Of a DNA stretch of 64,000 nucleotides, positions 1 to 64,000 are shown piece after piece. The stretch spans positions 558,001 through 622,000 of the forward strand of contig JAIXMQ010000005.1 of NCBI GenBank assembly GCA_025716855.1. The letters are read 5' to 3'. The notes beneath the pieces were generated by a model. The model saw only the letters and a program-made list of their open reading frames with translations, did not search any database and was not told the DNA's origin. This stretch comes from Pilaira anomala (taxonomy: Eukaryota; Mucoromycota; Mucoromycetes; Mucorales; Mucoraceae). How positions within the stretch are numbered: the first letter of the stretch is position 1; every line of letters begins with the position of its first letter. The position numbers were made by a program, and so were the translations under genes.

Positions 1-896
1 GGTCTAAAATAGGGTAAAAAAAAAAAGGTTTTTTTTTTTACGTTTATTTCTCGTGTCTTTTCTTTCCCGAATATTCATAGCAAAAAAGAATGAATTAACA
101 GCTGAAGTTTGACTTACTCGTTTTGTTCGTCATTTTATTTATCTAAAAAGTATAGAGAAGAGAGAGAGAGAAAGAGGGATAAAGTTAGATTGGCTTGGTA
201 AAAAATGCTAAAACTTTTTGCACGCTATACAAGTCACGACAAAGTCATTGGCCAATCAAAAGCTTTATTCTATTTTTTCCTCCGTCCGATTTCAAATGAT
301 TTTCCGATTTCAAATGAATTTCAAGACTTTTTGACATTTGCACTATAAGTGTACTACTTTGTTTTTTTAAAACAAACCTTTTCAAGGCTTTTTTTTTTTT
401 TTTTTTTTTAACTATTCCATTAAAAGCTGCTATGTATTTTGATAGCGGATAGTTTGAAGTCTCTATAAAAAAGCTATTTATGGAATAAATACAAACAAAC
501 TATCACAGAGTTTGCATAAACGCAAATATGTACAGAATCGTGCTTTATATTACCTTTTGTTTGTATATGTATACTCTTCTATCATTATTATTATTACGCA
601 ATAAAAAAAAAAAAAAAGTGTGCCAACAGACTAAATTTAGTCGGACTAACTCAAAGTAAATTTTTTTTTTAGCACTATAAGTATCTTGTTGGTAAATAAT
701 GTTGGTGAAATATGAACCAATACAAATTTTAACCAGTATTCCATTTATTTTATTTTTGAATTTACTAGATAGATACATCAATGATTTATTACAAAGTGAT
801 AAAATTAAACGTTATAGTCATGATTTACATACATGGATTTGTGCGTGGTTTAAGACTGCTTATTGAAAACTATATTATAGCTATTGTGATGTAGCT
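1..896. other. Intergenic, no gene seen
   Basis: AT-rich sequence with several A and T homopolymers. I see no convincing coding exon on either strand. The region lies immediately outside the left end of the mariner-like element, whose TA target duplication is at 897-898. Confidence 0.6.
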
Positions 897-940
897 TACT
901 GTATTTTCACGGGTTATTGAGAAAAAGTGAGCGAATTTTT
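897..940 (+). repeat. Left terminal inverted repeat (with TA duplication)
   Basis: Pairs with 3900-3943. A second, weaker copy of the GAATTGAGTGAATTTTTTGG type follows inward at about 950-985, suggesting an end built from two direct repeats. Confidence 0.85.
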
Positions 941-1075
941 AGTGAGTTTTTGGAATGAATTGAGTGAATTTTTTGGAAAATATTAGCTATTATTTTTGGT
1001 ATGAAAAAAAAAATATATATTTAATACCTGTTAGACAGTATCTTGTGTATCCTGAGCGTTAACTCGGAAGGAAAA

Positions 1076-3260
1076 TTACTGTAAACGAGTCTTTTTTTTG
1101 GCAGAACTGTCTTCAAAGTTTTTTCTCTTAAAGACATCGGGACGGGTCATAGTTTTTCTTAACTGCTTTACAATTGTCGCAAAGTTTAAAACCGCAGCCA
1201 AATCCCTGTTCCAGACACGGAAGTTATTACCATTATTATTGCTCACTGACTCTAAACATTGTTGATTTGTGCATCTGAAAATAAAAGTTTAGAGCTTGTA
1301 TAAAAAGTCTATATGATGTTTAAAAAAAGACCTACCTTAAGAGTCCGTGGCAGTTAACTATAGGGTTTTTGCTCCGTTGGTACGGTCTGGGGTTCTTGCA
1401 TTTTTTAAAAGTCTCTAACGATGAGCTAGTACAAGTGGGGCAGACACTAGAAGTCTTGTATTCGTTAAGGAGGTACACCTGAAACCCCTCTTTTTTCAAC
1501 ATTCTTCTAGTTCCTTTACCTCGAATTGGTTCATGAAATTTAGTATGAGCACCAGACCAGTCTCCGAAAACTAGTACGCTATCTTTTCCAAATTTTCTTC
1601 TTAAATTACTTGCTAGTCTTTTGTCTGCCTGTACTTGGTTTATATATGAAGATAATTTAAGCTTTCGAAAAGGAAGTGTATTTTCAGGACGTTCTTCTTT
1701 CTTCTTATCTTCGTTTGAATAATATTGATATAAATCCTGACTAACTTCGGCTCTAGCTCTGATATAATTTTTGTACTTATTTATATCAACAGTGGAAGCA
1801 GCATGCAGACTTAACTTTTCTTCGGCTTCTTTAACATGCTCGGGTTTATACTTTTGACGAAGCTTCCTAAACTTGGTAGATTTTGTTTCGACTGCTTTCT
1901 GGTTTCTAGTGTAGCGATATACCAATTTTTTGTCTTTTTCGCTATTTTCACTCATACAATACAATAAGTCTCTCCGACCAGGATCTATCAGAACGCATTT
2001 TCCTACAGTTGATACATGTTCTTGTAAAGATAGCTTCTCCAAATAATCGATATTTTCATCAACAGTTTTAGACAAAGTGCTTTTACTACAGTTACCTTTG
2101 CTAGTATCTTCATTCTGTTTTATTACAGAAACAGCGATACCATCCGTCATAATAGTACCTCTAAATTGTATAGATTTAGCTTTGCCCTGTGGTTTGACGG
2201 CTTTAGTAGACATATTTATAACTTGGTCCCATAATCTCTGCTTGTCTAATTTGCCTTGATTGGTATTTTTTAATATATGATTATTTAAAATTTTCGTATC
2301 AATTGTTATGTGGCAGGGTATAAACTTTTTTCTTGTCGGAAAGCATTGAAAAGATTTAATCTTACAAGATTCACATAAATTAGCAAGCTTGAAATATGCA
2401 AGTAGATGCTTTCTGGGACTTGCTTTGACGTCATAGTATATAGAGCCTTTCTTGAATTTATAAGAACTATCATAGGATGAGAACAGATCGTTTATATAAC
2501 CAAGAACTTTTTTATCACCAATAAAACCTTTGGGCATTTTGTTAATATCTTTAGTCGATATAGCGAGTTTGACTTGCGTAATTGGCTCTATTACGTTAGT
2601 TTTGATTGAGGCTTTGATCTCAGCATCGGAACAGTGTTTATTCGTTAAATCAGTTTTCAGCTGAGATATACGCTCTTTTTTTTGAAGTACGGTATTAATA
2701 AATCTTCTTAACTGATTACCAAATTGCAGTATAAGATTGTTGTCAAAGGCAGTTTCAATTTTTATAGATTCGTAAGTAGCAATTTGTTGAGCATTAGAAA
2801 GCTTGATGGGTACATATGATGAGCATTCTTTATAAGATTCGAAATGCTTTTCGATAATCCTTCTGAACTTGTTAACTGTTTCAGACAATTTTGATTTACC
2901 ACCTGTACTACCATCTCGACGTTTGTAATCTAGAAGCGATAGAAAAACTTCTCTATAGAAGCCCCGCGTAGCAAATTCTTCAAGTTCAAAGTTTTCATTC
3001 GTGTTCAATTCATGAATAAAGATATACTTTATCAAAGAAAAGGTATGTGTAACAATGATATTTACATCGTATACTAACTTCTTGAGCGTATCAACATACT
3101 CGTCTTTCCATCCTATTCCTTTGACAGAAGATTTTACAGTGATAATTTGAAGTTCTTTATGCTAAAAAAAGGGTTAAATACAAAAATAAAACCGCGTTTG
3201 TATAACATTTACATTCTGAGCTTCTTCTTTATGACTTTCTCCCTTACAAGGAGATAACAT
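1076..3260 (-). CDS. Fanzor (TnpB-like putative RNA-guided nuclease)
   Basis: Three exons on the minus strand (3260-3213, 3161-1336, 1274-1076) with GT-AG introns of 51 and 61 bases give 691 codons, a 690-residue protein. The C-terminal half is a TnpB/Fanzor RuvC nuclease. RuvC-I is LIDPGRRD with catalytic Asp near residue 409. RuvC-III is VWNRDLAAVLNF with Asp near 649, encoded by the last exon. A zinc ribbon is formed by CPTC (590/593) and CTNQQC (626/631), split by the second intron. At the usual RuvC-II glutamate position the protein has Gly (VFGDWSG, about 549). A Glu in LLNEYKTSSVC (about 583) could replace it, as described for a subset of Fanzors. The N-terminal 400 residues are basic and would bind guide RNA and DNA by family analogy. 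A TATAA-like box lies about 35 bases before the ATG. The uninterrupted stretch alone lacks the third catalytic residue, so the spliced model matters. The family call is strong; activity is inference. Confidence 0.9.
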
Positions 3261-3899
3261 TTTAATTTATATCGAAAAATTCTTTGGCTACTTATAAAGA
3301 AAAGAAAGAAAAGAGTTTTGTTTTTTTGAATCAATATAAATAAATCAGCTACTGCGGATTGTTGTCTAGTACTGATGCGTGACTACCTGTTTTCGTTACT
3401 CTTGATACACTTTTCCCTTTAAGATATTAAGAGGAAGTATCCTTTTACTATCTTTCTCATCTGTAGGCTTTTCTATTTTTATTTTTATTTTATTATTATT
3501 TTACGTATTGGTGCCCAACCTTTAGTGGTAAATTTATTATCTATTTTTCTATGTATCTTTTAAGCTGACTAAATTCTAGTTGGACCATATTTATAAAAAA
3601 ATACATCTAGTTTAAGTTTAAATCTTGGTGATTTCTCAGTGGCAAGTAATCACAACATTTCAGTACTTACACCAGTTATTGGCGTGAAGAGAGAAGCCTT
3701 TGACAGCGGGGACAAATTAACTCCTAGAATTTTAAGGGCATGCCAAGGTTGGATTAGACATTCTGTTTCATTTTTTGAACGCTGTTTAGCTACGGAAGGA
3801 AAACTTTGATAATCAAATTTTCTCAATTTAATTAATAAAATATAAACTTTCCCAAAAAATACCAGTCATTTTTTCTCAATAACTGCGTTTAATTTCCCC
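3261..3899. other. Non-coding interior of the Fanzor element, 5' side of the gene
   Basis: About 640 bases between the Fanzor start and the right terminal repeat. No ORF of interest and no transposase remnant recognised. It could hold the promoter and, possibly, a guide-RNA scaffold; nothing in the primary sequence proves this. Confidence 0.4.
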
Positions 3900-3943
3900 A
3901 AAAATCCAATCACTTTTTCCCAATAACCCGTGAAAATACAGTA
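3900..3943 (-). repeat. Right terminal inverted repeat (with TA duplication)
   Basis: Reverse complement of the left end. Inward from it, at about 3843-3888, lies a clear second copy of the subterminal motif (TTATTGAGAAAAAATGACTG on the minus strand), similar to TTATTGGGAAAAAGTGATTG in the terminus itself. Confidence 0.85.
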
Positions 3944-4384
3944 TATACATACTTCCCAATTACCAATTTATAGCAATTTATCTTTTTCTTTGTACATAAA
4001 TTTAACTGTATTTCAGCATTTTGAGCTTTTCATGTTTGATTATTTTTGTAGAGCTTACAAGTCAGAGAGAGCTTTTTTTTTTTGCTTCCATTTCCAGGTA
4101 CCATTATCACAATTGGTTATTAGTTATATTTTGTTCTTTGATAAGCTTTCGTATTTTGTATGTAAGTTCAAATGTTAAACTTGGAAAAAATATTACAATA
4201 AATGAAATACGAGCAGAGATTATAAAGAGAGAGAGAGAGAGAGAGAGAGAGACTCTGGTACCACTTTGAAAGATGCAGGTTAAAGTCAGTGCTTTGAGAC
4301 AAAAATGATCGGAGTTTTATTGAATATCAATGTCCCCTTTTTTGGCTTTTTGTTTTAAAAAGCAAGTTTTTTTTTTTTTTTTCT

Positions 4385-4415
<31 letters not shown>

Positions 4416-4443
4416 AAACAAATTCTTTCAAAAAAAAAATCCA
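3944..4443. other. Intergenic region upstream of the E2 gene
   Basis: Contains a dinucleotide (AG)n tract at about 4226-4252 and long T tracts at about 4368-4415 directly before the E2 start. Such T tracts precede many genes in this window and probably belong to the promoter or 5' leader. No gene seen. Confidence 0.5.
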
Positions 4444-5313
<870 letters not shown>

Positions 5314-5671
5314 GGAAAAAAAAATACATACAAATAAAAAATAATATTTCTTCACGTCACGTCTCTTTTTTTTTTATACCAGTATTTTTTGAAGCGCGTT
5401 ATTTCCTTTTATAGGTTTCGTGTTTCTTTTTTTTTTTTTATGATTTGATTCGAAAATCATTTTCAATTGGAAATACACTAGTTTGTTCTTATTACTAATA
5501 TTAAAGGATTTTTCAAGTAATAAAAAAAAAAAAAGTATATCTATCTATATATATATATAAAGTAAATAATAAGCGACCTAAAAAAAAAAAAAAGGATTTT
5601 TCTTTTTTCTTTTTCTTTGTTTTCTTATTTTTTTTAAAAAAAAAAAAAAAAAATTAACCCGTTTACAAACA
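5314..5671. other. Short intergenic spacer
   Basis: Separates two genes in the same direction. It consists mostly of A and T tracts with a small (AT)n run near 5545. No gene seen. Confidence 0.5.
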
Positions 5672-6882
5672 ATGACACAAACGATACTTGCAAAAGGTAA
5701 GCCTTATTATCCTTTTTATGTTTTCCATTAAATTAGAATTAGCTAGATGCTCGCTTGAAAAGAAAGACAGTAGAGTCACAAGTTTAAAGGTACACAAGCA
5801 CTTTACTTTATAGAAGAAAAAAAAAATTACGCCTCGTTCTTATTTTTTTTTTTTTTTCCCTTTCCCCTTAAATAGAGAAAAGAAAGAGATATGTCAAACG
5901 AAAAAGAAAACAAGAGGGTATTGACTAGTTTGCCCGTTCGATCGCGTATTAATGCAGATACAGACCTTTGGGATCAAGTTACTTTTCTAAAGCAAGATTG
6001 TCGAACTTCAGGTAATAATGAATAATAACAACAAATATATTCCATTTCTAAACCAGTAAAAAAAAAAAATTAGGTGTTATTCCTAGTTTAGAACCAAACT
6101 TTAAAAAAGGGGACACATTATCAGCTTATTTGTGTAGTCCAAGTACAGACCAACTTTCGACTGGGTTTATGGATTTAGGATGGGGATGTGGTTATCGTAA
6201 TTGTCAAATGCTAATGAGTTTTTTACAACACGAGATGCAAGATGGAGAACCGTTATTAAAGAATGTACTTGATATAACAGGAATTCAGTTATTGATTGAA
6301 AAAGCATGGAAAGAAGGATTTGATAGTTTAGGAGCTGCACAATTAGAACATCATGTATTCAAAACCCGAAAATGGATTGGTACAACTGAAGTATATACAT
6401 TATTCACTTACCTTGGGATTCGATCTACTATCATTGATTTTCATCAACCAGGTCCAGAGAATTTACATGAAAATATGTTTGATTGGATTGAATATTATTT
6501 TACATCGAATAATAATACGACGACGACTACAGGACATGTTTATATTACAAATAAACCACCACTCTATTTACAACATCAAGGTCATAGTAGAACAGTGATT
6601 GGTATCGAATTATTGAAATCTGGTAAAAGAAATTTAATCATGTTTGATCCCGGTAGAAGAATGTTGAGATTATCTTCGAGAATTAAATATAATTCATCCC
6701 TGTCACGACCATTTAGAGTAGATGATAAAACAATTGCAAAGAATAAACAATATTCATTACTGGTATTAGGTCAAGTAACAAATGATGAAAATGGAAAAAT
6801 GATTTGGGATTCAGATAAAAGTTATTTATTAAATGAAGATGAAAGAGAGCGTATGAAAAATATCATTAGCTTGACATTTTAA
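5672..6882 (+). CDS. Peptidase C78 family (ZUFSP/Mug105/UfSP-like) cysteine protease
   Basis: The well-supported part is 5891-6011 joined to 6074-6882. An upstream exon 5672-5696 starting at a good ATG context joins in frame if the acceptor at 5882 is used, giving about 320 residues; otherwise the start is 5891 (309 residues). The catalytic core is plain: DLGWGCGYRNCQMLMSF holds the nucleophile Cys, LIMFDPGRR the Asp, and GHSRTVIGIE the His of a C78 peptidase. No zinc finger precedes the domain, so the protein resembles fission yeast Mug105 rather than full-length ZUFSP/ZUP1. Family members cleave UFM1 precursors or Lys63-linked ubiquitin chains, and the sequence alone does not decide which. 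Its stop overlaps the predicted stop of the convergent nbp35 gene. Confidence 0.85.
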
Positions 6883-8028
6883 TAAACAATTTCTCTTAAT
6901 TCTTATATGATGTATATAATTAGTTGATGTAATATATAACACTATATATAAAAAAACACTTACTGTCTATAATGTCCTCATACGCTACACAGGCAGGTGA
7001 TTCTGGGTATTCATCAAGAAATGATACTCCCATATCACAACTCTTGGCCACTCTTGGATCTAATGGAATTCTACCTAATAAAGTAATATCAAACTCTTTT
7101 GCTAATGCCTCTGCTCCTCCTGTCGTAGGTGGAAAAATAACGGATTCTCCATGACAGTTTGGACATACAAATCCCGACATATTTTCAACTAATCCAAGAA
7201 TAGGAATCTTTGCCTTTTTACAAAAATCAATTTCTTTTCGAACATCTTGTAATGCAACTTCTTGTGGTGTTGTAATAATCACTGCTCCATCAATACCCGA
7301 TTCCTTTAAAAAGCTTGCTAATGATAAATGTTCATCAGAGGTACCAGGTGGTGTATCCACTAAAAGATAATCAAGTGTTCCCCAATCAACATCACGCAAG
7401 AATTGTTTAATTAACCCATTCTTTTTTGGTCCTCTCCAAATAACTGCATCATCTTTATCTGGCAACATGAACCCAATAGACATGACACTCAAATTATCTT
7501 GAATATAAACAGGTTGCCAACCACTGTTACTTTGATGGATTTGTTCATCCACAACTCCCATAATTGTTGGAATAGAGGGTCCACAAATATCAATATCCAT
7601 CACACCCACTTGTACATCTTCATCTCCTGATAAAGCCCAAGCTAATTGTGATGTAAAACTAGATTTACCTACGCCTCCCTTACCAGAAAGTACAAGAATC
7701 TTATGCTTTACTCCAGATAACCGTTCAGCAATTACCGTAATATCTATATATTCAATTATGAGTTGCTTTCTTTCATTTTATTTTATTTTATGTTACCTGG
7801 ATCTGGTCCTTTTGGTGCAGTAGCGCAAATGTTTTGGTTAGGACAGCCAGCACAAGCATCTTTTTTACCAGCTAATTCACTTTCAGGACCCTTTTTTTTT
7901 TTTTTATCCGTATTAGTCATCACTCAAAATGAAGAAGAAGAAAAAAAAAAAAAAGGAAGTTTCTACTTACAGGACAATGTTCATTAGCGTCTGCTGGGAT
8001 CTCTTCTTTCACAATAGTTGTAGACATG
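6879..8028 (-). CDS. nbp35: Cytosolic Fe-S cluster assembly P-loop NTPase Nbp35
   Basis: Scaffold NTPase that, with Cfd1, assembles [4Fe-4S] clusters in the cytosol. The N-terminal cluster-binding cysteines are present (HCPGPES, then [12 protein letters not shown]), followed by the Walker A variant [11 protein letters not shown]. After that come [10 protein letters not shown] and the second cysteine pair [10 protein letters not shown]. Exons on the minus strand are 7971 up to the start, 7890-7798, 7744-6964 and, most plausibly, a short last exon 6901-6879 ending in KLREIVY, which resembles the family C-terminus. The likely natural start is the ATG at 8028 ([16 protein letters not shown]), but one extra base near 7981 puts this out of frame with the conserved HCPG block. 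An alternative ATG at 7985 gives an intact 303-residue protein. Family call is certain; the two ends are not. Confidence 0.9.
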
Positions 8029-8098
8029 GTCTTTTAAAAAAAAAGAATAAAAGGTAAAAGAAAAAAAGAAAGAGAAATTTTATTTCAAATTGCGAATT

Positions 8099-9012
8099 CT
8101 ATCTAAATAGTCCAACTAGAATGAAGAAAATAATTATCAATCCAATAACAATACAAACAGATTCTAAGAAAAAATGATTAGTAAACAACCAAAAAAATAA
8201 TAAATTATGAACTTTACTGTTATCTTTCACTTTTCGGCCTACATAATCCAACTTTTTCTTTGCTTGCCTTAATCTTTCATCGGTATGATCTACCATAGCG
8301 TCTGTTTCATCAATCAATTGAGCATGTGTTTCTAATTCATCTCCAATTAATAAACCTAATTCTCTTTGTCTTCGTATCGCTAAAGATAAATGATCTAAAT
8401 CTGTATCTTGATCTTTCTTATAAAGTCAGTCATATGCAATATTTACAAACCGTAACTTTTTTTTTGTTACCGTCAATAATACGCTGTTGTAATTGCAAAA
8501 TTTGTCCATTTTCAAGATCACTTGGATCCATATCTACAGAAGTAAATCGAACGGATGATTTTCCTCGACTATTACCCAACAATATCTCTCTAGCTGTTGC
8601 ATCATCTTGATTCCCTAATAATGCATCTAATTTGTCTACTTTTACTTGTAATTGAATTAATTTATCTTCTTCGCTCTTTGTATCTCTATTAGAAGAGAGG
8701 GTAAATAACGATAAGAAACTGTTGTCATTTTATATATTCTAACCTAGCTCCTGTTTGTTCTTCTTCTGATAATTGTTGTTCAAGTACTTTTATACCATCT
8801 CTTAATTGTGTTAAATGTTTTTCAATGGTTGCTTCATATTTTTCTACATTAAGTCTACAATAAAAAGGGTTGGTCTTCTTCTTTTTATTTAAATAGTTTT
8901 GAAGGTCTTTCTTATTTTTTTACTTTAAACCCTTTAAACGGTTACGTTCAAAAACTACCGATAAAGTATTATCTGCTTGTAGATCTAGTCTTGCTAAAAG
9001 TTTAGTATCCAT
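8099..9012 (-). CDS. Qc-SNARE of the syntaxin-8 (Syn8) type
   Basis: Five exons (9012-8924, 8854-8744, 8685-8471, 8412-8218, 8163-8099) give 224 residues. The C-terminal part is a Qc SNARE motif followed by a single membrane anchor. The run DQDTDLDHLSLAIRRQRELG aligns with the syntaxin-8 pattern of QD-x-x-L-x-x-LS and RQ-x-x-G, followed by IGDELETHAQLIDETD with the central Gln. The anchor VCIVIGLIIIFFILVGLF reaches the C-terminus, as in tail-anchored SNAREs. The N-terminal 130 residues are helical and lack a PX domain, which argues against Vam7. Syntaxin 8 works in late-endosome and vacuole fusion. The last intron lies just before the anchor and must be removed to give a correct tail. Confidence 0.78.
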
Positions 9013-9219
9013 CTTGGAAAATAATAATAAATAAATAAAGAAAAAAACAGCTAAATTCTTTTTTTTTTTTTTTAATTAATTTAAAAAGGCAATTTTTACG
9101 CGCACACTATAACTCTTTTCCCTCTTTAACTTTTAGTTGCAGTAGAAAAAAGGTACAAAGCGTTTTGTATTTTTTTGCAAAGACTTTTTAAATATAAACT
9201 TTTTTTTTTTATATAATAG

Positions 9220-9591
9220 ATGTCCAACTTCAACAGTAACCCATATTCAAGTCTTGATGAGGACACTTTTGAACAGCAAGACTTGTACAGTGACGAAGAT
9301 CAAGATAGTCTTTATGATTACGATGCTGAAGCTGAATGGGAAGAAAGTAAAGAACAATTAAACGCTTTATTCTCTCTAGTCATTTTCCCTTTTGTTGGTA
9401 AATGGTTGGGTAAAAAGTTCTCTTTCTGGGGTAAATTTTTTGTTTTGTTTTATGTATTCAAAAAACTTAAACTCACATATATATATATATATATTTTAGT
9501 TTGGTCAAGATATTTAACAAAGACACCTTTTACAACTCGTTTCTCTATTACATCTACTGATATGGTAAATTCTATTAAAAGAATTGCTTAA
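9220..9591 (+). CDS. Small membrane protein, probably Mim2-like mitochondrial outer-membrane import factor
   Basis: Two exons (9220-9430, 9500-9591) encode 100 residues; the intron contains an (AT)n run. The N-terminal 45 residues are strongly acidic (DLYSDEDQDSLYDYDAEAEW). Then come WEESKEQLNALFSLV, a hydrophobic segment, and a basic, aromatic tail (VGKWLGKKFSFWVWSRYLTK). An acidic cytosolic head followed by one membrane span and a Trp/Tyr/Arg tail fits the Mim2 subunit of the fungal MIM complex, which inserts helical outer-membrane proteins. The match is by remembered pattern and size, so a different small tail-anchored protein is possible. Confidence 0.55.
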   Translation: MSNFNSNPYSSLDEDTFEQQDLYSDEDQDSLYDYDAEAEWEESKEQLNALFSLVIFPFVGKWLGKKFSFWGKFFVLFYVFKKLKLTYIYIYILVWSRYLTKTPFTTRFSITSTDMVNSIKRIA

Positions 9592-9767
9592 ACTAATATA
9601 AACTTTTAAGAAAAATAAATTGTACAGCATATTCGATAAACGCCATTGTTTTTTTTTTCTTTAAAGAGGGGAGTGTGTATGTATGTGTGTGTGTGTGTGT
9701 GTCATAAAATAGCACAATTAATGTTATATATGCAGGACAACAAAAAAATATGTATGAGTTTATTTAT

Positions 9768-10121
9768 TTATTTAGAAGCATAAATTAATCTGAATGGAGT
9801 AGAAATTTGAAATTCTTCTGCTTCTTTAAAAGCTTGTTCCAAGTTGGCATCATATTCATCACTCGCCACACCCGCTAATTCAGTTACCATCACCTTGACA
9901 GCAGGCAGTGCCATCTTTTGAATAGCCAAAAACATTTCTCCAGGTACACCTCCCCAACTACCAATAGGAACATTATATTTGATATCTTGAATATTCACAT
10001 AGTTAGCGTCAGAGAGATAAGATGAAATCTTGTCCGCAATAAAAGAATCCATATTTCTAGCAACCAATGCTTTATTAACTAAACACATAAAGTTTATTAG
10101 TATATACATGCCTATACAGAC

Positions 10122-10156
<35 letters not shown>

Positions 10157-10918
10157 TTACTCCAGTTATTAATATTTATAAAAGCAGGTGAAGCATTTAT
10201 ATAATTATTCACCAGCTCTAAAATCTCAATACATCCACCTTCTTTCAGAACACGCTTCATTTCTTTGACAGACAATATATATTGATCAGTAGAAAATCCC
10301 ATAACTAAGAAACGTTGAAATACAAAATCAAATGATTCATCTTCAAATTCAAGCCCAGTACCAGCATTCATAATTTTGAATGTGACATTATCTGGCTTAT
10401 CTTCAGTAACAAAAACATCGGCCATATCAATACCAACAAATTCGGAATTGGGATATAAACGAGCCATATCCTATTTAATATATATATATATTAATATTAC
10501 TACAGAACATATAAACATTCATCATTCACTAACCAAAGTCCACCATCCAGGCCCACAACCAATATCAAGTACACGAACACCTTTTGTCAATTTATCATGC
10601 ATTGGAGACTTGTACAAACTATTATAATCAAATTTTAGTATAAATTTTTATTCACATGATAGAAATATTTTACCCTTCGAGAATGTTACTATACAACACA
10701 AATGAAAATGTTTAGGACCAATGAATTAAAATAAGAGAATTGATTAAAAAAAATGGAACTTACAGCCATAAAGTATGGTTCAATTTCAATCTGTCAACTT
10801 CGGTTTGATCACTAGGTAAAATATAGGCAACATCTTGATTATTTGCTAAGCGACGACCATCCTTCCATTCAAAAGCAATCTCACAAGTACTATGGGTAAT
10901 TATATCGGAAGAAGTCAT
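9768..10918 (-). CDS. Class I SAM-dependent methyltransferase
   Basis: Five exons (10918-10764, 10688-10674, 10618-10534, 10470-10161, 10078-9768) give 291 residues. One exon is only 15 bases. Motif I is VLDIGCGPGWWTLDMA, followed by the motif II acidic strand FVGIDMADVFV and FDFVFQRFLVMGF. The block VLKEGGCIEILELV is the usual post-motif strand. This is the Methyltransf_25-like fold found in many fungal orphan methyltransferases related to LaeA/Tam-type enzymes. No substrate-specific motif is recognisable, and no biosynthetic cluster surrounds it, so the substrate is unknown. The third intron donor is GTTAGT and the fourth intron begins with a long (AT)n run. Confidence 0.85.
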
Positions 10919-11338
10919 CTTGGTTGTTTTGTACTAATTTGTTTTGTGTTATATGCAAGAAGAAGAGCTTACACGATAAAAAATCTTAAATTTTTATATC
11001 TTTGAATTTTGTTTGCCTCTCATTGGCTCATATCGTCAATAGGATTTCGCATGGAGCCCTATATTTTTTCGTTGGTCAATCATCCAGTCGTACACATTGA
11101 ACAAGCTTTACATGTGTATATTGGTTACATCTTAAATTTCTTTGTCTTCATCTTGACTATACTGACTTGGGTAGTAGAAGAAGAACTATTTTTGTTTTAT
11201 TCTTTCGTTATTAGTGTAACAATATAATCAAAATGCAAATTCTGTACCACTTTTCTTTGAAAAATAAACCTCATATCCTTCAAAGAGCTTTGCTTGAATA
11301 AAATAGATGGCGTGACACTTGTATATTTTTGACGACTC

Positions 11339-11370
<32 letters not shown>

Positions 11371-13448
11371 TGGTGAAACACTTTTATTGATATTGATTGC
11401 TCTGTAGTTAATTCATTAAAAAAAAAAGCTTGCTTTATGCAAGAATAATGAAATATAATTATATAAGTTATCTAAATGCATGCGAACATTCAAATACAAT
11501 ATATATATAGATCAATGTAATAAAAGAGTACATCATGATCATTATTCAGAGGCAGAGTGTAATAAAGTGACACTCACGGGAATATACTCTTTTTATCCTA
11601 ACAACCCCCGTGTACAAGTTTTGTAACACTCCAAAAAAAAAACGCCTACTTGGCAAAAATAATCATCCTTTTGGAATTAAGCAGCAAGCTAAACTAACAA
11701 GAAAACCTACGAGAAGGATTCGTATTAGACATGTATCTGTTAGATAATCAAATACACATTGGATTTAGAAGTACTCGTAAAAGCATTGCATTCGCATTTA
11801 TTACAAAGACAAAAGCACTTGAAAACATATTAGGCCTGTATTTATCAGGATATATCCACTATAATATTGCTCTTTCAAGTGTTAAATCTCCTACCTCTTT
11901 CGAGCTTTTATTTCGTAGTATTCATTATGTTGAACTACTTTCAGTGAATAATTAAACTTATACTTCAACTGAAGTGTGCTCTACTTTTATTAAAATTAGC
12001 GTTACGGACTTCTTTTTCTTCGCACGCCACATGAATAATCGCAAACAGGTTTATGTAATTTGATCATTTTTTTTTTCAAAACCCCCTCCTTTCATAACCC
12101 CTTCCTTTCATACCCCAAATCTTTCCTTTTAATATCATACTAATCTCTTGTCTGACTAATGTAAAATACCAGACAATAGTCACGTAATACACAACTTTAA
12201 ATCGTGTTATGAATGGTAAAGACCTATCTAGTAACTTTAATACCTAAAAGAAATTCATCTTCTAATAAATCACAATAGAAAATGCTCTTTTCTGTGCAGA
12301 CCGGGTGTGTTAGGATGTGTTAGGTGTTCCGCTTGAGCGTGTTAGGGCGAGATAGCTGTCACCTTTCTTGAAAATTGGATGGCCAATAAAAAAAGGGTAG
12401 CAAAAAGAAGAAGAAAAAAAAGGCGTATTTAGAAAAAGTAGTCGCGTTGTAAAGGCTACATTATATATGATCAGCTTTTGTTCATTTCGTAAGCTCCCAC
12501 AAGACCTTTCTGTCAAGGAACTTTCAATCAGAAATATTGTCAGTGTAAAGAACTTGTCAGTAAAAAAATAAGATATTTTATTATCACTAGACCACAAATT
12601 ACGACTGGATGAAAATATACCTTGGAAAGGATTTCACAAATTATAATCAAAAGAGCCTGCCAATTATTGAATTTGTGTTGCTTTCGGAGCTTTTGAATAA
12701 CAAAAAGTGTAAGTTTTTCTCTTTGAGCATCAACGAAGATAATAAGACTGATGATACTACTACTTCGCAAATATTCTTTGGTAGAGAGTGTTTAAATACG
12801 ATGGAACAATAACAGTTAAAGAGCCCAATTGATTTAACTCACTCAACATCTGCTGTAGAAACATCAAGAGATGAAGAAAGACATTGGTGTGTACTATTAT
12901 GTATCTCGTACTTCCTCGTGTCATATAAATTAGATCTTCATGTAATATCCCAAGTTTTACATTAAATACAAATGCTCATATCCTTTTCAGGGATTTTTAA
13001 AAAGTAGGAAAATATTAACAGTGACATGTCTGAATATAATAATACTTCTCATCGTTGGAATAATGGGATATCTTTGACGGACGCCCGTGCATTTGTATCA
13101 CCAGCAATTAGTGACACCTTACAATGATACCGACTTTATAAATAACTGCTATAGACGATAACCATTTATTATTATTCTACATCTACTGAACCAATGTAAT
13201 CATTATGATGATAATGTAAACCTTGTAGATGCACAAAAAAAACAGAAAAAAAAAAAGGAATATAAACGCATAAATCCTTCCCTTTCAAAAAACAATAATA
13301 AAAAAATTTTGAATGAATTGTTGTAGTTTTTATTTGAATTACAAAAGACTAGTAAAGCAAAACAAAAAAAGAAGAGAGAGAAAGTGACATGATATTTTTT
13401 GATGTAAAATCACACTTTTTAGCAAAAATACTAAAGATATCAAGACAC
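10919..13448. other. Gene-poor region, no convincing gene
   Basis: About 2.5 kb of AT-rich sequence between convergent or divergent housekeeping genes. Short open frames exist but none has recognisable similarity, a splice-consistent extension or biased composition. Notable small features are an imperfect inverted repeat at 11555-11631, a 29-base A tract near 11339 and three copies of GTGTTAGG at 12304-12345. Confidence 0.5.
11555..11631. repeat. Imperfect inverted repeat (GAGTGT...ACACTC)
   Basis: The left arm GAGTGTAATAAAG...CACGGG faces a right arm whose reverse complement is GAGTGTTACAAAA...CACGGG. Total span is 77 bases. It looks like a short hairpin or two facing ends of a decayed element; no coding content. 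Confidence 0.4.
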
Positions 13449-14127
13449 TTATCTGTAACGACGGAGAGAAAGGGTGTTGCGACGCTTCCAGGTGGCACGA
13501 CGACCAGAACCCTTGGTGTTGTTGAAACGATGACCCTTACCGTGACCACGAGACTTACGACCGATGGCAGTAAGACCACGAGCTTCACGACGCTTGTGAA
13601 CGGGGTTAGCGATCCAGTTGATGTGAGCATCACGACGGATAGCCTTGTGAGAAGGATCAACGAGGATAACTTCAAAGTACTTGTAAGTAGCATCTTGGTT
13701 AACCCAGTAAGAGTTCAAGACACGGAGGTTAGCACACTTACGACCGATACGTTCTTCGGCAGTAGAACGGAGAGAACGTTGATACTTGAGTTGGTTAACA
13801 CCCTCATTGACGGGCTTACCATAGGTAGCACCCTTGTGAACAGGTCTCTTACGACCACCACGACGGACACGAATACGGTAGATAACGAAACCTTGCTTGG
13901 CCTTGTAACCTAAACGACGAGCCTTATCGGGACGAGAAGGGCGAGAAGCACGGGTAATGACGTTCAATTGTCTGAATTCCCAACATCTGACACGGAGTAA
14001 GAAACGGGAGACATCAGATTGCTTCTTTCTGGCAAGTTCCTCGAGATACTTGTAGGCTATAAAGAGAAAAAATTCAATTAAAATACTGTCATAATACAGC
14101 ATATATTATTATTAACTTACCACCCAT
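13449..14127 (-). CDS. rpl15: 60S ribosomal protein eL15
   Basis: Two exons (14127-14121 and 14056-13449) give 204 residues, the standard length of eukaryotic L15. The first exon holds only ATGGGTG and the rest, from [15 protein letters not shown] onwards, is one continuous exon. The highly conserved blocks [40 protein letters not shown] and the basic tail [16 protein letters not shown] are present. The protein is a structural part of the large subunit. Codon use is strongly C/T-ending, unlike the neighbouring AT-rich genes, as expected for a highly expressed gene. It is transcribed divergently from the uL22 gene 1.3 kb away. Confidence 0.97.
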
Positions 14128-15419
14128 GACTATTAATTGAATAAATAATAATTATATAAAAAAAAAGATCTGATTAGTACATTGCATTTGGTTTATAATA
14201 ATTGAAAGCGTCGACAGTATTTTTTTTTTTTTTGAATTGTTTTTTTAAAAAAAAAATAGTTGAATCGATCGGATCGATTAAAATCATGTTATTCGTAATG
14301 TGAAAATTAAAATGCTGGAGAAAAAAAAGAAAAAGGGTCAACTGTTTCATCCATCAATTCATCATCCATCCATTTTCAATATCGTTGTTGGGTTCTTTTT
14401 TCATTCCAATTCATAAAAAAAAATAGTATCGACGCTTTCAAAGTTTTTTTTAATCATCTTACCTAAAAGATATGATTAAAGAGGGGGTGTTATGCTTTCC
14501 CAGCGAATTCAAGTCTTTAACATTTTCTCCCCAATTTTTTCGGGTACAAAAAAAAAATATATAGCGGATATTCAATGAGGTTCAATTTCCAAGAAGTTTC
14601 TCAGTTTGGTAAAAGAATATCTCTGTAAAGCATTGGTATATGGATCCAGGTACTCAGTAAAGGTCGCGATTAACTTGTTTCATAATCACTTAAATTAAGC
14701 ATTACATATTGTTATATGTAACATTGTATAATAGCTTAACATATATCAGCGGTACTTGAAGAATTTCAAAAAAGAAAGTTTTATGTAAGCTGAAAAAATT
14801 AAACAAAAACGAAAGATTGGTAAAAAAAAAAAAAAAAAAAAAAAAGTCTATTAGGAATACTTTATAGAATTGTTGGACCCTTATTGCATATAATTGTAAT
14901 TCTTGAAATAAGGTTTTTGACATTTTACAACTTCTTTTAATTATGATACATTTTAAAAAGAGTTAAAAAAAACCCCCCCCCCTTCCCGGGCCGGATCAAT
15001 TTAAGAAGCGCTATTTTCCAAGTTGAGAGGGGATATACCAAACCACAACCAGTGTCATGGTCAATCCTTCCTTTTATTCGACAGTACGTATACCGATAAC
15101 ATGCATGAAGAACTAGAAAATAAAAAGGATAGAAAAAAAAAGGGGGCAGAACACAACATCGATTATATATTTTATAAAGCAAATCCGTATCAACAAATAA
15201 TTTTAAATGGATTGATCTAAAAACCGATAATAATGGATGGAAAAAAAAAATTAAATAATCGATTTTGTGTGTGTGTGTGTGTGTCTATGTGTGGGCCCTT
15301 TTTTTTTTTAAACTTTCAATTCTTATTCTTCATTGTGCATACGAGCTTAAAACAAAAACAAAAATTTAAAGTACTAATTCACAACAACCATTACAACTAT
15401 TTTAGTCTGTTGAGCAACT
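14128..15419. other. Divergent promoter region between eL15 and uL22 genes
   Basis: About 1.3 kb containing T/A tracts, a C9 run near 14973 and a (GT)n run near 15268-15286. I see no gene in it. It must contain promoters for both ribosomal protein genes, but I cannot point to a specific shared factor site. Confidence 0.5.
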
Positions 15420-16184
15420 ATGGTCAGATACGCTGCTACTCCAGCCAACCCCGCTAAGGGTAAGCTTTATTTTTATTTAGACATAACCTATAACAAGTAT
15501 TGACAACTTTTTATTTATTATTCACTTTAGCTTCCAAGTCCAGAGGTTCTTACCTTCGCGTTCACGTAAGTTGATATATAATGAAGTTTTTTTTTTTAAA
15601 AAAAAAGCAACTCTAACCTCTTTATATTTATTATACAGTTCAAGAACACCCATGAAGTCGCTGTCGCTGTCAAGGGTTTGAAGTTAAGCAAAGCTTATGC
15701 TTACCTTAACAACGTTACCGAACACAAGCAAATCATTCCTTTCCGTAAGTTCAACGGTGGTGTTGGTCGTCACGCCCAAGCCAAGGAATTCGGTACCACT
15801 CAAGGTCGTTGGCCCGTCAAGTCTGTCAAGTTCGTCACTGACCTCTTGAAGAATGCTGAGTCTAACGCTGAGGTAAGATATTTGTATAATTTAATAGATG
15901 ATTGATTTATTAATATACAAGTATAATGATTTTTTTTTTAAAAGGCTAAGGGTTTGAATGTTGAGGAACTTTATATCTCCAGCATCATTGTTAACCAAGC
16001 TCCCAAGCATCGTCGTCGTACTTACCGTGCTCACGGTAGAATCAACCCTTTCATGTGTTCTCCCTCTCATATTGAGGTTGTCCTCACTGAAAAGGATGAG
16101 GTTGTTCCTCGTGCTAACGACAAGAAGGTTGTCAAGCTTAACGCTCGTCAATTGGCCCGTAATGCTCGTCTTGCCCGTGCTTAA
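15420..16184 (+). CDS. rpl17: 60S ribosomal protein uL22 (L17)
   Basis: Four exons (15420-15459, 15531-15565, 15639-15872, 15945-16184) give 182 residues, close to the usual 184 of eukaryotic L17. The start [13 protein letters not shown], the block [15 protein letters not shown], the run [20 protein letters not shown] and the hairpin [19 protein letters not shown] are diagnostic. The hairpin extends to the exit-tunnel wall in ribosome structures. Introns cluster at the 5' end, as is common for fungal ribosomal protein genes. Codon use is optimised towards C and T endings. Confidence 0.97.
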
Positions 16185-17500
16185 ATTTTTGTACTAGTTA
16201 CTATATAAAATATATTGTGTTTACCATGGCAACTATCTGTTTTTATTTTTCGATGTGTTTTATTTTTTTTTTATTTTTATGCTTGGGCACGAGAAATGGA
16301 TTATTTCTGAGAAGTTTGTACGCCTCGTGCTAAGTAAATGATATTTCGGTACAAGTGCTCCGACTCTAAATGTCGATTTATATGATTTAATTCCTACAAT
16401 CCCTTTTTACAATAATTAGATATAGTTGAGTGGTTCGTAAAATGTATATAGATTTATTAGCTGGCTTTGCGATATGAAAAAAAAAAAAAAAGGCAACTCA
16501 AGAGATAACTTGATCCGGTTACCTTTTTTTTTCTTTATTAGATTAACGTGTTGCAAACAACATTGGTGCAAAAATATGTTTAATTATTTCTTTTAAGTAT
16601 AGCCTGGAAAAGTTACCATGTAACTTTAAAGAGTTTAATCAAATAGACTAAATCAAGCTTTAGGTGGTCATATGACTTGACAGGTCGTCAGTTTCTTTTT
16701 TGTTAAAAAAAAACCAGACAATATTGAAATATTATGGCAAGTTGCAAAAATAATTTTTTTCGTCTGCAATTATGAGATTGAAATTGAGAAATCTCCATGT
16801 TATATATAATGTTTAACAGCTGTTATAAAAGCCACTGGTTTAAAAAAGAGATATTTGAAAGAGATCAATCCAAAAAAAAAAAAACGTTAATTGTCATGGA
16901 AGAACCTGAGCCAAAAAGACCAAAAAAAAAAAAAAAGGTAATAATATAGCTACTTTTTCATTGATTCGTGTTCAATTGATGACATGTAAAAGCTAATATA
17001 CATTAATACTGTTTATTCTTCAAGAAGTAGACAACTAACTATGACCTTTAATTCAAAAAAAAATAACTCCTGATGTGGTTAATAACGTGTGAATAATACG
17101 CTAATACTTCATTAAAAATCGAATGGTATGCTGTAACACCTTACCGAATTTAGAAGATTATTTGTGATGAGAAAAATAATAAAGAGATTCAAGATGTCAA
17201 CCTGTTTCTTTATACAATATTAAAAAGAAAGAAAGCGCGTGCTTAGTATATACAGTCAACTAGGTTGTCAGTACATAGTCTTCTATCTAATAAATCAAAT
17301 CAAACATGATGTTTATCAGAATAAGGCGGTGTTGCTAAAATGCACCTTTTTTTGTGATATCGTTACACCGTATTGATTTTATTTCTCAATAAAAAAATAT
17401 TTGAACCAATCCAATATCCCTCAGCACTTTTTAAAGTTATTAACAATATAATTTAACTTTTTCTCTCTTCTTTCTTCTTTTCTCTTTTTTTACATACATT
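16185..17500. other. Intergenic region with a possible orphan exon
   Basis: At 16896 an ATG opens MEEPEPKRPKKKKK and is followed directly by a GTAATA donor-like site, resembling a first exon with a nuclear localisation signal. I cannot find a downstream exon that extends it. The rest is AT-rich and without recognisable genes. Confidence 0.4.
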
Positions 17501-17949
17501 ATGTCAGATAATAATAATCCTATTATGCCAGTTAAAGATTCCTCTATTGATATGGGAACAGTTACCGAGGAATTAAAAGTTTCAAAACCCGCTACCGAGA
17601 CCATTACAGAAGAACCAACCGTGACAACAAAAAAATTTGAAGATCAAGATGATGGTGATTCAACAACAACAAGTGAAGACGAAGGAGAAGTTTCGAAAGA
17701 GTTGGGTATGGTTATTAGTGCACTTCAAGATACAGTAAAACAAAATAAAGAGGAGAAGGAAATAGCAGAAGAAAGAATAGTATCACAGGAACAAGATCAT
17801 GAAGAGGAGGAGGAACTTCATAGTTGTGGTGATAATGATAGTGAAACTAAATCAATGACAGATGATAATACTTCTGTAGCTACTTCAGCTTCTACTAGTG
17901 TAAGTCATGAGGAAGAGAAACAATTAGAGGAAAATGATATTACTGCTAG

Positions 17950-17987
<38 letters not shown>

Positions 17988-20555
17988 GTAGTAGTAGTAC
18001 TGTTACTGAGGATGAAAGTAACACTATTCCTCAAACATTTGAAGAAATCGTTCAAGGTGTCTTACCACCAACCCCGGGTGTAGCTCCTCAAAGACAAACT
18101 TTTGATTTAGGTGGTCGTTCAAGCGAAGATGTCGGAGATGTTGAGAGTTACAGCGCCAACCTTATTGCTTTGAATAAAATTGATACCAAAGAGATTAAAG
18201 CAAATTTACTTTCTCCAAGACAACAAGAAAGAGCTGGTAAATATTATATTCTATCATTTTATATTATGTATGCTCATACTATTTAATAGATGAACCTGTT
18301 CTTCGTGCTGTTCGTCACTTATTTAATAATCGATTTATGAAAGCTAAAAAGTTATTTGAAAAACAAGCTGAAACGTAAGTTAGAACACATGGTGAATAAT
18401 TTTTTTAAGAAAAAAAAAACTAAGCTATATATAGTGATCCATTACATGCCCTGGGTCTTGGTTCAATGGCTTTCTTGAAAGGTAAATAATAAAAATACAT
18501 ATATTTATAAAAAATTATTAACAATAACTTTATTTTTATTTTTTATTTTTTTAGCTATCATGGTATGTAGTGCAAAACTTGGATCGATGATATGTGTGTA
18601 ACTCGGTACTAACAAATTATAAAAATAGACTACAGATGATTTAATGTCTAAAAATGCTATTGATGTTCTCACTACAACATATAGTATTGCAAACGCACAG
18701 ATTGATGCCGCCACAAAAAAGTCGGTTGGTGATAGTGTTTATCAAGCAATGAGTTCCTATTATAACTATATTAAATTTACTCGTAAATCAGCTGGATTAC
18801 CTTCCAGTCCTAAACCAGCCACATTAAAATCTCTTCAAAAAGACGGTGTTGATTTCGTTCCTAATGGTGTATTACGTGCTCACGTGGCTAAGGCTGAGTG
18901 CTGTCTTCAAATTGCTATTTTACAATTATTACAAGAGAATGTGATGGGTTACATCAAGTGTGGAATGAATTTAAGACGAGGTATGTGTGTGTGTGTGTGT
19001 GTGTGTGCATGGTATATATATATAGTACTTAATTATTAACCATCCCTTCTTCAAATGCAGCTTATGCAAGTTATAGTCTAGTATGGCAAGAATATAAGCG
19101 CATGGGACAAATTTATAACGATTTTATTGACCGTGATACCATATCCGGAATTCAATTTGGGTAAGTTATAAACATGTGTATATGTACAGATAGATCTACA
19201 GTATCATTTACCCTGCATTTGTATTTAGTATTGGTGCTGTTCATCTTGTTTTATCAACTCTCCCTCAAAAAATTCTTCGTATCGTTTCAGCATTTGGTTG
19301 GAAAGCAGATAAACACCTTGGTTTTGCTTTATTAAAGTTATGTCTGGAAGAAAGAAGAATTCGATCCCCTATGGCTTCACTTATGCTCTTGGCTTATTAT
19401 ACAGTCTTGACTTCTTTATGTCCACAAATCTTATCAAGCGAATATACACAACCTGCAATCGAAACCTTATTAGATGCTCAAAGAACTTACCCCAACTCTG
19501 CATTTTTCTTGTATTTTGCAGGTCGTACTTCTCGTCTTGCACGTAACTTGACTCTTTCAACTCAATCGTTTATATATGCTATTGAGATTAGTAAGAGTGA
19601 ATGGGCAGAAGTAGAAGTATTCCATGCATGTAGTTATGAAATTGGATTTAATTATATGATGGAACATAATTGGGAAGAAGCAACTAAAGTGTTTGATCAA
19701 CTGTATAGAGAGAGATATTGGTCACCTGCCATTTTCCGTTACTTGACTGGTGCTTGTTTAGATATGATGGGTAATCGTACAGAAGCTATTTTAGCTTATG
19801 CGGAAGTACCTCAATTAATGGGATCAAAGACACATAGTACATCATTAATGGAAAAATATGTATTACGTAAAGTGACAGCTTTCCAAGATTGTGGTTATCA
19901 AGATATGGATATGTGTCTTGGTGCATTAGAATACCTTTGTCTCTTTTCAGGCTTTGATTTTATGAGTACAGAATTATTAGAAGAATCACTTGCTAGAGTA
20001 GATGATGCATTAACAAAGATTATGGAAGCCGAAAAGACAGAATTTGGTATTCGTACAAGAGAATTATTACCTGAAACACCTCCACCAAAATATTTTGATC
20101 AACGTGGAGCTTTACTCTTGGTTAAATCTTCTATATTTAATGCTTTAGGACGATTTAAGGAATCAATTATTCATTTAAATTGGATTATTGATCATAAAGA
20201 CCAAATTGAAGTTGATAAATGGATTGTGCCTTTTGCATTTTGGGAAGCCGGTGTTACTGCTTGGGGTATGGATAATAAGGTTCGCAGTAGATCTTTCTGG
20301 GAATCTGCTTTAAAGTTTAGCAAATATGATTTCGAATATAGATTAGCTCTGCGAGTTAATTTAGCTATCACAAAGGCCGAAGAACTTGGTGTTCCAAAAC
20401 CTGAAAACCCTAATCCCGCCAAACGTTATCAAGCCTCAAAGAAAGAACCTATCATTACTTTAGATTCAATCCAAAGTAGACAAAGTACTTCTGATGAACC
20501 TCATGCTGTAACTACCGCTGCTGCTGTTCCTGCTGCTTTTCAAGTCCACATCTAA
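17501..20555 (+). CDS. iml2: Iml2/TTC39 family TPR protein
   Basis: Seven exons (17501-18236, 18290-18374, 18435-18481, 18555-18562, 18629-18980, 19061-19160, 19229-20555) sum to 885 codons, 884 residues. The fourth exon is a micro-exon of 8 bases that restores the frame in FLKAIMTTDD. The first 200 residues are acidic and low-complexity, with a long Thr/Ser run from (ACT)n repeats. After that comes the Iml2/TTC39 domain with HLFNNRFMKAKKLFEK, GAVHLVLSTLPQKILRI and paired TPR-like helices to the end. Yeast Iml2 is a cytosolic and membrane-linked protein implicated in clearing stress-induced inclusions and lipid handling; animal TTC39 proteins are linked to lipid metabolism. The family call is firm, the specific role is not. 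Confidence 0.88.
17949..17996 (+). repeat. (ACT)n trinucleotide repeat encoding Thr/Ser tract
   Basis: Tandem ACT/AGT triplets inside the first exon of the Iml2 gene, giving a run of Thr then Ser in the disordered N-terminus. Confidence 0.85.
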
Positions 20556-21011
20556 AGGGAAAAAAAAAAGTTTTTCTTTTTTTCTTCTCTCTTCTCTTTT
20601 CACACTTAAATATTATAACTAATAACATGTATATTTTTTTTTATCATAAATATTTTATCATTTAAATATTTATTTACCTTCTTTTTTTTTTCTTTTTAAA
20701 AAATAAAAAAAAACCCCCTAATCATTCGGGTAATAACGCTTATTTCAGGTATTTAAAATTTTGTACAAGCTTCGGGACATGTATTTTACATTTTGACGCC
20801 GCTTTGTATAGTTTGTGTTACAAGATACACACAAACATTTTAAAGGCTAAACTACAATAAATTGCATAAAATACGTACCCTTGAAAAAAAAATAAACATG
20901 GATTGGTCAATGTATAATAGACTTAAAATGAGGGGAATAAAAGCAAATTGAATAGTTTATTAAGAATATGTAAATGATGTTGTGAATTAAGAAATTTAAA
21001 TAATGTTTTTT
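20556..21011. other. Convergent 3' intergenic region
   Basis: Lies between the ends of the Iml2 gene and the amino-acid transporter. T- and A-rich with no gene; presumably holds both poly-A sites. Confidence 0.5.
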
Positions 21012-22639
21012 TTATGTTTGTAAAGGAATACAAGCAGGAGCTTCTGAAGACTCTGCAGATGGATGAGCCCAAGAATTAATGTTGACAAATAATGTATAGA
21101 CAGTAATACCTACACCAAAGATGGCCAAAAGAATATCACAGATTTTAGCCCATTTTCTGGTCGTGATTTTATAATGAAACATGCCAGGGAAAATAAAGCA
21201 AAGGGGCATACAAGCAATTGAACCCACAAGAGAAACAAACTTATCCAAGTTCTCTGACCCTACGCCAAAACTAATAGCAGCGCAAACAAGAGGAATAATA
21301 GATCTAGATAAATTCTTTAACCATTTGATTCGAGTACTAGTGCGACCACTACGGCTACCGAAAATACTCTTTTCGATAATCGTTAAAGGAGGATAGAGCA
21401 TGAAGGGGGAAGTTAAGATCATGGCAACTGAATAAAGTAATTGAACTGTAACTGAAAGCGGTACTTTAGGTAAATTAGCAACAACACTAGCTTGTGTATT
21501 TTCACCGAATGCAACATAACCAATAACACCAATTAAAACAAAAATTAATGTAACAATAAGCATACCCAAATTCATAACTGCAGGGAATTTTTTGGGTTCT
21601 TTCATGCCTTCAATTACAGGGATTACCATACCAATACCTTCAAATGAAAATACAGCGGTACCAATCTAGTTGTAAATAATTGAGTCAGTTTTTTTTTTGT
21701 ATTTTTTTTTTTTAAAAAATAAATAAATAAATTACCATCAAACCAAAATCACTCTTATTAATCAAGTGAATATTTGGGCCTGGACCATTTCTAGTGATCT
21801 CATCAGAACAGAAGTAAAGAACAGAAACAAGACCGAAAAGAATGAAGATATCAGCAATAACAGCCAACCAAGATAATTTGGCAATTTTACGTACCCAACA
21901 GATGGGAATAATAACTATTTAATTTTAATTTTTTTTTTAGTATGATATTATATATATTTTGTTTGTTTGTTTGTACCTATTAAAACCATCCAGATATAAA
22001 AGTGGCTTGCAAATGGAGCATTACAATTAGATAAAGTATCAACAGCTAAGCCAATGTTTTCAGAAATAAAAATCAAATAAGAAGCAACAAAACCCATTTG
22101 GGAAACACATAAAAAGAATTGAATTACAATAGCAAGCCATTTACCGTAAAGGGCTTTGGCTACATCACCGTAAGAACCCCCTACCGCTTGTTGTGTTTTC
22201 ACAAGGATCTGAAAGGCCCCTAAACAGATAACAGCAACAGCGATCATAAGACAAATTGATAAGACAAGACCACCCGATACAAAGCTATAAAAACAAAAGA
22301 ATAAGATATACAGAAAAAAAAGTTTACAGAAAAAAAAAGTCAAACTTACGATCCAGGCAAGAAAATGACACCAGTACCAACAAAAGCTTTCAGTAACATA
22401 AACAGGGCTTTACCAGGAGAAGCTGTGCCTTCAGGTACATGTTCGATTTGTTCTTCAGAAATGATACTGCCATTAGCAGCCTTCTCAGCATCTTGTCCTC
22501 CAGGGCCACCATAACCATATCCTCTATCTTCTTGATGAGGTACTGTTGTTTCATATTTGTTACTGTTATTTACAGACATGACACTAAATCCACTATGTTG
22601 ATGTGACATAGGTGGTGGTATCGAATTAGGATTGGCCAT
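21012..22639 (-). CDS. AAAP-family amino-acid transporter (Avt3/Avt4-like)
   Basis: Four exons (22639-22350, 22284-21977, 21914-21736, 21665-21012) give 476 residues. A polar N-terminus of about 75 residues precedes SPGKALFMLLKAFVGTGVIF, the typical first membrane segment of AAAP transporters with its K-x-FVGTG motif. About ten further hydrophobic segments follow, including IGTAVFSFEGIGMVIPVIEG, the conserved Glu-containing segment of the SLC36/Avt3 branch. The C-terminal half contains GSIACMPLCFIFPGMFHY. Family members use a proton gradient to move neutral amino acids, in fungi mostly out of the vacuole. The Avt3/4 placement is by overall resemblance and localisation is inferred. Confidence 0.87.
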
Positions 22640-23947
22640 TTTTTTTTCTTATATTTTGTATTTAGAAAAAAAAAGAAGAAAAAAAAAATAGTGTGGGGTA
22701 AAGAAGAAACTTTTTTTTTTTATCCAAGATGAATTGGCCCTTTATATATCCAATTGCCAAGTAATTTTTTTAGTCTAAAATACAGTTAGTGCATGTAAAC
22801 GACTTTTTCGTCAGATTGCACTTTTTCAGTCCACTGCGGAGGTTGTTTAAAGTAATGAGTTCACAAAAACCCGAGTACTCCGCACTTTTACATTGAGTTA
22901 CTATCATTAAAGAAGTCCAAATAATTAGAAGATTTTTATTTCTTGTGATCCTTCCGTCATTTACATAAAAAAGTTTTGGATTCTCCGATTAAGTTTTTAC
23001 TTTGCGTGAGAAAAATATGTAACCTTCTACATTGGGGAGTGTAAAAAAAAAAAAGGGAAGTAGAAATGGTTTATATTTGGTAAAAAGAAGAAGAAGAACT
23101 TAGATGACCTCATCGTGAAATATATAATGTCTATTATTAAAGCCTACAAAGTAATAGAATCCAAAATAAATCTTACATCCGTTACATTTTCATTTATGTG
23201 CATATCTTTAACGTATAAATGCACATGTGTATTACAGAAGAGCCTTTTCTCTTTTTTCATTTGAAAATACGGGTAATCTTATGAATAAACGACAACTAAC
23301 GCGGTTGTTCAAAAACAATAAGAAACCAATTGTAACTTATTGTTTTTTCCCAATTCTGTACCTTTTTTTTTTTTTGGTAACGAAATATAAACTTGCCCTG
23401 CATTTACTATAATTGTTATAGTTATAATATTATACAATATGTAAATATGAGCTATATAATGAGAATTATTCTATATCGAGATATATCTACATTTAAAAAA
23501 AACACATGACCACTACTAAAAATCTTTACAAAAGGCCAATGACATCAATCTTTTTTTTTTTTTTTTTTGTCGCAGTAGGAGAATGAAATACATCCAAAAC
23601 TGTTGTAATGTTTAAAGCAGTACAGTGCAAGTAAACTTGCACAGGCCGACTTTTACACCTGATCCCACTGTACTGTTATCTGTCAGAAATTCAAAAAACT
23701 CATGTATATACATATTTTTCACTGCTAAAATCAAATCATCCGAAATAAACCATTTAGACATTTTTCAGTTGCTTCTTTTTTTTTATAGGGTATTTTTAAA
23801 CTTTCAAACAAATAACACTTTAAAAAAAAATGGGATAAAAAAAAAGGGGGGGAATGGAGGAGAGGTTGTAACAAGTAAATTGTACCCTTTCTATTTCATT
23901 TTTTTTCTTTCCTTTAATGAACGCGTGTATTGTAGAGAAAGAAACTA
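22640..23947. other. Intergenic region
   Basis: About 1.3 kb without a recognisable gene. Contains a short perfect inverted repeat CAGTACAGTG/CACTGTACTG at 23618-23675 and an 18-base palindrome GTGCAAGTAAACTTGCAC inside it. Otherwise AT-rich. Confidence 0.5.
23618..23675. repeat. Small inverted-repeat unit, possible remnant of a TA-inserting element
   Basis: Perfect 10-base arms CAGTACAGTG and CACTGTACTG enclose 38 bases. If the inner TA pairs are target duplications, the ends would read CAGTG...CACTG, a mariner-like look. It is too short to be more than a remnant. Confidence 0.35.
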
Positions 23948-24310
23948 TTATTGGTGATGAGGGGGTCGAAGTCCAACCTTCTTGGGAAAGATTAAAGGAT
24001 GTAATTGAGCAAGATATGTAATGGCCCACCTACAAAAAAAAAGGGGGGATTTTCGTGTTTATTATAACAAGTCTTCTATAAAAATCTCTTAACCATCTAC
24101 ACTTACATTAAATAACAACAGATGAGAGACATGATAACAACAGTTCTGATGACACTATAAATAAATCTCGATAAGTAAAAAAAAAAACGTTTCAATAATT
24201 TTAGTTTAAACACTTTACGTTTGGTCATTTCCTTTGGGAGTCAAAAAATAAGCTAAAGCACAAGCAGCAGCAACACCAAGAAAAGCCCAAATGATATTAT
24301 ATCCTGACAT
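23948..24310 (-). CDS. vma9: V-type ATPase subunit e (Vma9)
   Basis: A small gene split into three exons (24310-24219, 24154-24107, 24029-23948), 73 residues, the same length as yeast Vma9. The product starts MSGYNIIWAFLGVAAACALA (first membrane span) and continues YFLTPKGNDQTVIRTVVIMS. The second span holds the hallmark MWAITYLAQLHPLI, and the protein ends in a Pro-rich tail. Subunit e sits in the membrane Vo sector of the vacuolar proton pump and is needed for its assembly. No single exon is long enough to stand out as an open frame; the call depends on splicing, and the exon phases agree. Confidence 0.88.
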
Positions 24311-24882
24311 TTCTCTCTTTAATATTATGTTTAATTGAACAAGAACAAGAAAAAAAATGAAACTCTTTTTGGTTGAAACAAAATCACATATACTCCGGTG
24401 ACGTCGTGTAGGAGCTAATTATATATTTTGATTGGATGATTACTTTTCAAGCAACTAATGGCTTGACAGCTTTATTTCTTGAGCTTAAGACTGAAAAATG
24501 TTAAGATTTAGATATAGTAAAAAAAAATCTGACCATACTTGAGTTTTATTCATATACATGAGAAGGGGAAGAGGGGAAGATACCGCTCACAAAAATATAC
24601 ATATATTTCGGTCTTTAGATCTTCCGGTTATGTCGTGACTTTTATATGGTAAGCGCATCGAAAAAAAAAAAAAAAAAATACAAACCTTCTCCATTCTCTC
24701 TTTTTTTTTAAAAAAAAAATATACATAGTTTTTATCATTTAGTTTATTAAATAAAATAAAAAATAAAGGTAAAAACTAAGAATAAAAGAAAAAAAAAAGG
24801 CCAAGTTTTTATTTCTTTTGCAACGAGCCAAGTTTTAACGCGTAATCAAAATAACATTTTTTAAAAAAAAAAAAAAAAAGCA
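24311..24882. other. Divergent promoter region between vma9 and the PP2A B gene
   Basis: Contains A tracts near 24660 and just before the PP2A start. No gene seen. Confidence 0.5.
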
Positions 24883-26762
24883 ATGCAAACGTCATCTCAA
24901 ACAGAAAACGAGAGCAAATGGAAATTTGCTCAATGCTTTGGAGACAAAGGCGAATCAGATGATATTACAGAAGGTTTTGAATTTTAGATATTGATATCGG
25001 AAACTATTTTCTAATAGATTTTTTTTTATATAAATAATTAGCTGATATTATCTCGGCTGTAGAATTTGATCATACTGGTGATTATTTAGCAACAGGTGAC
25101 AAAGGGGGTCGAGTTGTATTATTTGAAAGAAATGAAAGTGTAAGCTTATATGAATTAGATTTATTGAATTATATATACTAAATTATATGATATAATAGAA
25201 AAAATCTTGTGAATATCGTTTTCATACCGAGTTTCAATCCCATGAACCAGAATTCGATTATTTAAAGAGTTTAGAAATTGAAGAAAAGATCAATCAAATC
25301 AAATGGTGTAAAAGACAAAATTCTGCACATTTCTTACTTTCAACGAATGGTAAAGAGATATACAACATTAAAAAATATATAAACTAAAACAAGTAAAATA
25401 GATAAAACAATTAAGCTTTGGAAAGTATATGAGCGGAATCTTAAAACTGTCAGTGAATCTTCTATGATGACTGATATTGATATGCCAACAACAGGTGTAA
25501 TTGGTAACTTTGGTAACTCTCTTATGATGCCTAAAATAAGTCATCAAGATAGTATTGTGGCTGCTATTCCAAGACGTATCTATGCAAATGGTAAAAAAAG
25601 AAAAAAAAATTAAATAACGGAGAATGAAATTTTAGCATAATAACTTTTTACTTATTTTTTTTTTTTTCAGCTCATGCATATCACATTAATTCTATTTCAA
25701 TTAATTCGGATGGAGAAACTTATATTTCTGCTGATGATCTTCGTGTCAACTTGTGGAATCTCGATATATCTGACCAAAGCTTTAGTAAGTGATTATTTGT
25801 AACTGTATATGTATATATATTTATTTATTTATTCATGTATTATTATTACTATAGATATTGTCGATATTAAACCCGCTAACATGGAAGAATTAACTGAAGT
25901 TATTACTGCTGCAGAATTTCATCCCGATCAATGTAATTTATTCATGTACAGTAGTAGTAAAGGAACAATTAAATTGGCTGATATGAGAGAATCTGCTTTA
26001 TGCGATCAAAATGCAAAAGGTATGTATACTGTTCATAAAAAAATGAACTCTTATATATCTCATTAATTGTAAAATTAGTCTTTGAGGAACCTGAAGATCC
26101 ATCCAATAGATCTTTCTTTTCTGAAATTATTTCATCAATTTCTGATGTAAAGTTTAGTCAAGATGGTCGTTATATTCTTTCTCGTGATTATTTAACTTTA
26201 AAGATTTGGGATATCAATATGGAAAACAAGCCTATCCGTACTATTAATATTCATGACAATCTTCGATCCAAGTTGTGCGATTTATATGAGAATGATTGTA
26301 TTTTTGACAAGTTCGAATGTACTTTCAGTGGTGATGGAAGGTAAAAAGAATGATATGTATACATCCAACTGTAACTAATATGATTTTTCCAATATAGCCA
26401 TATGATGACAGGCTCTTATAGTAACGATATCCATATATATGGTCGCGATGATGATAGTGAAGTCACCTTACAAGCCGATAAGAGCGCATTTAAAGCAAAG
26501 AAATTAGGATCTTCTAAAAACAAAATCACAATGAGTAGTGGTAACCGTAATGCCAATAGTATGGGAAGAAAAATGCGTTCAGACGATGGAGAATATATGG
26601 ATTATAACAAAAAGATTTTACATTCTTCTTGGCATCCAAAGGAAAATACCATTGCAGTTGCTGCAACCAACAATCTCTTCATATTTACGTAAGTTTTTTT
26701 TAAAAAAAAAAAAGACAAATATTATATCTACTAATTATTATTATCATTATTTTAGTGAGTAA
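24883..26762 (+). CDS. cdc55: Protein phosphatase 2A regulatory subunit B (B55/Cdc55, PPP2R2)
   Basis: Nine exons (24883-24973, 25042-25139, 25199-25349, 25402-25590, 25671-25784, 25855-26019, 26079-26340, 26398-26688, 26756-26762) sum to 456 codons, 455 residues. It is a seven-bladed WD40 propeller with the B55 signatures: [50 protein letters not shown], then [10 protein letters not shown] and [20 protein letters not shown]. It ends with [21 protein letters not shown]55 subunits direct PP2A to substrates in mitotic exit and entry and in morphogenesis. The last exon encodes only the final residues. The first intron has an unusual GTTTTG donor. An insertion rich in Ser/Asn/Lys lies before the last blade, as in other fungal B55 proteins. 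Confidence 0.95.
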
Positions 26763-27099
26763 ATTCTTTTCTTACATCTACTGTAATATCCCCCTTTTTT
26801 TTATCTCTCACTCTCTCTTTCTCTCTTTATATACTAAAAAAAACGAATACGTCGAATTTCGAACTTTTATAATAAAAAATAAATTCCATCAAGCGTATTT
26901 TTTTTTTCAGAAAAAAAAAACAATATATACAGCCACAGGTCATGAAGAATGATCATAAATTTTATTTTTTTGAAGCTCAAACAATAAATGCTTTTTTCGT
27001 TTCTCAATAAAACGTCATGAATGATAAGATACCCCAAAACTTGAAAGAACAAAGATAAGGTTGTTTAATAAAAGAAAATTAAAAAAAAAAATAGAAAAA
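26763..27099. other. Spacer between the PP2A B gene and the Tc1 remnant
   Basis: AT-rich 3' region with no gene. It may contain the end of the Tc1 element, but I do not see a clear inverted repeat. Confidence 0.4.
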
Positions 27100-27760
27100 T
27101 TAATATTTAGTAACATCGCCTTTAGCAGTTATAACTGTCTTAAATCTTCTGGGCATACTTTCGTAAAGACTCTCAACATACTCGACCGTCATTTCTGATC
27201 AAGCTTCTTTTAACTTCTCCTTCAGATCTTCGATGTTGGTAATATCATCCTGCCTATCTCTCATTCTACGAGATACCTTAGTCTAGACATGCTCAATGGG
27301 ATTAGGATATGGACTTTGAGTGGGTCAGCTATCCATCAATGTCATCGAATGACTATTCCTCCACCATGTGGCAAAGGTGCTTTTGTGACAGGGCGTGTTA
27401 TCTTTTTGATAGATTAGGGACCTTGATCAAGTGGAGGTAAGTCAAACATGGAAAGAAGAAGTTTTTCATCCATAACTCTAATGTATTCGCCCTGGTCCAT
27501 ATTTCCTTTAACAGACTCTAAAGGAGAATATCTTCCATACCAGATACATGCCCAAATCATGACTCTACCGCCCGCAAACGTAACTGAACGCAATACGTGG
27601 CGAGAATAGTAGCGTTCACCAGTTTGTCGTAAGACGTGAGGAGACCCGTCATTACCATGGACTCTAAATTTAGATTTATCGGACCAAATGACTCTCTTCC
27701 ATTGCTTTTTAGGTGTAATTTCGAAAACTTTAACCATCTTTTGCTCATACTTATTTTAAA
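27100..27760 (-). pseudogene. Decayed Tc1-family transposase fragment
   Basis: Minus-strand translation gives the C-terminal catalytic half of a Tc1 DDE transposase. KKQWKRVIWSDKSKF carries the first Asp, then GERYYSRHVLRSVTFAGG and VMIWACI follow. After a frameshift near 27415 come IYQKDNTPCHKS with the second Asp and PYPNPIEHV with the Glu. In the second frame there are three in-frame stops (after LMDS, after IEHV and after LKEA). The N-terminal DNA-binding domain is missing: similarity stops at about 27760, next to an unrelated ORF. The copy cannot encode an active enzyme. Its bounds are approximate. Confidence 0.85.
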
Positions 27761-28082
27761 AATAAAGCAGGAGGATATGAAATTTTATTTTAATAATCTT
27801 AACCCTACCAGCGCCACTGAAATTATCAGATCCGGACATATGTGTATTATAGCAGCTAGCACCGTATTGAGAAAATGGCATACGCGTACCGGCAGTAGGT
27901 GGTTTTGATTCTGAAATGGTTTCTTTATTTATTTCAGGTCCAAGCGATTCATGCACTACACTAGTTGGACTAACTTGTTGTGTTTTTTCCACCGTAAATT
28001 CAGGGTTAGATAATTGAGGTTTTTTCTTCGCAGCAAGATAATCTGATGTCGAAGGCGATGGCCTCGGTCTTTTATCAAACAT
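27756..28082 (-). CDS. Hypothetical protein, probably 3'-truncated by the Tc1 remnant
   Basis: Opens at 28082 with MFDKRPRPSPSTSDYLAAKK and continues as a polar, Ser/Pro/Thr-rich sequence for about 93 residues to DNFSGAG. There the sequence becomes AT-rich and non-coding in character. A possible donor (GTTAAG) follows, but the next exon would fall in the Tc1 remnant. I recognise no domain. The composition is typical of a disordered N-terminus of a nuclear or regulatory protein. Either it is the 5' part of a gene whose 3' end was lost, or a non-functional ORF. Confidence 0.4.
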   Translation of the reverse strand: MFDKRPRPSPSTSDYLAAKKKPQLSNPEFTVEKTQQVSPTSVVHESLGPEINKETISESKPPTAGTRMPFSQYGASCYNTHMSGSDNFSGAGRVKIIKIKFHILLLYF

Positions 28083-28991
28083 ACTCTATTTTCACACATG
28101 ATAAAAAAAAAGAAAAAGAAAAAAAAAAGTGCAGGTTACAAATACTCATAAAGAGAAAAGGGGTTTTCTAGTAGGAAAAAAGAAGTAAGGTACAAACATA
28201 TTTAATAATACCAGAGTGATACAATATATGTACATGTATCATATTAAAAACAGGACATTATATACAGATATTTAAGGTAGTGTTACGGTGATCATATATA
28301 TATTCACAAGATGAGCCTTCTAACAAGCCAGTATAGTAAAACATAAATGTCTAAAGTACTCCAATTAGTAGTTTATGTCCCTCATAAGGACTGTATGTAG
28401 TCAGTATTAATGATTTTATAGCGTTTACTATCACATCAAAACCATATGCAGAGAGTTAAATATAGTATAGATCATAAGTTCTTCAGAATAATCTAGCTGA
28501 GTATCTTGGTCTTTTGATATGAATATAAATATGAATTTAACGTTGAGGATGTGTGTATTCTTCTTGTTTTTTTAGATTTATGCTGATCATAACCGCAAGT
28601 AGGTGAAATTAATCCAAGTAAAAGCTGCACTTTGATTACATTTTATAAAAATAGGAATACATCCTGATATATATAATTATAGGACACATAATAAAGAAAT
28701 GAAAATAACTATACATGTTTTATATCGAGAGTTTCATAAATTGATAAAAAAAAAATAGAGATGATAGATTGGTTAATAAGATGGAAAATTCAAATTTAAT
28801 ATAATCTGTTAATAGACTACCGTGTAAACTATCATGATAGTTTACCCTTATAACTTTTTATAGCATATCGGGTTGGTAAAATAATAAATATTTTAAATTA
28901 AAATTCCTTTCTCTTTATAATATATATCTTGTTTTTTTTTTAATGTAAAAGTATTTCTTATATATATATATGCGAGTTCAATATATTATAA
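28083..28991. other. Intergenic region
   Basis: AT-rich, with an inverted repeat AAACTATCATGATAGTTT at about 28826-28843. No coding exon seen; contains the 3' end of the poly-Q PH-domain gene on the right. Confidence 0.5.
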
Positions 28992-31900
28992 CTACATACG
29001 AACACTAGTGCCTGAAGAAGTAGAAACAACTGGACTCTTTCGAAGGATAGGAGAAATTGTTCTACTTTCTTCAACGTCATCTAAAAGTGGACGAGAAAAT
29101 CTTCTGTTATTATTATGAGTAAGAATAGGTGCTGAAAAACTTGGGCTTTGTCTTCCTTGTTGATAATACCCCATAGGAGATGAAGGTGGAGCTGGTCCAT
29201 AGATCGGCCTAATATGATTACTTTGATTAGGCGTATGAGGGCTACCTGGACTACTCATAGGAGAATGAAGATGCTGTGGTGGTAATAACAATAAAGGAGG
29301 TGGCGTAGGTGAACTTGCATTTTGATTAAACTGTTGTTGAAGTTGTACTTGCTGTTGTAATTTTTGAAATTGCTGTGGTTGAACTTGCTGTTGCTGTTGC
29401 TGTTGGTGTTGCACTTGCATCTGGACTTGCATTGGCTGTTGCAGTTGCACTTGTTGCTGCTGCTGTGGATTTTGTGGATTTTGTGAATTTTGTGGATTTT
29501 GATGTTGTTGCGCTTGTTGTTGCACTTGTTGTTGTTGCGCTTGTTGATGTGGTACTTGCTGCTGTTGTACTTGTTGCTGTTGCTGTTGCTGTTGTGGTTG
29601 CTGCTGCTGGACTTGCTGCTGGACTTGTACTTGCACTTGTTGTGGCTGATTTGGATTAGGATTTGGATGTTGCTGTTGTACCTGTTGTTGTTGTTGCTGT
29701 TGTTGCTGGACTTGCTGCTGCTGCTGATGTTGTTGCTGTTGATGTTGATGTTGTTGCTGGAATTGTTGCTGGTTAAATTGCTGATGCTGCTGTTGTTGAA
29801 ACATGACCATTCCCATAGGAGACATAGGACTCATAGGACCCATAGGAGATAAAGGACCCATTGGCAACATGGGTGACATTGGTCCCATAGGACTCATTGG
29901 CATAAAAGGATGAGGATGCATCATTGGCATAGGAGGCATACTATATCCATTTGCATACAGCATCATCTATACCATTAAAATAGTGAGTTATAAGAAATGA
30001 ATGTGTATATATAAAATGTAACTTACTTGATGTTTCATGAACTGATGTTGTCTTTGCTCAAATATTCTTCGTTCTTTTTCTCTTTCGAAGCGATCTTGAC
30101 CGATTTGAGCATGGTGTTGATTCACTCTTTCCGTTACACGAAGACCATTACCTTCTTTACGATCCTTTTCACGCTGTGAAATCATACCGACCAGACCTCC
30201 TCGTGGTGCTCCTTGCTTTTTGGTTGAAACTTGTATAAGAGGTTGACCTGTAGCTTTAGCGTATTCTATTTGTTCCTTGGCACTTAATTGTTCTCCTAAA
30301 TAAGTATCTAATAAACTATTTTGAGGTGCAAAATTATCACCTAGAGAAGGAATTAATGGACCATCAAAATCAGAATCATAGGAATCATCATCGTAAGGGT
30401 GTCTAATCTTATTTGGAATAACAACTTCTTCTTCAATAACTGGTTCAACCACCTCAACTTCTTCTTCCCATTCATTATTATCCCATTGTTGACTACCATT
30501 ATTCGTAGTAGAAGTAGTTGATTTTGATTCAGTTGGGAAAGGTGATCTATGATTATCAAAACTATTCGAATTCAATTTTATGCTACCAGACAATGAATAA
30601 GCCCTTTGTTGTTTATTTGGTGGTTGTTGCTGTTGTTGTTGATATTGTTCAAGGGGTTCATCCAAGAACATTTTGAAATCAGTTGCTAAACTAAAGTCTC
30701 CAAATAAAGAAGATGACTGAGGATTATTATTATTACTATTATTTGAAGGGGGTGTTGGTAACGAAATAGAATGATGACCAGCAGATGTAGATCGTTGTTT
30801 TTCCCTATTGGTAGATGGCATAGATGCTTTACGTGTATGTAATGATATATTAGATACGTCCTCATCTTGTTGTCCAAACATTGTAATTGAACTATTATGT
30901 CTAGGTCTTTGTTGACGACTTCCTCTAGTAGGTAATGTTTTAGATATACTAGTTGCATTAACTGCTGCTGCAACTGCTGCGGCTGTAATATTTCTTGGAA
31001 CATCAAATCCGTTACCAAAATCAAAATCAGGAATTAAACTATCAGCCAATGTATCATTGGTTGTAGTTGGTAATGATATATTTGTATTCGTTACATTATT
31101 AGTTGTATTCGTTTTACAAATCGGTTCATCATCACTATCTTGCTCTTCGTCTTCTTCATCACAATCTTCTTCATCTTCTTCTTCACTTTCATCACTTGAA
31201 TCTGCTACATGTCGTGCAAATTTAAATGGCGCTGGTTGATCATCCAAATCCAATTTGGTAACATCAGCTGGAGAAATAAAAATTTCGTCTGAGCCTGCCT
31301 TTAGTTGTTGTTGCTGTTGTTGTTGCTCTTCTGCTGTTATAACCGTAATTAATGGTAAACTATTAGCTCTTGTACCTGTGGGTCTTCTTGTAATAGAAAC
31401 TGCGATATCAACTTGCTTCTTCATAATCACATTGTTCATAATGTTCTCAATGTCATGTCGACTAATCAAAGAAACATCCATGGATTGTATAATTTCATCA
31501 GTATCTAAAAATAATTTAGGGTGGACCGTTGTATTAATATCTTGTGCTGGTTCTCCAAAATTAAGCGCTTTTTGGTTCATTGAATCATTTAATAAAGTTT
31601 CTGGTCTACCATATAACTTGAATGTATCGTAAACAGCTAATAACCATTGAATTGTAAGCTGACTATGATCTGCCATTAACCAACAATATCCTTCATCTTC
31701 ATTAATTAAAGTAGAAGATAATGCTTCAGTTGAGTTAGATGCAGCAGCGCTACTTGATTTTCCATGTTTCAATTTGCAGTCAATTCTTATCATTGAGCCC
31801 TTTTCAATCAGTTGTGGTGATTCAGGGTAGACAGCAAAGGCATGAGTGAGATGAGATAAAGTCAAGATGGGTGTCTTTGATTTCTTTGTTTCATATAGAA

Positions 31901-32828
31901 GGATATGTTGTTCATTCATATCACTTGAAGAAGATTTCTTACCGAATCGTTTATTCTTTTGTTCATCCTTCTTTTTATCAACTAGAACAACCCAATATTT
32001 TTGCCAAATGCAAGTACCAGGTACTCTTACTTGTAGAAAAGTAGATGTCACATTATTATGCTTTGTTGAGTCCTCTGTAGAGGACAAAGAAGAAGAAGAT
32101 AGATTTAAAGTATGATTGATATTACCATTGGATAACAATCTTAATGTAAATAATTGATGTAACTTTTGCTTTTCAAACGAAGAAAGTCTAATAGCACTAA
32201 CCCATCTCACCATAGTAGGATCATCTGAAGTTTCAAATACAATAGTCGATGATTTCTTATTATAGATTGAGAACAAATGCTTCTTCTTTTTACCACCGTC
32301 TGTCATGATCGAATTAGAATAAACTACGGTTGTATCAACAATTTGAAGATAACTTGGCATAATACTTGAACCTGGTAGTTCTGTATCCCATAGTGTTAAA
32401 GTAGATCCAGATAATTCAGCAAACATTTTAGTACGTGGTTTTTTGGTATCATCCTGATTATCATTATGTTTCATCAAATATCCTTCAATATACATTTTCT
32501 GTGTATATGTATCAAATAATCGAATAAATGAAGACATTTCTGATGAAGTTGTACTAGTATCATTTAAAATAATAGGAGAAGATGTAGATGAGGTTGGTGT
32601 GGACGCTTTTATAAACCTAGAAGGTCTAATACTCATCATACGAGATTGTGTATTTCGATACGTAGATGGTCTAACTGGTACTTTTAGTGCAGAATCAGAA
32701 AGTGATGCTTGCGTTAATTTGGCTGGATGTGAGGGTATAGGTGGTACTGGTAATAATTGTGGATTACTTTCATGATTAATATCACCCGGAGTAGAGGCAC
32801 GGCGAAGAAATGGATTTGGTCTAGGCAT
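28992..32828 (-). CDS. PH-domain protein, Caf120/Skg3-like, with long poly-Gln tail
   Basis: Two exons (32828-30027 and 29966-28992) joined in phase 0 give 1258 residues. A Ser/Thr/Pro-rich N-terminus is followed by a PH domain at about residues 110-220 (YIEGYLMKHNDNQDDTKKPR through MVRWVSAIRLSSFEK). A second PH-like module ends near 400 (CWLMADHSQLTIQWLLAVYDT). The middle is disordered and acidic, and a charged helix near 900 contains RFEREKERRIFEQRQHQFMK. The second exon encodes a Met/Pro repeat (MSPMGPMSPM) and then about 130 residues dominated by Gln. The arrangement resembles fungal Caf120/Skg3 proteins, linked to the CCR4-NOT complex and bud-neck localisation. That is the best guess, not a certainty. 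Confidence 0.72.
29330..29810 (-). repeat. CAG/CAA-type repeat region encoding poly-Gln
   Basis: Mixed CAA, CAG and CAACAT-like triplets on the minus strand encode long Gln runs interrupted by Val, His and Pro inside the second exon of the PH-domain gene. The opposite-strand frames give artefactual Leu/Val-rich ORFs. Confidence 0.9.
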
Positions 32829-35800
32829 ACTATATGTAACATCGATTAGCTTTTGCTTACTTCATTTTATTCTACTTTTTATCAATTTTTTTACTTTTTG
32901 TTACCTTTTTTATTTTTTTTATTATTACTACTATTATTATAACTACTACTTCTACTACTATTACTATAAAGTATATATGACTATTTGAAAAAAAAATGAA
33001 AAAAAATAAAGAAAAGAATGAGAGAAATATTATAATTATTATTATTATTTTTACTATATAACAATAGGGGAAAAGGATCCTGAAAGGAGCTTTAAATATA
33101 ATTATACATTTTCCCCCTCAAATTATATACCGCTTATGAACACTTTTTGATTTTTTTTTTTTTTTCCACACGTTTATTTATTTATGCTTATATTTCGTTG
33201 TAGTATTTACCATTTTTGGAGGTATATAATATGTACCCATTGCAATGCATTTAATATAATTTTGGTTATGCAGCTGTTGGTGTTGTAACTACACTAATAA
33301 TCAGGAGTATTTATGTATATACGCTCATACACAAACACTTCTACACGTACACACGTATTTATATATATATCTTTTTTCTTTCTTTCTAAAAATACACTCA
33401 CTATATATACATGACCGAATTATATATATATAATAAAATCTTCTCCTAGCCAATAAAATGACAACTACCCATTTTTAGGATTTACATAGGAGTGGATATA
33501 TAAATTCATATATACTTATATTTATAGTTATATATATATTCATACTTTTTTTCTTCGACTCTACTACAACACTTGAAAAAGGAGATAAAATCAAAATTAT
33601 ACCGGAAATATTGAGGGATTATATGCACATTCTATCTAACTTCTTTGTTGAGAGTAAATATTACTATATATATTTATGTGTGTAATAGCTCATTTTTCTG
33701 TATTGCATTTGAAGTTCGTCATATATACAAACATGCAAACATGTACCCAAGTATAAGAAAAATGACATATGAACATTAATGGTTCAGTATTGTCAACTCA
33801 CACGCACACTCACTCACTTTTTTCCCCCCATGTCTCCTATAATCTCCTTTGTTTAATTTTTTTTTTTTTTTGAATATGAAAAAAAATATCATCCTCCTCG
33901 TTCTCTATATTCTTTTGTTCTTCGACTTCTTCTTCTTCTCCTCTTGTATATAATTATATCTCTCTTTCTACATCTCCTCATTTTTTTTATATACCTGCAA
34001 CCATGTGGGTATATCTGAAAAGGGATTGGCATCTTGTTTCTTTTTTATCGCGCCAGTAACTCTTTTTCCAAGTTGCCACTCCCCGTTCTTTCTTAGACCC
34101 GGTTGAATTAAAATCAGTTCCTTGACACTTTCTTCTTCATTTCTGTCACGCGAATGTGACTATTCTTCTAATTATTTATGCACCTGACGCGAGCTCGGCC
34201 AGTTTAAACGCGCATGATATGGAGCCTTTTTTAAAGAAATGTATGTACATTGAAAATACAAAGATTGTAAGGAAATACAAATTGTAAATTCTAGTATATA
34301 ACAGAATATATAAAGTATGCTTTTCTAAAAAAAAAAAAAAAAGGGGGGCAATAATTAACTTATTGTATGCCCTCAAATGATGCAAAGTAATTTGTTGTTC
34401 TTATTATTACAGAAAAACACAAAAGAAATTGAAGAATAAACCTGGAGGATCTTGACAAGAGTTATTTTGAGTAGCTTTGAAGGAGACAAGTTAATTTGAT
34501 TTTGCCCTTATTTTTCGTGTAATTTGAAGATAATTGGGGAAAAAAAGCAACTTAAAAATGTGGCTGTTGTAATTATATTCATCACCAATTTTGAAGCTTT
34601 TATAGGCCTAGTAAATGGAGAGAGGAAAAACGTTATGTGTATTTTCATTACCTTAAAACATCTACTTCTAATTCTATCCCTGAAACCAAGCGTTCGACGA
34701 CAACTCAATTATTTTCCTTTTTCTTGGAGGCGGTGCTTACACCATTATTTTTATTTCCCCTTTTGATTATCCTTTCAGTAAAACAAGTTTCTTTTTTAAT
34801 AAAAAATAGAGTTAATTACATCCAACACAAAAAATAGAGTTTGGCAATAGAAAGGGACATTGTCAAATAAAGTCAGTTAAACTTTTATTATCCGTATTTT
34901 TGTTATATAATGATATCAAATCATAAGCCTTCTATTTACTCAGCGAGTGCTTTTAATGTGCTCGGAAACCACGCTTAAAAAACTTAACCTTAAGGTATGA
35001 ATATTTTGTTTAAACGAAAATTATAAAATTGAATTACTTGTCAGAATTAAAAAAGACCGGATTTATTGTGCGCTTATGTATATGTTAGTGTGATACAATA
35101 TACACATGTTATAGGTGGCTAATATAAATCATATACAAATGTACAAGACACAAAATTATATACTAAATTGACAGCAAAATAAAGATGGTAGAATATATTT
35201 GGGAGGTTCTGTCAGAGTAGTAGTTTTCCGTTTTGAAATAGACTATTATACATGTAGTAACTTTAGGAAAAACACCTTAGCAATATAATTGCTTTAATTG
35301 GAATACTATATCTTTGGCTCTTTTTACGTACTCAATATAGGAACGTTTGTTTACTTATACCTTACAGAAAATCTCTGATTGTAAACCAGTTCCCTTTTTA
35401 TCAACTTTTACTTTCTAAATTACGCGAGAGAAAAGAAGGTTGTCATACTGGTTATACGTACTGGTTGGAAACTATTTCTCACTCATGCTAAATTAGAGCC
35501 GTTATGCACGCCCGTAAAGCATCCCCTTTTTCGGAATCCCACGGGTGTGGAGTTTTGACAGGCTTACAAATAAAGGTATTGGGTGTAGACACTTTATCAG
35601 GCGTGGAATAGCTTTTTGGAATTCATATTTCTAGTGTATTTTTTTTTAAAAACATAGACAACATAACATAAGATAGCAGCAACATTCGCTCGTATGACAA
35701 GTTATTTTATTCCCTTTTTGCAGGCAAAAGACCAAAACTCAAAACCAAATTCTTTTCAAAATACTCTAAAGCCTTTGTTAAAAGAAGATTAAAAAAAATG

Positions 35801-35940
35801 TCTTTTCTGATGTTCAAAATAAATGTAAAAAGTCTATAACTCACAAGAAAAAAAAATATTGCTTCAAGCAGTAAGCTTGGTAAAGTTCAAACGCAATTAA
35901 AAAAAAAATCAAGTTCATCATTACCATGTTCAAAAATATG
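32829..35940. other. Gene-poor region upstream of the PH-domain gene
   Basis: About 3.1 kb of AT-rich sequence. It contains (TA)n runs at 33359-33545, TTC-rich tracts near 33915-33945 and an A17 run near 34328. No open frame has recognisable similarity or a splice-consistent extension. The first kilobase probably contains the promoter and 5' leader of the PH-domain gene. Confidence 0.5.
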
Positions 35941-36013
35941 GGCCGACACCGGGATTTGAACCCGGGATCTCGTGAATCCGAATCACGAAAGTTAACCACT
36001 CCTACACATCGGC
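35941..36013 (-). tRNA. tRNA, anticodon reads CGG (Pro?)
   Basis: A cloverleaf folds on the minus strand. Acceptor GCCGATG pairs with TGTCGGC, the D-loop has AGTGGTTA, the anticodon arm is CGTGA-TTCGGAT-TCACG, and the T arm is CCGGG-TTCAAAT-CCCGG. The discriminator is C. A T5 run follows at about 35930, fitting a Pol III terminator. With T at position 33, the anticodon is CGG, which would read the Pro codon CCG. Oddities are A rather than the usual G at position 37, a poorly paired D stem, and a G at position -1 opposite the C discriminator. An Arg (TCG) reading would need a shifted loop. No intron is present. Confidence 0.8.
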
Positions 36014-38428
36014 CCTGTGCCCGGATCCGAAAAAAGGGCCTACCTACTATCATTAAAATTTATGTAAACACGTGATATTCACGTGACTTGATGTGCTTAT
36101 GAATATCAGTGAAAGGATCAAGCAGTTAAATGGTTTGTGTGTACATATGATAATAGTTGATTAAAAATAAATTTTGTCATTTTATACCATACTCCTTTGT
36201 CTCAGCTTGGATAAACAGTCAGAGGTGTCTTGTACGCATTTTATTTTTGTATAAATACATTTAAATGGTATTATGTGAATTATATTCTACAATTATTTTA
36301 GAAAAACGGATTCAAATATGATGCTATTATATCATGTCAACAACAGATTTTCGGAAGGAATGAAGCTGCTGAAAAGAAGCGATATTATATCCCTATATAA
36401 GTGGTGAATTTACATGGTGTAAGAGATTTCTGGCAGGCAAATATAGTTTTAACGGAAAGTACAGAATCACCATGTAAATCATTTTACGAATACCTAGCCT
36501 ATAATAATACTAACTTTGATTTGATTTCAACTGTTAAAAAAACTTTGACAATAATCAGATAACTGCTTTAAAGTATTACGATTGTTGTGGAAAGCGACTG
36601 CTTACAAAGCTTCGAATTACGAAATTTAAACTTAAAATTACTTCTTACACACATAAAGATACATATATTTTAATTGATCATTTGAATTATTAATTGAGGT
36701 CTTTTTGGAATAAGTATGAAGTCTGTCAGCAAGTTTTTGTTTAATTAATTGATTTGAATTGATATCTTTTATAAATTCTCGATTAAGATGTATATCAAGT
36801 AAGGAACGAGTAATGTACTCTCCCACCCCCCTTTTTTTTTTCTTTTTCTTTTTCAAGAATAATATCCTTTTTTAGATACTTGAAGATCGGGCTGTATGTC
36901 TAATGTGCAAAAGCAAATTCAACAATCGTTTCATTAAATTGCATATAACAAACACACATGGATATGATGCAAGTAGTTCTAATCTAACTGCACAAAGATA
37001 TAATAGCGATTTTCATAATGTTATAGGTACATCATATGGCTGTGATATAAATGAATGCATTAAGCAATACAAGTATAAAAAATAAATAAAAAGAGTCTCA
37101 ATCAGCATCAAATATTAAAGCACGGACCAGACGTAGGCTATTTATTAAATTTCACACGCGTCTTTATATACTTATCAGGGTCCATTCTTTTATGTCTTGT
37201 TTTAGATTGTATAAAGATTTATGAAGGTCTTTCTGGGTCGCCTAGATATATGATGCTTATCCGTCAAAAATGTAGACTGTATTTATGTTACGGATAAAGC
37301 TTTCTCTTCCTTATATACTCATTACACATTATGATAATCGAAATATGGATGTATTATGTATACAGTACTCCCCTAGATCTCCAGAAATGAGGAGACATAT
37401 GGTTTGTAAGAGTGCCAAAATTTGAGTGCTTAATGTGTCAACACAGGTAGAGCTTTAATAAGCACTGCACAGATCCTTAACTCTTTAGTCTCCCCGTTTC
37501 ACTAGGTTTGTTCTCGCATGAAGTATCTAGAGCGTAGTTTACTGAATTTAGTGTTGTTAATAATAGGGGTGTTTAGCTAAAATCGTACAGATTTAAAATA
37601 ATCTGATTGGTTAAAAAAAAGTTGTCAGATTTTATATTTGAACGCCACAAACGCAGAACAATTTGTACTTTTTTTTTTTACATGTGTGGTGTTCATACCC
37701 AAATTAATTTATTGGCCAACGTAAATTTGTCTGATTTTAGCACAAATAGGTCTGAATACCCCTAATATATTCGAATTTGCAGTGAATTATTTTTTAACAA
37801 CTTGAAAATTAAATTTTCAATACACCAGATGGAAAAGTTAACATATATCATTTTTTAATGAAACAGAATGCACACCATATACAAATGTATAGTCAAATAA
37901 TTCGATATACATAACGGCGGTGATTGGCGTGTTTGTATTTCTTTTGGATAAGAGGATAACGTTCGAATAAAACCACTTTGTATCATCTAATAGACATTTT
38001 TTTTAATTCTGTAAACCAATGTAAAAAACCCCATTTGCTTATCTAATTTATTTTAGTAGTTATTTAAAAACAAATTTGTTTCGGTCTATTTGTATTTAGG
38101 TATAATATGCAAATGAGAATATAACCTTTGCAAATAGATTTCGTGTCGAGTAATACAAAGATAAAATACGGGCTTATTACCAAGAAATTAGTAAACAGAG
38201 TGATTGGATTAATAATTCCCACACCTATTTTCTTGGGCGCCTCAAATTTATTGTTTAGCATGCATGATTTTTTGAGCACAATTAAAACCCTTATCTGTTC
38301 CGGTCTGACCTCATACCTAAGTCCCGAAACTTATAAAAGAAAAGCTTATTTTCTTTTACATCTTAATTCTTTTTTTTTTCATACATATAAAGCTTTTTGA
38401 CTTATTGAAAAAAAAAAATAGTAATAAA
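36014..38428. other. Gene-poor region before the gnd gene
   Basis: About 2.4 kb, AT-rich. At 36880-37085 a plus-strand frame contains CLMCKSKFNNRFIKLHITNT followed by His, a C2H2-like spacing (C-x2-C-x11-H-x4-H). It has no supporting exon structure and may be a decayed zinc-finger or transposon fragment. A MITE-like inverted-repeat element lies at 37565-37763. Nothing else is recognisable. Confidence 0.45.
37565..37763. mobile_element. MITE-like element with imperfect terminal inverted repeats
   Basis: The left end AGGGGTGTTTAG and right end CTGAATACCCCT are inverted repeats (2 mismatches in 12). Farther in, GCTAAAATCGTACAGATTTA faces a reverse-complement GCTAAAATCAGACAAATTTA. The 199-base interior is non-coding and AT-rich. 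Flanks are TAATA-like on both sides, so a short A/T target duplication is possible. The superfamily is not clear. Confidence 0.6.
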
Positions 38429-40012
38429 ATGGCTACGTAAGTCTTTTTTTATTTATTTTTATTTTGAGTAGTTATTAATTTAAAACAGTGCAGATATTGG
38501 TTTAATTGGTTTGGCCGTTATGGGTCAGAATTTAATATTGAATATGAACGATCATGGGTTTGTAGTTTGTGCATACAATCGTACACAAGAGAAGGTAGAT
38601 CACTTCTTGGCAAATGAAGCTAAAGGTACTAAGGTTATTGGAGCCAAATCTATCGAAGACCTATGTGCCAAATTAAAGCGTCCTAGAAAGGTGATGATGT
38701 TGGTCAAAGCTGGTGCTCCTGTCGATTCTTTCATTGATCAACTTTTACCTTACTTAGAAGAGGGTGATATTATCATTGATGGTGGTAATTCGCATTTTCC
38801 AGATTCTATTCGTCGATGTAAAGAATTGGAAGAAAAGGGTATTCTTTTCGTAGGTTCTGGTGTTTCCGGTGGCGAAGAAGGTGCGCGTTATGGACCTTCT
38901 TTGATGCCTGGTGGTAATCCTAAAGCCTGGCCTTTCATCAAGCCCATATTTCAAGCTGCTGCTGCCAAAGCACCCGATGGTGCACCCTGTTGTGATTGGG
39001 TTGGTGAATCAGGAGCTGGTCATTACGTTAAGATGGTTCATAACGGTATCGGTAAGGGCTAAAGAGAGAGAGAAAAAAAAAACTGATACATGTTTCATGA
39101 CTTGCTAATTTTTTATTTTAACCATTTTTAGAGTATGGTGATATGCAATTGATTTGTGAAGTATATCAGATTATGAAGGAAGGTTTGGGTATGACCGCTG
39201 ATGAAATGGCTGATACATTTGACAGTTGGAACAAGGGAAAACTTGACTCCTACTTGATTGAAATTACTCGTGATATCCTCAGATATAAAGATACAGACGG
39301 TAAACCTCTTGTTGAAAAGATTAGAGATACTGCTGGTCAAAAGGGTACAGGTAAATGGACTGGTATTGATTCCCTTGATCGTGGCATCCCTGTTACTCTT
39401 ATTGGGGAAGCTGTTTATTCGCGTTGTCTCTCTTCCCTTAAAGATGAACGTACGCGTGCGTCCAAGATTCTGAGTGGACCTAAAAAAGGCAACTTCAAAG
39501 GCGATAAGAAAAAGTTCCTTCATGCTCTTGGAGAAGCTCTTTATGCTTCTAAAATTGTTTCTTATGCTCAAGGTTTTATGTTGATGCGTCAAGCAGGCGC
39601 TGATTATGGATGGCATTTGAATTTTGCCGGTATTGCTTTAATGTGGCGTGGCGGTTGTATTATTCGTTCTGTATTCCTCGGTAAAATCAAAGATGCTTAC
39701 ACAAACAACCCTTCTCTTGAAAACTTGTTATTTGACCCTTTCTTCCAAGAGGCCACAGCTACTGCTCAAGATTCATGGAGAGAAGTTATTTCAATGGCTA
39801 TTGCAGAAGGTATTCCTACTCCTGCTCTTTCCACAGCTCTGAACTTTTATGATGGTCTTCGTCATGAAATGCTTCCTGCTAATCTTCTTCAGGCTCAACG
39901 TGATTACTTTGGTGCTCATACCTATGAACTTTTATCTGCTCCTGGTAAACATGTTCATACCAACTGGACTGGTAAAGGTGGCAATGTTTCTGCAAGTACT
40001 TATGATGCTTAA
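38429..40012 (+). CDS. gnd1: 6-phosphogluconate dehydrogenase (decarboxylating)
   Basis: Three exons (38429-38436, 38489-39051, 39132-40012) give 483 residues, the usual size. The first exon is only ATGGCTAC. The N-terminal Rossmann domain has [20 protein letters not shown] with the dinucleotide-binding GLAVMG. Next come [23 protein letters not shown] and [20 protein letters not shown]. The catalytic segment is [20 protein letters not shown] with Lys in the HYVKMVHN motif. The tail [20 protein letters not shown] is the conserved active-site closing segment. It makes NADPH and ribulose-5-phosphate in the cytosolic pentose phosphate pathway. Good codon bias suggests high expression. Confidence 0.98.
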
Positions 40013-40287
40013 TTTTTATTCAATTCTTTTTTTTTTTATCTCTCGAAATAAAAAACTTGTGTAAATAACCATGTTCTAATGAATAATAATATCCTTTTTT
40101 TTTCAGATATAACCATAATTCTGTATGAATCATGGTTCACTTTCTTTTGTTATTTGTTACAGAACGTAATGATGAGGATATGATTTCTAAATGAGGTCAT
40201 TTATGTTTCACCGTGCAAAATTTTATTCATTTTTTAATTTCATGCTGTGCGCGATATTTATTTTTTCTTTTTCATTATCTATCCAAC

Positions 40288-42046
40288 ATGGTTCGTTTTT
40301 TACCTATTCTTGCTGCTCTGATAAGTCTTGAGTGCTTTTCTCAAGCTATTGATCTTAAAGAACTTGATCCTAAAGATGTTGATGTCAAGAGGGATGGCGC
40401 CTTGTAAGTGCATAAAAGTGTAAAATTTTATCATATTAAATTATTTGTTTAGGTTTGTCGAATATTATACTCCAGACTGTAGTATCTGTAACGAGTTTGG
40501 TAAGTGATCAGAGAAAGTTAGTTTGTCATTCCTAACATCGTGTAATAGAACCTAAATGGAAACAACTTATCAAGTCTCATCCTGATGCTTCGTTCGGACA
40601 AGTAAACTGTGCTAATCACGTTGATTATTGTAAGAAAAAGGGCGTTGAACGCGTTCCCAGTATCCAAACTAATTTTAATGGAGGAAACTGGCATGTATAT
40701 CAAGGGGATTTCTCTTTGGACGACGTGAACGAATTTGTCGTCAAACACGATTTTAAAAGAAACAAACAGGGCGAAAGTGTCCAAATCACAAGCTCACAAC
40801 AAATTCAAGATATTATTGATAGTAAGGAGCCTTGGTTTGTCAAGTTTTATGCACCTTGGTGTGGTCACTGTAAAAATCTTCAACCTATTTGGATCGATTT
40901 GGCTAAAAAGTTGAAAAATAAGGTGAATGTAGGTGAAGTGAATTGCGAAGATAATAAGGCTTTATGTCAAGAACTTAAAATTACTGGTTTACCTACATTA
41001 GCATAGTAAGTGAACAAACATATATATATATTTATATGCGTATACATATTTGCCTATTTTAACATTGACTCAATAGCTTTGTTCATGGTGCAAATCTTAA
41101 ATACAATGGTGATAGAAAACTGGATAAATTAGAGCAATATGCTCTTGAGACTGCAGGATCGCCTATTAAAAACGTTAAAGACGATGAAAAATTAGAAGAG
41201 TTAATGAAACAGCAAGATGTCAATTTTGTCTATGTTCGTGACCCTAAACAAGATGTACATGAAATTACATTTTTGGAGACGGTTGCACCTAAATTTATGG
41301 AAACAATTCCATTTTTCACAACAGCAGACAAAAGAACAGCCGTTCGATTTAATCTTAACCCAGAAGACCTCCCAGCTTCTATTATTGTGAAGGATGGCAC
41401 GTTTGAATTATTTAAAGGAGGTGTAAAAGATCTCGCTGCATGGATTATTAAGGAAAGCAAACCTCTGGTAACACGTGTATCACCTCATAACTCTAATACC
41501 ATTATGAAGGGCAAACAAATTGTTGTACTCGGTATCACCAATCCTAGTGATTCTGACTCGGAATGGAAGTTACGCGAAATGGCAAAGATTTACAAGGATG
41601 AACAAGAAGGCCATGATTTAACTTTTGCTCAATTAGACGGTAAATTATGGGGTAACTTTATTTCTCGTGCGTATGGTATTAAGAGTAATAAGTTACCTGC
41701 TATTATTGTTCTTGACCCTAAATCAGAGCTTTATTATGATCAACATGCTAACAAGAAAAAGTTTTCTTTTGAGAATCCTGATGAAATTTTGGAATCTATC
41801 AAGAAATTAGATACTTTAACCGGTATCTCAACTTCACCTTCCAAGACTATCGGTTATCTCGAAAAATTCTTTACTTATTTCGGTAATAATTGGATTATTT
41901 TTACTATTGTTGTCTTTGGCGCATTCATTGTTATGTTTTATTTCTTGACAAATGAAGAATCTATGACAAAACCTTTAACAAGAGAAGAAATCAAAGAAAG
42001 AGCTAAGAAAGAGATCGAAGAAAGCAAAGGACAGAAAGCAGAATAA
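40288..42046 (+). CDS. Membrane-anchored protein disulfide isomerase, TMX3/Eps1-like
   Basis: Four exons (40288-40403, 40453-40499, 40549-41005, 41077-42046) give 529 residues. A signal peptide (MVRFLPILAALISLECFSQA) is followed by a thioredoxin domain with the redox pair YTPDCSICNEF at about residue 50. A second domain has the classic FYAPWCGHCKNLQPIW, at about residue 190, with the cis-Pro loop ITGLPTLAYF. Redox-inactive thioredoxin-like domains follow. A membrane span at about 485-505 (WIIFTIVVFGAFIVMFYFL) precedes a charged cytosolic tail. This layout fits ER-membrane PDIs such as TMX3 and yeast Eps1. The first site CSIC is non-standard and may favour a different redox role. No KDEL-type signal is needed given the anchor. 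Confidence 0.9.
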
Positions 42047-42225
42047 TTATGGCTGACAACTGTATTAAATATATGTATTTTTTCCTTCTATTTTTGAAAG
42101 TAGGGAAATTTACATCCGTCAGTAAATATAATGACCATGTGATATTTTTTTCTTTAACAAAAAAAAAAAAAAAAAGGAAAGAAAAAGAAAATAAATAAAA
42201 TGATCTTTATATTTTTTATAACTAT

Positions 42226-43317
42226 TTAATGAGTAGGGTGAGGTGGGGTAGAGCTTTTTATAGGAGACATGAGCGGATGCGAAGGTAAAGTGGTAGTAGG
42301 TATACGTCCAATGCTTGTGTCTATAGGTGGTAAGATGGGTTTGGCAGAACGAGGTGATGGAGTAGAAGGTTGTAATTGATGAAGCGTTGTATTAATTGGA
42401 GGTGGTTCAGTGGCCGCTGGTTTCGGTAACGTACGTTGTCGTTTATTGTTATTATTATTGTTATCACGAAATGCCGAATTAGGTGCCGTTGTTGCTAGTG
42501 GGGAGCTACTACCTCTTTGAATCTTTGCTTTTAGTGCTTCCATGACTTTATTGTGTGATGGTTTATCTTCTTCAACAATCGTCGTATAAGAAATAGAGGC
42601 TCTACCTCTCTTTCTCAACACGTCATATTCATTACCATGGCTACTTGGAGATACTGGTGTTGTAGGCTGTTGCGATGGTGTTGCAGGTAATTGAAGATAT
42701 TGACGAGGAGGATTAAGCCGGCTATCAGGAAGACAAAGTGGATGAGCAGAATGGGGATATACAACAGGCGAAGGAGGTGGTTGGTGATTAGTGGAAGGTA
42801 TATGTGGTGAATAAGGCTGATTAGGATGTGTACCAGTGATACGTGCTAGTACTTGTTGTTGAACAGGTGCTAAGCTATAATAATGAGGTTGAGGAGGTAC
42901 TACTACTGACGTTTTTGTTTGTTCTCTCATTAGTTCAAGATCCAATTGTCGTAAATGAATTCGTGCTTGTTCTGTTTTTAAAATATCTTGAGCTGTTTGT
43001 TTCTAATGACAAATGTTATTCCTTGTTCTTTTCTTTTTTTAAATGTATATCTTATTGTAATAGTTTATTTATTTATTTATCTTTTTTTTTTTAAAGAATG
43101 ATAACACTATTTTTTTTTAAAAAAGAAGGGAATACTTTACTTTATCTTCTTCAGCCTTTGCCATCAAGGCATGTTTTAATAATTCCTTGTCATTTGGATA
43201 ATATTTTTCAATAATTTCTTTTACAGAAATATCAGTATTCTTATTATATGTAGGTGAATTAGGAATAGGCCACTGAAAGGCCTTATGTCTTGATGTGGGT
43301 GATTGGCTTGTCATCAT
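42226..43317 (-). CDS. Unknown Pro/Ser-rich protein with a short N-terminal helical domain
   Basis: Two exons (43317-43141 and 43002-42226) give 311 residues. The N-terminal 110 residues look ordered: ISVKEIIEKYYPNDKELLKH followed by AKAEEDKKQTAQDILKTEQA and IHLRQLDLELMREQ, a probable helix pair or coiled coil. The rest is disordered and rich in Pro, Ser, Thr, Gln and Asn. It has basic patches (KRQRTLPK, LRKRGRASISY) that could be nuclear localisation or phosphorylation sites. I do not recognise the family. The composition suggests a nuclear regulatory protein. Splicing at phase 0 keeps the conserved-looking helix intact. Confidence 0.7.
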
Positions 43318-44415
43318 TAAACAACAAAAGAAAGAAAAATAAAAGTTTTTTTTAAGAACTTGTTTATATATAGAATATTGAAAAAAAAAAAAGAAGGGCG
43401 AGTTGCGTATTAAAAATAAATTTGGGTAAATATAGTTCACTTCACATCCTAATGTGGCACATTCTGAAACGCCGATCCGTTCACTTTTACAGTCATTTTG
43501 TAAAAGTTCTTATATGCAAATAAGTTATATCATTGTATTTCAAAATCATTTATTCACCGTCAATATCAATTGCAAATTTCCAAGTTTTTAAACAAAAAGT
43601 TTCAAAGTAGTTATAATGTTTAAAGAGTCAACACGCACATCAGTGGTATACAATAAGATCAAGTAATAAGTCAGATGTCCGTTCAGTTTATACACAGCAG
43701 CACAATAACAATAACATCCTAGCTCCCTTTAATGTCCTCTAAGAGCTTTCTAAAGCTGACAGTGCTCTCTTAGATAAATTGTTTTATAAAATTTTCTCAA
43801 CAGAAGCTTCTCTTTTAACAAAAAACATTTATGTATTTATTAAATTCTAAATAAAATTTACACACACAGGACATTTGTTTTGAATGGCACAACAGCCCAT
43901 AACCGGGATTTATTAAAATGACCACAACTCAATTGATTGAAATAAACAAGTATTACAGGTTCGAGTGTGTATATTCTACTTTTAATATATTTTTCGCATA
44001 TGTACAACTCTGACATTTATCAAGATATAAAATTTTATTTATAATATGTAGCTACTATTCCTCTCTTTGAATATCTCAAGTTTAAAAAAATATGCATACA
44101 TATACATAATTTTTTTTTTTTTGTAATATATACTGTATGACATTACTTTATTGAATAAAAAGGGGTGTAACATTATCTATGATACGCGTAACGATATAAT
44201 TCATTATATGTACTTTTATGAACAAAGCGAGTATTATACAGAGGGTGATGGCATATACAAATTCCAAATTTTTTCTTTCAGGAGAAAAATGGCACTAGGA
44301 TTAAAAGAAATCCCAAAATTATCACAATAGTACAATGGGCTTGTTTTTATTTTTCTGCGTAGTTACATGGCTTATTATAAGAATATATAGAAGTGGACTC
44401 AAGTTGATTGATGCT

Positions 44416-44457
<42 letters not shown>

Positions 44458-45006
44458 TAAAGAATAAGCTAAGAATTTGACATTTATGTACATACGTCTA
44501 CCATCAAAGAAAGAAGATGCACTCATGATTAAGTGTGTGTACTTTATTTACAAATCTTTAAAATGTGCAAACAGAGATCGCAAGAAAAAAAAAAAGTATC
44601 ATATTGATGAACAAAATAAATACCCTCTCGAGGTTGTTAGTTAAAAGATAAAGATACGAGGCACCATATTATATTCCCACGTTTATTATGTATGCGTCAA
44701 ATGGTAATTTGTTGTTACATAGTCTGTTCGCGTATCCATGTATGCTTATGCTTTGATCTAATTACAGTGTATGGTGTTTCTATATATGACAATAAATATT
44801 TAAAATTCAAAGGCTAAAAAAGCTAAAATAAACTATCCATTTCTATTTAAATCCATCTTTTGTTTATCAAGTCCTAACGCCCTGATTAGTAAGTTTGTTT
44901 AGTACCCATTGATAAAAGCAGGTGATTCAAAGAAAAAAAAAAAAAAAAAAAAAAGAAGGAAAATAAAAATTATTTATTAAAGTAATATATAAAGATTTTT
45001 TTTTTT
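43318..45006. other. Intergenic region
   Basis: About 1.7 kb, AT-rich, with a T tract of about 34 bases at 44418-44451 and an A tract near 44935. No gene recognised. Confidence 0.5.
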
Positions 45007-46852
45007 TTAATAAGATACATTGTTAATATCCTTGGTGTATACTTCTTCAATCGAACTAGGCTTATGTTTTTTAGTCTCACCGACGACTTCATCATCATCA
45101 TAATCACCTGCTAATTCTTCAAGTGATTTACCTTTCGTTTCGTTAATCAAAAAACTAGAGAATATACCGGTCATCATAAAGAAGGCAAATATTTGCAATA
45201 AATGGTTGATCCAAGCATTTGGACCTCCAATATCCTTTAAAAGGCCAAAACAGAGTTGAGCCAAGATCGAACCCATCTTACCAGAGGCTGCGGATATACC
45301 ATGAGCTGTAGATCGGTATCGAGTCGGGAAGCATTCTCCAGGTACAACAAATGTTGTCGTATTAGGTCCCCAATTAAAGAAGATTTGGGTAATGGTAAAC
45401 AAGACGATGAATAAGACAACAGATGTATCAATGATTTGTTGGTAAGCAAATCCAAGTACACAAAACATGATCGTAAGCACAACGAAGCCCATAATTTGAA
45501 TCGTTTTACGACCCATTTTATCAATAGTAAATACGGAAATCCAGTAACCGGGTACAGAACCAAGTAAGTTAATAATCACATTACCTACACATACTTTAAA
45601 TACAGCTCTGTGTATGCATGTACATAAAAAAAAATATATATATATATAAAGTTAGTGATACATGAGGCATTTTTTTTTTGTTCTGTCAATTCTTTGTCTT
45701 ACGAATAAGCATCAGGACCACCAGCGAATCCAATTGTTTGAAGAATAATCGAGTTATTTAATCCAAGACCATACCAAGCGACATCAAGTGCAAACCAAGA
45801 ATAAGCTGTACCAAACAAAACTTTACCATATTTCCATTGTCCAAAATGGCGCCGAAAATCAGCCCAAGAAGCCTTGATAGGAACGTGTTCTTCTACCACT
45901 TGTTTTGATTGTGCGTTTACAGCCATTGCATCGGCCTCTGTATAGCTTCCAGAAGCAGCGCCAGTAGAGATAAAGGCCTTGGCGTCACTGATGCCTTTAC
46001 CGAATTCGTTTTCAATATCAATGGTATAACGAGGGGTCTCGGGTATAGTTAAACGATAGTAAAGAGCACACATGCCAGGGATAGCCCCGATACCAATCAC
46101 GATACGCCATACGTAATCCAAGTTAGCCTGATCGTATTCGATTGCGCTCTTAAAGGCAGCGGTAGTACATAAACCCACAATGCCTGCTGTGACTTGACCG
46201 ATACCTTGCATAGCAAATACAGCCGACATCATGGCACCCCGATGCTTGGTGGTTGCAAATTCAGCAGTGATGACAGATGATAAAGGGTAATCTCCACCAA
46301 TCCCGATACCGGTCAGTACACGCCAAAAGGTAATCACGGCCCAAAAGGAAGCAGCAGGTGCATTACCGACCAAGGTTTGACCGACGGTACCCATAATAAT
46401 AATCATAAGCTCTACACCGTACATACGCTTACGGCCCACATGATCCGCAAGGTAACCAAACAAGAGTTGGCCGACGACCGTACCTACTGAACAAGATACT
46501 TTGATCGCTGTATCCACATTATGAGGTGTCTTGTTGCCTTGGTCTTGCCAGTAAACGAAACCGATCATGGTAGAGACTAAATTGATAGCAAAAATATCAT
46601 ATGCGTCCGTAAAGAAACCAATACCGGAAACAATACAAGCACGAATATGGAACCAACCAAATTTAGCATTGTCAATCTAAGTAAGTAAATAAATAACTGT
46701 AAGATTTTTTTGGAGTGTGTGTGTGTGTGTGTGTGTGCGCTCTCTATTATGTATATACATACCTCATCCAGAGCTAAACGTCGACGCTCTTTTGCTGTCA
46801 AGATATTATTTGTATTTAAATTGTCGATAGGTTTTATTATTCCTTGTGACAT
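45007..46852 (-). CDS. pho84: High-affinity phosphate:H+ symporter, Pho84 family (MFS)
   Basis: Three exons (46852-46763, 46676-45703, 45607-45007) give 554 residues with about 12 membrane segments. The first segment begins FGWFHIRACIVSGIGFFTDAYD, the signature opening of the Pho84/PHT1 phosphate symporters with its Asp pair. The MFS loop GYLADHVGRKRMYG and the PHT1 motif GGDYPLSSVITAEFA are present. The second half has DKMGRKTIQIMGF and NWGPNTTTFVVPGECFP, also diagnostic. A large cytosolic loop separates the halves. Expression is probably controlled by phosphate, but I cannot identify a regulator site in the short upstream region. Confidence 0.96.
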
Positions 46853-47904
46853 TAAAATATTTTTTATAAAATAAATCCAAAAGTAGTTAAATATATATAT
46901 AAAAGGGTTATTTTATCGTTTTTTTTTTAAAAAAAAGAAAAAAGTTTAAATATATATAAAAAAAAAAAGAAGGTAAAGAATTCAAGTTTTGGAGTTTTTA
47001 TAACAACTTTAATTGATTTCCAATACAATTGTGCACGATGTCAAGAGATTTGTTGTTTAATGCATGGACTCAAAAGTTCATATTATTGGTCTGGTTCGAT
47101 CACTTCAAAAGCCGTGTACCACAATATTCGAGAAAAATAATTGATTCTTTTAGGTGATGAAAGAGATAAATTATAGAAAATACCTCTTTTTTTTTTCTAT
47201 CATATCACTAATAAAATAAATCATCCTTTTCTTTTCTATACACGTTGGATATTTCATTGGATTTCATTTCATCACAAAAGCCCTCTCTCATGTCGCCTTT
47301 ACTCTCTTATTCTTTGAGCGAATACAAATTAACACACTCTCACTCACTTAAAAAGTATTATGTATCCAATGATATATGTATTTTACAAATCAAGCTTGTA
47401 CCAAGTTAAATTACTAAGTATTCATGCAATTTAATTTCACCCACGCAAAAGCACTTTGGGGGAATGGTTTGATCATCATGGTCTACATACACCTCATCTG
47501 AAACCCACTCTTTTATTACCACATCTCCAAATTTAGTTGTACTAAAAATTTTAAAAGCGACATTTTGGGATGACGGTAACTTGAAGTATTGCACACATGT
47601 GAAATCATATTTTTTTTTTTTAAAAAAAAAAAATTATAATTTAGACTGTATTATTGACAATTGTCATCTCATATCATTGTTGTTACCCGAGAGAAAATAT
47701 AAATGCATTGTGAGCTATACAATGTTAAAAGTTCTAGTTTATCGCGTCTAAAATTTTAAAACTCACTCAAGATGGTGGGTCTTCGGGAAAAGGAGGGAAG
47801 GAAACATATGATAATTATTTAAAACAATGCGTTTATTTATTTCAATGTATTACGATTTTTTTTTTTTTTAAAAGAAGGGGGGGATATGTACAATGTTAAC
47901 AGAT
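46853..47904. other. Intergenic region
   Basis: About 1 kb. A 62-codon minus-strand frame at 47406-47594 has no recognisable similarity and no supporting exons. The rest is AT-rich with homopolymers. Confidence 0.5.
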
Positions 47905-48789
<885 letters not shown>

Positions 48790-49762
48790 TTTTAATATTA
48801 TATTTTACTTTAGAAAAAAGAATAAATAAAAAAGAAAGTAAAAAAATCGCGTTTCAACGTAATATGCAGAAAAAATAAATACAAGTCACGAAACACGGAG
48901 TTTGATTTCAGAACTGCCCTTTAAAAAAAAAAAAGAGTCGTTATTAGGTATACTAAGTAGTTTTCGATACTAATAACCCCCCCTGGCCCCTATATATTTG
49001 CCTGAAACTTTTTTTGTAGCACAAAGAAAACACTGAAAAAAAAAAAAGGATGAGGGTAACTTCTTTTTTTATAAAAAGAGAGAGAGAGAGAATAGATTCA
49101 AAGAAATCGGGAAACTAAATTTTTCTTTTGTAATTTTTTTGATAAGATCAGGGAAATATGACACACAGTTTTGTGTATAAAAAAAAAAAAAAAAAAAAAT
49201 ACCCATACTAAAAAAAAAAAAAAAAAAAAAATCGATAACCTTAAAGAGATATGCATGATCATTTCCTTATTTATGAAAAAGGAGATCGCCGTTGTTCGTT
49301 AAAGCAGACACGGTGGGTATGACCAATCAAATAGAATATTCACACCAGCGCATGATATCGGATCATGTTGTTGTTGTTGTTGTTTTTTTTTGATGTGAGA
49401 CAAAGCAAAAGGAAAATAGGGCGTCTTATTTGTATATATTATTTCTGGTTTATTTGATTAATATCATTTATAAGCTAGATATTTATGTACACATGCTGAA
49501 AAAAGTAACCATAAATTTTTTTATTTTATTGACAAAGGATGAAAAAAAGAAGAGGTATAATATAGGTATTTATATACAAAATGTAATGGTTATAAAAAAA
49601 AAAAAAAAAGAAAAAAAAAAGAAGAAGAGGGTAAAAATCATTATCATAGAGGAGTGGGAAAAAAAATAGGGAGTAATTTTTTTTTTTTTTTTTTTTTTTT
49701 TGTTTTTGTTTTTTTTTTTTTTTTTTTTTTTTGTTTTTTTTTTATATTATCTTTACATATAA
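48790..49762. other. Intergenic region rich in homopolymers
   Basis: About 1 kb with A tracts near 49180-49230, T tracts at 49678-49743 and a (GTT)n run near 49367-49384. No gene seen; upstream region of tpi1 on the left and 3' region of the C2H2 gene on the right. Confidence 0.5.
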
Positions 49763-50608
49763 TTAATAAAAGACTGTAGGTGTATGACGGAATCGGTCAA
49801 AGGCCTCAAGTGCTTCGAATTCATCTTTTGTTAAAAAGACTGAACTTGTTGTTGGATTGCATAATTCAGCTATTGACAATTTTCTTCTTTTTTGTGAGGG
49901 TGACATCATATGAACAGATTCTTCATCATCATCATCAGAAGAAGAAGTATAAGATGATGCAGTAGATGAATGTCTTGATCGTTTTGATGATGGTGGTGAT
50001 GATGATGATGATGATGATAATGAAACAGGTGAGATAAGACCAGAGTCATTATTACTAGAGGATGGTGATGTTAATTGATCTGTTGTTGTTGTTGTTGTTG
50101 CTGCTGCTGCTGTTGTTGCTGTTGCTGTTGCTGTTGTTGTTGTATCAATTTGCAAGTTGTTGCTCTTTTTAGATGCTGATTCACACGATTGTTCCTTCTT
50201 TTTTCTTTGTGATGATGCTCTGGTGGAGCGAGTATTAGGACTACTAATGATATTGTAGCTGTTGTTACGATGAGTTTGTGTGTGTTGCATCATATTATCG
50301 AATCTGCTAAATGCTTTTGTACAGAGAGGTACAATGCAAACAAAGGGTTTCTATATGATTTAAAATGAGTTAATAAAAAAAAAAAATACAAATGATACAT
50401 ATACAACACTAGATAGAACATTACCTCTCCAGTATGTTTTCTATTTAAATAGACAAAGATTAGTATTTATATATTTTATTTTAATTCAAATCATATACCT
50501 TGAATGACGTGCAAGATGTTCACTACGAGTAAAAACCATATTACAATCTCCATAACCAGTACATTGGAATACTTTAGGTCTAGAACTTCGGATTCTCTTT
50601 TGTTGCAT
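49763..50608 (-). CDS. C2H2 zinc-finger transcription factor
   Basis: Three exons (50608-50499, 50440-50425, 50350-49763) give 237 residues. The middle exon is 16 bases and encodes the finger linker KHTGE. Two C2H2 fingers are visible: [20 protein letters not shown] with His-x3-His following, then [20 protein letters not shown]. The paired fingers joined by HTGEKPF resemble the Mig1/Nrg1/Msn2-type stress and carbon regulators. The remainder is low-complexity Thr/Ala, Ser and Asp/Glu, with a short conserved-looking block [13 protein letters not shown] near the end. The SIAELCNP motif occurs in several Mucoromycota-type fungal regulators to my recollection, but the target genes are unknown. Confidence 0.83.
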
Positions 50609-50852
50609 AATAATAAAAAGTATAAAAATAGAGTTCAAAGTTGAAATACAGACACAAAGAAGTTTATTTTTTGGAGTAAAATAAAATAAAGAAAAAAAAA
50701 AAAATTAAAAAATAGAATACGTAAAAGAGAGAGAGAAAGAGAATAAGTAACTTTATGTGTAGTATTTAAAGGAGTCAAAAAAAAAAAAAAAAAAAAAAAT
50801 CAAGTAAAAATTACTTTCGGTATAAAAAACGTCATAATAACGCATATTTTTC

Positions 50853-50930
50853 TTAGTCCATATCATCCATGGAAAATTCGTCTTGATAGCGCCTATTTAT
50901 TTATTTAAAAAATATTTAGTTTATGTGTAT

Positions 50931-50964
<34 letters not shown>

Positions 50965-51371
50965 ACCTTGAAGAATGGCCAATTAAATTAATATCATCAT
51001 CATTATCATCCATATCATCCATATCATCTTCTGCTGTAGGTGCATTCATACTTTTTAAGAATATTAATAAAAGTGCATATATATATATATTTTTTTTTTC
51101 TGTTATCTATATATTACCTCTCACTTTTGATAGAAAAGAAAATCATTCGTTTTAATTTACGATTAAAGAAAAAGTAATTCATTGACCAACTAAATAGGAA
51201 ATATGATGTCAGATGATGAGTTTGTAAATTATTATAAAAAAACTTACAGATATCCTTCCTCTTCATTCATTGGATCATCATCCACATCAGGATTATAAGT
51301 GTAAATGTCACAATCATTCAATTGAACTATCTCATCCATGACATCCCATAATCTATTCATTTGATTTTTTA

Positions 51372-51416
<45 letters not shown>

Positions 51417-51936
51417 CGCTCACTCACTCACTCACTCACTCCATTACCTGTATCGGTTCACAATCACATCATTACCCAAATTAAATAATGTTGTATTCAC
51501 TGAATTCATTACCATTTCTATCGAAGGTAATTTTAAGAATTGGTCAGGTCGTACGTCTTCAAAGTCATGTTCAGGAAAAGCAGCGTTTAAAGTAGCAAGT
51601 AAATAAAAAAACGTCTTTCGTGGTGTAGCTTCACTTAATCTTCCAAAAGGTGAAACTATTTGCAGTTCATCGGGTGAGATGGAACCAGGTGCTAATAACT
51701 CTGCATTATATCTATTCTCTAAAGTCTTGTACAACTTCTTGTCAGTTCCTGCTGACTTGCCTTTTAAAAAAATGAATTATTATCTACTTTTTTTTTTTTT
51801 TTTTTTTTCCTTTTTCTTTGTTATTTTTAAACTTACAAGAATAAGCTTCTACACGACCTGTCAGTATACATTCAGACGTCTCCCATCTAAAGTCTGTGTT
51901 TATTAAATCAAGTGAATCTACCTCAAGAAATTTCAT
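50853..51936 (-). CDS. maf1: Maf1, repressor of RNA polymerase III
   Basis: Five exons (51936-51837, 51760-51448, 51352-51248, 51050-50967, 50892-50853) sum to 214 codons, 213 residues. Diagnostic parts are the N-terminus MKFLEVDSLDLINTDF, the A-box GRVEAYSCKSAGTDKKLYK, SPFGRLSEATPRKTFFYLLA in the central box and LWDVMDEIVQLNDCDIYTYN near the end. The tail is acidic (DDMDDMDDNDDDDINL). Maf1 represses Pol III under starvation and is controlled by TOR and PKA phosphorylation. The second intron contains a long (CA)n and (CTCA)n microsatellite. Confidence 0.94.
51373..51440. repeat. (CA)n followed by (CTCA)n microsatellite in a maf1 intron
   Basis: About 20 CA units at 51374-51412 followed by CTCA units to about 51440, lying between the branch region and the donor site of the maf1 second intron. 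Confidence 0.9.
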
Positions 51937-52207
51937 TTACTAATAAGAATAATAATAAAAAGGAATAAAAAAGAAGAAAAAAAAAAAAAAAAAGAATTGG
52001 AAATAGGGGGAGGAAAGGTTTCAACCAAGCTGCTCTCATAGTGTGCATTACTTTATTCTTTTGATTGGTCCAAACATTTGTGTCACCTGATTAAAATCAT
52101 TTTAAGTCTCCGTATTGCAGGATTTTTTTTTTTTTTTGTAGGTCAAAGCATTTTTCTGACAGGAAATTTTTTATTCTTTTCACTTCTTTATTTTTTTTTT
52201 TTTTTAA

Positions 52208-53156
52208 ATGAGATATGTTCCAAATGAAATTATTTTATATTTTTTATTAAATTTAAATAATACAAAAGATATAATTTCTTTTACTAGTACATGCTCTCAA
52301 TTTCTTTTACTTCGAAAAGATGAATTATTCTGGCGTGATTTAATTCATAGAAAGTATCAAATAAAATATTGTGATCCCAGTCAGACATGGTGGGACCTAT
52401 TGATTTCAAAGGATGCATCTAGTGCATGTCATCATCTAAATCAACAACATACTCGTAACCTGGTAACCAAAAGACCGTTACTATGGTATCAATTCATTAG
52501 TAACCATCATATCTGTCTTGATCCAAATTGTCAATCTTTCATGTACTGTCAGCAACAACATCCAATGGCTCTTAAACTATCTAGGCTTCATTTCATGGAA
52601 GTATGGTGTTATACATGTAATCGTTCGATCGGTTCTACAATTCGATGCGAGAAATATATATCTAGACAAATCATTCAATCTATATCTCAAGCATCATTCA
52701 ATAGCATTCCATTTATTCAATCCAAAAGACAAATTGAACAAGAATTATTTTACTTTAGAGATCATACTGAATATCAATTTATGATTAAGAAAAGTTGGTT
52801 TATGACATGGATTGAGTTCTTGACTGGTATTAGATATAAATTTAATTTATGCAGGAGATCGCGTGTTTTTTTTTAACCATTTTTACTTTTTTATAATAAT
52901 AGGGAAATCAAATACTATACCCACTTCTCTAGATAATACTAGTTTATTTGATAACAATTCCAAACTTCGTCATAATCTAATGATTGGTATAGATTATGAA
53001 TTAGTCACTCAATTCATGGTAGATTATATTGAACGTATCTATGGCTTTAAAAACAATTCAATCGTTTTATCCATTCATCACTTTAGGAATCAACCTACTT
53101 ATCGTAGTATATCTCAATCCTCTTTATTACATAGAAATTATTTATTATCTGAATGA
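52208..53156 (+). CDS. F-box protein with ZnF-UBP-like and DUSP domains
   Basis: Two exons (52208-52826 and 52903-53156) give 290 residues. Residues 1-50 are an F-box (VPNEIILYFLLNLNNTKDII through LFWRDLIHRKYQ). Residues about 95-145 look like a ubiquitin-binding ZnF-UBP module: LWYQFISNHHICLDPNC, a His-Pro, then LHFMEVWCYTCNRSIG. From about 195 to the end is a DUSP domain: SWFMTWIEFLTG, LDNTSLFDNNSKLRHNLMIG and DYELVTQFMVDYIERIYGF. ZnF-UBP and DUSP are normally parts of ubiquitin-specific proteases such as USP20/USP33, but no protease domain is present here. The F-box suggests recruitment to an SCF ligase. The stop overlaps the convergent neighbour by 12 bases. Confidence 0.75.
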
Positions 53157-54516
53157 TCTTTCAATTGCTACATGACTAAGTACATATAAATCAGTATCTT
53201 TTAATGCATATCCCAATAATCCTAATGCCTCTTCGTCTATCTTCTTTTCATTTATGCTATTTTCATAGAATTTTATATCTTCATCGTACTCCTCTTCCTC
53301 TCCCTCTTCTTCTGCCTCTTCCTCTTCCATTTTATTTCGATGAATCTGCTTTGGTTCTACTGTTACTGAATTTATATTTTTTTCAATTGGTTTCAATTTG
53401 CCTATATCTAATTCTTGAACATCATATTCATCATACTCATCTCGTTCTTCAAAAGGTTCCACATCAATGTAAATATTAGGAACTATCTCTTCTTCTTCCT
53501 CCTCCTCCTCCTCCTCCTCTTCTTCATCATCATCATCAAACTGATCCTGTTCTTTCCTATTATATGTCCCTTCTTCTTCATCATCATCAAACTGATCCTG
53601 TTCTTTCCTATTATATGTCCCTTCTTCTTCTGAAATGGGTGTGGTTTCTGCAGTGCTGTTTAAAAGGTAATTATCTGCTTGACGGGCTAGATCCAATGTT
53701 TCAATCAATACATACACCTCTTTTTCGGAGTTTTCAGGGTCAGCATCGTTATGTGTAGTAGTTTGTGGTGATTTTATGTCATCTTCATCCATACCATATA
53801 GCTTATCATAAATACTATTTATTCCCACATTACCAAGATCAATAGGATTGTCGCAAATATCCATGTCTTCCTCATTAAACGTATGATAAACAACTCTACC
53901 AGGCCTCTGGTACGTTGAAGAGTCCATCTGCTGTATTTTTCCTTTTATTAAATCATCGTAATGATGCACTGATCTATTGTACCTGTTTGGACTATTTTTG
54001 GCAGGTTTAACATTTGATGATGATGATGATGATGATGATACAACCGCTTCTACTACTACAGTATTGTAAAATAGAATATAAATAAACAGAAAAAAAAAAA
54101 GTAATAAAAACATAGAAAACATTACCTTTTTCATTTATCGTCGTCGTATTTGATTTACCTGAAATTTTCCTTTGAACAGAAGGAGGAAGAGTAGCAAAAT
54201 AATCATTTGTATCTGATAAGGTTCTGTCAGAAGGTCGAAGTAAAGAAGGATATTTACGAACGGGTATATCCCACGCTTTTAAAAACTTTTTGAGTTCTGC
54301 TTGTACTTCTGAACTATGTCGCATTCGTTTTAACCATGCTTTGCCATGTAAAGGATGTTGGTCAAGATTGGTCAAATGGTTGCAGAAGGTACTGTTTCTA
54401 CCACGGTACCGAATATACATGGCCATGTCATGTTCATTGATTGGAAACGGTGTCCTGGTTTTTCTTGTTCGAAGTGAGTGTGCTTCGTAAACTCGACATT
54501 CGGCTGACAGGACCAT
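53145..54516 (-). CDS. Unknown acidic protein with an internal tandem duplication
   Basis: Two exons (54516-54126 and 54052-53145) give 432 residues. The N-terminal 125 residues look ordered and basic (ECRVYEAHSLRTRKTRTPFP, YIRYRGRNSTFCNHLTNL, WLKRMRHSSEVQAELKKF). They weakly recall the N-terminal arm of tyrosine recombinases, but no catalytic part follows. The rest is acidic and disordered. It contains a perfect 17-residue duplication (EEEGTYNRKEQDQFDDD) followed by a long Glu run. The C-terminal 30 residues (EEALGLLGYALKDTDLYVLS) may form a short helix. I do not recognise the family. Confidence 0.65.
53510..53632 (-). repeat. 51-bp coding tandem duplication plus GAG/GAA tract
   Basis: Two nearly identical 51-base units on the minus strand encode EEEGTYNRKEQDQFDDD twice. 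They are followed downstream by a Glu-encoding triplet run at about 53490-53525. Confidence 0.85.
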
Positions 54517-54824
54517 TCTCCTTTTCTTTTTTTTTTTTTTTTGGTTAAAAGAATATTTAAAAAAAAAAAAATATATTTTTTTTTCATCATCCTATTTAGA
54601 TTTCCGCATTGGATCTATTATTCATAAATGATTATTGAGTAAAGAAAAATTGTTTATAAAATATCCACTCAAAAAAAAAAAAAAAAAGGGCTAGACTGAT
54701 GTAAATAATGATTGTTTAATAGGCTGTCTATCTTTTTCTTTCTTTGTTCATTTGGAATTGCATTTCGCTTTTGAAATCTAAATAATCGTGACGAAAGCAT
54801 TTAGATTGGATCTTTAACAAGAGT

Positions 54825-54859
<35 letters not shown>

Positions 54860-55852
54860 CTGGTTAAATGATAATCAATCAGGTATTTTCTGTAGTGTAG
54901 AAAAGATTTAGAATATACTTTATATTCTTTGATTTTGACGTTAAAACAATTGTCTCTTTTAACACGACTTATACGTCACGTGTATCATAATAGGTTATTA
55001 TCTTATTGGTCAAGATTATGTTCTTGACTTTTATGGGGGGGTTTTTTTTTTTTAAAAAAAAAAGACATGTTTTGTTCCTGATTTTAGATCTACATATTAG
55101 ACGTTAATCAAAAAAAAAAAAAAAAAAAAAAAAAAAGGTACATAAGATTTCGTCATTGCCTAAATTCAAGAAAAGAATGCCCCCTCTCTCTTATCGATTT
55201 CTGAAGCAAGATTTTATGATTTCAAAAAACGTTTGATCTTTCTTTTTACATTTTCTCTCTCTCTCTCTCTCACTCCTTTCTCATAACAAGTTTTTTTTTC
55301 TTCTTCTAATGTTACACAGTTATTTCTTGTGTAAAAAAATGATTGTGGAACTGAATTTATAAATATGCAAGAATTTGAAATCATATTTTTGAAATTCCAG
55401 CATAATTTACAGACTTTTTTTTTTTTTTTTTTCCAAAGCTGGGTTGTTCTGAATGTACGTGAGCAAATTTCTTAAGCTTTTCTAATTAAGTAGAAAGGCG
55501 TATTCTTATTATGATATAAGCCAAATATGGTGTGGATGCAATCTGTTTTTTTTTTACCCACACAATTAATAATACATATCAATCATGTCATTGACTTATT
55601 TCATCATAAAATTTAACTTGTATTGGTTTTAATTCCCATTAAATACATAGTATCCTTGAAAAAAAAAAAAAAACTCACGAAGGTGCAATAACAATAAATA
55701 TATTTGAGATTGATTTTAACGATGATTCTATTGATTTGGAACCAAAATGACTGGTGTTAGTACAATGCGTCGTTTAACAATAGTTTTTTTTTTCTTCTTA
55801 TTATTCTCGGGTAAAATTCTACTTTCGCATTGTTTCCCGAAGTAAACACAGC

Positions 55853-55888
<36 letters not shown>

Positions 55889-57485
55889 TGTGTGTGCCCC
55901 ATCCTTCACGACGTCAGTTCAATATATAAAAAAAAAAGGTGTGCTACTATATTTTCAGAAATTCAAGACTAAGTAAATTTAAACCTTTCATTTATCGTGT
56001 GAACCATCAAAATAATAATCTGAATGGTTACACTCTGATCACATTTTATATATTGCGCATGACAAGGCTATATATCTCGCGTACCACGCGATAATAGTGT
56101 TCTGAATGAAATGGTTGTATAGTTGACATCATGAGTAACTACTTTAAAGTCTAATGTGTAAAGTCAATTATCTTTATTGTAATGAAATATATATAAAAGA
56201 AATTAATAATGTTATTGAACTCATTGTTATATTCGGTCTTCTGGCTTAGATTCAAACTCTCTCCTTATGAAGTTAACTCGGAAAAAGAAGCAATCAAAGC
56301 TGAAGCTGTGTTCTTTTTTCTTCTCACCACTAATACAAAAACGGCTTTTATTAATCGGTCATTTACTTTTTTTTTTTTTTTTCCAATAAAAAAAAACTTC
56401 TTTAGTTGTTCCCCTTGAAATTTCTTTCTTTTTCTCTTTTCATTATTCTTTTGTTTTGTGACACATGTACTTTTTAATACACATGTTTTGAAACGTTCGT
56501 AGTGCGTTACTGAAAATGTCAATCTCTCTATTTAGCACTACTTTTTTTTATTTTTTTTTTATTTCTGTAAACAAAGCAAATGATTTCGCCAATTACACGT
56601 ACATATGATGTCAGTTGTTGGTAACTGATAACGGAAGCAAAAATTAAATCTATAATTCTCTCCCTTTTTTATTTTAGCACACAGCTTTTAGTTTTATTTA
56701 TCTATATTTTTATTTTTGTTTGATACAAATGGCGTGACTGTAACAGCAGATCAGAAACCTTTTTTTTTTTTTTTGACACTTTAGATACCCAGTTAAAGTT
56801 ACCCAGAAAAAGAAAAGGTAACAGAAGATCAGGTAGATCATAAAGATCTAATAATAATTCTTAAAGCACTAACTGTAAATACTAAAAAAAAAAAAGAAAA
56901 AAAAAAAAAAACTGCACTAAAATATGGTTCCGTTCACCAGTTGTTTGAATTATTTCCCCTATTTTTTATAACTTCAAAGTCTAATGTAAATAAATCATGA
57001 AAATACGAATGACTTCCCACTTCAATAATACAACCGGATCGCTACTCCCGATAGTACAATTGTTATGGGAATAGAGAAAAGAGGTATATAAAAAAAAAAA
57101 CAAAAAAAGGGGCATAATAAAAAAAAAAAAGAAAAGGTTGTACAACCTTTAAGTCTAATACAATAGTGTGAATATGTCAAACTGAATTTCATCCAACACA
57201 ACATCAAAATATCCTAATATAATACATAGGTATACTACCACCAATACCCATATAACAATGCAAAAATCAAAAATAGTAGACAAGCGTGAAAGGGGTTGTT
57301 CAATTCCCTTCACATATGCAAGTCAGTCAAGATAAATGAGTTGTGAATATTCAAAGCAATGCAGCTCTAAACATACCCACCGTGTATTGTAAAAAGTCGC
57401 CAAGAGCACCCACACCAGCACCAACTTCAATAGTAAAACCAGGAAGGTACTCCCAAAAAAGTACTATCGTTATTGGATAATAAAA

Positions 57486-57525
<40 letters not shown>

Positions 57526-59129
57526 AGAAGTATAAAAAGAAAAGTTAGTACGAAAACCTTATACACCTTTACATCAGCAACCAAAAAAAAAAAAAAAAAA
57601 AAAAAATACGTTTGTATTTCTGAAGCCGAGTTTGGTGAAGAAATGGACTTACCTGAGAAGGTTTCAAATTTACAAGCTGTTATTCATACTTTGAAGTCGA
57701 TATTAATCTGTTTTTTTGAGCCTTGAAAAATGCTGTTCATCTTCAAATTAATGCAAGAGGAGCGGCTTAAAATAATTTTGTTTGGCTCCATCAAAAGAGA
57801 GAGAGAAAAAAAAAGAGGTAGAGAAGAATGCTTTCATTGTGCTGTTAATATTTGTCTTGCGCATATGGGATAAGGTTTACACGAGATATGTTGGCATAGG
57901 CCCATTTGATCTGAGGACAGGAATAAGAAGAAAGATGACTTTACTGCTTTGTGATTATGTATGTTATCTCTGGATTGGTATAAATAATATACATTGGAAA
58001 TAATCACTATTATCCATATCCCCATCACCATATAAACAGCTTCTTCAACTGGAATATTTTCTGCATGTTTTGCTTTTGTTCGTTTTCTTTCATTGATATA
58101 CATCTTCTTGAACCCAAATTGTACCTCTACAGTTTTTTTCTTGACGATAATCATTAATTACTACTTATAACAACAATAGGTATATACGATATGATAAACA
58201 CATTTGTTTTGCCATCTTCCAAAATGATACGCTTTCAACTGGGTTGTGATACAATATTCGATGTGTAATTGTTGGTATTAAATGTTGTGTCTTTTCTCCA
58301 TGATTTGACCCACAAATGCTTTCTATCCGCCCATTGTTTTTTTTAAAATACTCAAAGACAGAGAATTCATTATTGAATAACTAACAATTATATATTATCT
58401 CAATTTAATAATAAATAAATATTCATAAAATATGTCTAATTAATGTGATTTTTTTGTTTGTTTTATAATTACAACAACTTATCTGATTCCCTGGTTATGT
58501 ATCCAACAGACGATTGATATCAAAATCAAGAAGATTGCTGCTGTCTCTCTCTCTTTGTGAATGACTTATTAAAACTGAAATCGTACACAAGTTGATGAGA
58601 ATATTCTAACGTATATCATCTCCTTATTGATCATAAGAAGAAAACTATCAATTTTAATGGAAAGCGTTGTTCACAAGATTTTTCAATTTTAATAACTATG
58701 TACGTAAATAGTAGAGCGAAGAAAAAAAGATATATAGGCCTCTTACACACTAAATACCTATTCTTTTGTCTACTTGAAACAGTTCTCTCCTCTAAAATAA
58801 CCCGAATTAAGATTTAGACAGCGTGTTGAACAAAGATAAAGTTTTATTTTTTTTAGGTAGCAACGTTTAGAAGAATTATCAATGTTTTAGTAGGTTGATG
58901 TTGTCGATTGGAAAAAAAAAAGTAAAATGGATCTTCTTTACAATAGAGAGCTATTTAAGTTTTCTCTTACAATATGTGCCTTCTTTCGTGCGCTGTATTA
59001 TAAGGACATAATATTCATGGTGTGCCTTCGAGAATCAATAAAAATGCATACAATGTATACCTGATGCTTTTTAGTATTAGTCAATATACGCAACATATAA
59101 TAATATACTATTGATGTACTAAGCACCCC
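54517..59129. other. Gene-poor region
   Basis: About 4.6 kb of AT-rich DNA with many homopolymers (T25 near 54830, A28 near 55108, A30 near 55856, A29 near 57494) and a (CT)n run near 55254. Two weakly similar stretches at 57030-57070 and 57435-57480 share CTACTCCC/GTACTCCC and a GTTAT-GGA motif and may be an old duplication. Open frames at 57782-58154 on both strands have no recognisable product. No gene is supported. Confidence 0.5.
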
Positions 59130-59154
59130 CCTTTTTTTTTATTTCGCCAAAATG

Positions 59155-60401
59155 TATCGTCAAATGTTTTCCTAAACAAGTACAGGACAAGATCAACAGC
59201 ATTATCTTGCGTAATATTTTTCATATTGAAAATCTGTCCTTGGTCTCTGATTTGAAGGAACACCACGCCCCTGTCAGTTGGCACACGTTCGAAAACATTA
59301 TTTCAGGACATGTAAGCAGCAATAGAAAAAGTTCTCTCTGTTTACAACCAACAAAAAACGAATAGTAAGAAGAGAAAACTCGAAGATGTAAACTCCTCTG
59401 CTATTACTACTACTACTTCCTCCTTTGTTTTTCCTTCGGACTCTCTTTTCACTGCTGCTTCAAAGTATGCAACAGCACCTAGCTTTCATCAATTCAGAAT
59501 ACAAGGTCTCTGTATTTATTGTAAGGTTGCCAAGTATGATTATAATCATGGAATTAGTTACGAAGCAAAAGAAAAGTTTTTCAAAAATAGAATGATGTAT
59601 ATACAAAAACAAAGATGCTGTAAGTAATACAAAAAATTTAATTGAAAAAGATCATACCGTACCCGCTCTATTTATTAAGGCTGCAAAAAATTTCAGACTT
59701 CTTCTGTGGCCTTAAATATCGTGTCATAGCCTTCTTATTTCTGACTTGAGAAAATTAAATATGGCCAAATTTTTTAGAAAATTGTGGCCTTCTTAAAATC
59801 GGAAACGGTCTTAAATCGAACGGCCTTAAATAGAGCGGGTACTGTAGTACTATTGAAGAAAACAAAAAGGTTGATCATACAATTAACCTTAATTTATTAT
59901 CTACTCATAGTAATTCTACAAGTACACCTATGACTTCAACTGCTACTTTTCCTTCTTGTTGGGATGAGAAATTGTGTGAAGAAAATGATTCTGATTTTTT
60001 AGAATCATCAGATACTGAATTTGATAAATTTTACAATAAACATATAACTGACCAATGTAAAAAAAGTTCCAATAATGTTTATTGTAATTTAGATAAAATT
60101 ATCTATGCGGTAAAAAATAATATCGTAGGTGAACATGATAACCCATGCGCTTCTGATAAAAACAGTAGTCTTTCTCCTATTACTCCTATAACCTTAAATT
60201 TAGGAAGAAGTATATGGTATTATCGATACTGGTACAACCGTTAGTTTAATAAGTAAAAGATATGCTATTAAAAATAATATTAAATTTCATTCTGTACCTG
60301 CTGGAATTCTTTCTATGGCTAATGGATTTGAAATACCTCGATTACAAACAGTTGATCTTGTTTATGTCGAATATGATAATGTTGATCCTAACTATATATA
60401 A
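59155..60401 (+). pseudogene. Decayed Ty3/gypsy-like retrotransposon gag-protease fragment
   Basis: Coding-like sequence on the plus strand persists across several frame breaks. The first piece (about 59151-59363) has no ATG. The second (59365-59629) contains a zinc-knuckle-like GLCIYCKVAKYDYNHG. The third resumes after the 188-bp MITE and runs to about 60215, and a frameshift then leads into a retropepsin-like block with YGIIDTGTTVSLISKRYA. The DTG active-site triplet followed by T-x-S-L-I is typical of LTR-retrotransposon aspartic proteases. I see no reverse transcriptase or integrase downstream and no LTRs. At least three frame breaks plus the insertion make it non-functional. Confidence 0.72.
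59657..59844. mobile_element. 188-bp mariner-type MITE inserted in the gag fragment
   Basis: Ends are inverted repeats: CCGTACCCGCTCTATTTA on the left and, as reverse complement, CAGTACCCGCTCTATTTA on the right, with one mismatch. The element is flanked by TA on both sides (59655-59656 and 59845-59846), the Tc1/mariner duplication. The interior repeats GGCCTTAAAT-like motifs and has no ORF. Removing the element and one TA makes the flanking gag-like frame continuous. Confidence 0.85.
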
Positions 60402-61077
60402 CTTCATGCAATGAGATATCTTCCAAACTATTGTTATTATAGGATCTAGGTATTCGATAAAAAATGATGCAGAGAAGCTCGTAATTCAACCTGATGATGT
60501 TCAAATATTTTACTTTTCGAGCTGGAAGTTGAGGATTTTCAGAGACATGTATAGATATATATCTTGGCATTACAAAGAGTTTAGACCATAATAATTTTTT
60601 AATGGTGTCTAATGAATATAATTTGAAGCCTTTTCTAACAGTGTACAAATTAAAATAGGGTATGTAATAGTAAAGATTAACGAGAGTTCTGAGAAAATAA
60701 ACTTCCAGTTTTTACTGGTGGGGCAAATTTGTTTTTTACAACTTAACATATAAATTTAAATACATAGAAAAATGTGCCTTCAAATTCTGCATCTTTTGTT
60801 TAACTTAATGTATAATAAAATAGTTGATATAGAGTAACTTTAATTTGGACCCATATCTCAAATATTTTTGCTTTCAGGCCTAAAAAAAGGGAGCGTCCAT
60901 AGTGTTTCATGGTGTTTTATAGCGTTTTGATTGGTGTATATACAATGATCTAGTGTGATCCTATTGGTATTCGGATTTCAAAGGAGGGGGCTATACACGA
61001 TATATGCATAACATTAAAATAAGCAACATCAGCCTTTTTTCAAGTTTTTTTTTTCTTTTCACTATTGATTTTTTAAA
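60402..61077. other. Region after the retrotransposon fragment
   Basis: The first 250 bases may be further decayed retrotransposon coding sequence, with many stops in each plus frame. The rest is AT-rich and non-coding, leading to the promoter of the next gene. Confidence 0.4.
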
Positions 61078-61927
61078 ATGACACAGCTCTATATAACAGA
61101 CGCAATTACAAACTATCTTATTAATGAAAAAGAACGCACCTTGTTCTTTTTGCTTCAAACCCTTTTTTTAATCCTCGTGGCCTACGATAACCACGTGGAT
61201 TGTATAATCCGTAAAGCCCTTAGCTGTAGCAAGGTTTGTCAAAATAAAACTCTTAAACAAGAGTTGTCTGAAGGTAAAAATATATACACATGTACACATC
61301 TTTTATAAATCAAAAACTAAATTACCATATATATTTTTAGAAGAAGAGCCTGAAGTAGTGGCTGTCAAAAAGCATCTCGCTGAAAAGCGGGATGCTTTTG
61401 TAAAATTATGCAAGGAAGCTCCCGGTGGCTTTGACGAAAACCCTTTTCTCCAGGTTTTGTTAAAAATTATTAAAGATTCGGAGGAGGAGGCTTTGGCCTC
61501 TGTTGATCCCAACTTTGTTGAATAAATTGAAGATGTGGAGGAGGAAGTCTTGGTGGCAGATTCTGATGATTCCCATTTTGTCCGACAAACTGAAGATGCG
61601 GTGGAGGAGGCCTCGGCCTCTGTGGATGATACCCATTTTGTTGAGGATGTGGAGACGGCGGTCTCGGCGAAAGAAGTCGAGACCCTCGAATCCCATCCAG
61701 CTAAAAAAAACAAAAAACAAAAAACCAAAAAACCAAAAAACCAAAAAACCAAAAAACCAAAAAACCAAAAAACCAAAAAACCAAAAAACCAAAAAACCAA
61801 AAAACCAAAAAAAAAGCAAAAAAAGCAAAAAAAGCAAAAAAAGCAAAAAAAGCAAAAAAAGCAAAAAAAGCAAAAAAAGCAAAAAAAGCAAAAAAAGCAA
61901 AAAAAAAAAAAAAAATTGTTTCTTTAA
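61078..61927 (+). pseudogene. Unknown protein with Lys-rich repeat tail, interrupted by an in-frame TAA
   Basis: Two exons (61078-61273, then from 61341) read in frame to TAA at 61523-61525, giving 126 residues (start MTQLYITDAITNYLINEKER). Beyond the TAA the same frame stays open to 61927. It continues the same acidic repeat pattern: VDPNFVE-stop-IEDVEEE, then DDSHFVRQTEDAVEE and DDTHFVEDVETAV. In the second unit the stop position is Gln, so a single C-to-T change of a CAA codon explains it. The tail then becomes Lys-rich (KKPKNQKT and KKQ repeats) from an 8-bp and a 9-bp tandem array. Either the gene is newly broken, the stop is read through, or the short form is functional. No family recognised. 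Confidence 0.6.
61725..61905 (+). repeat. Adjacent (CCAAAAAA)n and (GCAAAAAAA)n tandem arrays
   Basis: Units of 8 bases at 61725-61812 (about 11 copies) change to units of 9 bases at 61816-61900 (about 10 copies). In the coding frame the 8-bp array cycles through all three frames to make an 8-residue repeat; the 9-bp array keeps phase and makes KKQ. There are no CRISPR-like spacers. Confidence 0.95.
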
Positions 61928-63047
61928 TAAAATACTAATTACTCTGTCTTGTCTTTTTTCTACTTTGATAATGCGTTCACTAACGGTAACAGACTTTAAA
62001 TATTTACAATTGAGGCAATAATAAGTTTATAATGATACCTATACACTATGAAAAAGATTTTTAACTATACAAACGTATCAACATATACACTTTTTCCGGG
62101 TATAATTTCTTACATACCACATCTTCTCTTTAAAAAAGCACCTGCTCTTTTATTTTATTACTTTATGACTTTAATATTTTACAAGTAAATAGCATGGAAG
62201 GAGGATTAATATCAGGAAATGCGTTGTTAATTAGCTGAATTTCTATCGGGTTTCTACTATACGTGGATGTTGGATCCAAATATATATCATTTTTATTATG
62301 TCTTCTTTTTCGCTTAGAACATCATAAAAGGAGAGTATAGATCATTATGAATTAGATATTGACTGGGTTCTTCATTAATTAATGATAGAAGAAGCGGCAC
62401 GTTTAGATCGTAACTATTTATTCAAGGATATCATTGATTCGACGACAAAGTAGGTTTTATACATATACAGTAACTATTATATGGTTAAAGGCTCTCGACT
62501 CACTGCCTCAAATATTACAAGCACTGGATCAATATATATTTACTCGCTTGTATTTATGAAAGAGATATTCAATTGAAAATAACTCAATTTGTAACATTCT
62601 CAAGAGCAAATTGTTTCTTGGGAAACAGAAAATTTCAAATTTATTCTTTTCTCTGCTCTTACCGTTTACGTATAGTAAGTTCACGTAGCACTAATTTTTT
62701 TTTGGAAGAAACAACGTGTAACTCGCAGAAAAAAAAGTTATTATTATAAATAAAACGGGTGTTTTATTGTTTCTTTTTATCGATTAGGTGACATATCCTA
62801 CTATTTACTATTTCCTTCAAACTAGTTACAAGAAACAACTTGTTTGATAGCAACACTTTCTCCTACCTTTTTTTTTTTAAATTTTTTTTTTTACTTACTA
62901 ATGATTAAAACTCAAATGCTTACCTAACCCGGGAGGAGGAGGGATAGGGTTCACACGCCCTGGGTAAAGGGAAAAGGAAGATAAAAAGGGTCTTCTATTT
63001 TATATTTCCTTTTCCTTTTTCCCCCCCCTAAAAACACGAAAAAAAAT
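61928..63047. other. Intergenic region upstream of the oxidoreductase
   Basis: AT-rich, no coding exon recognised. A GC-richer block with CCCGGGAGGAGGAGGG lies at about 62929-62945 and a C8 run at about 63020, close to the following start codon; these probably belong to the promoter. Confidence 0.5.
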
Positions 63048-64000
63048 ATGAATTCTTCTTTACGTTGGGGTATTATTGGTACAGGCAATATTGCCCATAC
63101 ATTCGCTAAAGCACTTCAAGTTGCCAAGAAAGGAGAATTAGTAGCAGTCGGTAGTCGCTCACTCGAAACCGCCCAAAAATTCGGCCAAGAATTCAATATC
63201 CCTTCTGCCCATTGTTTTGGATCCTATACCGATTTATTAAGTTTTGATAAAATCGACGTAGTTTATATTTGTACACCTCATCCTTACCATTACGACTTGG
63301 CATTAACCACTGTCAAATACCGTAAACACATGCTGATCGAGAAACCCATGGCCATGACTCAACTTCAAGTCTCCACCATTTTAAACGCTGCAAAGGAAGC
63401 TAATTTATTTGTCATGGAAGCCTATATGTATCGTTGTCACCCTCAAACATTAAAAGTAGTAGATATGATCCAATCAGGCACTATTGGAAAAGTCAAGTTT
63501 ATTCGCGCTAATTTCTCGTTTGATGGTAGATCCTTGGGTCCTACCTCCAGATTATGGAGAAATGAGTTGGGTGGTGGTGCAATTTTAGATATTGGTGGTT
63601 ATCCATTATCTTTTGCTAGATTGGTTGCTGGTGTACAATCGGGTAAAGGTTTTGCGGATCCTGTTGAAATCAAGGCAACGGGTTATATTCAACCTGATAC
63701 AAAAGTAGATGAATGGTCAAATGCTTGTGTCGCGTTTGAAAATGGTGTTACTGCCTCTTTGTTTACTGGTATCTTTTCGGATAGTGACTGTACTGTGGAG
63801 ATCTTGGGTAGTGAAGGTTCAATCAAGGTGAATAACCTTTGGAGACCGGATTTAACTCAGTTGGGCGCAGTTGAAATTGAATATACGAAATATGGTAGTG
63901 ATATGGAAGTTATTCCTATTGCATTGGAAGAAACCAATCTTTTTGCTTATGAGGCAGATGCAGTTGCTGATGCTATTTTACAAGGAAATAATGAATGTAA
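63048..64000 (+). CDS. Gfo/Idh/MocA family oxidoreductase (dihydrodiol dehydrogenase-like), partial
   Basis: Opens at ATG 63048 and stays open to the window end (317 complete codons). The N-terminal Rossmann domain reads SLRWGIIGTGNIAHTFAKAL with the GTGNIA nucleotide loop. Then come VVYICTPHPYHYDLAL and the family signature MLIEKPMAMT, where EKP carries the catalytic Lys. The second domain includes EAYMYRCHPQ and LGGGAILDIGGYPLSFAR, as in dimeric dihydrodiol dehydrogenase and D-xylose 1-dehydrogenase (NADP) relatives. Substrate is probably a sugar or a trans-dihydrodiol. The full family length is about 340-380 residues, so only the C-terminal end is missing. No intron is seen in this part. 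Confidence 0.9.
   Translation, partial: MNSSLRWGIIGTGNIAHTFAKALQVAKKGELVAVGSRSLETAQKFGQEFNIPSAHCFGSYTDLLSFDKIDVVYICTPHPYHYDLALTTVKYRKHMLIEKPMAMTQLQVSTILNAAKEANLFVMEAYMYRCHPQTLKVVDMIQSGTIGKVKFIRANFSFDGRSLGPTSRLWRNELGGGAILDIGGYPLSFARLVAGVQSGKGFADPVEIKATGYIQPDTKVDEWSNACVAFENGVTASLFTGIFSDSDCTVEILGSEGSIKVNNLWRPDLTQLGAVEIEYTKYGSDMEVIPIALEETNLFAYEADAVADAILQGNNEC

Follow-up and report, generated by a model that had tools for sequence, protein, structure and literature searches.

A Fanzor1-bearing, non-autonomous Tc1/mariner-type element in Pilaira anomala, and a one-sided flanking motif that may record nuclease action on empty sites

The window, the whole stretch of 64,000 nucleotides analysed here from the dung fungus Pilaira anomala, contains at positions 899-3941 (minus strand) a 3,043-bp Tc1/mariner-type element bearing a Fanzor1 gene. 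The earlier note on this DNA had described a mariner-type element with 44-bp inverted ends and TA duplications, and both parts of this description are borne out. The inverted arms (897-945 and 3895-3943) are 49 nt long and 88% complementary, TAs included, and within them the terminal inverted repeats at the gene's 3' or guide end (899-942, plus strand) and at the gene's 5' end (3898-3941, minus strand) match at 39 of 44 bases. The TA target duplications lie at 897-898 on the guide side and at 3942-3943 on the gene's 5' side, and the mariner assignment is further supported by ends common to transposase-bearing mariners, described below. A search of the window against Rfam at gathering thresholds returned one match, a tRNA.

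The Fanzor gene runs on the minus strand through three exons that join into a 690-residue frame with no internal stops. Exon 1 (3260-3213) is separated from exon 2 (3161-1336) by a 51-nt intron (3162-3212, phase 0, GT..AG), and exon 2 from exon 3 (1274-1076, which includes the stop) by a 61-nt intron (1275-1335, phase 2, GT..AG). Exon 1 and intron 1 are identical in P0001, a public 625-residue model of a sister copy of the element (P. anomala, C146). P0001 ends after ..CHGLLR, omitting intron 2 and exon 3, and therefore lacks RuvC-III. Intron 2 occurs at the same codon, with diverged intron sequence, in the three loci compared from a second Fanzor family of this genome (family B; the window element belongs to family A), and models P0003, P0010 and P0011 read the joined ..CHGLLRC..WNRDLAAVLNF, which supports its removal; P0002, another family B model, has a different ending. 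The proposal of a 690-codon gene with two phase-consistent introns and neither stops nor frameshifts is thus upheld. We also considered a further exon at the N-terminus (ORF 3650-3865 on the minus strand, where a different frame contains a CPRC-like stretch) and rejected it, because the plus strand there reads as the C-terminus of a transposase and the sister-copy model starts at the same ATG.

The best match among proteins of solved structure is Fanzor1 of Parasitella parasitica (PpFz1; E 1.6e-178 over residues 14-676 of 690), followed by that of Spizellomyces punctatus (SpuFz1; E 3.3e-60), and these are the only two distinct solved sequences at E <= 1. Exon 2 encodes the N-terminal (WED/REC) part, RuvC-I (D409-P-G), the alternative glutamate E583 within NEYKTSS and the first zinc-ribbon pair (CPTC, 590), while exon 3 supplies the second pair (CTNQQC, 626) and RuvC-III (WNRD, D649); all of these residues align with the solved Fanzor1 proteins, so that the RuvC-I, zinc ribbon and RuvC-III assigned earlier stand, as does the Fanzor identity itself. 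The metal-binding residues of SpuFz1 are given as D383, E541 and D606 in a passage of PMC10432273, and Fanzor signature residues are named in the Figure 1 legend of PMC10711439. Pfam returned nothing above its cut-offs for the 690-residue protein (Cas12f1-like_TNB, E 1.9). Of 7,996 candidates scored in a protein search, 97 were homologues at E <= 1e-3, and those with a species name are all fungal (Mucorales; Coemansia and kin); DPG is kept in 84 of the 97 and a narrow glutamate pattern fits 38. A tree was built from 22 sequences of this set, including the window protein, which falls in a five-row group (support 98/98) together with a Thamnidium protein and family B of P. anomala; families A and B form separate lineages in it. 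The element almost certainly carries a Fanzor1 gene.

A search of the genome (34.25 Mb, 225 contigs) with the main exon gave at least 87 matches (72 of 140 candidates scored). Among the matches listed, four contain the exon at full length, 99-100% identical and free of stops: the window copy and those on C172, C146 and C24. Thus the search for further copies sharing the ends, which the earlier note had called for, yields three near-identical sisters. Compared pair by pair (six comparisons, each over 3,021-3,055 aligned bases), the four elements show between 6 and 23 mismatches, with 0 to 52 gap columns, and all four encode 690 residues. Codon changes between the window copy and each of the three sisters are few, 10 non-synonymous and 8 synonymous in total, with changes common to several sisters counted more than once and a random expectation of about 80% non-synonymous. 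Because the flanks of the four copies differ and each copy is bounded by TA on both sides, the four represent separate recent insertions. The suggestion that the element is young and active therefore stands in its first half; activity would depend on the transposase encoded elsewhere in the genome, as the element itself keeps no more than a remnant of such a gene, and the window copy has in addition a deletion of 11 bp. This deletion lies at the junction 943/944, about 45 bp inside the guide-side end, and the missing bases are present in C172, C146, C24 and the decayed C72. The check proposed for an empty site of the window copy gave none, the genome search matching its own two flanks only. 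Family B proteins are 55-57% identical to the window protein, and many family B genes contain stops; these elements have a TA duplication, arms of about 300 bp and a terminal inverted repeat that reads CAGGGTTTCCC..

The ends of the window element also bound elements of 1,689/1,690 bp on C2, C28 and C200, with a single such end on each of C79 and C105; the left end of the window element and the 1,690-bp elements are 93% identical over 42 terminal bases. The elements on C2 and C28, both 1,690 bp with ends matched at 44 of 44 bases, contain identical intact ORFs of 459 residues encoding a transposase (DDE_3, E 3.8e-27). In our reading, the spacing of its presumed acidic residues suggests a Tc1-like DD34E enzyme. 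The frame on C79 is open over 459 residues within an element that runs off the contig, that on C200 contains two stops, and C105 matches residues 1-366 only. The empty site of the C28 mariner was found on C35 as uninterrupted sequence with a single TA; the ORF interrupted by this mariner appears to us Gypsy-like.

The Fanzor element retains a piece of the same transposase. At 3681-3806 on the plus strand, inside ORF 3597-3809, a relic of the C-terminus aligns by tblastn to residues 410-459 of 459, with 42 codons remaining at 70% identity, and it recurs in the copies on C172, C146 and C24 and in the broken ones on C72, C181 and C1 (L018). With this relic as its only transposase sequence, where an autonomous Tc1/mariner element has an intact DDE transposase gene of its own, the element is filed as non-autonomous. 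Its other family hallmarks are present, namely TA on both sides in 4 of 4 intact Fanzor copies and ends common with a transposase-bearing member. The relic points to an origin by replacement, the most plausible reading being a mariner whose transposase gene was largely replaced by a Fanzor gene. Since the ends are common to both elements, the 459-residue transposase is likely to mobilise the Fanzor element in trans.

The guide and the transposon-adjacent motif (TAM) of the Fanzor protein are expected on opposite sides of the element. In TnpB-like systems the guide is taken from DNA past the gene's 3' end, with the TAM on the opposite side, and predicted Fanzor1 scaffolds include terminal inverted repeats and target site duplications, with reads running about 15 nt past the duplication (passages of PMC10711439). 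By analogy, the omega RNA scaffold would be expected in the 3' non-coding region and end (899-1075, minus strand), the predicted guide, by position only, in the first 20 nt past the TA (877-896, minus strand), and the predicted TAM side at 3942-3947 (minus strand), where the window reads TATATA, the same six bases as in most family A 5' flanks. Folding of the last 60, 80, 110 and 150 nt for an omega RNA (28 folds, from two ends of each family and three comparison ends) was not clearly better than for shuffled sequences (z -2.1 to 1.6). The TAM is given as ATN for PpFz1 in a passage of PMC11423790 and as CATA for SpuFz1 in one of PMC10432273; one passage of PMC11423790 gives the TAMs of GtFz1 and SpuFz1 in the opposite order.

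The bases preceding the TA were tabulated at ends that could be placed on one or the other side of the Fanzor gene, and they differ between the two sides. In family A, TATATA occurs in 6 of 8 flanks on the gene's 5' side and in 0 of 6 on the 3' side (p 0.0097); in family B, CATA occurs in 12 of 22 and 3 of 27, respectively (p 0.0016). Within the window, 5.4% of TAs are preceded by CA and 3.0% by TATA, and among 24 ends of transposase-bearing mariners used as controls CATA is found once and TATATA never. For both families together, AYATA marks 16 of 30 5' flanks as against 4 of 33 3' flanks (p 0.0009) and 3 of 24 ends of transposase-bearing mariners (p 0.0035). These motifs were chosen after inspection of the flanks. 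Ends fetched after the motif had been noticed give CATA in 4 of 7 and 2 of 12, for which the 5'/3' contrast alone has p 0.13. A label-flip permutation on the best dinucleotide before TA, restricted to elements for which both ends were available, yields p 0.023 in family B (20 elements), p 0.062 in family A (6 elements) and p 0.061 for the pooled families, whose motifs differ, while a paired sign test on YATA gives 13 versus 4 (p 0.049). Corrected for the choice of motif, the asymmetry is moderate. The flank motifs fit the published Fanzor TAMs ATN and CATA.

For these counts several rows were set aside or assigned individually. Among the Fanzor rows, C143b (the same insertion as C143a, in a duplicated segment), C18 and C180 (no TA at the 3' end), C197 (flank identical to that of C4) and the C168 end in L010 (side not assignable) were left out, and C101 was counted on the 5' side only. 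The side of C4, which has no Fanzor match, was assigned by its transposase relic, those of C150, C11, C170 and C1:210547 were set by the matching arm, and C145b (L038) was also given a side. C1 (L018) and C181 entered as deletion derivatives, and the C224 5' end (14450) and the C22 3' end were taken as belonging to elements with internal insertions. From the mariner controls we omitted C171:439916/441640 (no TA), C170b (flanks identical to those of C170a), C140, C145:273512 and C13 (content not assignable), C182a and C2b (lacking resolved ends), and C206, C152 and C53 (ends either not resolved or not retrieved). C135 and C208 look rearranged.

These observations can be drawn together in a single scheme, to which we assign, as a whole explanation, a probability of roughly 0.6: a non-autonomous mariner with an omega RNA and cutting of empty sites. 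In a mariner already resident in the genome, a Fanzor1 gene would have taken over most of the space of the transposase gene, and the 459-residue transposase would move the resulting element in trans. A transcript that continues across the gene's 3' end and through the inverted repeat and TA would take its guide from the flanking host DNA, and the Fanzor protein would then cut an unoccupied copy of the site carrying the TAM (..[C/T]A-TA) followed by the guide sequence. With the occupied copy as repair template, the element would be restored or would spread, in the manner proposed for TnpB in bacteria. The one-sided YA-TA signature would then be the TAM requirement made visible in the genome, and it may represent the footprint of Fanzor acting on empty sites. 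The parts of this scheme that concern the nuclease are held less firmly. That the element is retained through Fanzor cutting, an argument by analogy, we put a little short of even odds, and only tentatively, at lower odds again, do we propose that Fanzor works in vivo on the empty sites of its own mariner, with copies persisting or spreading preferentially where the TAM (YA-TA) lies on the gene's 5' side.

The flank motif could instead reflect an orientation bias of the mariner transposase, or chance; Fanzor would then be a passenger that contributes nothing to the spread, for which the transposase would suffice. Flanks on the 3' side of transposase genes, the side that corresponds by descent to the Fanzor 5' side in family A, do tend in this direction, with A before TA at 6 of 11 ends as against 4 of 13 on the other side (p 0.41), and on this single base the Fanzor 5' flanks (22 of 30) do not differ from them (p 0.28); the moderate outcome of the motif-corrected permutation also favours this explanation. 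Against it, the two ends of an element are nearly or fully identical, at 39-44 of 44 bases in the four family B copies compared and at all 44 in the two intact mariners, so that in family B a transposase should hardly tell the ends apart and a Fanzor ribonucleoprotein would. The near absence of both motifs from the mariner controls argues likewise, as does a comparison confined to mariner ends of the same repeat group, transposase-bearing or cut: with control counts made by eye, the 6 of 8 family A 5' flanks with TATATA stand against 0 of 10 such ends (p 0.0015), or against 1 of 13 when three ends with unassigned content are added (p 0.0032). On balance we regard the passenger explanation as rather unlikely.

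A second alternative concerns the window copy alone, which may already be dead as a Fanzor unit if its 11-bp deletion removed part of the RNA scaffold, leaving only the sisters to work. The whole omega RNA of PpFz1 is given as 75 nt in a passage of PMC11423790, so that a deletion some 45 bp from the end could lie within the scaffold. On the other hand, the same section of that paper suggests that the region past stem-loop 1 is non-critical, the deletion lies, in our reading, within a series of short, similar units, the guide-side region of C181 is missing other parts, and the protein of the window copy is intact; loss of function in this copy appears improbable. Recruitment of Fanzor for a host purpose such as defence or regulation, unrelated to transposition, is very improbable: a 2023 account called the natural role of Fanzor unknown (a passage of PMC10432273), but the gene is part of elements that have mobile ends and moved recently, and stops interrupt many of its other relatives in the genome, as expected of a selfish element.

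The scheme of a trans-mobilised mariner whose Fanzor cuts empty sites gains its interest from the setting, a single genome that contains intact young Fanzor elements alongside intact source-type mariners, with a relic that shows the swap and an empty site of the mariner. From the one-sided motif it predicts that the TAM of the window protein is YATA/ATN-like and that motif-bearing copies are kept longer. If true, asymmetry at insertion sites could be used to read out TAMs and in vivo Fanzor action computationally in other genomes, and a directional TAM footprint would be a sign of an RNA-guided nuclease aiding a eukaryotic Tc1/mariner-type transposon. Listings from searches of the open-licence literature showed neither this element nor a one-sided TAM signature for a mariner that bears Fanzor, nor a TAM footprint as a sign of an RNA-guided nuclease helping a eukaryotic Tc1/mariner-type transposon to be kept or copied. 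The earlier note's view of the element as a candidate for an undescribed system is not supported, since Fanzor1-only Mariner elements with TA duplications, such as PUl-4, were described in 2013 by Bao and Jurka (a passage of PMC3627910), and the closely related PpFz1 has been solved (PDB 9cf0-9cf3) and cuts DNA in vitro (passages of PMC11423790). New here are the four near-identical intact copies, the mariners with matching ends and an intact transposase, one of them with a verified empty site, the transposase relic and the one-sided flank enrichment.

Among known systems, PpFz1 is likewise from a Mucoralean fungus and has DPG, the alternative glutamate and WNRD in common with the window protein, and its TAM, ATN, fits the ..ATA beside the window element. 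It differs in that the alignment skips about 90 PpFz1 residues in the RuvC region, in line with a window protein lacking the cyclophilin-binding FRI insertion of about 100 residues. SpuFz1 is a Fanzor1 homologue with aligned active-site residues, and its TAM, CATA, is the commonest family B 5' flank; its authors, in a passage of PMC10432273, report having found no transposase between Spu-1 inverted repeats, whereas one was found for the family of the window element. PUl-4 resembles the window element in having the terminal inverted repeats of a Mariner family, TA duplications and Fanzor1 as its sole intact gene, while P. anomala combines in one genome the source mariner, a transposase relic inside the Fanzor element and several copies that are intact and young. 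Finally, TnpB of IS200/IS605 and IS607 offers the parallel of a proposed mechanism with a guide from flanking DNA, a TAM on the opposite side and recutting of empty sites, but those systems are bacterial and use other transposases, whereas the partner here is a Tc1/mariner-type transposase with a TA target.

An intact copy of the mariner whose ends match those of the window element lies at L012:1072-2761, within an open reading frame that we read as a Gypsy-like polyprotein, and its unoccupied counterpart, carrying a single TA, is found on contig C35 (locus L093). The public gene model of the sister Fanzor copy on contig C146 (P0001) lacks intron 2 and exon 3 of the gene, so that the RuvC-III motif of this Fanzor is hidden in the model. 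On the 5' side, a decayed Fanzor copy on contig C72 (L008:2495-6062) is flanked by sequence resembling an inverted-repeat terminus from another mariner. Inside this copy is a different transposase-like segment, with 36% identity and a single stop.

Elsewhere in the window, the genes for a C78 peptidase (6052-6882), a NUBPL/ParA-type NTPase (6920-7777), Iml2/TPR39 (19194-20555), 6-phosphogluconate dehydrogenase (39122-40012) and a sugar-transporter-type protein (45699-46676), together with a tRNA-Pro (35940-36013), are ordinary genes.

The second Fanzor family of the genome, family B, is represented by 15 listed loci (L020 and L019 among them) and by 51 end matches. One of its insertions is present twice on contig C143, where an inverted segmental duplication of ~6 kb (L020:1672-7805 and L021) encompasses it. 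Family B elements have inverted arms of ~300 bp, and the 5' arm region holds an antisense fragment of the family's own Fanzor gene, corresponding to residues ~475-525; this arm appears as if it had originated through inverted duplication of the 3' portion of the gene.
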